A stretch of DNA of 30,812 nucleotides. It comes from a virus. Each line of letters begins with the position of its first letter. The first letter of the stretch is position 1. Both the position numbers and the translations under genes were made by a program. This document shows positions 1 through 30,812 of the stretch, piece after piece. The stretch covers positions 1 through 30,812 of IMG/VR virus record IMGVR_UViG_3300046798_000187; one strand, written 5' to 3'. The notes under the pieces are model-generated. The model had not been told where the DNA came from and did no database searches. It saw only the letters and a list, made by a program, of their open reading frames with translations.

Positions 1-171
1 ATGGAGTTGGTGGCGACGGCCATCCCCCTGCTTGCTGACGGGCTTCGGCTTGTCATCGTGGCCCAGCGTCTTCGCGTCAGTCCGTCGCGTTTGTCGCGGC
101 TGCTGCAGAGGGCTGGCATCGCAGTTGTGCAGCGCCCCAGCCGTCTGCCTCACGGCCTCCCCGTTGACTAG
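1..171 (+). CDS. Small HTH-like protein, possibly cut by the window edge
   Basis: This frame is open from the first base and encodes 56 residues ending at TAG 169-171. The middle (about residues 20-40, with the stretch RLRVSPSRLSRLLQRAGI) looks like one helix-turn-helix unit, as in small DNA-binding proteins. The first codon is ATG, but it sits exactly at the edge, so the true start may lie upstream and this may be only a C-terminal end. Its stop lies inside the promoter-like repeat at 159-181, so it probably belongs to the transcription unit before the virion genes. No function can be assigned. Confidence 0.4.
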   Translation: MELVATAIPLLADGLRLVIVAQRLRVSPSRLSRLLQRAGIAVVQRPSRLPHGLPVD

Positions 172-181
172 GCAACCCAAC
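159..181 (+). promoter_or_regulatory. Promoter-like repeat, copy 1
   Basis: The core CGTTGACTAGGCAACCCA recurs almost unchanged at 7078-7100; 21 of 23 bases match across the full motif, and similarity stops on both sides. It contains TTGACT, a good -35 hexamer, at 164-169. No good -10 hexamer lies 16-18 bases further on (CCTCTT at 17). The site lies 50 bases before the first gene of the packaging string. A late promoter read with an activator, or a binding site for a phage regulator, is the likeliest reading. Confidence 0.45.
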
Positions 182-231
182 TCCTGCCTCTTGCTCAGGT
201 CGTCGCCAGCAAACAGAGGGGAAGCGCAAGC

Positions 232-498
232 ATGGGAAAACTCAGGAAGCCCCAGCAAGACGAGCAGCAAGTGACGAAGTCCGTCGCCAGCACCGTCCCT
301 GAAGTCACCTTCGGCGTGGCGAAGTTGGGAGATGGAAAGCACCTCGCGGTGTGCACCGTCACTCAGGGCGAAGTGGTGTTGACGCGCGAAGTGCTGACGC
401 CAAGGCGGCACGGCGGGGACACGGGCGAGTCGAAGGCGTTGGCGTGGAGTCGTGCGCTGGGTGCGGCTGGAGAGTTTGCGCGGCGGAGGGAGTCGTGA
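232..498 (+). CDS. Small protein of unknown function
   Basis: Encodes 88 residues. It starts at ATG 232 behind a purine-rich ribosome-binding site (GAGGGGA, about 9 bases upstream). The N-terminus is Gln/Lys-rich, followed by a short region likely to form beta strands (VTFGVAKLGDGKHLAVCTV) and a basic C-terminus. I do not recognise the family. It is the first gene after promoter-like repeat copy 1, and its stop overlaps the next start (GTGA), so it opens a translationally coupled chain running to the terminase. Confidence 0.6.
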   Translation: MGKLRKPQQDEQQVTKSVASTVPEVTFGVAKLGDGKHLAVCTVTQGEVVLTREVLTPRRHGGDTGESKALAWSRALGAAGEFARRRES

Positions 499-797
499 GC
501 TTCATCGTCGAGGACCCCGACGGAGGGATGGAGCGCCGCACCGTGGTGCACACCACATCCCCTGTCGAGGCGATGTGCGTAGCCATGGCGCACTGGCCGG
601 ACGCATACGAGCTTCGAGTGCGCCACAACATCCCGCGCGAAACATTCCTTCGCATGCGCGCTGGCGGCTACGTCGTCAGCGTCTCCTCCGACGGCTCCGC
701 GACCATGGAGCTAACTCGGCCGGACGGCGGGATAAGCGACCATTTTCACGAAAGCCGGCCTTCCGTCTGGCAGCGCGTGTTGGGGTGGTTCCGATGA
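495..797 (+). CDS. Small protein of unknown function
   Basis: Encodes 100 residues from GTG 495, which overlaps the previous stop (GTGA). The frame is open further upstream, but the coupled GTG fits the pattern of the chain. The protein has alternating hydrophobic segments (SFIVEDPDGG, YVVSVSSDGSATMELTRPDG) suggesting a small beta-rich fold, then a C-terminal Trp-rich helix (VWQRVLGWFR). No family is recognised. The next gene starts within its stop codon (ATGA), so the two are probably made together. Confidence 0.6.
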   Translation: MSFIVEDPDGGMERRTVVHTTSPVEAMCVAMAHWPDAYELRVRHNIPRETFLRMRAGGYVVSVSSDGSATMELTRPDGGISDHFHESRPSVWQRVLGWFR

Positions 798-1081
798 TTG
801 AACTTCTCTGGCCGTTTGTGGCGCTCGTCGCAGTGGTGCTCGCCTTTCAGGTGGCGTGGCGGCATGCCACGCGAACCGGCGTCGAGCACGCGACCAAGGC
901 GGACCTCAAGGGCGAGGCCACTGCCATGGGTGCGCGCCTGGCCCGGTACGAGGAGTACGTGGGCAAGCTTCGCGAACGCACCGAAGCCCTCGAAGAGCTC
1001 ACGAAGAAACTCGACGCGCGCACCAGCAATGACCCTGCCCTCGCGCGCCTCCCGGCAGGGCTGCGACGGGGCGGACCGTGA
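794..1081 (+). CDS. Membrane-anchored coiled-coil protein
   Basis: Encodes 95 residues. Residues 2-20 (ELLWPFVALVAVVLAFQV) form one transmembrane helix, followed by a basic stretch and then a charged heptad-like helix (about residues 36-80) predicted to be a coiled coil. The shape resembles inner-membrane spanins or membrane-bound phage accessory proteins. However, it lies far from the endolysin, next to packaging genes, and its basic residues after the helix suggest a cytoplasmic C-terminus, so a spanin role is not supported. It overlaps both neighbours by ATGA or GTGA. Confidence 0.6.
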   Translation: MIELLWPFVALVAVVLAFQVAWRHATRTGVEHATKADLKGEATAMGARLARYEEYVGKLRERTEALEELTKKLDARTSNDPALARLPAGLRRGGP

Positions 1082-1326
1082 GCCAATACAACTCCATGAG
1101 CGCCAACGCGCAGGCGCGAAAGCTCAACGCCGCCGCCTTCGTGCGAGTCGCACGCAACGCAGCGCGGGCGCATCGCTACCAGGTGCTGCTTCAGGGCGAG
1201 AAGGTGGCCTACCTCGTGGCGTCAGGCGCAACGTGGGTGGACGCGCTTGCACAGTTCTTTCAGTGGCACCTGGAGCACACCAAGAGCGAGGTGATGAATG
1301 GCGAAGCGAAAGACAGCGCAGCCTGA
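1078..1326 (+). CDS. Small protein of unknown function
   Basis: Encodes 82 residues from GTG 1078, overlapping the previous stop. It is rich in Ala, Arg and aromatic residues, with amphipathic helices (about residues 8-35 and 50-72) and a hydrophobic core segment YQVLLQGEKVAYLVASG. It looks like a compact soluble protein. Family not recognised. The next gene starts inside its 3' end, 29 bases before its stop. Confidence 0.55.
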   Translation: MSQYNSMSANAQARKLNAAAFVRVARNAARAHRYQVLLQGEKVAYLVASGATWVDALAQFFQWHLEHTKSEVMNGEAKDSAA

Positions 1327-1540
1327 GCCGAAGGAAAGCAGGACCGAGGACGTGGTCTCCGGGGAGCTGGGGCCTGGCGAAACGCTGACGGTCAACGGAC
1401 AGAGCGCGAACAGCGCGGCGGAGGCCAATGCGATTCTTGCGAGCGAGCCAGAGTTCTACGTGACCGGGTCCTGCTCAGTGTGCGGCGCCATGGTGCGCCT
1501 CGGCACGCCCTGCCCGACTGACGGCTGGGTGAAGGACTAG
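1298..1540 (+). CDS. Small Cys-containing protein
   Basis: Encodes 80 residues. ATG 1298 is preceded by GAGGTGA, a strong ribosome-binding site. The N-terminal third is charged and probably disordered. The C-terminus has a C-S-V-C-G motif and a third Cys in PCPTDGW, which could be part of a metal-binding or zinc-ribbon-like site, though a fourth ligand is not obvious. It overlaps the previous gene by 29 bases and ends 4 bases before the next start. Function unknown. Confidence 0.55.
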   Translation: MAKRKTAQPEPKESRTEDVVSGELGPGETLTVNGQSANSAAEANAILASEPEFYVTGSCSVCGAMVRLGTPCPTDGWVKD

Positions 1541-1544
1541 CGCC

Positions 1545-1799
1545 ATGCTTCTCCGTCCCGGCACCTTCCACTCGCGCATCAGCCACACGGCACAGCGCGC
1601 CTGCTACATGGCGCTGCGTCGGAAGGGCTGGCGCGTTGAGGTGGGCATTGTCTCCGTGTCGGCCAAGCGCGATGACGTGGACGAGAAGGTGACGGCCCGA
1701 GACTTCCGCGAGCTGCTCGACAAGTGCGCCGTCATCGACGCGCGGGAACAGGAGCGCGCGAAGAAAGAGCGCAGGCCATACTTGGTGGACGTGCCATGA
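1545..1799 (+). CDS. Small protein of unknown function
   Basis: Encodes 84 residues from ATG 1545, behind AAGGAC. The N-terminal half has alternating hydrophobic and basic residues (YMALRRKGWRVEVGIVSVSA); the second half is a charged helix (about residues 50-78). Its stop overlaps the start of the small-terminase candidate (ATGA), tying its expression to packaging. No family recognised. Confidence 0.55.
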   Translation: MLLRPGTFHSRISHTAQRACYMALRRKGWRVEVGIVSVSAKRDDVDEKVTARDFRELLDKCAVIDAREQERAKKERRPYLVDVP

Positions 1800-2269
1800 A
1801 GTGCACCGCCTCCAGCAAGGAAACGGGCAACCCGTGCAAGGCCAACGCGCGGCCCAACGGCTTCTGCCACTTTCATGACCCCGACGCCGCCGAGGCCCTG
1901 CGCGAGACGAAGCGCAAAGGGGGCCAGGAGAAGCAGCGTCGCTACCCCCAGGATGCGAAGGTGTTGCCGGCCATGGCGTTGACGGTGGCGCTCGCGAATG
2001 GTGGCCCCAAGGCCGTCCTCTCCGTCTGCGAACAAATCATCAAAGCCATCATCGAAGGAGAGCTGGACTACCGCACTGGCGGCTCCGTGGCCTCGCTTCT
2101 CAACGTCTGCGTCTCGGCCATGAAGATGAAGGAGACGGACTCCCGCCTGTCGGAGTTGGAGCGCAAGACGAGGCCGCTCGAAGGGCTGACGCAAGAGCAG
2201 CTCCTCCAACTCGTCCGCGAGGGCCAGCGCAATGGAGTCGCCGCAGCAGCCAATACCAACGGGCATTAG
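1796..2269 (+). CDS. Candidate small terminase subunit with N-terminal zinc finger
   Basis: Encodes 157 residues and lies directly upstream of the large terminase, overlapping it by 38 bases. This is the usual place of the small subunit, which recognises phage DNA for packaging. Residues 3-27 hold a short zinc-binding motif: Cys3, Cys14, Cys24 and His27, with the typical spacing of G-x-PC and G-x-C-x-x-H. This motif is known from small phage proteins near terminases. The rest is helical, with a charged C-terminal helix (residues 110-145) that could drive oligomerisation. The role is inferred from position and the zinc motif, not from a full family match. Confidence 0.6.
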   Translation: MKCTASSKETGNPCKANARPNGFCHFHDPDAAEALRETKRKGGQEKQRRYPQDAKVLPAMALTVALANGGPKAVLSVCEQIIKAIIEGELDYRTGGSVASLLNVCVSAMKMKETDSRLSELERKTRPLEGLTQEQLLQLVREGQRNGVAAAANTNGH

Positions 2270-3839
2270 CCCGGAGGCCGTAGCCGTCTACCGCGCCGCG
2301 ACGGATGCGCTGTGGCGTGCCGGCAACCTGCTGTGGAAGCTGCACGAGGGACAGAAGCGCATCTACGCGCTCATGCTTGCTGCGTTCGCCAGCGGTGCGG
2401 CCTCGTTCGTCCTGGAGATTGCCCGTCGCTGGGGGAAGACGCGGCTTCTCTGTGTCATTGCGGTGGAGACCATCATCAAAAACCCGGGCGGCCGCGTGGT
2501 GTACGGCGCACCCACCTTGAAGGACCTCCAGGAATTCATCATCCCTCACATCGAGGCCATCACCGCCGATGCGCCGCCCGGCCTGCGCTGGACCTTCAAT
2601 CAGCAGCGAATGCACTTCGAGTGCGAGAACGGCGGATACATCCACCTCTTCGGCTGCGACGACAAGCGCAAGGCCAACCGAGGCCGTGGCCCCGGCGCCC
2701 TCCTAGCCATCCTGGATGAGTGCGGCTTCATTCCCATCTTCAACTACGTCCGGAAGTCCGTGCTCCGCCCTCAGCTCCTCCACTCCGGCGGAAAGCTGCT
2801 CTATGCCTCCTCGCCGGCCGAGACGCCGGACCACGACTTCACCGCGGTGGCCGAGCGCGCCGAGGTGCGCGGCAACTATGCCCGGCAGACGGTGTGGGAG
2901 AATCCGCTTCTCACCGAAGCCACCATTCGCGGCTACATCGACGAGGACGCCAAGGACGAGGGCCTGACGTCCGAGGAGTACCAACGCACCGACGACTTCC
3001 GCCGCGAGTACCTGGCAGAGCGCGTCGTCAACAAGCTCCTCGTCGTACTGGGCGATGACTGGGAGAACAAGCGCTCCACCCTCATCCGCCCCATAGAGCG
3101 CCCGGAATTCTACGACGCCATGACGGTGCTGGACCCCGGCGGGAATGACCCGCACGCCGTCACCTTCGGCTACTGGCACTTCGCCAGGGCCAAGTACATC
3201 CAGGAGGACGAGCTGCTGCTGCGCGACGGAGAGAACACCGAGGACTTGGCCGCCCGCATCAAAGGGAAGGAACGAGAACTCTACGGCACGGAGTTGTTCG
3301 ACGGCACCCTACGCGCCGCTGCCGAGGACGAGAGCGGCGACATTGCCCAAATGGTGCCGGAGTGGATGCAGGACATTCTGGCCAAGGATGCCCAGGCGCA
3401 GCCGTACATGCGCGTGATGGACATCAACATCACCATGGCCCGCGACTTGTGGCAGCTCCACAAGCTGGCCTTCCTCAACACCGCGAAGGACGACAAGCAG
3501 GCCGCAGTAAATAACTTCCGCGTCGCCCTCCGCCGCGAGGAGTACCTGCTGCACCCGCGCTGCACTCACACGGACAGGCACTTTCGGCAAACGACGTGGA
3601 AGGACGTGCGGCGCAAGGAGTACGCACGCAAGGGCGGAGAGCACGGGGACTTGCTCGACACGGCCGTCTACTCGATGCGGAACGTGGACAGACAGCGCAA
3701 CCCGTACCCCAAGCACTGGCATCAGCCAGTGGTGTCCAACGGCATTCAGGCCCGAATGCAGGCAGAGCAGCGAGAGAGGGCGGCGACAGCCATTTTCGGC
3801 AACAGCCCACTGGCGAGGCGCCTCCGGGCCCGGCGTTGA
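2232..3839 (+). CDS. terL: Terminase large subunit
   Basis: This 535-residue protein is the ATPase and nuclease that drives DNA into the procapsid through the portal. The N-terminal ATPase carries an adenine-binding region (HEGQKRIY, about 38-45), a Walker-A-like motif in the RRWGKT form (residues 65-70), Walker B LLAILDE with Asp162 and Glu163, and a coupling motif YASSPA (191-196). The C-terminal RNase H-like nuclease shows Asp301 in VLDPGG and Asp473/Asp476 in GDLLDTAVY. Length is normal for the family. The start overlaps the small-subunit candidate by 38 bases and follows a GAGGG ribosome-binding site. The portal gene follows 31 bases downstream. Confidence 0.92.
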   Translation: MESPQQPIPTGISPEAVAVYRAATDALWRAGNLLWKLHEGQKRIYALMLAAFASGAASFVLEIARRWGKTRLLCVIAVETIIKNPGGRVVYGAPTLKDLQEFIIPHIEAITADAPPGLRWTFNQQRMHFECENGGYIHLFGCDDKRKANRGRGPGALLAILDECGFIPIFNYVRKSVLRPQLLHSGGKLLYASSPAETPDHDFTAVAERAEVRGNYARQTVWENPLLTEATIRGYIDEDAKDEGLTSEEYQRTDDFRREYLAERVVNKLLVVLGDDWENKRSTLIRPIERPEFYDAMTVLDPGGNDPHAVTFGYWHFARAKYIQEDELLLRDGENTEDLAARIKGKERELYGTELFDGTLRAAAEDESGDIAQMVPEWMQDILAKDAQAQPYMRVMDINITMARDLWQLHKLAFLNTAKDDKQAAVNNFRVALRREEYLLHPRCTHTDRHFRQTTWKDVRRKEYARKGGEHGDLLDTAVYSMRNVDRQRNPYPKHWHQPVVSNGIQARMQAEQRERAATAIFGNSPLARRLRARR

Positions 3840-3870
3840 GAATGCAACCGAGTCACGCTAGCGCCTTGGC

Positions 3871-5976
3871 ATGGACGACTCGCGCCGCAGGTACTTCGCC
3901 GCCCGGGACAGGAAAGACATCGGCCGCGCGCTCATGGAGCGGCTGAAGCCCCTCCTCTCCGACGAAAGACAAACCAACATCGACGAGATGCGCAACGCCT
4001 ACTGTCACCTGTACGGCGTGGACGTTGGCTATGGCACTCCCACCGGAGTGACGCGCGGCGGAGAGCGCGGAGAGTTGGCCCAGCTTCGAATAAGCGCCGC
4101 GGCGACGGACTTGCGCGCCAAGCATGCGCTGGTAACGGCGCAAGAGGTGATGTGGAAGCCGCAGGCAAAGAATGGCCTCAGCAGCGTTGCGGAGGCCACG
4201 TCCAAGTCCTCCGACGTCCTCGAAGACCAATGGAAGGGCAACCGCTTCGGAATTGTCGGCTCTGAATTCGCGATGGGCGCGCTGGGCTTCGGCGAGTCCT
4301 TCGTCTTCCATGAGTGGGACAAGTCAGCAGGCCCAGCGCTCGCCGCGCTAGATGACAAGCTCTACCGAGAGGGCGCAGTCACCTACCACCTGGTGCCCTC
4401 ATGGGACGCATGGCGGGACTCGGCCGCGAAGTCCTTCGCCGCGTGCCAGTGGCTCTACGTGCGCGTGTGGAAGAACCGGTTTGACCTCGTGAAGGAATTC
4501 ACGGAGCTAGCAGACGGGCGCGAAGGCGACGCCGCCATGGAGGCCATTCTCTCCGCCTGCGACACCCCGGCGGACATGGGCGTGGCGGATGGGGACCGCT
4601 ACCGCGTGACGGACAGCGAACTCATCCCGGTGTGGCACTTCTTCCACCTGTCCTCGGTGGCCCTACCCATGGGGCGACACGTCACCCTCCTCTCCGAAGA
4701 CGTGGTGCTCCACGACGAGCCACTGAAGGGCCCCAACTCCACCTACAACGGGATGCCCGTCCACCGACTGGCCGACGTCGAGGTGGTGGACTCGCCTTTC
4801 GCGCGAGCTGTCTTCTGGGACACCCTCGGGGCCCAAGAAGTGTGCGACGCCATCGACACGGCAATGGCCACGCGCGCGACGATGATGTCCGCGCCCATTT
4901 TCGCCTACGAGAAGGGCTCGGACCTCTCCCCTGAAATTCTCGCCAGCGGCGGCCGCGCCTGGGGCTACCCGCGCGGCGCGAAGCCGCCCGTTGAAGTGGC
5001 GCCGGCCAAGGTGCCCGGCGAGTCCCTGGAGTACCGGCGCGACGTGCGTTCCGCCGTGCGCGAGACGATGGGCCTCAACGACGCTGCCGTGGGCCAGCAG
5101 AAGGGCGCGGAGATGAATGCCCAGGCCTCTGCCCTTCTCGCTTCCATGGCCGTCCAGCAGGCCGGCCCCTTCCAGAAGAAGTGGCTCGCCGCACTGGGCG
5201 CCATCGGCCAGGGCGTGTTGCGGCTTCTCGCGCAGAAGGTGACTCAGCCGCGCACGTTGCAGATGACGCGCAGTGCGTCCCGCCACGAGGCGGTGACGTA
5301 CACGGGCGAGGAACTCAAGGGCATCGAAGGCGTACAGGTGGACGTGGGCAACGCGCTGGAGCAGACGGCGCAGGGCCGTCTTGCCATTGCGGACCTCTAC
5401 GTCGAGCGCGGCTGGGCGACGGGGCCAGAGCAATACAGCCAAGTCATCTCCACCGGACGGCTGGAGCCCATCTCCCGGCGCAACACGAATGAGATGACGC
5501 TCATCCAGTATGAGTACGAGCAGCTTCTCAAGGGGAAGTCGCCGCCTGTCCACTACGCGCAAAACCACGCGCTCCACTTCCGCGAAAACTCCGCCGCCAT
5601 CTTGGACCCTGGCGCCGTGGAGAACCCCGACGCGCTCCAAGCCGTCGAGACTCACCTGGACGAGCACTACCTCCAGCAATTCGGAATGCCGCGGGCGGCG
5701 GACCCTTTGCGCCCCGCGCGAGAGCGCTGGATGTTGGGCCAGCCCATCGGCCCAGGCCAGGAGATGCCGCTCGGCCCTCCGGGCGCGCCTCCCGGTGGGC
5801 CTCCAGGCGCAGCCCCTGGTGGCCCACCCGCACCCAACGCTTCGGATGCACAGCCCCCTCCAGGCGTAGCGCCTCCAGCGGCAGCGGATATCCCGCTCCC
5901 GGAGATGCCGCCCAACCCCCTCACTGGAGAGCAATTCAACTCGGCGGACGGCGGAGGCGTCGTCGCGCCCAACTAG
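3871..5976 (+). CDS. Portal protein (head-tail connector)
   Basis: A 701-residue protein directly downstream of the large terminase and before the scaffold and capsid genes, the standard place for the portal, which forms the ring for DNA entry and exit. Its size fits podovirus-type portals. The body mixes helices and strands (such as GSEFAMGALGFGESFVFHEW near residue 130), with long helical wing-like segments around 390-450. The last 75 residues are a low-complexity Pro/Gly/Ala tail with repeated GGPPG units, likely disordered. The start ATG has only a weak ribosome-binding site. The assignment rests mainly on order and size. Confidence 0.8.
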   Translation: MDDSRRRYFAARDRKDIGRALMERLKPLLSDERQTNIDEMRNAYCHLYGVDVGYGTPTGVTRGGERGELAQLRISAAATDLRAKHALVTAQEVMWKPQAKNGLSSVAEATSKSSDVLEDQWKGNRFGIVGSEFAMGALGFGESFVFHEWDKSAGPALAALDDKLYREGAVTYHLVPSWDAWRDSAAKSFAACQWLYVRVWKNRFDLVKEFTELADGREGDAAMEAILSACDTPADMGVADGDRYRVTDSELIPVWHFFHLSSVALPMGRHVTLLSEDVVLHDEPLKGPNSTYNGMPVHRLADVEVVDSPFARAVFWDTLGAQEVCDAIDTAMATRATMMSAPIFAYEKGSDLSPEILASGGRAWGYPRGAKPPVEVAPAKVPGESLEYRRDVRSAVRETMGLNDAAVGQQKGAEMNAQASALLASMAVQQAGPFQKKWLAALGAIGQGVLRLLAQKVTQPRTLQMTRSASRHEAVTYTGEELKGIEGVQVDVGNALEQTAQGRLAIADLYVERGWATGPEQYSQVISTGRLEPISRRNTNEMTLIQYEYEQLLKGKSPPVHYAQNHALHFRENSAAILDPGAVENPDALQAVETHLDEHYLQQFGMPRAADPLRPARERWMLGQPIGPGQEMPLGPPGAPPGGPPGAAPGGPPAPNASDAQPPPGVAPPAAADIPLPEMPPNPLTGEQFNSADGGGVVAPN

Positions 5977-5985
5977 AGGTGCCTC

Positions 5986-6969
5986 ATGTCGGAAGCCGTC
6001 GCTCCTGCCGCGCCTGTTGCGGCTACGTCGTCCAACCCGGCCCCTGGGAAGGCCACTGCCCCCGCGCCCGTCGTCGAGACGAAGCCGGGGCCCAACGGCA
6101 CTCGCGCTCCAGACGGCCGCTTCCTCCCGAAGGAAGGCACGCAGGGCGTAGCGCCGAAGGAGGCGCCGCAGCAGCCCGGCGAGACGAAGGAGGCCTACCG
6201 CCTACGCACCAAGGTGAAGGTGTACGGCGAAGAGCGAGACGTTGACCTCGACGAGGACGGCATCAAGCGGGAGCTACAGCTCGGCTACGCGACGAAGAGG
6301 CAGCTCTCCGACGCCCTGGCGAAGCTGAAGGCCCGCGAAGAGGCCGACAAGCTCGCCGACGAAAACCCCGAAGAGTTCCTCCGCCGCAAGGGCCGGGACT
6401 TGGACGAGATGGCCAAGCGCCAACTCCTGGCCGCCATCGAGCAAGCAGCCATGTCCCCGGAGCAGCGGGAGCTGGCCGAGCTTCGCGCACAGCTGGAGGC
6501 CCAACAAACTGAGAAGGCTCAGCGCGAGGAGAAGGAGAAGGGCGCGTTGAAGGCGCTCCACCGCAAGAAATTCATCGAGCAGCGCAAACAGGTGTACCGC
6601 GCCGCCATGCCCACCACCGGCCTGGAGCCGACGCACGAGACCCTCTACCTGATGGCTGAGACGGAGGACCTCATGCGCCAGGACGGCATCGAGGTGACTC
6701 CGGAAAGCCTGGCCTCCGAGGTGCGCCGGCGAGTCAGCGGCTTTACGCGCAACTACCTCACCGCACTCAGCCCTGAGGCGCTCTCACGGGAGCTGGGTAC
6801 CGAAACTATCCAGGCCCTGCTGAAGCACTCCATCGAGCAATTCGAGCGAAGCCAGGGCGTGGTGCGCACACAGAAGGAAGCGGTCCCGCCTATGCCGCGC
6901 GAAGAGCGCCCGCGCTACCTGTCGGTGCAAGAGGTGGAGGCGAACTTGAAGAAGATGTTCGGGACGTAG
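5986..6969 (+). CDS. Candidate capsid scaffolding protein
   Basis: A 327-residue, highly charged protein between portal and major capsid genes. Residues 1-65 are Ala/Pro-rich and disordered. Residues 70-215 are dominated by charged helices (Glu, Lys, Arg, Gln) likely to form a coiled coil. Position, charge and helicity are those of phage scaffolding proteins, which direct procapsid assembly and then leave or are cleaved. It starts 9 bases after the portal stop, behind AGAGGTG. No protease domain is seen, so cleavage, if any, would need another enzyme. Confidence 0.7.
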   Translation: MSEAVAPAAPVAATSSNPAPGKATAPAPVVETKPGPNGTRAPDGRFLPKEGTQGVAPKEAPQQPGETKEAYRLRTKVKVYGEERDVDLDEDGIKRELQLGYATKRQLSDALAKLKAREEADKLADENPEEFLRRKGRDLDEMAKRQLLAAIEQAAMSPEQRELAELRAQLEAQQTEKAQREEKEKGALKALHRKKFIEQRKQVYRAAMPTTGLEPTHETLYLMAETEDLMRQDGIEVTPESLASEVRRRVSGFTRNYLTALSPEALSRELGTETIQALLKHSIEQFERSQGVVRTQKEAVPPMPREERPRYLSVQEVEANLKKMFGT

Positions 6970-6980
6970 GGGCGAGCGGA

Positions 6981-7076
6981 AGGGACGGGATGGCCACCAG
7001 GCTATTCGCAACGCGTCCCTGTGATGCCTTCAGGGGGACGGGTGACTTCATCTCATCCTTCCGACGCGTCCCCCTG
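6981..7076 (+). promoter_or_regulatory. Four alternately complementary segments ahead of the capsid gene
   Basis: Part of the 355-base gap 6970-7324. Segment A AGGGACG (6981-6987) is the exact complement of segment B CGTCCCT (7014-7020). Segment C CAGGGGGACG (7031-7040) is the exact complement of segment D CGTCCCCCTG (7067-7076). B can also pair with C through CGTCCC/GGGACG. A:B with C:D, or B:C alone, are therefore exclusive folds, the layout of an attenuator or antiterminator. It lies between the scaffold stop and promoter-like repeat copy 2. No U-tract follows C:D, so simple intrinsic termination is not supported. The rest of the gap up to 7324 holds the repeat and an apparent 5' leader with no convincing gene. 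Confidence 0.45.
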
Positions 7077-7077
7077 C

Positions 7078-7100
7078 CCCCGTTGACTTGGCAACCCAGC
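7078..7100 (+). promoter_or_regulatory. Promoter-like repeat, copy 2
   Basis: Second copy of the motif found at 159-181, matching 21 of 23 bases, with core CGTTGACTTGGCAACCCA. The -35-like TTGACT is at 7083-7088, and a poor -10 candidate TAGCAC lies 17 bases on. Transcription from here would give the capsid gene a leader of about 200 bases. Two copies at the heads of the two main virion gene blocks argue for a shared late-control site. Confidence 0.5.
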
Positions 7101-7324
7101 CCCCGTAGCACTTTGGGTGTCTGACGGGGCGCTGCCCAGCTACCCCTGAAAGACTCGGTTGTCCGCGGCGCTCCCGACAAAGGAGCCACCAAGGCCCGAA
7201 GAGAGACGTTTCGCGAGGACGCATCGCCACCGTTACGGCGCGGCGCGCTTTCCGAGCGGACGAGTGAATTCCCCTCCTCTTTCTTCGGGCGTCGCCACTG
7301 GCGCGCCCTCCTTCAGGTGCGTCC

Positions 7325-8611
7325 ATGGCTGGCGAAACAACCTTTTCAGACATCAACGGTATGGCGAAGCGGGTCTACGACAAGTCGGGACTCCAGGACC
7401 TCCGCAGCGACTGCAGCATCGTCACGAAGCGAGTCGGCTGGGACAAGGGTAGCCGCGCAATTGGCGAGTCCTACCAATCGCCGATGACGCTCCGCTTCCC
7501 CAACGGCTTCACCTACCTGGGCAGCGCGGGCACCGCCAACACGGCATTGAAGCAGCCCCGCCCGCAGGTCGTGAAGCAGGCCAGCGTCGTACCCTCGGCC
7601 TTCATCCTCGAAGAGCGCTTGGTGACGCAGGCCCTGGCTCGCGCCGCAGCGGCCGGGGACGGCGCCTTCGCTGCCTTGGCGTCCGAAACCTACAAGGGCA
7701 TGAAGTTGTCTGCGTCCAACCGCGTTGAGGCCAGCATCATCATCGGCCAGAAGACGCTTGGCACCATTGAGACGGTGACGGACTTGGGCGCTGGCCTGGC
7801 GGACCTCACCATTACTCAGGCGTCGTGGCGTCCCGGCCTCTTCTGGGCGCTGAGCGAAGGTGCGACGTTCGACGCGTGGACTGTCGCCACGAAGAACAAC
7901 GCCTCTGGCCCGCTGGTGCTGGCTGGAATTAAGGCGGCGGAGCGCAAAATCACCGTCAGCTACACGGGCACGCTCGCCTCCGAAATAACGGCTGGGGACA
8001 ACCTCTATTTCGAGGGCGCCACCACGGACCCCACCTCCTCCGTTGCGTGGAACGAGATGGCGGGCCTCATCGCCCAGTCCAGCAACACCACCGGCACGTC
8101 GCTGGGAATTGACGCGTCGGTGTACGGCAACTGGAAGGGCAACACCTACGACGTCGGGGGCAATTTCAACTCCGACGTCATCGAGGACGCGGTGGGCCTG
8201 CTTCGAGACAGAGGCGCTTCCGGGAAGCTGGAGCTGTACCTGGCGAACAAGGCGTTCGGCCAGGCGATGGCCGAGGCAAAGGTGAACCGGAACTTTGATG
8301 CGAGCTACTCGCCGGAGCGCGCCAAGCTGGGCCACAAGGCCATCGGCTACGCCTCTGCGGAGATTGGCGAAATCGAGCTGGTGAACCACCCGTTCATGGC
8401 CCAGGGCGAGTTCCTCCTCATCAACCCGGCCAACGTCGGGCGCGTGGGCAGCATGGACTTGGAGTTCGGCATCCCCGGCGTGGATGGGGAGCAGCACTGG
8501 TACCCCATCATGGGAACCAACCTGGCCGGCATCCAGCTGCAGACGGACCAGTGCGTCATCAACAAGCGCCCCAACCACAGCATGTACGGCTTCGGCATCA
8601 CCTACTCGTAA
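7325..8611 (+). CDS. Major capsid protein
   Basis: A 428-residue protein following portal and scaffold genes, with its own long leader and a terminator-like hairpin after it, as expected for the most abundant virion protein. The sequence is Ala/Gly-rich and low in Cys (two). It has an N-terminal helical region, a central strand-rich region (about residues 190-260, possibly an inserted domain), and a C-terminal half with motifs such as DVIEDAVGLLRDRG and NHPFMAQGEFLLINP. This fits HK97-fold capsid proteins in general, but I cannot name a subfamily. The start ATG 7325 follows a modest CAGGTG ribosome-binding site. Confidence 0.78.
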   Translation: MAGETTFSDINGMAKRVYDKSGLQDLRSDCSIVTKRVGWDKGSRAIGESYQSPMTLRFPNGFTYLGSAGTANTALKQPRPQVVKQASVVPSAFILEERLVTQALARAAAAGDGAFAALASETYKGMKLSASNRVEASIIIGQKTLGTIETVTDLGAGLADLTITQASWRPGLFWALSEGATFDAWTVATKNNASGPLVLAGIKAAERKITVSYTGTLASEITAGDNLYFEGATTDPTSSVAWNEMAGLIAQSSNTTGTSLGIDASVYGNWKGNTYDVGGNFNSDVIEDAVGLLRDRGASGKLELYLANKAFGQAMAEAKVNRNFDASYSPERAKLGHKAIGYASAEIGEIELVNHPFMAQGEFLLINPANVGRVGSMDLEFGIPGVDGEQHWYPIMGTNLAGIQLQTDQCVINKRPNHSMYGFGITYS

Positions 8612-8627
8612 GCGACGGGCTGAATGG

Positions 8628-8668
8628 CACTCCGAGGGGCAACCCCCTCTCCCTTCGGGGTGCTTCTT
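8628..8668 (+). terminator. Terminator-like hairpin after the capsid gene
   Basis: CACTCCGA (8628-8635) pairs with TCGGGGTG (8655-8662) through eight pairs including one G-U. A shorter alternative stem, GAGGGG (8634-8639) with CCCCTC (8644-8649), is nested around it. The stem is followed by CTTCTT. It sits 17 bases after the capsid stop and 33 bases before the next start. It may end or reduce read-through, making capsid mRNA more abundant than downstream mRNA. Confidence 0.5.
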
Positions 8669-8700
8669 GAGTCCGTAGGCACCACCCAAGGGAGTCCGCC

Positions 8701-9528
8701 ATGAAGAGCACCATCACCATCTACGTCCCGGAGGGTGAGGACCCCTTCGGCACCTTCGTCACCCGCAAGCCGCGGGAGAAGGTGAACCGTTTCGCCGAGT
8801 ACCTGCGCGCCATTGCCGGCAGCGGCATTCTCGGCCGCGCACAGTCTCGGCCCAGCATCGTCGCGGGCACCGCCCATGCGGTGGGCACCGTCACCCTGGC
8901 CACGGCGTTGGCCGCGGACACAGTCACCATCAACGGAGTCGCATTCACCGCGGTTACCGGCGTGGCAGGCGCGAACCAGTTCTCCATCGACGGCACGGAC
9001 ATCGTGGATGCCTCGGGCCTGGTGACGAGCATCAACGCTTCGGTGACGGCGCTGGTGAGCGGCTACGTGAAAGCCGACAACCGGAGCGCGACGGTAACCC
9101 TGGCCAGCGTCACGGCGGGACAGACGGTTACCATCGGTGGTGTCACCTTCACCGCCATTACCGGCACGTCCACTTCGCTGGTGCAATTCGACGTCTCAGG
9201 CGACGACACGGCGGACGCGGCCGCGCTGGTGGCGAAAGCCAACGCACACCCGTACCTGCGGGAGCAGCTGGTGGCCTCCAGTGCCTTGGGCGTCGTCACG
9301 CTGCGGCAGCTTCCCTTCGGGCCACCGCGGACACTGGGCCTCTCTAAGTCCGGCGCGGGCATTACCGTCTCTGGCGCCACGTTAGCGGCTTCGGCCGGGG
9401 TGCTGCTCGCCGCTGTTGCCAAGGGCCAAGAGGGAAACCAGGCCACGCTTGCCAGCAGCAGCGCACCCCGCCTTCCCGTCTCCGGCGCGCGCTTCGCTGG
9501 CGGCGTCAACACCACGATGACTTTCTGA
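8701..9528 (+). CDS. Head decoration-like protein with a duplicated module
   Basis: A 275-residue protein right after the capsid gene. Residues 1-45 are charged and helical. Residues about 63-113 and 131-181 are two copies of one module, each with a TVTLA strand, a TVTI-x-GV-x-FTA core, a hydrophobic/Asp segment and a helix ending in IN or AN. The same module recurs once in the tail-hub protein (about 16570-16740). Such modules are common in phage structural proteins. Position next to the capsid gene suggests a head decoration or head-fibre role. No signal peptide is present, unlike the next five genes. Confidence 0.6.
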   Translation: MKSTITIYVPEGEDPFGTFVTRKPREKVNRFAEYLRAIAGSGILGRAQSRPSIVAGTAHAVGTVTLATALAADTVTINGVAFTAVTGVAGANQFSIDGTDIVDASGLVTSINASVTALVSGYVKADNRSATVTLASVTAGQTVTIGGVTFTAITGTSTSLVQFDVSGDDTADAAALVAKANAHPYLREQLVASSALGVVTLRQLPFGPPRTLGLSKSGAGITVSGATLAASAGVLLAAVAKGQEGNQATLASSSAPRLPVSGARFAGGVNTTMTF

Positions 9529-9535
9529 GGACGCC

Positions 9536-9880
9536 ATGAAGAAAGCCGCCGCCCTCCTTCTGTCCGTCTGCGCCTTCGCCGTTTCGGCGTTGGCGCAGTC
9601 CACCACCACCCAGCAGAACGAGGTGCTGGTGCTGACGACGTCCACGCGCGTGGACGTGGGCATCGAGCAACGCAAGGGCATCGAGGTGCAGAACCTCGGG
9701 CCGGGCGCCATTTTCTGCAAGGTGTCCAACTCCACGCCCACGGCGGTGCTCAACAAGGCGCGGCGCCTCGCCACCAACGAGTCCTGGGCCATCGACTTGC
9801 CTCCGGGCTACCGCATTTCGTGCATCGCCTCCGCCAACCAAGTGACGGGGGCGGCCACCATCGTCACCGAGGTGCGGTAA
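9536..9880 (+). CDS. Decoration-like protein with a Sec signal peptide
   Basis: Encodes 114 residues. The N-terminus is a textbook signal peptide: Lys2-Lys3, a hydrophobic core from residue 4 to about 16, and an Ala-x-Ala site (SALA, residues 17-20) before Gln21. There is no lipobox. The mature part (about 94 residues) is beta-rich and resembles small phage decoration or fibre-base proteins (GIEVQNLGPGAIFCKVS, then a Pro-Gly turn and IVTEVR end). Those relatives normally lack a signal peptide. Two Cys remain in the mature part and could form a disulfide. The next gene starts immediately after its stop. Confidence 0.65.
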   Translation: MKKAAALLLSVCAFAVSALAQSTTTQQNEVLVLTTSTRVDVGIEQRKGIEVQNLGPGAIFCKVSNSTPTAVLNKARRLATNESWAIDLPPGYRISCIASANQVTGAATIVTEVR

Positions 9881-11173
9881 ATGCGGCGATTCCTGGTTGG
9901 CGTGCGCGCGTTCCTGGACCGGGCCATTCTGCTCATGGTCGGGTTCACGGCCGTGCTCGCGAGCGCACAGGCGCTCTCCAGGGGCATCCGCAGCGGAGGG
10001 TTGAGCCCAGAGCGTTTTCCCGGGAGCGGGACGAGCTCGGCGGCGAGCGACACGTCCCTTCTTCGTCTCCTTCCCAGCATCTCCGTGTCGGATGAGTGCG
10101 CCGGCGCCGCAATTTTCGGCACACGGGGCGAGCCGCTCAGCTTGACGCGCAGCTCGTCCGCCTACTGCACGAAGAGCGATGGGACGCTGGTCCTGCGAAC
10201 AGATGACCAGCCCCGGCTGGTGCTTGCCGGGGTGATGCGAGAGGGGGCATCGACAAATCAGGTGATTCGCTCGCAGGAGCTTGAAAACGCATTCTGGACC
10301 AGTCTGAACACGGTCACCATCACCGCCAACTATGCCGCGGCGCCCGACGGCACGACCACGGCCGACCGGGTGCAGCTCGGGAGCGGCGCGGCCACGGCAC
10401 GCTACCAGGCAGTCGCCGGGGTCTACGAGTCTCAGACGCACACGGTGTCCTGCTACGTGCGAGCCACCGCCGGAGCCCAGACCTTCCGCCTGCTGCTCAC
10501 GCACGGAGGGGTGACCAACTACTTCAGCCCGGAAAAGACGGCTACCGCGACATGGCAGCGCTTCATCTTTACGCAGGCGTTTGGTGCCACGGTCGGCACG
10601 AGCGCCCTTGTTGGCGTTCACAACGACGTTGCGCAGACGGCCGCTGACTTGGTTGTCTGGGGTTGTCAGCTCGAGAAGAACCAGAGCCACGCCTCCAGCT
10701 ACATCACCACCCTCGGCACGACGACAGCGCGAGTCGGCGAAACAACGACGATGCCAACCCCCGCGGCCATCAGCCGGACGGAGGGGTGCACTCGCGTCAC
10801 CTATACGGCTGGGTTTGACGGCTTCATCGCAGGGACGGATTACATCCTCTGGCTTGCCGCGACCGACGGGTTCCGCGTGCCCTATCTCCAATCAACCAGC
10901 GTCAGCACCTACGACGGGGTTCATGTTGTCGGCACGACGAAGACAATCGTTGCCAACGAAACCTTCGACATCCTCACCACCTGGACCGCCATCGGGAACC
11001 AACTTCGCGTCAAGCCCGGAGGCGTCACGGCCGCGACGTCCGCCTTCACGACGATGGGCGCCGCCGGAGCAAGCATGCAGCTGCTCAACATCTCCGGCAG
11101 CGGAGCCTGGCCGGCCTATTTGCGGAACGTCATCATCGGGGCCGCGCCGACGGACTGCGGGGTTGACCCATGA
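9881..11173 (+). CDS. Exported tail-fibre/spike-like protein with a lectin-like domain
   Basis: Encodes 430 residues. Residues 1-32 form a signal peptide or membrane anchor (basic start, hydrophobic ILLMVGFTAVLAS, then AQA). Residues about 125-280 match the pattern of a carbohydrate-binding-like domain common in phage tail proteins: an SQELENAFW motif, then APDGTTTADRVQ, ending with the typical VWGCQLEKNQ and SYITT. The remaining 150 residues look like a second jelly-roll-like domain. Six Cys are present. It overlaps the next gene by ATGA. The binding target is unknown; export of such a protein is unexpected for a virion part. Confidence 0.65.
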   Translation: MRRFLVGVRAFLDRAILLMVGFTAVLASAQALSRGIRSGGLSPERFPGSGTSSAASDTSLLRLLPSISVSDECAGAAIFGTRGEPLSLTRSSSAYCTKSDGTLVLRTDDQPRLVLAGVMREGASTNQVIRSQELENAFWTSLNTVTITANYAAAPDGTTTADRVQLGSGAATARYQAVAGVYESQTHTVSCYVRATAGAQTFRLLLTHGGVTNYFSPEKTATATWQRFIFTQAFGATVGTSALVGVHNDVAQTAADLVVWGCQLEKNQSHASSYITTLGTTTARVGETTTMPTPAAISRTEGCTRVTYTAGFDGFIAGTDYILWLAATDGFRVPYLQSTSVSTYDGVHVVGTTKTIVANETFDILTTWTAIGNQLRVKPGGVTAATSAFTTMGAAGASMQLLNISGSGAWPAYLRNVIIGAAPTDCGVDP

Positions 11174-11781
11174 GTCGTCTGCGCAGCCTATTCATCGTCA
11201 TTGGAGTGACGGCCGGCGGGCTGCTCCTGCTCATGCTCGCTCCGGACGCCACTCCCGCGGACGCACTGGATGCTGGCCTGTTGGACGTTTCGACGCCCGC
11301 CCGAGTGGAGTGCCGCTTCTACGTCCATCCGGACTGCCGAAACATCACGCTGCCGGATGCACCTTTGCCGGCGTACATGACGGCCCAAGTCCGGGCACGC
11401 TTCATTGACGGAGGTTTCGACGGCGACGGCGGCTCCACTCTCGTCCTCGCCGACATGCCCAATAGGCCGGATGGTGGCTTCTGCATCATCCCGGTCGGCA
11501 GCATTGCTGAGGCATGCACGGTGCTGGAGGTTGGCTCCTGTAGCCCGCTCGCCGTGTGTAGCTACGAGTACCCCACTCAAGGCCTGGAGGCGGGAGCCTG
11601 CTACCGCCCGGACGCCGGACGGTGTCGCATCGCCCAGTCGGACGGCGGCTTCATCGATGCGCCCATGGGCGTCACGCTGGCTCCCAACTCCTGGGTGGGG
11701 CCCGGCTGCTTCCGGAAGTACCCGGGGCCCGTCGTCTTCGCCGAAGGGGACGAGAGCTGGCCGGAGGAGTGCCCCCAATGA
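11170..11781 (+). CDS. Cys-rich exported protein of unknown function
   Basis: Encodes 203 residues. Residues 3-24 are a basic start plus a long hydrophobic helix (LFIVIGVTAGGLLLLMLAP), a signal peptide or anchor. The remainder has ten Cys, an even number spread over the chain, and Asp/Gly-rich turns such as FIDGGFDGDGG and RPDAGRC. Both features suit a disulfide-rich periplasmic or surface protein, and the Asp/Gly style resembles myxobacterial surface proteins. No phage family recognised. It is coupled by ATGA overlaps at both ends to tail-spike-like genes, so it may be a chaperone, partner or acquired host gene. Confidence 0.65.
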   Translation: MSRLRSLFIVIGVTAGGLLLLMLAPDATPADALDAGLLDVSTPARVECRFYVHPDCRNITLPDAPLPAYMTAQVRARFIDGGFDGDGGSTLVLADMPNRPDGGFCIIPVGSIAEACTVLEVGSCSPLAVCSYEYPTQGLEAGACYRPDAGRCRIAQSDGGFIDAPMGVTLAPNSWVGPGCFRKYPGPVVFAEGDESWPEECPQ

Positions 11782-12224
11782 CAAGTCGAACGGCCGTCCT
11801 TCTTGCGGTGTTTGCCCTTGCGTCTTCCGCGCTGGGGCAGACGTTCTCCGTCACCACCACGCACAACCTCACCGGCTCGCCTCCAACGCTATCAACGGAC
11901 GGGGCATCCATTGATGCGGCGGATGGATTCAACGTCACCGTCTCGGCCAACTCCGGACAGACAATTACCGGCGGCTCACTGCTCTGCTACTTCTATGGCG
12001 CGGTGTCGTCCTCCGGCAGCGGCTCTCCTCCGACGCGCCGTTGGATGCGGTGTCCGGCGGTGCTGGACTTCACCCCCGGCACATCCGTCCGCGATGCGCC
12101 GAGCGGCGACTATCAGACTCCCGTGGGGTGGGGCCGCATCGCGTACATCCCCAGCGCCGTCACCGTCTCAGGCGGCAGCACCGTTACCGTCACAATTGCC
12201 GTGCGCAAGGGGGCGGACAAATGA
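11778..12224 (+). CDS. Small beta-rich protein with a Sec signal peptide
   Basis: Encodes 148 residues. The signal peptide is clear: Arg4, hydrophobic core TAVLLAVFALA, and a likely cleavage at SALG before Gln21. The mature part is rich in Ser, Thr and Gly with alternating strands (FNVTVSANSGQTITGGSLL, then VTVSGGSTVTVTIAVRKG), like small beta-sandwich phage attachment proteins. Two Cys remain. It overlaps its neighbours by ATGA at both ends, so it is made with the beta-helix protein that follows. Confidence 0.62.
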   Translation: MTSRTAVLLAVFALASSALGQTFSVTTTHNLTGSPPTLSTDGASIDAADGFNVTVSANSGQTITGGSLLCYFYGAVSSSGSGSPPTRRWMRCPAVLDFTPGTSVRDAPSGDYQTPVGWGRIAYIPSAVTVSGGSTVTVTIAVRKGADK

Positions 12225-13675
12225 CGCCCTCCGTCGCCCTGCTGTCTCTGGTGCTGAGTCAGGCACTGCCGCCCTTCAACGGAGTCAGCCGGGGGGAGTG
12301 GGCCACCACGGGCGCGCTCGGCCTCTTCGTGGAAACCACCGGCAACGACGGAAGCGACTGTCGGTCCGTTGGGGCGCCATGCGCGACGCTTCAGGGCGCC
12401 TTCGACAAAATTCCGGAGAACGTCTTTCACGGCGTCACCATCACCGCGGGGCTTGGCAACTTCTCGGGCGCGGTACTCTCAGGGAAGGTCATCCACACGC
12501 GCTCCGGCGGCGGTGCGTGGATTAACTTCCAGGGCACACTGAAGACGGCCACCGTGGCCACAGGCACCGCCAGCGGGACTCTTACTGGCTACGTGGCCGG
12601 CGCGGCCGCAACGCACACCACGTACACGGACAGCACGCAGAGCTGGACGGCGAATGACTTGCGCGGGAAGTGGGTCCAAATAACCGGGGGCACCGGCGTC
12701 AGCGCAACGGCCATCTACGTCATCGCCTCCAACACGGCGACTGTCCTCACGCTCGCCGGCACCGGCACCGCGGCCATCGGCTCCACGTACACGATTGTGG
12801 ACTCCGGGACTGTCATCACCGCATTGACGGCCGCCGAGGCGGGCGGCCCCTTCGGCATTTCCAATGATACCGGCGCCGGCATCCGCATCATCGGCAACGA
12901 GAGCTACGGCAACTTCGGCAACAACATCGCCGTCTCCAAACTCTCCTGCGCCATGTCTGCCTCTTCTGGGCAGTGCGTCCAGGTGGACGGCCCCACGCGC
13001 GCGTACGTGCGGTGGCTGTCTGCCGCGGGCGCCGGGCAGTTCGCCATCGGCGTTCGCTTCACCAACCAGGGCGGGGGCTTCGTCAACAACTCCAGTTTCG
13101 CGCTCTCCGGCTCCGGCTCCCTCGGCGTGAGCATGGGGAACATTGCGGACCAGTCCGGAGGGGTGCGCATCTCCAACTCCCTCTTCAACGGAGGGGCCGG
13201 CGGCGTCCAGATGCAGGCGACGGGCGTCACTATTTCTGGCTCCAAGTTTTTCGCGCAAACCGCGCAGGCCATCGTGGGCGCACAGCTGGGCACCGGAGGC
13301 ACACAGCTCTCCAACAACCGAATTGACTGCAACAGCGTGGGCGGCGCGAGAGGCATATCTGTCACCACGCACGCAGACTTGGGCGGCGCCTACGTGGTGC
13401 CAATTGGATTGTCCTCCTCGGACATCAGCAACTGCATGGACGCGGTGCGGCTCGCGTACCCAGGTGCGCACGGCATGTTTAAGGCCGTCAGTGGAACCGG
13501 AAACACTGTGGCCTTCAACGTGAGCTATGGGGCCAACTGCCTCGTGGATGCCACCAGCACCATTACTGGCGCCACGGAAATTAATCTCGATGGGGCCGGC
13601 TCAACCATCGCCGCGATGCGCGCCGCCGTACCAAGACTCGTCACCAACACCTACGGGTCCATCGTTTATGAGTAG
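12221..13675 (+). CDS. Beta-helix tail-spike-like protein with a signal-peptide-like N-terminus
   Basis: Encodes 484 residues. It begins with a hydrophobic segment SVALLSLVLSQALPP (residues 4-18) that looks like a short signal peptide, though it lacks a basic n-region. Residues about 35-100 start a pectate-lyase-like region (GNDGSDCRSVGAPCATLQGA). Residues about 105-195 hold an inserted module common in phage fibres (SWTANDLRGKWVQITGG ... GSTYTIVDSG). Residues 220-430 show repeated short strands with Asn/Gly turns (ISNSLFNGGAGGVQM, VTISGSKFF), typical of a right-handed beta helix that binds or cleaves polysaccharide. Catalytic residues cannot be named. Last gene of the exported cassette. Confidence 0.68.
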   Translation: MTPSVALLSLVLSQALPPFNGVSRGEWATTGALGLFVETTGNDGSDCRSVGAPCATLQGAFDKIPENVFHGVTITAGLGNFSGAVLSGKVIHTRSGGGAWINFQGTLKTATVATGTASGTLTGYVAGAAATHTTYTDSTQSWTANDLRGKWVQITGGTGVSATAIYVIASNTATVLTLAGTGTAAIGSTYTIVDSGTVITALTAAEAGGPFGISNDTGAGIRIIGNESYGNFGNNIAVSKLSCAMSASSGQCVQVDGPTRAYVRWLSAAGAGQFAIGVRFTNQGGGFVNNSSFALSGSGSLGVSMGNIADQSGGVRISNSLFNGGAGGVQMQATGVTISGSKFFAQTAQAIVGAQLGTGGTQLSNNRIDCNSVGGARGISVTTHADLGGAYVVPIGLSSSDISNCMDAVRLAYPGAHGMFKAVSGTGNTVAFNVSYGANCLVDATSTITGATEINLDGAGSTIAAMRAAVPRLVTNTYGSIVYE

Positions 13676-13693
13676 CAACGAGAGGCCACGGCA

Positions 13694-14203
13694 ATGAGCA
13701 TCCTCATCAACGTAGGCGGCGTGAATTACCCCTACCCGTCCTCGGGTGAGTCGGACACTGCCCAGAAGCAAATCGCCTTCGCCCAGGCCGTTGCGGCACA
13801 GGCCAACAAGGGCTCCTCCATGGTGGCCTTTTCGGCCGTCACGGCGCCGGCCAGCCCCGTCACCACCCCCGTCTTCCTGAAGCCGCTTGGCAGCAATGCC
13901 ACCGCCACTTCCGTTGAGGTGAAGTTCCGCGTCCCGTTCGCGTGCGTCATCTCCAAGCTGTACATCGGCGCGTCCGGAGGCCCCGTCGGCGACTCCCTCA
14001 CCCTGACGCTTCGAAGAAACGGGGTGAACACGGCACTGACGTGCGTGCTCCCAGTAGCAACCACGCAGGCCAGCGACCTCACCCACTCCGTAACCTTCGC
14101 AGCAGGAGACGAGATGTCCTTCTCCTGCGTGGCCGGCGCCCTCATCTCAGCGGGCGCCCCGAATGTGTGGGCAACCATGAAAATGACCGAGGTGTACCTA
14201 TGA
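13694..14203 (+). CDS. Phage fibre or appendage-like protein
   Basis: Encodes 169 residues and has no signal peptide. The N-terminus SILINVGGVNYPYPSSGESD followed by a helix full of Ala/Gln is a pattern seen at the anchoring end of phage fibre proteins. The rest is a beta-rich domain (KFRVPFACVISKLYIGASGG, then LTLTLRRNG, then EMSFSCVAG), like a small jelly roll. It starts 18 bases after the exported cassette ends and overlaps the next gene by ATGA. Role inferred from pattern and context only. Confidence 0.6.
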   Translation: MSILINVGGVNYPYPSSGESDTAQKQIAFAQAVAAQANKGSSMVAFSAVTAPASPVTTPVFLKPLGSNATATSVEVKFRVPFACVISKLYIGASGGPVGDSLTLTLRRNGVNTALTCVLPVATTQASDLTHSVTFAAGDEMSFSCVAGALISAGAPNVWATMKMTEVYL

Positions 14204-14460
14204 ATCCAATGCTTGAAGAGGAAGAAGAGATGCCGCAGGAGCGCGGCGAAGAGTTGAGCAAGCTGGACGACGAGACCCTGAAGGAGCTGCTCACCTTCGC
14301 GAAGGGCGGGATGGCCAAGGACATTGGCTCCCGCCTGGCTCCTCCGCCAGCTCCGCCCACAGAAGACGCGGAAATCCCCGGCGTGGATGCTGTGCCGGAA
14401 GAAGAGTCCGGCCCGGACGTGGAGAAGCTGAAGGCGCTGCTCGCGTCCATGGGAGGCTGA
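14200..14460 (+). CDS. Small acidic protein
   Basis: Encodes 86 residues, starting within the previous stop (ATGA). It opens with a run of five Glu, continues with a charged helix (ELSKLDDETLKELLTFAKGG), then a Pro-rich acidic linker and a final short helix EKLKALLASMGG. It is probably mostly disordered. In this position, between fibre and adaptor genes, such proteins may be assembly chaperones or minor virion parts. Family not recognised. Confidence 0.55.
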   Translation: MNPMLEEEEEMPQERGEELSKLDDETLKELLTFAKGGMAKDIGSRLAPPPAPPTEDAEIPGVDAVPEEESGPDVEKLKALLASMGG

Positions 14461-14461
14461 C

Positions 14462-15388
14462 GTGCCCAGCGAATACTTGGCGGATGAGCTGATTACCGCA
14501 GCGAAGGAGGAAGGAGTCTTCCCGGGCTCTGCGGAAGCTTCATTCACGCCTCGTATTCGTCGCCTCCTCAACCGTGAGCAACGTCTCTACCTGATGACGG
14601 TGCTCAAGTCGGTACGCGAGGAGTACCAGGAGCAAACGCAAAGCATCCCCCTCGTCTCCGGCGTCCAGACATACCGTCTTCCGACGCGCGCGGTGGCCGC
14701 AGGAATTAAGCTTGTCGAGCGCCTCATGGGCGGCGAGCACGTGGTGCTGGAGCCCATCAGCCAGCGCGACGCTGCGGTGTACGGCGGGGACGGCTACGGC
14801 ACCGGGGACTATGTGTTGGAGGCCAACAACCTGCGCCTCCTGCCGAGCGTCACCGCTTCCGGCGCCCTGCGAATTACCTACTACCGGCGCTTCAACACGC
14901 TGGTGGCGGCAGACGAAGCGGCAGAGGTGGAAGACATCGACACCGTCACAGGCGAGGTGACGTTGGCCTCTCTGCCGTCAGACTTCGCGAGCGACACGCC
15001 GTTCGACCTCATCCGCGGGACGCCGCACTTCGACGTCCTTGCAATGGACATCGCCGCATCTCTGGTGGGCTCCGTGCTGACGTTCACCCCGGCAGAGCTG
15101 CCCAGCGACTTGGTTGTTGGCGACTTCGTGGCGCTGGCGGGCCAAACGCCCATCTGCAACGCGCCGCTCGAGATGCAGGACTTACTGGTGAAGCGCGCCG
15201 TCTACGTCTACTTGCTGGGCCAGGGAGACCCAAAGGCCGCCGCGGCGAAGGCCTCGATGGACGAGTCCGAGCAACACGCGAAGGCGCTCCTCTCTCCGCG
15301 CGTCGAAGCCAGCGAAGCCCTTCTCATCAACCGCAACGGGCCAGGGTGGAACCGGTGGGGGCGGCGCCGGGGGTTCTTCAATGGCTAG
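14462..15388 (+). CDS. Candidate head-tail adaptor protein
   Basis: Encodes 308 residues from GTG 14462 behind GGGAGG. Helical N-terminus (EYLADELITAAKEEG, then IRRLLNREQRLYLMTVLKSVREEYQ), a beta-rich middle starting with YRLPTRAVA and including ALRITYYRRF, and a helical C-terminus (EMQDLLVKRAVYVYLLGQGDPKAAAAKA). This helix-beta-helix layout and the place just before the large tail protein match adaptor proteins that join the portal to short tails. It overlaps the next gene by 8 bases. Confidence 0.6.
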   Translation: MPSEYLADELITAAKEEGVFPGSAEASFTPRIRRLLNREQRLYLMTVLKSVREEYQEQTQSIPLVSGVQTYRLPTRAVAAGIKLVERLMGGEHVVLEPISQRDAAVYGGDGYGTGDYVLEANNLRLLPSVTASGALRITYYRRFNTLVAADEAAEVEDIDTVTGEVTLASLPSDFASDTPFDLIRGTPHFDVLAMDIAASLVGSVLTFTPAELPSDLVVGDFVALAGQTPICNAPLEMQDLLVKRAVYVYLLGQGDPKAAAAKASMDESEQHAKALLSPRVEASEALLINRNGPGWNRWGRRRGFFNG

Positions 15389-18125
15389 CTTCTCCGTCCT
15401 AAAAGCGGCAGGGCTCGCCACCACCAACAACCAGCTCTCTGCGGTGCCTGAGGGCGGGATGGTGAGGGCCACCAACGCCGTCCTTCGAGACAAATTCATC
15501 ATCGGGTGTCGGCGCGGCCAGCTCCGCAACCCCAACACGCTGAATGACTCGGCGGACCGAGAACTGTCCGGGGCCATCTACCAAGAGCGCCTCGTCTTCC
15601 ACCACGGCCTCGCTGCCGACAAGCTCTCTCGCTACACCTTCGACAACCCCTCCCTGTATTCCGGCACCTACCTGGCGCCAGCAGCGGGCCGGCGCATCCG
15701 CTTCGCCGAGGCAGGAGGAAACCTCTACTTCACCACCGCTGCGGGCGTCTTCCTTCTGGACGACTTGGCCAACAACCCAGTGGCAGGCGGCGTCGTCCGC
15801 GCCTGGGACTTCGTCTCCGGCACTGGCCTCATTCCAGGCAACGCCTGGATGCCGGCCAACACCTCCGTCGCCTACCGCGTCGTCTGGGGCACCAAGGACG
15901 CGAACAATAATGTGAAGCTGGGCGCCCCCAATGCCCCAGTGGTGGTGCGGAACGGCGCAAGCTTCACCGCAGGCATTGGCACCATCGCCATCAACGGCAC
16001 TGGCACTATTACCGTCACCAAGGCCGGCCATGGCTACGGGATGGGCGAGTCCGTCACCATTTCCCCCGGCGAAGCAGGCATCCCGGCGGGCACCTATAAC
16101 GTCGTCGTCGTCTCTTCGAGCACCTTCACGCTGACGGTTGGCGGAGCGCCGCCCGTGGGCGTCAACACCGCGGCGCAAAACTTCACGGTGCAGACGAAGA
16201 GCGTCAACGTGCGGGTGCCCATTCCGGATGGACTCACGGACGCCTATTTCGCGCGCATCTACCGGACGGAGCTGGCGCCGCTCGCGAGTCTCGCCCCTTC
16301 CTCAGAATTCTTCCTGCTGAAGGAGCTGTCCTTCGACTCCACCACCATCCTCTTCGACTCGTTCGACTACAACGACATTACGCCGGACGACATGTTGTCC
16401 TCGGTGCCCCTCTACACCAACCCCAACACGGGCGATGGGGACGTCAACGGCAACGAGCGGCCGCCCATCTGCACGGACGTCACCGTTTGGGATGACCGGC
16501 TCTGGTGTGTCTCCACGACGGACAAGCACCGCTTCTTCGTTCGGATGCTGGGCGTGGGCTCGCCGGATGGAGTCCAAAACAACGACACCTTCACCGTGGA
16601 CGGCGTCACGCTGACGGCGAAAACGACTCCTGTTGCGGTGACGGACTTCCGCATCTTCACCGACGGCACCCCAGGCCAGAATGTGGAGCGCAGCGCGAGA
16701 GACCTCGCCGACACCATCACCAACTTCACGGGCGGCACCCTCGTTGCCTATTACGTCGCCGGAGAGGGCGAGGACATCGGCTCAATGCTTATTGAGCGCC
16801 GGGAGGTTTCGGCGGCCGCATTCACCGTCTTCGCCTCCCGCGTCACTTCATGGGACGTACCACTGGGCGCTCTCGATGTTGCCACGTCCACCAACGACGC
16901 TCGGCCCAGCGGGCTCTCGTACTCGAAAATTGGCGAGTACGAAGCGTTTCCGGTCACCAATTGGCTCCTCGCTGGCCCCGCCAACTCCGAAGCGCTCCGA
17001 GCGCTGCCTTTTCGCGACAAGATGTACGTCGGCAGCAAGCTGGGGAAGTTCTACACCGTCTCAGGCCAAGCTCCCTACTCAGTGAATGAGCTGGATGGCT
17101 CTGCGCGCCTCATCGCGCCCGAGTCCATGGTGGTGCACGCCAACCAAGTATTCGCCCTCACGGACCAAGGCGTGGGCATCCTCACCGACGCAGGCTTCCG
17201 CATCGTCTCGCGCGGTATTGAGGACGAGCTTCTCGACGTCCTTGCGCTGGATGCCTCCGTGGTTTCAGAGCTGGCCTTCGGCATCTCCTACGAGTCCGAC
17301 AGGCAATACATTCTCTTCGTTCCCACGGCCAACACGGACACCTGCGCAACCCGCGCCTACGTCTTCAACTCCCTGGACGAGACGTGGACGAGTTGGGACA
17401 TGGCGCGCACCTTCGGCCTCGTCAGCCCAGTGGACGGGAGGCTGCTGCTGGGCGACGGCGAGGCGCCAACGGTGCGCATTGAGCGCAAGTCCTACGACTA
17501 CACGGACTTCGCGGACGAGCAGTACACCGTCCACCTGGCCGCAATTCTCGACGGCGTCACCCTTCAATTCGACGTCGCCACATTTTACGACTCCCCGGAC
17601 AACATTGAAGTGGGCGACATGCTCACTCAGGACGGCGGCCTAGAGCCGAGCTCTCTCGTTGTCGCCGTTGAGCCCACGGACGCTGGCGCCGTCAACGTCA
17701 CCGTCCTCTCAACAGAGCCCTGGACTGTGGGCACCGCGTTCGTCCTCAAGGCCATTCCCGTTGAATTGAAGTGGTGCCCCTCGGCCCCAGGTGGCCCTGC
17801 CGACATCCACCAATTCCGGGACGTGGTGATGCACTTCCGGGAGTTCTCTTGCCGCGAATTCACCGTCACCTACGACACGGAGACGGTGCTGGCAGAGCAA
17901 TCCGCAACGCTGGCGCCTGCGGCCGGGTTTGGGGATGACTCGTTCGGACTTGGCGCCTTCGGCGCCCCCATGGGCTTGCGCAACCGTCGCGTTGAGGTGG
18001 CGCGCCCTTCGCAGATGGCCAGCTACATCCGCGTCGGCGCCAGAATTCGCGAGGCCTGGGCCATTTGGGCGCTCAACGGCTTCACCCTCCACCTGGAGGC
18101 CGCCGGTACGGCGAGCAAGCCCTGA
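15381..18125 (+). CDS. Large tail-hub protein (tubular-B/stabilisation type)
   Basis: A 914-residue, mostly beta protein. The N-terminus (LSAVPEGGMVRATNAVLRD) and repeated beta-propeller-like segments (GAIYQERLVFHHG, VWDDRLWCVS, FRDKMYVGSKLGKFYTVSG) are typical of T7 gp12-like tail tubular or hub proteins of short-tailed phages. A GHGYGMGESVTI-type module (about residues 205-255) and one copy of the GVTLTA module (about 395-450) are inserted. Its size and place after the adaptor gene fit this role. It forms the lower tail through which DNA leaves. Confidence 0.72.
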   Translation: MASFSVLKAAGLATTNNQLSAVPEGGMVRATNAVLRDKFIIGCRRGQLRNPNTLNDSADRELSGAIYQERLVFHHGLAADKLSRYTFDNPSLYSGTYLAPAAGRRIRFAEAGGNLYFTTAAGVFLLDDLANNPVAGGVVRAWDFVSGTGLIPGNAWMPANTSVAYRVVWGTKDANNNVKLGAPNAPVVVRNGASFTAGIGTIAINGTGTITVTKAGHGYGMGESVTISPGEAGIPAGTYNVVVVSSSTFTLTVGGAPPVGVNTAAQNFTVQTKSVNVRVPIPDGLTDAYFARIYRTELAPLASLAPSSEFFLLKELSFDSTTILFDSFDYNDITPDDMLSSVPLYTNPNTGDGDVNGNERPPICTDVTVWDDRLWCVSTTDKHRFFVRMLGVGSPDGVQNNDTFTVDGVTLTAKTTPVAVTDFRIFTDGTPGQNVERSARDLADTITNFTGGTLVAYYVAGEGEDIGSMLIERREVSAAAFTVFASRVTSWDVPLGALDVATSTNDARPSGLSYSKIGEYEAFPVTNWLLAGPANSEALRALPFRDKMYVGSKLGKFYTVSGQAPYSVNELDGSARLIAPESMVVHANQVFALTDQGVGILTDAGFRIVSRGIEDELLDVLALDASVVSELAFGISYESDRQYILFVPTANTDTCATRAYVFNSLDETWTSWDMARTFGLVSPVDGRLLLGDGEAPTVRIERKSYDYTDFADEQYTVHLAAILDGVTLQFDVATFYDSPDNIEVGDMLTQDGGLEPSSLVVAVEPTDAGAVNVTVLSTEPWTVGTAFVLKAIPVELKWCPSAPGGPADIHQFRDVVMHFREFSCREFTVTYDTETVLAEQSATLAPAAGFGDDSFGLGAFGAPMGLRNRRVEVARPSQMASYIRVGARIREAWAIWALNGFTLHLEAAGTASKP

Positions 18126-18523
18126 TGGCTCCTCCTCCGCGCATCCGCAGCATTTCCCGCGAGTCCATCCCCGGCGCCCCCGCGTCGTTGGACCCTCTCT
18201 TCGCCATCCTCAATGACTTCATGGGCAGCGTCGTCAGCGCGCTCACCCGAAACTTGAGCCGCGCAGAAAACTTCCGCGGCAACGAGAAGGTGGGGTTGCG
18301 CTTCAACTCCACCGCCACCGCCACCGGGGAAGTCACCTTCCGCCCGGAAATCCCCACCAGCCCCAAGCATCTCGTCTGCACGCGTCTGGTGCTTGAGAAT
18401 GGAGAGCCGCCCACCACGGTGTGGAGCGTCTCTTGGCGCCTCACCTCCTCCGGCACGCTTGCCGTCTTCTTTCGCGGCCTATCGCCGTCCGTCACCTACC
18501 TCTGCAACTTCATCTACGAGTAG
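18125..18523 (+). CDS. Small tail-associated protein
   Basis: Encodes 132 residues. ATG 18125 shares its first base with the preceding TGA. The N-terminal half contains a helix (DPLFAILNDFMGSVVSALTRNLSRAEN), followed by a small beta domain (KVGLRFNSTATATGEVTF, then VWSVSWRLTSSGTLAVFFRG, ending in TYLCNFIYE). It sits between the tail hub and the internal proteins, so a minor tail or plug protein is likely. Family not recognised. Confidence 0.58.
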   Translation: MAPPPRIRSISRESIPGAPASLDPLFAILNDFMGSVVSALTRNLSRAENFRGNEKVGLRFNSTATATGEVTFRPEIPTSPKHLVCTRLVLENGEPPTTVWSVSWRLTSSGTLAVFFRGLSPSVTYLCNFIYE

Positions 18524-18526
18524 CCC

Positions 18527-20071
18527 ATGGCCTACGTCCTGCCGACAGAAGATGAGGATGAGAAGGCCCGCCAGGAGGCCGCTGGCTCCGCGGGGCCTGC
18601 TGCGTCCGCCGCACCGGCTATTTCCGGCGGCGGAGCCCCCGCGCACCCGATGGGGGGCGCCGGAGCCTCTGGCCGGCCAGCGAAGCCCTCCACCAACTTC
18701 GTCAGCTTTGACCGCGTGCTTGCGGCCAACAAGGACGCAGCCACGGGACTTGCCGCCAGCATGGCGAAGCCCATCGAGGCCGCCGGCCAGCAGTCCAAGC
18801 AGAGCGTAGCTGGGGCGTCCAACGCGTTCGCCAACAAGGTGCAGGCGGGCCTTCCAGCGGGAATGCAGTCCACGCCCTTCCAGGGCAAGCCAGCGGCGAC
18901 TCCTCAGCCCACAGGAAAGCCGGCGGCTCCCTTCGCCTCGCTTTCTGCGCAGCAGGTGCCCAACTTCACCTCGCCCACGCAGAGCAAGCCCGCATCCCCC
19001 ACCAACACCTCCGTCCAAAGCCAAGGCACAGTCAGCGGCACAACCCTGACGCCGGAGCAGGCCAAGGCCCAGGCGGAATGGAAGTACGCCGGCCCCAACT
19101 CCATGGACGAGGACGCCGGCTGGGGAGACATCCTCTCCAAGGCAGGGGAGGCGCAGCGCGACGTCGCTCTCACCGGCAACCGCAACGAGGCGGGAGAGCT
19201 GCAGGGCAACGCGGGACTCCAGGCGATGCTTCAGCAGCAGGCGGGCGGCTCCTACACGCAGGGCCAGTCGAAAATGGATGCCGGGCTTATTGGCTCCGCC
19301 GGCCGCCCCAAGTGGGACAGCCTCAACGAGGAGTACGGAGACCTTGTGGGTGGCGCGAAGGCCGCCAATGAAGCTTCGAAGGGTGTGGCTGAAGCTGCGC
19401 GCGGCAACGTGGCGACGCAGGCGGAGGGTGCCAAGGCGGCGCTCGCGAAGTGGGATGCCGACGCGAAGCAGGCGGAGGCGGACGCCGAGGCGAGGCGCCT
19501 GCGGGCCGAGCAGGAAACGGCGGCGGCAGCGAACAAGAAGAAGGACTTGATGCTCGGCCAGGGCGAGGGCAAGGCGCAGGACTGGAAGACGTACAACACC
19601 ACCAACACCTTCGAAAACACCCTGGCGGACATCGGCGAGGCGCTGGACCCCGTCAACTGGTTCGTCAAAGCCGGCGGCGGCGCGTCTCACCACGGCAAGT
19701 TGCGTGAGGCGATGGACGACCAAATCAACAAGGCCGGCGGCGAGGTCAACTCGAACAAAATCAACTGGGGCTGGTCCGGCCAGTTCGCGGGGGTACCGGA
19801 AAACGTGAAGGCCGGCGTCTACGACTCCCTCACTGCGGCCGAGCTGCACGCCCTGGAGCGAATGAGCGACGGCGACATGCGGAAATTCGTCAACGAGCGC
19901 ATCGGGGTGCTTGGGAAGGAGGCCGCGCAGACGCTTGCGGCACCTGAGTTCGCCGGAATGAGTGACCCGGAAATTTTCGGCGCGCTCACCATCAAGTACG
20001 GCATCGACCCATTCAAAGCCACCAACCTTTTCGAGATGCGCAAGGCAGCGAAGCGCATGGGCATCATCTAG
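18527..20071 (+). CDS. Internal virion/ejection protein candidate 1
   Basis: Encodes 514 residues. The first 180 are Ala/Pro/Ser/Gly-rich and probably disordered. Residues 190-350 are helix-rich, including a long Ala/Glu/Lys helix (about 280-340) suited to a coiled coil. The C-terminal 160 residues look globular and end in a compact helical region. Its place after the tail genes, the low-complexity start and the three similar genes that follow point to a protein stored in the capsid and injected with DNA. No enzyme motif is visible. Confidence 0.55.
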   Translation: MAYVLPTEDEDEKARQEAAGSAGPAASAAPAISGGGAPAHPMGGAGASGRPAKPSTNFVSFDRVLAANKDAATGLAASMAKPIEAAGQQSKQSVAGASNAFANKVQAGLPAGMQSTPFQGKPAATPQPTGKPAAPFASLSAQQVPNFTSPTQSKPASPTNTSVQSQGTVSGTTLTPEQAKAQAEWKYAGPNSMDEDAGWGDILSKAGEAQRDVALTGNRNEAGELQGNAGLQAMLQQQAGGSYTQGQSKMDAGLIGSAGRPKWDSLNEEYGDLVGGAKAANEASKGVAEAARGNVATQAEGAKAALAKWDADAKQAEADAEARRLRAEQETAAAANKKKDLMLGQGEGKAQDWKTYNTTNTFENTLADIGEALDPVNWFVKAGGGASHHGKLREAMDDQINKAGGEVNSNKINWGWSGQFAGVPENVKAGVYDSLTAAELHALERMSDGDMRKFVNERIGVLGKEAAQTLAAPEFAGMSDPEIFGALTIKYGIDPFKATNLFEMRKAAKRMGII

Positions 20072-20080
20072 GAGCACGCC

Positions 20081-20887
20081 ATGTGGGGACTGCTTGCACA
20101 GCTTGGGTTGGGGATGCTTGGGGAGCAGGCCGCTAAGGCCGACAAGGCGACTCAGCAGCGCATTATGGAACGGATGGTGGCCGAGTTCGACGGCATCAAC
20201 CTTCCGGACGTGAAGTCCATTGTCGCCGAGGAGCTGGGGCCTCAGGCGATGGAAGGCGTCTTCGCCGACGAAGAGTTGAAGGGCCTGGAGCGCGAGAGCC
20301 TGGGCGAGATGATGAAGCTGGGCCGCTCCGGTGGCCTCACTCTCGAAGACAAGGCGAACCTCAACACCATTCGCGGCCAGACGGACCGCAGTACTCACGC
20401 CGCGAACGAGAGAATCCGCGAGCAGATGGCGGCGCGCGGCCAGTCCGGCGGAGGCGCGGAGTTGGCAATGCGCCTCTCTGCCAACCAGGGCGCGGCGCAG
20501 CGTCTCGGTGACGAAGGCCTGCAACTCGCCGGCATGGCCCAGCGACGTGCACGCGACGCGATGCTTGAAGGAGGGCGGATGGCCGGCCAGATGGGCCAGC
20601 GCGACTTCTCCGAGAAGGCTCGCCGGGCGGAGGCCGCGGACAAGCGCGCGGCCTACAACACTGCGGCAAGGGAGAGGGCCAACCTCTTCAACGCGAACGC
20701 GCCACAGCAGGACTTCGAAAACAGGTTCCGCAAGGCTGGCGGCGTGTCGGGAGCCTTGGGCAACCAGGCTGGCTTCTACGGAGACCAGGCCAACTCCACC
20801 CGCCAGCTTTACGCCGGCATGGGCAAGGCCGCCTACGACGCCTTCAAGCCAGACGGCACCAAGAAGGACGATGAGGACGAGGGCTAA
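20081..20887 (+). CDS. Internal virion/ejection protein candidate 2
   Basis: Encodes 268 residues. It starts with an Ala/Gly/Leu helix (LLAQLGLGMLGEQAAKADKA). The centre is nearly all helix, with GQSGGGAELAMRLSANQGAA and repeated Arg/Ala-rich segments, a composition I recognise from podovirus internal proteins. It ends with an acidic tail. It follows candidate 1 by 9 bases and is separated from candidate 3 by 2 bases, so the set is one operon. It probably forms part of the trans-envelope DNA channel. Confidence 0.6.
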   Translation: MWGLLAQLGLGMLGEQAAKADKATQQRIMERMVAEFDGINLPDVKSIVAEELGPQAMEGVFADEELKGLERESLGEMMKLGRSGGLTLEDKANLNTIRGQTDRSTHAANERIREQMAARGQSGGGAELAMRLSANQGAAQRLGDEGLQLAGMAQRRARDAMLEGGRMAGQMGQRDFSEKARRAEAADKRAAYNTAARERANLFNANAPQQDFENRFRKAGGVSGALGNQAGFYGDQANSTRQLYAGMGKAAYDAFKPDGTKKDDEDEG

Positions 20888-20889
20888 CC

Positions 20890-22212
20890 ATGGCGCGCAT
20901 CCCTGACTTGTTGAGCGGCTACGGCCCCGAAGACGAAGACGTCATCCCCGCTGGCCTTCTTGATGACGAGGAAGAGGAGGGGGCTGGCCCGGTGGCGCCA
21001 GCGGTGGGCGGCATTGCTCCGCCTCCTTCCAGTGCGCCGAAGTCGGCAGACGCTCTGCTTGACGAGGCGTTCGACTGGTCTCCTTGGCCCAAGGGGCAGA
21101 CGCCTCCACCGATGGTGCAGGCAGAGAAACCGAATGCGAAGACTCAGGGCCGCGACAGTGAGCTGCTCCGGGCGCAGCGAGACGACGCGCGCAGCAGAAA
21201 CCAGGGCCGAGCCTCCGACGCCCTCTATGCGGCCTTCTCGCGGCGTGGCCTCCAAAACACGGGCGGCGGCACGGACACGGCCGGCGAGCTGCTGAAGCGG
21301 CGCGCGCTGGAGCAAGGCGAGGCCGACAAGACGCGGAAGGCTGGCGAGCGCATGGCGGACAGGGCCGCCCTTGCGAAGGCGCTGGGCGTGGACGAGGCGC
21401 AGCTGTCGGGACTTTCTGACGAAGGGCTGTCGAAGGTGCTGGGCGTGAAGGTGGGCGAGAGGAAGGACGCGGCAACCGTTGCGGCGGCGGGAGCGCGCGC
21501 GGCGGCGGGGGTTGAGGCAGCCAAGGCGCGCGCAAAGGCGCAGCTTGATGAGGAGACTCGTAAGCGGCAAATGCAGTTGGACGACCGAAAGGAAGAGCGC
21601 ACGTACCGGGAGGGGCGGGACAAGGAGGCCAACGCGCGCGCGGACAAGGGGAAGGCGCTTGATACGGCCGAGGGGCTGCGGAAGGAATTCGTCAACAACC
21701 ACGTCACGAAGGCCACGCAGGAGGTGGCCGCTTCCTGGGACAAAATGCAGCGGGCCGCCAAAACTCCCTCGGCAGCCGGCGACATGGCCCTCATCTACGG
21801 CTTCATGAAGATGAACGACCCGGGCTCCACCGTCCGAGAGGGAGAATTCGCCTCGGCTCAGAATGCGGGCGGCGTGGATTCGCGCGTCATCAGCCTCTAC
21901 AACAGCGTTCTCAACGGCCAACGGTTGGCGCCGGAAATTCGCGCCGACTTCCTTGGGCAGGCGAAGAATATGTACGCGGCCCAGATGGGGCGCTTTGCGC
22001 CAGTCAGAAAGGCCTATGCATCGCTCGCGGAGAAGGCCGGAGTGGACCCCAATGACGTGGCCCTCGACCTCGGTTTCCCTGGAGGAGAGGGCGAAGCATC
22101 AGGAGCAACTGGACCCACTGAGCGCGACTCGGCTGCCGTGAAGTGGGCCAAGGAAAACCGGGATGACCCGCGGGCGGCCGCTGTCCTGAAGGCGAGTGGG
22201 GTTGGCCAATGA
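20890..22212 (+). CDS. Internal virion/ejection protein candidate 3
   Basis: Encodes 440 residues. Acidic, disordered N-terminus (a DDEEEEG stretch), then a long charged coiled coil (about residues 170-255). The region about 296-390 contains DMALIYGFMKMNDPGSTVRE followed by GEFASAQ and an NGQRLAPE segment. That pattern recurs in internal virion and DNA-transfer proteins of short-tailed phages. Its stop overlaps the next start (ATGA). A role in DNA ejection is the best reading. Confidence 0.66.
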   Translation: MARIPDLLSGYGPEDEDVIPAGLLDDEEEEGAGPVAPAVGGIAPPPSSAPKSADALLDEAFDWSPWPKGQTPPPMVQAEKPNAKTQGRDSELLRAQRDDARSRNQGRASDALYAAFSRRGLQNTGGGTDTAGELLKRRALEQGEADKTRKAGERMADRAALAKALGVDEAQLSGLSDEGLSKVLGVKVGERKDAATVAAAGARAAAGVEAAKARAKAQLDEETRKRQMQLDDRKEERTYREGRDKEANARADKGKALDTAEGLRKEFVNNHVTKATQEVAASWDKMQRAAKTPSAAGDMALIYGFMKMNDPGSTVREGEFASAQNAGGVDSRVISLYNSVLNGQRLAPEIRADFLGQAKNMYAAQMGRFAPVRKAYASLAEKAGVDPNDVALDLGFPGGEGEASGATGPTERDSAAVKWAKENRDDPRAAAVLKASGVGQ

Positions 22213-23996
22213 GTGAAGACTTTGACCCTGACGCCTACCTCGCGGAGAAGGCAAAGGAGAGCGAGAAGGCGGCTCCGTTTGACCCTGAGGCCTACCTCTT
22301 GGAGCAGGCCAAGGCGAACGCTCCGCGAGTCGGGCCTCGCGAAACCTTCACCAACAAGTTCATCTCCGCCGTTCCACTGGGGCGCCTAGCCACCAACGCG
22401 CTCAGCACGGGCGCACTCCAGGCCGCGAAGCTCATGGGTACGGGCGAGCCCGGGGCCACTCTTACGCCGCAGGCCAAGGCCGAGCTTGAGCAGATGGGCG
22501 AGACGGTAAGCCAGGAGAATGCAATCCCTGGCGTTTTGGATACCTACCGAGGGACGCGAGACCGCTTCGACGAGCGCACGGCGGCTGGCTCAGAGCAAAA
22601 CCCCTGGACGTCAGGAGCCGGAACCGTTGTCGGGACCGGCCTCTCCCTCCTCGCCCCTTTGCCCAAAGTGAAGGTTGGAGGCGGAGCCACGGCGGGAAGC
22701 CGCATTGCCTCGAACGCCGCGACAGGCGCTGCCTACGGGGCGCTCAATGCCGCCACCAACGGGAGGGCGGACCTCACCCAAGGAGACCTTCTCGGAACCC
22801 TCTCTGAAACACTCGGCGTCGAGGGCCTCCGTCGCGCAATCGAGCGCATGGGACAGCGAAAGCCCGGAGCGGCGGCGCTTGAGGTGCTGGGCGCCGGAGC
22901 CATCGGAGGAGGTCTTGCCGGTGGTGTGGTGGGCGCAGGCCTAGAGGGGCTAAACAAGATAGGCCTCATCCCGGCCCTGTCGGAGGCCCTGAGGAAACTC
23001 GCTCTAAACCAAGGCCGCAAGGTGCTCACCAACGGCGCGAATTCCGCGCGCGCCCCAGTGAGTGACGCCGCGGTGGAGGCGTCCATCCGGGCCAAAACCA
23101 TAAAACCCTTCGGCACAACCGAGGGCACTTTCACCCGGCTTGGCGACAAAACCGATGACCTGGGGGCCGAGTACGGGCGCGTCGTCCAGGAGTTGGAGGC
23201 CATCGGCGTAAAGGGAGAAGGCGCTCCGAAGATTGCGAACGAGCTTGTGGAGCGCGCCGCGAAGCTTGAGCCTCACACAATGAACACCGCACTGCCGGAG
23301 GAGTATCTGACGCAGGCGGCGGAGCTGCTGAAGAAGACGCCGCACCGGCCACTCCCTGGTCACGAGGGGCCGTCCGGTACGCTTGGGCTGAAGCAGTCGG
23401 AGAACCTAAAGAGTTCTCTGCAGCAGATGGCGAAGTACGGGCGCGTTGAGGAGACGCCGGTCAACGCCATCAGGCGGGATATCGCTTCCGTTCTTAGACG
23501 CTCCAACGAGGAGGCCATCGAGGCGGCAGCCAGGGCCAACCCGGCAGACGAGACGCTGCAGAGCCTCAGCGCGCAATTCATCCCCATCAAACAGAAGCTC
23601 GGCAACCTCTACGAGGCCGAGGCCGCAGCGGCCCGCGGCGCCGCCCGGGGCGCAGACCGCGCCACATTCAACCTCACCGACAAGATGCTGGCGGCAGCCG
23701 GGCTCGCGTCCGGCAACCCGCTCGCCACCATCGCCGCGCCTGTCGCCAACAACTTCTTTCGTAACCGCCTGCCATCGGCCGGGGCCTCGTACGGCCTGGA
23801 CATCTCTGACTTGCTGAAGGGTGCGCCGGCCTCCGCTGGAAGGACCGGGCGAGCAGTTGAGCTTCTGAATGATGCCGTCAGGGGGCCGCAGGCCGTCTCT
23901 CCCCAGCCTGCATTCGCAGGAGGGAAGCTCAGCGAGGAGGAGAAGGCGCAACTCAAGGCCTACGTGGAGCGCTTGTTCTCCAAAGCGGGCGGCTGA
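22209..23996 (+). CDS. Internal virion/ejection protein candidate 4
   Basis: Encodes 595 residues. It begins with two copies of a short motif, FDPDAYLAEKA (5-15) and FDPEAYLLEQA (24-34). Gly/Ala-rich hydrophobic stretches follow around residues 135-160 and 218-250 (VLGAGAIGGGLAGGVVGAGL), which could insert into a membrane, and the C-terminal half is helical. These features suit a membrane-penetrating ejection protein. Its last 37 bases overlap, tail to tail, a membrane-protein gene on the other strand. It closes the virion operon. Confidence 0.6.
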   Translation: MSEDFDPDAYLAEKAKESEKAAPFDPEAYLLEQAKANAPRVGPRETFTNKFISAVPLGRLATNALSTGALQAAKLMGTGEPGATLTPQAKAELEQMGETVSQENAIPGVLDTYRGTRDRFDERTAAGSEQNPWTSGAGTVVGTGLSLLAPLPKVKVGGGATAGSRIASNAATGAAYGALNAATNGRADLTQGDLLGTLSETLGVEGLRRAIERMGQRKPGAAALEVLGAGAIGGGLAGGVVGAGLEGLNKIGLIPALSEALRKLALNQGRKVLTNGANSARAPVSDAAVEASIRAKTIKPFGTTEGTFTRLGDKTDDLGAEYGRVVQELEAIGVKGEGAPKIANELVERAAKLEPHTMNTALPEEYLTQAAELLKKTPHRPLPGHEGPSGTLGLKQSENLKSSLQQMAKYGRVEETPVNAIRRDIASVLRRSNEEAIEAAARANPADETLQSLSAQFIPIKQKLGNLYEAEAAAARGAARGADRATFNLTDKMLAAAGLASGNPLATIAAPVANNFFRNRLPSAGASYGLDISDLLKGAPASAGRTGRAVELLNDAVRGPQAVSPQPAFAGGKLSEEEKAQLKAYVERLFSKAGG

Positions 23997-24298
23997 TGCT
24001 TCGATGCCATCTCGACGATATTCTTCTGGAGCGTCGATAAATCATGGTGGCGCTCCGACCACTCAGCCAGCCTCCTGCCGAGGATTCCGAGGGCAAAGAG
24101 GTTCCGGCATGCCTCATCGAGGGTGCCCGGCTTGCGCTCATATTCTCGCGCAAGCGCATCTATCATCTCGCCAACGACGCGCCGCAACGCAGCAGCCCGA
24201 ACGCTGGCGTGGATGGAAACCACGAGCGCAAGCACGACAGCCAACAGCGCCACCACCAGAATCCAGCCCGGGACGTACATCCACGAAGCATCCCGCAC
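23960..24298 (-). CDS. Single-helix membrane protein on the opposite strand
   Basis: Encodes 112 residues from GTG 24296-24298 (an in-frame ATG lies 18 bases inside). Residues 8-28 (VPGWILVVALLAVVLALVVSI) are one transmembrane helix, followed by Arg-rich residues that place the C-terminus in the cytoplasm. The remaining 80 residues are helical (MIDALAREYERKPGTLDEACRNL). It lies between the virion and lysis genes but reads the other way, with a 37-base overlap of the ejection-protein gene. A lysogen-expressed exclusion protein is possible; a spanin is unlikely because of the inferred topology. Family unknown. Confidence 0.6.
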   Translation of the reverse strand: MRDASWMYVPGWILVVALLAVVLALVVSIHASVRAAALRRVVGEMIDALAREYERKPGTLDEACRNLFALGILGRRLAEWSERHHDLSTLQKNIVEMASKHQPPALENKRST

Positions 24299-24321
24299 GC
24301 GCTGGCCCCGTCAAAACTGCA

Positions 24322-24347
24322 CGGGTGTTCCTCGTGAGGAACGCCTG
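24322..24347. promoter_or_regulatory. Large palindrome between divergent genes
   Basis: Arms 24322-24333 and 24336-24347 are inverted copies around a two-base centre. The inner seven pairs (GTTCCTC/GAGGAAC) are perfect; the outer five include G-T pairs. It lies in the 88-base gap between the leftward membrane protein and the rightward endolysin, so it may be an operator controlling both. No convincing promoter hexamers were found beside it. Confidence 0.4.
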
Positions 24348-24386
24348 CCCATCCACCTACCAGGCGAGACTCCGGGGCAGCGGGCT

Positions 24387-24794
24387 GTGAAATTCAAGAC
24401 ACCACGCCTGGAACTGGAGCTGGGGGACGCGCACCCGGATGTGCGTGTCGTCTTGGACGAGTTCGCCGACTGGTGTGAAGAAAACCACCTGCCGGAGCCC
24501 GTCATCACCTGCATCAGGCGGACACCGGAGGAGAACGCCCGCGTCAACGGCCAACCGCAGAGCTGGCACCTTTTCGGCTGCGGCGTGGACATCCGCAGCA
24601 GACATCTCACGCCGGCACAGCTGGCCTTTGCCATCGCCTTCCTCCGGCGTCGGTGTCCCGAGCCGGAATGGGAACTCAAGCACCACGACGCAGGAAGTGG
24701 GAGCCACCTCCACATCGCGCGGGCTGATGACTCCTGGCGCGAGGACGACGACATCACCCCGGGGCCGGACGCCCCACCAAAGGAGCAGCCATGA
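24387..24794 (+). CDS. Endolysin, peptidase M15 type
   Basis: Encodes 135 residues. The zinc-peptidase signature is clear: SWHLFGCGVD (59-68) supplies His61 and Asp68 in the S-x-H-x-x-G-x-x-x-D pattern of the M15/VanY group, and SHLHI supplies His107 and His109. Such single-domain enzymes cut peptide cross-links of peptidoglycan for host lysis. I chose GTG 24387 because the family domain begins soon after and longer versions would run into the divergent region. No signal peptide is present, so it depends on the holin-like neighbour, with which it overlaps by ATGA. Confidence 0.82.
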   Translation: MKFKTPRLELELGDAHPDVRVVLDEFADWCEENHLPEPVITCIRRTPEENARVNGQPQSWHLFGCGVDIRSRHLTPAQLAFAIAFLRRRCPEPEWELKHHDAGSGSHLHIARADDSWREDDDITPGPDAPPKEQP

Positions 24795-25165
24795 AAGTGC
24801 CCGCCTGGTTGGTTGCCGTCGCCGGAGTCCTCACCACCGCCCTCTACCTCGTCAGCAGCTTCGTGCCTCCGCCATGGGGGCTGCTCGCTTACGGGCTGTC
24901 CTTCGTCGCCGCCCTCTTGGCAGGCGTTGGAATCGACGCGCCGAAGTTCGTCACCGGGAAGCCAGTGGTGCCGCTGACGGTGGTGCCTGTCGTCGCCTCA
25001 GCGGTGCCTGCGCTCGTCGCCTACGCGCAGACGATGGCGGAGGGCCTCCCGAAGCACGTCGTGCAGCTGCTGGCCGTCGTTGCAACGGGACTCGCAGGCC
25101 TGCCGCTGGACACTGCGAAGCCGAAGGTGGAGGCCGTGCTCGCCCCGGTGGAGCCCCAGGGCTAG
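24791..25165 (+). CDS. Holin-like membrane protein
   Basis: Encodes 124 residues with about four hydrophobic segments: residues 3-22, 28-48, 58-78 and 88-103. The two central segments are rich in Ala, Val and Gly. The C-terminus is charged and short. Position immediately after the endolysin (ATGA overlap) and the membrane profile fit a holin, which opens the inner membrane at lysis. The sequence does not match a named holin class I can recall. Its stop overlaps the end of the leftward gene 25162-25401. Confidence 0.65.
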   Translation: MKVPAWLVAVAGVLTTALYLVSSFVPPPWGLLAYGLSFVAALLAGVGIDAPKFVTGKPVVPLTVVPVVASAVPALVAYAQTMAEGLPKHVVQLLAVVATGLAGLPLDTAKPKVEAVLAPVEPQG

Positions 25166-25401
25166 GGCTTCGGCTTGAGTGCATCCAGTAGCGACTGCTC
25201 AGCCGTGAAACTCACCCGGCCATCGGAGAGCGCGAGGCGCCGATCCAGTCGCTCCACCTCGGCGATTAGCGCGGGCACGGCCCGAGCCAGGTCCTTGGCC
25301 ACGGATACGGCTATGTCGTCCAGGCGCATCTGCTTCTCTGCCAGGTACACCACGTCCGCCAGCGCCTTCCAATCCGCAAGCTGCTTTGGGTCGATGCTCA
25401 T
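25162..25401 (-). CDS. Small protein downstream of higA
   Basis: Encodes 79 residues. ATG 25399-25401 is chosen over an upstream GTG because GAGGG lies at the right distance. The protein is nearly all helix and charged (DPKQLADWKALADVVYLAEK, then EVERLDRRLALSDG). It starts 12 bases after higA ends, so it is the third gene of the toxin-antitoxin operon. Family unknown. It could be a third component, or an unrelated passenger. Confidence 0.55.
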   Translation of the reverse strand: MSIDPKQLADWKALADVVYLAEKQMRLDDIAVSVAKDLARAVPALIAEVERLDRRLALSDGRVSFTAEQSLLDALKPKP

Positions 25402-25413
25402 GCAGTCCCTCAC

Positions 25414-25725
25414 TCAGCGAGCGGCCTTCGCGTGCTCCTTCCGCGAATGGGTGATGCGCTCGCGGTCGATGTCCTTCTGGGCGCTCCAGAGGTCAAGATT
25501 CGTCTGGAGGTTCATCCAGAACTGCGGAGAGGTATCGAACACCTTCGAGAGCTTGATGGCCGTCTCGGCAGTGACGGCGCGGCGACCGTTGACCAGCAGG
25601 TTCACGGCCTGGACGGGCACACCCATCCGCTCTGCCAGCGCGGTCTGGGTCATGCTGAGGGGCATCAGGAACTCCTCGGAGAGAATCTCCCCGGGGGAGG
25701 TGGGCGGGCGGTTCTTCGGAATCAT
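25414..25725 (-). CDS. higA: HigA-family antitoxin (XRE-type HTH)
   Basis: Encodes 103 residues. It shows the family pattern: N-terminal PPTSPGEILSEEFLMPLSMT, a helix-turn-helix at about 25-50 (TALAERMGVPVQAVNLLVNG), then the FDTSPQFWMNLQTNLDL ending typical of HigA/VapI proteins. It binds and neutralises the HigB toxin and represses the operon. It follows higB by 37 bases, the usual toxin-first order. Palindromic sites upstream of higB are its likely operators. Confidence 0.9.
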   Translation of the reverse strand: MIPKNRPPTSPGEILSEEFLMPLSMTQTALAERMGVPVQAVNLLVNGRRAVTAETAIKLSKVFDTSPQFWMNLQTNLDLWSAQKDIDRERITHSRKEHAKAAR

Positions 25726-25762
25726 CGTAGTCTCCAGTGTTGTTGCAGGGTGATGCGGTCCT

Positions 25763-26056
25763 TCAGTGGTAGTCGGTAATCTTTACGTCCGAGACGTTGC
25801 CCTCCGCGAACTTGAAGACCACTCGGAATTGGTCGTTCACGCGGATGCTGTAGAAGCCCTTCAGGTCGCCCTGAAGCCTCTCCAGCCGGTTGGCCGGTGG
25901 GCGGAGAAGGTCGGCGATAGTGGTGGCCGCGTTCAGCATGTCGAGCTTCCGCCTCGCGATGCCCCAAAGAGCCTTCGCCAGCGTTTTTCGGGCCGCCTTC
26001 GAATCCACGCCGTGAAAGATGTCCTCGGTACCCTGGTCCGCGAAGCTCACAATCAT
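25763..26056 (-). CDS. higB: HigB-family toxin (RelE-like mRNA endonuclease)
   Basis: Encodes 97 residues. It matches the family well: start MIVSFADQGTEDIFHGVDSK, KLDMLNAATTIADLLRPP in the middle and FYSIRVNDQFRVVFKF near the end, where Arg residues of the RelE-like fold act. HigB cuts mRNA on the ribosome until HigA binds it. The start is certain from family pattern. A -10 element ends only six bases before this ATG, so the transcript may have almost no leader. Confidence 0.9.
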   Translation of the reverse strand: MIVSFADQGTEDIFHGVDSKAARKTLAKALWGIARRKLDMLNAATTIADLLRPPANRLERLQGDLKGFYSIRVNDQFRVVFKFAEGNVSDVKITDYH

Positions 26057-26062
26057 GAGAAC

Positions 26063-26091
26063 AGGATAACGACTGTACGCTTGAACGTCAA
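26063..26091 (-). promoter_or_regulatory. Promoter of higBA
   Basis: Read leftward: -35 TTGACG (26091-26086), a 17-base spacer, and -10 TATCCT (26068-26063). The hexamers match the sigma-70 consensus at five and four positions. Six bases separate the -10 from the higB ATG, predicting initiation at or next to the start codon. The -35 overlaps the palindrome at 26078-26094, so a bound repressor would block it. Confidence 0.65.
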
Positions 26092-26094
26092 GCG
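26078..26094. promoter_or_regulatory. Operator 1, CGCTTG-N5-CAAGCG
   Basis: An inverted repeat with half-sites CGCTTG and CAAGCG and a five-base centre. It covers the -35 of the higBA promoter. A second, overlapping palindrome TTGAACG/CGTTCAA (26081-26087 and 26093-26099) shares the same bases. The likely ligand is HigA, possibly with HigB, but the neighbouring small regulator could also bind. Confidence 0.6.
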
Positions 26095-26171
26095 TTCAAA
26101 CGACAAGGCCCGTCCGGTCTCGCTGCGGCAGGGAGCGTTGCGAATCCGAAATGCGCGTTGACCAGCCAAGC

Positions 26172-26188
26172 CGCTTGGTTCACAAGCG
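26172..26188. promoter_or_regulatory. Operator 2, CGCTTG-N5-CAAGCG
   Basis: Identical half-sites and identical five-base spacing to operator 1, centred 94 bases away. One further base on each side is also complementary (GCCGCTTG/CAAGCGGC, 26170-26190). It lies 30 bases before the rightward gene at 26218, with a TTGACC hexamer at 26158-26163 just upstream. The two sites could let one protein control both divergent units. Confidence 0.55.
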
Positions 26189-26217
26189 GCCCCCCCAATG
26201 TCAGCGCGCGTGACGAC

Positions 26218-26535
26218 ATGAACGACCCCTACATTCCAGAAGACGAGGAGCAGCTCGGTCGAACGCGTTTCAGCGTCTCCGTGAGTACGGAGACCCATGG
26301 GGACCTAAAGAACGTCGCGAAGTTCTGGAACGCATACGCCGAACTCCAGGGCAAGCCGCGCTCCAGGAAGTGGAAAGTCACGACTGTGATGGAGCAGATG
26401 TTGAAAGTGGCGCTCCGGGACTTCTGGAAGCGACTCGACGTGGACGTCAGCGAGACGACCGTGGAGGGCCGGAAGTCACGGCTCGACGATGTCCTGCTTG
26501 AGGGGAAGAGAGGCCGAAGACCCAAGCAAGAGTGA
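26218..26535 (+). CDS. Small basic regulator-like protein, paralogue A
   Basis: Encodes 105 residues. A beta-strand-like start (RTRFSVSVSTETHGDLKN) followed by two helices (FWNAYAELQG and RKWKVTTVMEQMLKVALRDFW) resembles a ribbon-helix-helix-type DNA-binding protein, though this is a fold guess. The C-terminus is basic. It shares the pattern R-x-K-W-K-x-x-x-V-x-E-x-x-x-x-x-x-x-x-x-F-W with the gene at 29892-30191, so the two are paralogues. It is divergent from higB, with operator 2 in front. Its 3' end overlaps a leftward gene by 89 bases. Confidence 0.65.
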   Translation: MNDPYIPEDEEQLGRTRFSVSVSTETHGDLKNVAKFWNAYAELQGKPRSRKWKVTTVMEQMLKVALRDFWKRLDVDVSETTVEGRKSRLDDVLLEGKRGRRPKQE

Positions 26536-26812
26536 GGTCCGCCGAACCGCCGCCGGCCGCGGTGGGCCTTCTCTCTGCCTCGTCCGGGAATTGAGTCGTG
26601 CTGTCGCTCCAGTCGCATTCCCAGGTCGCCACAGAGGCGTCAACGTGGACGGGCAGGCCATGCCAGGCGTCCCATGCGGAGGCCACGGCAGGCGGCTCCT
26701 TCATCTGCGCCTTGAGCGAGCGAAACGTGGCAGGGCTCATCCGGATGCGCACTGGACCGGCCGGAACGCTGGCCATGAGCGCCTTCAGTTCGTCGATGCT
26801 GAGCGGCTTCAC
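26447..26812 (-). CDS. Small early protein of unknown function
   Basis: Encodes 121 residues from GTG 26810-26812 behind GGAG. The first 70 residues look structured: KPLSIDELKALMASVPAG, then VRIRMSPATFRSLKAQMKEPP and WHGLPVHVDASVATWE, a pattern like short phage proteins with a PVHVD segment. The last 50 residues are less convincing and overlap the 3' end of the rightward gene 26218-26535. Coupled to the preceding gene by a GTGA overlap. Last gene of the leftward early operon. Confidence 0.55.
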   Translation of the reverse strand: MKPLSIDELKALMASVPAGPVRIRMSPATFRSLKAQMKEPPAVASAWDAWHGLPVHVDASVATWECDWSDSTTQFPDEAERRPTAAGGGSADLTLAWVFGLSSPQAGHRRAVTSGPPRSSR

Positions 26813-27135
26813 GTCCCCGCTCCTGCGGCCTTAAGTGCGGCGCGGTACTTGCTCGGCAGCGCGCAGTCGCACGTGTCGTCCTCGGGACAGCTCTCCTCGT
26901 GCCAATCCTCGCCTTCGTGATGTCCCATCGCCAGCGCGTGAAGCGCCTCCACCAGCACCTCATGGGCATTCACGGCGAGCACGATGAACTCGGCATCAGC
27001 GTCTGAAATCGGGTCATCCACGCCGCGCCCGCTCGGTCTGTCGGCCACGATGCGCGGACACACGTCGTAGTGCGGGACGCTGGTCCCCGCTGGGTAGAGG
27101 CGCCACGGCGTGGGCGTGTGGTTTGGCTTGCTCAT
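26809..27135 (-). CDS. Small early phage protein
   Basis: Encodes 108 residues. ATG 27133-27135 is preceded by GGAGAG. The pattern HTPTPWRLYP, then DVCPRIVAD, then DADAEFIVLAVNAHEVLVEAL matches a common group of small phage and prophage proteins of unknown role. Near the C-terminus, CPEDDTCDCALP offers three Cys that may bind metal. It lies immediately downstream of the C4-like RNA, whose second hairpin ends shortly before its ribosome-binding site. Confidence 0.65.
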   Translation of the reverse strand: MSKPNHTPTPWRLYPAGTSVPHYDVCPRIVADRPSGRGVDDPISDADAEFIVLAVNAHEVLVEALHALAMGHHEGEDWHEESCPEDDTCDCALPSKYRAALKAAGAGT

Positions 27136-27144
27136 GGCGTTCTC

Positions 27145-27232
27145 TCCGAAAAGTCCGCGCCCACCCGACGGGGGGAGTAGCCGAGTGGGCGCGGGGTGCT
27201 GCAAAACTGCCGCTGCCGCGCACCCCCGGAAA
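27145..27232 (-). ncRNA. C4-antisense-RNA-like element
   Basis: Read leftward there are two hairpins. The first pairs GGGGTGC (27226-27220) with GCACCCC (27199-27193); its loop holds TTTTGCA. The second pairs CCGCGCCCAC (27194-27185) with GTGGGCGCGG (27164-27155), ten perfect pairs. ACTTTTCGGAGAG and a start codon follow. The order of elements, including TTTTGCAGCACC and ACTTTTCGGAGA, matches my memory of the C4 antisense RNA of phages P1, P7 and P4 and of many prophages, where it silences an antirepressor. The family assignment is from recall, not a search. Confidence 0.55.
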
Positions 27233-27247
27233 GGAATGCTCGGCTCA

Positions 27248-27261
27248 CAGGCCGCGGCCTG
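27248..27261. repeat. Perfect 14-base palindrome
   Basis: CAGGCCGCGGCCTG reads the same on both strands. It lies in the 225-base gap (27136-27360) between the ERF gene and the C4-like element, just upstream of the RNA in the leftward direction. It could be an operator for an RNA promoter, though no clear hexamers are seen. A chance occurrence in GC-rich DNA is possible. Confidence 0.3.
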
Positions 27262-27360
27262 CCTGTCCTGTGTCGCTGCCTCGGCCGCGCCTCGCTCTCG
27301 TTTTCACCCGTGACGAGGTGGGCGGCTCTGGCTCGATGGGGGCGACGCTCCCAGGGAAAC

Positions 27361-28104
27361 TCAGGCGGGCTTCTTCTGGCGGCGCTGCAACTCGGCCTCG
27401 ACGTCGCCCACATTCAAGAGAAGGGAGGCTCGCTGTGCGTCCGTCATCTCTTCGTCCCGCTTGGAGGCCGCAAGGTCCAACGCGCCGGAAAGCTGCGCGT
27501 CGGTGAGCGACGCGATGGTGGAGCCCTTGTTAGGCCCGAAGATGAGCCGCGAAGTACTGGCCTCACGTGCTTGCAACTTCTCCTTCACCTGAGATGTCTT
27601 CGAAGTCCGCGCACTAGCCTGCACAGGGACGGACCGCTGTCCGGAATTCTCGGGCACAAACCCCATCGCGCCGTTGCCGTCATCGTCCTCGTCTGCCGCG
27701 ACACCCACCAATGCCGCAAGCGAGTAGCGGCGCCCGTAGGTGATGACGCTCCCAACGGACTGGATGGTGCGCTGTGCGAGTGGGTAGAGGCAGCGGTCCT
27801 TCACCCATTCGCCAGAGGAGTGCACGAGCTGGGTGGTGATGATGACGCCAGCATTGTCCGTACGGACGCGCTGAAGTACGGCGAGGCCGTTGGCGGAGAG
27901 CGCCTCTCTGCAGGCGTCCCAGATGCTCGCGAGGTCCGCATACTTCGACTTGAAGTGCGGGTTCTCGCTGCCCTTCTTCGCGCCCCTCATGGCGCCCTGC
28001 GCCTTGGCGAGTGCGGAAGCCAGCGCCCCGAGGGTGGGTGACTCGTCGGCGTCCAACTGGATGGGGCGCGGCGGGGACTGGGTGGTTTCTATTTCGGTAG
28101 TCAT
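27361..28104 (-). CDS. erf: ERF-family single-strand annealing protein
   Basis: Encodes 247 residues. Family hallmarks are clear: LGALASALAKAQGAMRGAKK, then NPHFKSKYADLASIWDACRE, LVHSSGEWVKDR, SVGSVITYGRRYSLAALVGV and the acidic DEDDDGNG. ERF proteins anneal complementary single strands in phage recombination and genome circularisation. ATG 28102-28104 is preferred over a GTG three bases upstream because AGGAG is then five bases away. It starts inside the stop of the exonuclease gene (TGATG), so exonuclease and annealing protein are made together. Confidence 0.9.
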   Translation of the reverse strand: MTTEIETTQSPPRPIQLDADESPTLGALASALAKAQGAMRGAKKGSENPHFKSKYADLASIWDACREALSANGLAVLQRVRTDNAGVIITTQLVHSSGEWVKDRCLYPLAQRTIQSVGSVITYGRRYSLAALVGVAADEDDDGNGAMGFVPENSGQRSVPVQASARTSKTSQVKEKLQAREASTSRLIFGPNKGSTIASLTDAQLSGALDLAASKRDEEMTDAQRASLLLNVGDVEAELQRRQKKPA

Positions 28105-29018
28105 CACGTCTCCTGGAATTTGGGCAGAAAGCGCCGGTAGCCGGCGCCGATGGTGGTGTGCTTCCTGATGAGTTCATTCGGGGCGCCTGCCTCCATGGCC
28201 ACCGCCTCCCAGTCCGTCTTCGCGCGCCCCTTCACCAGTCGGTGCGTCACCTTCCACCCGTCGCCCTGGAGCCCATCCGCGTCCCCGATAAGAGCCACGA
28301 GGTGGTTGCGCGCCTCGGACTCAGCCTCCTCCGCCGCCTTCACGGCCTCGCGGGATACGCGCAGTTGCTCCACCCAGCGCATCGCCTCCGGCTTGGCCCG
28401 GAGAAGCTCACCGCCGTTGCGGGGGAATCGCTCCGCCAGGAAGCGAGCGCAGGACTCCGAGGCGTCTACCGCTGGCGGCGCGCCAGTGAGGACGTTGTCC
28501 ACCCAGAAGCGCTCAGCCGCCTCAAGCAGCATCGCCTGGAACTCGGAGTCCGGTCGGATGACGTAGCGGCGCATGTCGTCCACGCCGACGAGGGCGAAGA
28601 GGTGCGCCTGCGGCATCTTCGAAACCCAAAGGTACGTCTGTGCCTGGCAGAGGTGGTGCGTGGGCACCTCGTCTGTGCCTTGCTCTCCGTATTCGCCAGC
28701 GGCGAAGGGGCCCACTGACTTGAATTCGGCCACCTGCTCTTCGCCGGACACCACCAGAACGTCATCCAGCGACGCACGGAGAAATGGGGCGTGTCGGTAC
28801 TTGCGCGGGCCGACAAACTCCAGGCCGAACTCTTCGCGCGCCAGCTCTCGGATGACGGGCTCCATCAGCGTCCCGCGGCGCATGGCCTTCGTCTCTGGGT
28901 CCTCGCGTCCAAGAACGATGCGCGCGAAGACGTCGTGGGCCGTCTTGTAGGGGTTGAGCCCCACGAGGGCCGACACGTCAGAGCCACCAACCAGCTTCAA
29001 CTCTTCGGGACTCAGCAT
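28104..29018 (-). CDS. YqaJ-type phage exonuclease
   Basis: Encodes 304 residues. It belongs to the lambda-exonuclease-like family: GGSDVSALVGLNPYKT near the N-terminus, Glu53 in RGTLMEPVI, Asp85 in ASLDD, Glu98 and Lys100 in AEFKSV, and CQAQTYLWV around 124-132. It degrades one strand of double-stranded ends to give single strands for the ERF partner. ATG 29016-29018 is chosen because GGAGG is seven bases away; an overlapping GTG three bases upstream is the alternative. Coupled to genes on both sides. Confidence 0.9.
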   Translation of the reverse strand: MLSPEELKLVGGSDVSALVGLNPYKTAHDVFARIVLGREDPETKAMRRGTLMEPVIRELAREEFGLEFVGPRKYRHAPFLRASLDDVLVVSGEEQVAEFKSVGPFAAGEYGEQGTDEVPTHHLCQAQTYLWVSKMPQAHLFALVGVDDMRRYVIRPDSEFQAMLLEAAERFWVDNVLTGAPPAVDASESCARFLAERFPRNGGELLRAKPEAMRWVEQLRVSREAVKAAEEAESEARNHLVALIGDADGLQGDGWKVTHRLVKGRAKTDWEAVAMEAGAPNELIRKHTTIGAGYRRFLPKFQET

Positions 29019-29284
29019 CACACCACCTCCGGCAGTCGATGCGGGCTGGCGTCCAAGAAGTCCGGGTCCGGGTAGAAGCCCGCGTCACACTCACAAGGAC
29101 ACCGCACCTTCCCCTCGTCACAGCCGCGCCCTTCGCACTCGACATCACGCCTCCCGTCATCCGGGTGGAGCGCACGTGGCAGGTAGACGACGCTGATGGA
29201 GACTTCGCCGAGCCCGCCGCACCCGGAGCAGTCCTTCCAGCCCCCGTCGCAATCCTCAATACAGCGGATGAGGGGCGCTCTCAT
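29018..29284 (-). CDS. Cys-rich zinc-finger-like protein
   Basis: Encodes 88 residues, starting in the stop of the previous gene (ATGA). It contains C-x-x-C-G-G-L-G and C-E-G-R-G-C, followed by CPCEC, close in style to the DnaJ-type zinc-binding C-x-x-C-x-G-x-G repeats. About nine Cys are present, enough for two zinc sites. It precedes the exonuclease in the early operon. Such small proteins are common in phage early regions; its role here is unknown. Confidence 0.65.
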   Translation of the reverse strand: MRAPLIRCIEDCDGGWKDCSGCGGLGEVSISVVYLPRALHPDDGRRDVECEGRGCDEGKVRCPCECDAGFYPDPDFLDASPHRLPEVV

Positions 29285-29589
29285 TTGGACACCCCTGGCA
29301 GCGCAAGGCCATCTCGCTCTGCTTCGATGGTGGCGAACCCGTGGTTGACGGCGTCCACCGCACCCATCAGCTCGATGGTGGCAAGAGCCAAGGCGCGGTC
29401 CAGCTGCGCCAGCAGCTCTTTCGTGGCCCCGTTGCGCCCGGCCTGGTTGCGCGCTGCCATGGCGTTGTCTCGCTGTCGCTTGGCCGCAATCTGCGCCCGG
29501 CAGCGCTCGGCCATGAGGATGTCCGTCCAGTCTCGGCGACGAGTCATGAGGGACTGCGCGGCGCGGGCTACGTCTTCGGCGGAAGTCAC
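29281..29589 (-). CDS. Helical early protein
   Basis: Encodes 102 residues from GTG 29587-29589; AAGGAGAG lies at good distance and the closer ATG runs straight into a stop. The protein is charged and nearly all helix (TDILMAERCRAQIAAKRQRDNA, KELLAQLDRALALATIELMG), likely a coiled coil or helical bundle. First gene of the leftward early operon, about 134 bases after a good promoter. No family recognised. Confidence 0.6.
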   Translation of the reverse strand: MTSAEDVARAAQSLMTRRRDWTDILMAERCRAQIAAKRQRDNAMAARNQAGRNGATKELLAQLDRALALATIELMGAVDAVNHGFATIEAERDGLALPGVSK

Positions 29590-29730
29590 ATGCTCTCCTT
29601 CGTGCTGCGTCCTTCAACGTCGTTCCGGCGAGGCGACCGACCTGCGTCCTTGCGTCCGACTCGAAACCCTCGGAGCACCCACCAACCGCTGCGCCTCTTC
29701 GGTGCCGGGAAGGCGCCGTTGATGGAGAAT

Positions 29731-29759
29731 ATTGTGCATCTAAATTTGACGCCAGTCAA
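29731..29759 (-). promoter_or_regulatory. Leftward early promoter
   Basis: Read leftward: -35 TTGACT (29759-29754), a 17-base spacer, -10 CACAAT (29736-29731). The hexamers match consensus at five and four positions. It lies in an unusually AT-rich stretch for this GC-rich window and points at the early operon beginning at 29589. The -35 is inside one arm of the inverted repeat 29754-29782, so a repressor there would switch it off. Confidence 0.6.
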
Positions 29760-29782
29760 GTCGTCTAAAAATACACTTGACT
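29754..29782. promoter_or_regulatory. Operator candidate with AGTCAAGT/ACTTGACT arms
   Basis: Perfect eight-base arms AGTCAAGT (29754-29761) and ACTTGACT (29775-29782) flank a 13-base centre. Each arm contains a -35-like TTGACT facing outward or inward depending on strand, so the repeat sits over both divergent promoter regions. The gap 29590-29891 that holds it has no convincing gene. Confidence 0.5.
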
Positions 29783-29792
29783 ACGCATCGTT

Positions 29793-29812
29793 TGCTGACG
29801 CATATGTCAGCA
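29793..29812. promoter_or_regulatory. Operator candidate TGCTGAC-N6-GTCAGCA
   Basis: Perfect seven-base arms around six bases (GCATAT). It lies eleven bases right of the AGTCAAGT/ACTTGACT repeat and 79 bases before the rightward regulator gene at 29892. It overlaps a weak -10 (CATATG, 29801-29806) placed 18 bases after TTGACT 29777-29782, so it could control rightward transcription. Confidence 0.5.
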
Positions 29813-29891
29813 CATGACCAGTTGCTCCGCGCCGGGCACAGGCGTTCAGTCGTTTGCGTCTAGAAATGGTGCAAACAATGGCATCCACCAC

Positions 29892-30191
29892 ATGGCCCAT
29901 CGCCCCTACCCCGTTGATGAAGTCTCGGTGCGCGTGCGCACTACCGTCCGCATTCCGAAGCAACAGAACGACGACATCGAGCTGATGTCTGACCTCTGGT
30001 CGCTCCTTGACGCAGCGCGCGACGTGAAGCGCGACAAGAAGTGGAAGGCCGCCAGTGTCATCGAACGACTGGTGGCGACCGGCATTGACCAGTTTTGGGA
30101 GCAGGTCGGCGGGCGCCCTCATCCAAATGAGAGTGATGAGCAGTTCGTTCGGCGGGCGCTGGAAAAGCTGAAGAAGTCGTCAGCCAGGTAA
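29892..30191 (+). CDS. Small basic regulator-like protein, paralogue B
   Basis: Encodes 99 residues. ATG 29892 is chosen because its N-terminus (HRPYPVDE) then lines up with that of the paralogue at 26218 (NDPYIPEDE); an in-frame ATG at 29814 is possible. It shares the layout of that gene: strand-like RTTVRIPKQ, helices, DKKWKAASVIERLVATGIDQFW and a basic end. A ribbon-helix-helix-like DNA-binding role is a guess from shape and position, since it is divergent from the early operon and next to two palindromes, the usual place of a phage switch regulator. Confidence 0.65.
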   Translation: MAHRPYPVDEVSVRVRTTVRIPKQQNDDIELMSDLWSLLDAARDVKRDKKWKAASVIERLVATGIDQFWEQVGGRPHPNESDEQFVRRALEKLKKSSAR

Positions 30192-30223
30192 TCGAAGCCA
30201 GCAGGAGTAATCGGAATTCGCTG

Positions 30224-30247
30224 CCAGTCGCGGTTTACGCGAACTGG
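30224..30247. repeat. Hairpin after paralogue B
   Basis: CCAGTCGCG (30224-30232) pairs with CGCGAACTGG (30238-30247) with one bulged A and a five-base loop. It lies 33 bases after the stop of the regulator gene. No U-tract follows, so it is a weak terminator candidate; a protein-binding or attachment-site role cannot be excluded. Confidence 0.35.
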
Positions 30248-30327
30248 ACGGGAGACGTGTTTGCCATCAAAGACTCATACCGCGCGTGTAGGCCGAGCAG
30301 GCGCGAAGCGAAGTGGGGGGTGGGCAC

Positions 30328-30627
30328 ATGAGCGCCGTGGAGTTGTTGCTGGCAGAGGTCCTTGGACGTCTCGCCAAGCTGGAAGTGAGAGTGGAGTCGC
30401 GACTGCCACCCATGCTGCCGGAGGCGATGGCCGCCGCAGAGCTGTCGGTGAGTCCGGATGCCTTGAGCGCGATGATTCGGAGCGGTGCGCTGCTGGCGGT
30501 CGTCGTCGAGCAGCGAATCGCCGTTCCCCAGAGCGAAATCCCAAGGTGGGTGAATGTAGGCAATGGGGGGGGGGGTGGCGCCAAGCGGAGAGCGAGATCT
30601 ACGTCGCCACCGAGGAGGAGACGGTAG
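30328..30627 (+). CDS. Excisionase-like HTH protein, probably frameshifted at its end
   Basis: Encodes 99 residues as read. ATG 30328 follows a G-rich ribosome-binding region. An N-terminal helix (ELLLAEVLGRLAKLEVRV) precedes a MerR/excisionase-type winged helix: MLPEAMAAAELSVSPDALSA, then MIRSGALLAVVVEQR and IAVPQSEIPRW. Such proteins bend DNA at attachment sites or act as small activators. After the 11-G tract (30565-30575) the frame gives a short Arg-rich tail with poor third-position GC, while another frame continues with strong coding signal. The true protein may therefore be longer. Confidence 0.6.
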   Translation: MSAVELLLAEVLGRLAKLEVRVESRLPPMLPEAMAAAELSVSPDALSAMIRSGALLAVVVEQRIAVPQSEIPRWVNVGNGGGGGAKRRARSTSPPRRRR

Positions 30628-30812
30628 CCGCCACGCAGTGCTTGGAGTGCAAAAGCCACGACAGAGAAAGCCGCCGTGTCCGCGCGTTGGTGCGTGGCCG
30701 TGGCGCCGCGCCTGGCGTCATCCGCTTGGCGCGCAGCGACTTGGAACGGGCCCCCACCACTGGCCCAAAATGGAAACGGAGCGTGGGACATGGACGAGCA
30801 GAAATTTTTGGG
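30546..30812 (+). CDS. Coding frame continuing past the right edge
   Basis: Reads without a stop from GTG 30546 to the window end (89 codons, partial). After the G tract its codons have mostly G or C in third position (15 of the first 17), higher than in the two other frames, so this is probably the real coding frame there. It may be the continuation of the HTH gene through a frameshift at the G tract, or a separate overlapping gene. Contains CLECKSHD, a C-x-x-C motif. A further ATG at 30790 could start yet another gene, cut by the edge. Confidence 0.45.
   Translation, partial: MGECRQWGGGWRQAESEIYVATEEETVAATQCLECKSHDRESRRVRALVRGRGAAPGVIRLARSDLERAPTTGPKWKRSVGHGRAEIFG
30565..30575 (+). repeat. 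Run of eleven G
   Basis: A homopolymer of eleven G lies inside the HTH gene exactly where the coding frame changes. One more G (or two fewer) would join the upstream HTH frame to the open downstream frame. Such tracts slip easily in replication or sequencing. Confidence 0.9.

Follow-up and report, generated by a model that had tools for sequence, protein, structure and literature searches.

A cassette of coupled spike-type genes with N-terminal export signals in a short-tailed soil phage points to possible export of host-binding spikes across the bacterial membrane by some phages

Background

The cytoplasm is the compartment in which tailed phages are assumed to fold and assemble their receptor-binding proteins. 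Late phage proteins that do use the host Sec pathway, such as the secreted endolysins (fOg44 Lys44 and the SAR endolysins) and the spanins, have a role in lysis and not in receptor binding or as spikes. The closest described virion structure is the head spike of RcGTA, made of the base protein Rcc01079 and the fibre Rcc01080, in which a hydrophobic N-terminal peptide of the fibre, IALGLGLGL, binds the pentameric base protein; the work that reports this (PMC7296036) describes no signal peptide for the fibre.

Fibre-like proteins that follow a signal peptide have been described in bacteria. The mosaic adhesive trimers (MATs) of Bdellovibrio carry a phage-fibre-like adhesin straight after the signal peptide, beginning with a conserved beta domain of ~130 aa and ending in some members in an S74 tip (PMC10769870), and Pantoea WceF is a tailspike-like protein exported by Tat (PMC7949094). 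MATs, however, are encoded by the bacterium for prey invasion, and WceF is a chromosomal biofilm-modifying enzyme that is not phage-encoded. Glycoside hydrolases of soil viruses, exemplified by a GH5 endomannanase, have been called auxiliary metabolic genes, with no mention of signal peptides or of a fibre-cassette context (PMC6786970). Within the non-subscription literature, we found signal peptides reported for such bacterial proteins and for lysis proteins, and no earlier description of them on phage tail fibres or spikes.

Here we describe a run of adjoining spike-type genes with N-terminal export tags in a short-tailed soil phage. The window analysed comprises all 30,812 nucleotides of IMG/VR record IMGVR_UViG_3300046798_000187. 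Unlike those of the MATs, these genes belong to a phage structural operon.

Results and discussion

Gene order and N-terminal signals

The cassette consists of five coupled genes on the + strand (9536-13675), preceded by a decoration gene and followed by a fibre-like gene, and lies in a late structural operon that shares its strand with the capsid and tail genes. Re-reading the sequence bore out the coordinates and junctions reported earlier: 9536 and 9881 meet directly (TAA, then ATG), ATGA overlaps join 9881/11170, 11170/11778 and 11778/12221, and 13694 begins 18 bases beyond the end of the cassette.

Four of the five genes (9536, 9881, 11170 and 11778) pass a simple signal rule, which asks for a hydrophobic core of at least nine residues, a net positive n-region and small residues at -3/-1. 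The Sec criteria of positive n-region, core and small residues at -3/-1 are satisfied by 9536 (predicted signal peptide 9536..9595, MKKAAALLLSVCAFAVSALA, with QS following the cleavage site AVSALA), by 9881 (9881..9967, MRRFLVGVRAFLDRAILLMVGFTAVLASA, LASA followed by QA) and by 11778 (11778..11837, MTSRTAVLLAVFALASSALG, SSALG followed by QT). The N-terminus of 11170, MSRLRSLFIVIGVTAGGLLLLMLAPD, is predicted to be an anchor (hydrophobic stretch 11185..11241), its cleavage site being unconvincing. The putative signal peptide of 12221 (12221..12265, MTPSVALLSLVLSQA, LSQA followed by LP) is hydrophobic, with a core of 2.64 on the Kyte-Doolittle scale, and is the weakest prediction because no Lys or Arg precedes the hydrophobic stretch. 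The 9881 signal includes RRFLV, compatible with a twin-arginine motif; stretches resembling this motif are RRTLL in L036, RRAFV in L069 and RRTAL in L079. The sequence-only reading that drew attention to this locus had held that all five genes bear a signal peptide or anchor and that the flanking structural genes do not. Both statements stand, with 12221 as the weak case; we applied the rule to 13 further structural and late genes of the window and not one passed.

Contamination, mis-called starts or chance could in principle give cytoplasmic genes incidental hydrophobic N-termini, the more so as the contigs are uncultured and start codons abound in GC-rich DNA. Among 339 genes in 38 control phage loci, however, 11 (3.2%) pass the rule and no two or more do so in a run; at that rate a run of four in ~34 genes has a chance below 1e-4, and chance was rejected on this control. 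Mis-called starts were rejected too, there being no alternative start ahead of the conserved part in Mx8 p64, L022 9645 or Mx8 p67; in 11778 the only other start codon falls within the signal itself. With the pattern kept in a relative, two cultured phages and many contigs, an artefact of this kind is already largely refuted and appears extremely improbable.

Raised Cys content had been read as a sign of an oxidising compartment. The cassette proteins, with 2-10 Cys each (1.35-4.9 per 100 aa), are indeed richer than the other structural genes of the window (0-0.93 per 100 aa), save the Cys-containing 13694 (13694..14203, + strand; 1.78), which is fibre-like yet has no signal peptide. The carbohydrate-binding domain of 9881 is no richer in Cys than its signal-less homologues, and after this comparison Cys enrichment was dropped as a general proof of an oxidising compartment.

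Families of the five products

Gene 9881 (9881..11173, 430 aa) encodes a predicted signal peptide, a conserved mature N-terminus, a GTA-type head-spike-fibre/carbohydrate-binding domain at residues about 120-290 and a variable C-terminus. The central domain scores 97 bits against a curated cut-off of 36 for NCBIfam NF048003 GTA_spike_fiber (residues 121-284) and gives a profile match to Rcc01080 (6tb9) at E 5e-57, with AlphaFold and Foldseek as further evidence; by these matches 9881 is a member of a head-spike-fibre family known from virions. As in RcGTA, a small beta gene adjoins the fibre gene. Unlike the RcGTA fibre, 9881 starts MRRFLVGVRAFLDRAILLMVGFTAVLASAQ and lacks the alternating Gly/Leu docking peptide. 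Among 38 further homologues of this domain in phages, only one (in L036) has a credible signal.

That small beta gene, 9536 (9536..9880, 114 aa), specifies a signal peptide and a beta-rich protein with 2 Cys, C61 and C96, both invariant across its family; it may be a spike base or decoration protein. Profile searches with 9536 detected no homology to the jellyroll base protein of RcGTA, Rcc01079, and the AlphaFold model is poor (pLDDT 55). Homologues in L009, Mx9, L015 and L017 bear signal peptides, and signals occur in 17 of 71 genes lying close to the small beta gene versus 1 of 99 others. A genome scan with the family found one MAG contig, and no further member in 399 genomes of that MAG's phylum.

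The remaining products are an N-terminal membrane anchor followed by a Cys-rich domain (11170..11781, 203 aa), a second small beta-rich protein with a signal peptide and two Cys (11778..12224, 148 aa), and a spike-like, possibly beta-helical protein with a weak signal peptide and 7 Cys (12221..13675, 484 aa). All 10 Cys of the 11170 product are conserved in the relative described below. For 12221 we found no Pfam, PHROG, NCBIfam or PDB match, no pectate-lyase-like family assignment, and no relatives in any collection searched or in the relative's cassette. Named phages yielded no homologue of 11170 or 12221, and single-query searches of IMG/VR no close relative of 9881 or 12221. Among the virion-like labels first given to these genes, "beta-helix spike" (12221) and "decoration" (9536) find no family match.

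Signal divergence in a close relative

A relative whose TerL is 88% identical keeps signals on all three cassette homologues; it lacks 11778 and 12221, and its 13694 homologue directly follows the 11170 homologue. The signal regions are 31-45% identical, the next 50 residues 66-88%, and hydrophobicity is retained, so that the signal is the fastest-changing stretch in the N-terminal half of each homologue. In 9536 the signal is 45% identical and the remainder 93%; signal-less neighbour genes have N-termini 70-97% identical. The relative's 9881 homologue has MMRWALPLLVLAQLANA, with QALSK after the predicted cleavage site. In the fibres identity peaks just after the signal and drops to about 14-28% at the C-terminus, which by comparison is the usual tail-fibre pattern, as in virion-docked fibres.

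These figures bear on the idea that nothing is exported and that the hydrophobic N-termini serve as peptides for attachment to the virion, in the style of the RcGTA head fibre. Although 9881 shares a family with that fibre, which docks through such a peptide (PMC7296036), the segments here have MKK/MRR-type starts and AxA-type sites, and are poorly conserved where the residues that follow are well conserved. They also stand on unrelated domains, enzymes included, are Sec-like or twin-arginine-like on homologous fibres, and have no credible counterpart in 37 of the 38 further homologues of the 9881 domain in phages. We regard this alternative as improbable.

The same arrangement in Mx8, Mx9 and soil phages

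In the Myxococcus xanthus phages Mx8 (p64) and Mx9 (p14) a signal precedes the only recognised tail fibre, which a 9536 homologue adjoins. The internal virion proteins are homologous as well: 22209 (22209..23996, + strand) matches Mx8 p57 in BLASTP (2e-30, 30% over 453 positions), and this homology ties the window phage to the Mx8 lineage (Myxoctovirus-like podoviruses). The fibre families differ, however, and the Mx8 cassette comes after the internal virion proteins, whereas that of the window sits between the decoration gene and the tail tube gene. By tblastn, TerL and MCP homologues were found among phages in a Silvanigrella phage alone, with no Mx8-lineage terminase or capsid. The host is probably a myxobacterium, going by lineage. 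In Mx8, Mx9 and the relative's contig, divergent genomes with weak annotation, we recognised no further fibre gene beyond the short 13694 type.

The tail fibre of Mx8, Mx9 and L022 has signal-less homologues in a Bradyrhizobium phage and a Stenotrophomonas phage that start just where the signal ends. BLASTP did not show synteny with L022 for the internal virion gene upstream of these two fibres, so homology is claimed for the fibre N-terminus alone. Homologues starting downstream of the hydrophobic segment had been named in advance as refuting export. They do exist among distant relatives, yet export is not refuted thereby: past the signal of Mx8 p64 no in-frame start codon occurs before the conserved fibre domain is reached, so this signal was added to the fibre and does not stem from a mis-called start.

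Uncultured soil phages show runs of up to five signal-bearing genes, a tailspike and glycoside hydrolases among them. Related cassettes encode exported-type GH5 (L087) and GH5+GH26 (L084) enzymes, GH5 being the family of the soil-virus endomannanase above, and Mx8 p67 and L022 have GDSL/SGNH hydrolase domains. Homologous fibres carry either Sec-type or twin-arginine-like signals.

Prophages commonly encode exported exclusion proteins, and the cassette could be an exported moron expressed in lysogens against superinfecting phages; Mx8 and Mx9 are temperate (PMC10281127). The window genes, however, are coupled in a late structural operon on the capsid and tail strand, we recognised no integrase in the window, and in Mx8 such a role is better matched by separate lipoprotein-like genes on the opposite strand. 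Lysogenic conversion accordingly seems a remote explanation, slightly more so than attachment peptides.

Export and a possible route to the virion

We consider it very probable, by comparison, that the cassette proteins are exported across the inner membrane. The signals are kept, recurring and non-random: they diverge yet stay hydrophobic in the relative, are absent from fibre homologues in phages of other hosts, are of Sec-type and twin-arginine-like kinds on homologous fibres, and recur in the same arrangement in Mx8, Mx9 and many soil phages. The earlier reading of export is supported to this extent; the three roles offered with it (superinfection block, matrix degradation and dressing of virions) are inseparable by sequence.

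As a whole, the best explanation, to which we assign a probability of roughly 0.47, is that the fibres are exported and dock on particles at lysis. Spike and fibre proteins with their helpers would be exported late in infection by host Sec, and in some relatives probably by Tat. The fibres and small beta proteins would lose their signal peptides, and the 11170 product would remain anchored, while heads and tail hubs, whose genes have no signals, would assemble in the cytoplasm. Once lysis opened the inner membrane, mature fibres could attach to the particles, their conserved N-termini being the counterpart of the virion-docking ends of ordinary fibres; surplus fibres and enzymes would stay on envelope, matrix and debris. 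Among tailed phages we are aware of no case in which fibre and particle meet after lysis.

Alternatively, the proteins may be exported but never join virions, acting as late surface adhesins and enzymes on the envelope, capsule or matrix of host cells and of cells nearby, where they would loosen matrix, hide receptors on debris or keep rival phages out. The predicted anchor of 11170 and the GH5, GH26 and GDSL/SGNH domains of related cassettes are in keeping with free action, and bacteria employ secreted tailspike-like proteins in this way (WceF, PMC7949094; MATs, PMC10769870). Against it, fibre conservation peaks at the mature N-terminus and is gone at the C-terminus, as in virion-docked fibres, the cassette lies within a structural operon, and Mx8 and Mx9 have no other recognised fibre. 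We therefore favour joining of virions at lysis over free action, which we see as a lesser though substantial possibility.

Docking at lysis, taken by itself, is held tentatively, at slightly short of even odds. Highest identity right after the signal and the lack of a second recognised fibre in Mx8, Mx9 and the relative's contig speak for it; the anchored 11170 product and the free-acting look of the GH5/GH26 and SGNH enzymes speak against it. The weak 12221 signal, the crudeness of the signal rule and the absence of Cys enrichment in the 9881 domain weigh against the explanation as a whole.

Conclusions

This comparison suggests that, in some phages, the spikes that bind the host are exported across the bacterial membrane. 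Somewhat more speculatively still, the particle may be built in two compartments, with capsid and tail hub made in the cytoplasm, fibres and spikes sent to the periplasm, where they are processed and acquire disulphide bonds, and the two sets joined only at lysis, an arrangement that would have arisen repeatedly through Sec or Tat signals on ordinary fibre genes. Mx8 and Mx9 are long-used phages of Myxococcus xanthus, in which the export idea is testable at once. If true, recurrent fibre-exporting phages would change the view of assembly, host range and effects on plaques and biofilms, and would account both for the exit of soil-virus polysaccharide enzymes before or at lysis and for the possible failure of fibre annotation in such phages.

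Genome organization and lineage

The 30,812-base IMG/VR virus record (65% GC) has a gene order of the short-tailed phage type. The terminase (2232; genes are named by their start coordinates) was recognized by a PHROG match. The portal (3871), scaffold (5986), capsid (7325), a decoration-like gene (8701) directly before the five-gene cassette, a fibre-like gene (13694) after it, two tail tube genes (A at 14462, B at 15381) and the internal virion proteins (18527-23996) were named from gene order and size. One internal virion protein, 22209, shows homology to Mx8 p57 (E 2e-30), which relates this part of the window phage to Myxococcus phage Mx8. A pair of recombination genes (27364-29021), coding for an Erf-like annealing protein and a RecE-like exonuclease, lies on the minus strand, opposite to the structural genes. 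For terminase and capsid, no close cultured-phage match was found besides one Silvanigrella phage.

Signals and domains of the five-gene cassette

The sequence-only reading held that five consecutive genes (9536, 9881, 11170, 11778 and 12221; 9536-13675), joined by ATGA overlaps or immediate junctions, all begin with hydrophobic export-type segments, and re-reading the sequence confirmed both the segments, with their positions, and the junctions. Four of the five pass a simple signal rule (hydrophobic core of at least nine residues, net positive n-region, small residues at -3/-1); the fifth, 12221, has a putative signal which, as read from the sequence, combines a strong hydrophobic core with zero Lys/Arg. 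The 11170 segment is an anchor in which a convincing cleavage site is absent. None of the further structural or late genes tested in the window passes; the sequence-only reading had likewise noted that flanking structural genes are free of such segments. Among 38 control phage loci the rule was passed by 11 of 339 genes (3.2%), never by adjacent pairs, and at that rate a run of four has an expected probability below 1e-4 per such genome; these pass rates and the run probability depend on a signal rule and a gene caller that are both crude.

At its centre, 9881 has a head-spike-fibre domain (NF048003, 97 bits against a cut-off of 36). A profile of this domain and its homologues matches Rcc01080, the head fibre of the gene transfer agent (E 5e-57), as well as phage baseplate and tail fibre proteins, and residues 120-290 are confidently predicted by AlphaFold as a beta-sandwich resembling phage baseplate proteins and carbohydrate-binding modules (Foldseek). 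Excluding the window's relative, IMGVR_UViG_3300046791_000643, only one of 38 other IMG/VR homologues with a readable start (L036) carries a credible signal; the 9881 signal has thus been added to the family. The small 9536 family has two invariant Cys, and a signal peptide is present in every member with a readable N-terminus (window, relative, Mx9, L015 and L017). All ten Cys of 11170 are conserved. No relatives of 11778 and 12221 were found in the databases searched.

The fibre-like gene following the cassette (13694-14203) has three Cys and no signal peptide and is conserved in the relative; its product is perhaps an adaptor that stays in the cytoplasm. Elsewhere, an unrelated Mu-like phage has a signal-bearing 9536 homologue within its block of head-tail genes (L017:4241-4765), and a tandem in-frame repeat, RRRMRRSNSMWTSTIRVKKIRWKV, immediately precedes the start of a signal-bearing fibre (L015:8395-8550).

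Divergence of the signals in a relative

The relative, whose terminase is 88% identical to that of the window, retains homologues of 9536, 9881 and 11170, every one with an export-type N-terminus. The signal regions are 45, 31 and 41% identical, respectively, versus 88, 66 and 80% for the 50 residues that follow, and the hydrophobicity of the core is kept in all three. The flanking genes without signals show the reverse pattern, with N-termini 70-97% identical, exceeding the rest of the gene. As judged from these identities, divergence within a segment that stays hydrophobic is the way signal peptides evolve, and would be expected neither of a random segment nor of a peptide for specific docking. 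A hydrophobic peptide does serve as the docking element of the gene transfer agent fibre (PMC7296036), and for 9881 alone a virion docking peptide of this kind is a serious rival; it leaves unexplained why the starts are charged, why AxA sites are present, why the segments diverge rapidly and why enzymes, described below, carry them too.

The relative has neither 11778 nor 12221 (window 11778-13675), and its homologues of 11170 and 13694 overlap each other directly. The two missing genes look like a cleanly exchangeable two-gene module.

Fibres of Mx8, Mx9 and an uncultured Mx8-like phage

Mx8 p64 and Mx9 p14, the sole recognized tail fibres of these two cultured Myxococcus xanthus phages, begin with MRYLPSAAGLAVGVLLGVIISVSTPASA before and TRNSVGTYTLPGG after the predicted cleavage. 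Their homologues in Bradyrhizobium and Stenotrophomonas phages begin near the end of the signal (MPRNGSGTYLLPTG in the Stenotrophomonas phage). No in-frame ATG, GTG or TTG occurs between residues 1 and 44 of p64, so any product with the fibre domain must include the signal. In the uncultured Mx8-like phage L022 the same fibre has a different signal and is followed by two more signal-bearing genes, one of them an 810-residue fibre with a C-terminal GDSL hydrolase domain.

Mx8 p65 (L010:9901-10213) is annotated on the minus strand; the plus strand encodes the 9536 homologue, which the Mx8 record splits across two frames. The Mx9 homologue (L011:6467-7192) has an intact start and is fused to an SGNH-type hydrolase sequence found in Mx8 p67. 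Mx8 p58 and p59 (L010:5338-6292, minus strand) look like two lipoproteins (LFAC/GG and VTAC/GG) and are possible superinfection-exclusion genes.

Signal-bearing fibre runs in other phages

A second small beta family was found on 26 contigs beyond the Mx8 lineage, with runs of signal-bearing fibre genes. L087 has a run of five, among them a fibre, a GH5 enzyme and a tailspike matched in PHROG (E 3e-27); L084-L086 have runs of at least three, ending beside GH5+GH26; and L080 and L077 have three each, the latter adjoining a tail sheath gene. The rule was passed by 17 of 71 genes lying no more than two genes from the small beta gene versus 1 of 99 located farther away on those contigs (p = 1e-6, which is optimistic since the contigs are related). 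On some head-spike-type fibres (L036, L069, L079) twin-arginine-like signals replace the Sec type.

Discussion

The simplest reading of these N-terminal tags is export, given that one kind of tag occurs on unrelated domains and different tags on homologous domains. We favour a pathway in which the fibres would mature in the envelope after export and then dock on particles once lysis mixes the compartments. The Mx8 and L022 fibres are 76% identical over the 50 residues that immediately follow the signal and 18-28% past residue 128; at the sequence level, a conserved mature N-terminus with falling C-terminal conservation is the mark of particle-docking fibres. This pattern favours docking, as does the finding that the short 13694-type gene is the sole signal-less fibre recognized across Mx8, Mx9 and the relative. 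Counting against docking, 11170 is anchored and the exported enzymes of related cassettes look free-acting; action off the particle may coexist with docking.

Export of phage lysis proteins is already known (PMC6116005). The Bdellovibrio MATs (PMC10769870) and WceF (PMC7949094) are likewise exported fibre- or tailspike-like proteins, but they belong to the bacteria themselves. In the open-access literature searched, we found no earlier account of export signals on cassettes of phage virion fibres.

GH5 enzymes of soil viruses are known as auxiliary genes (PMC6786970). In uncultured soil phages, exported GH5 or GH5+GH26 enzymes end fibre cassettes (L084:8330-12326, L087:8290-11118), which bears on the reading of virus-encoded glycoside hydrolases as auxiliary metabolic genes.
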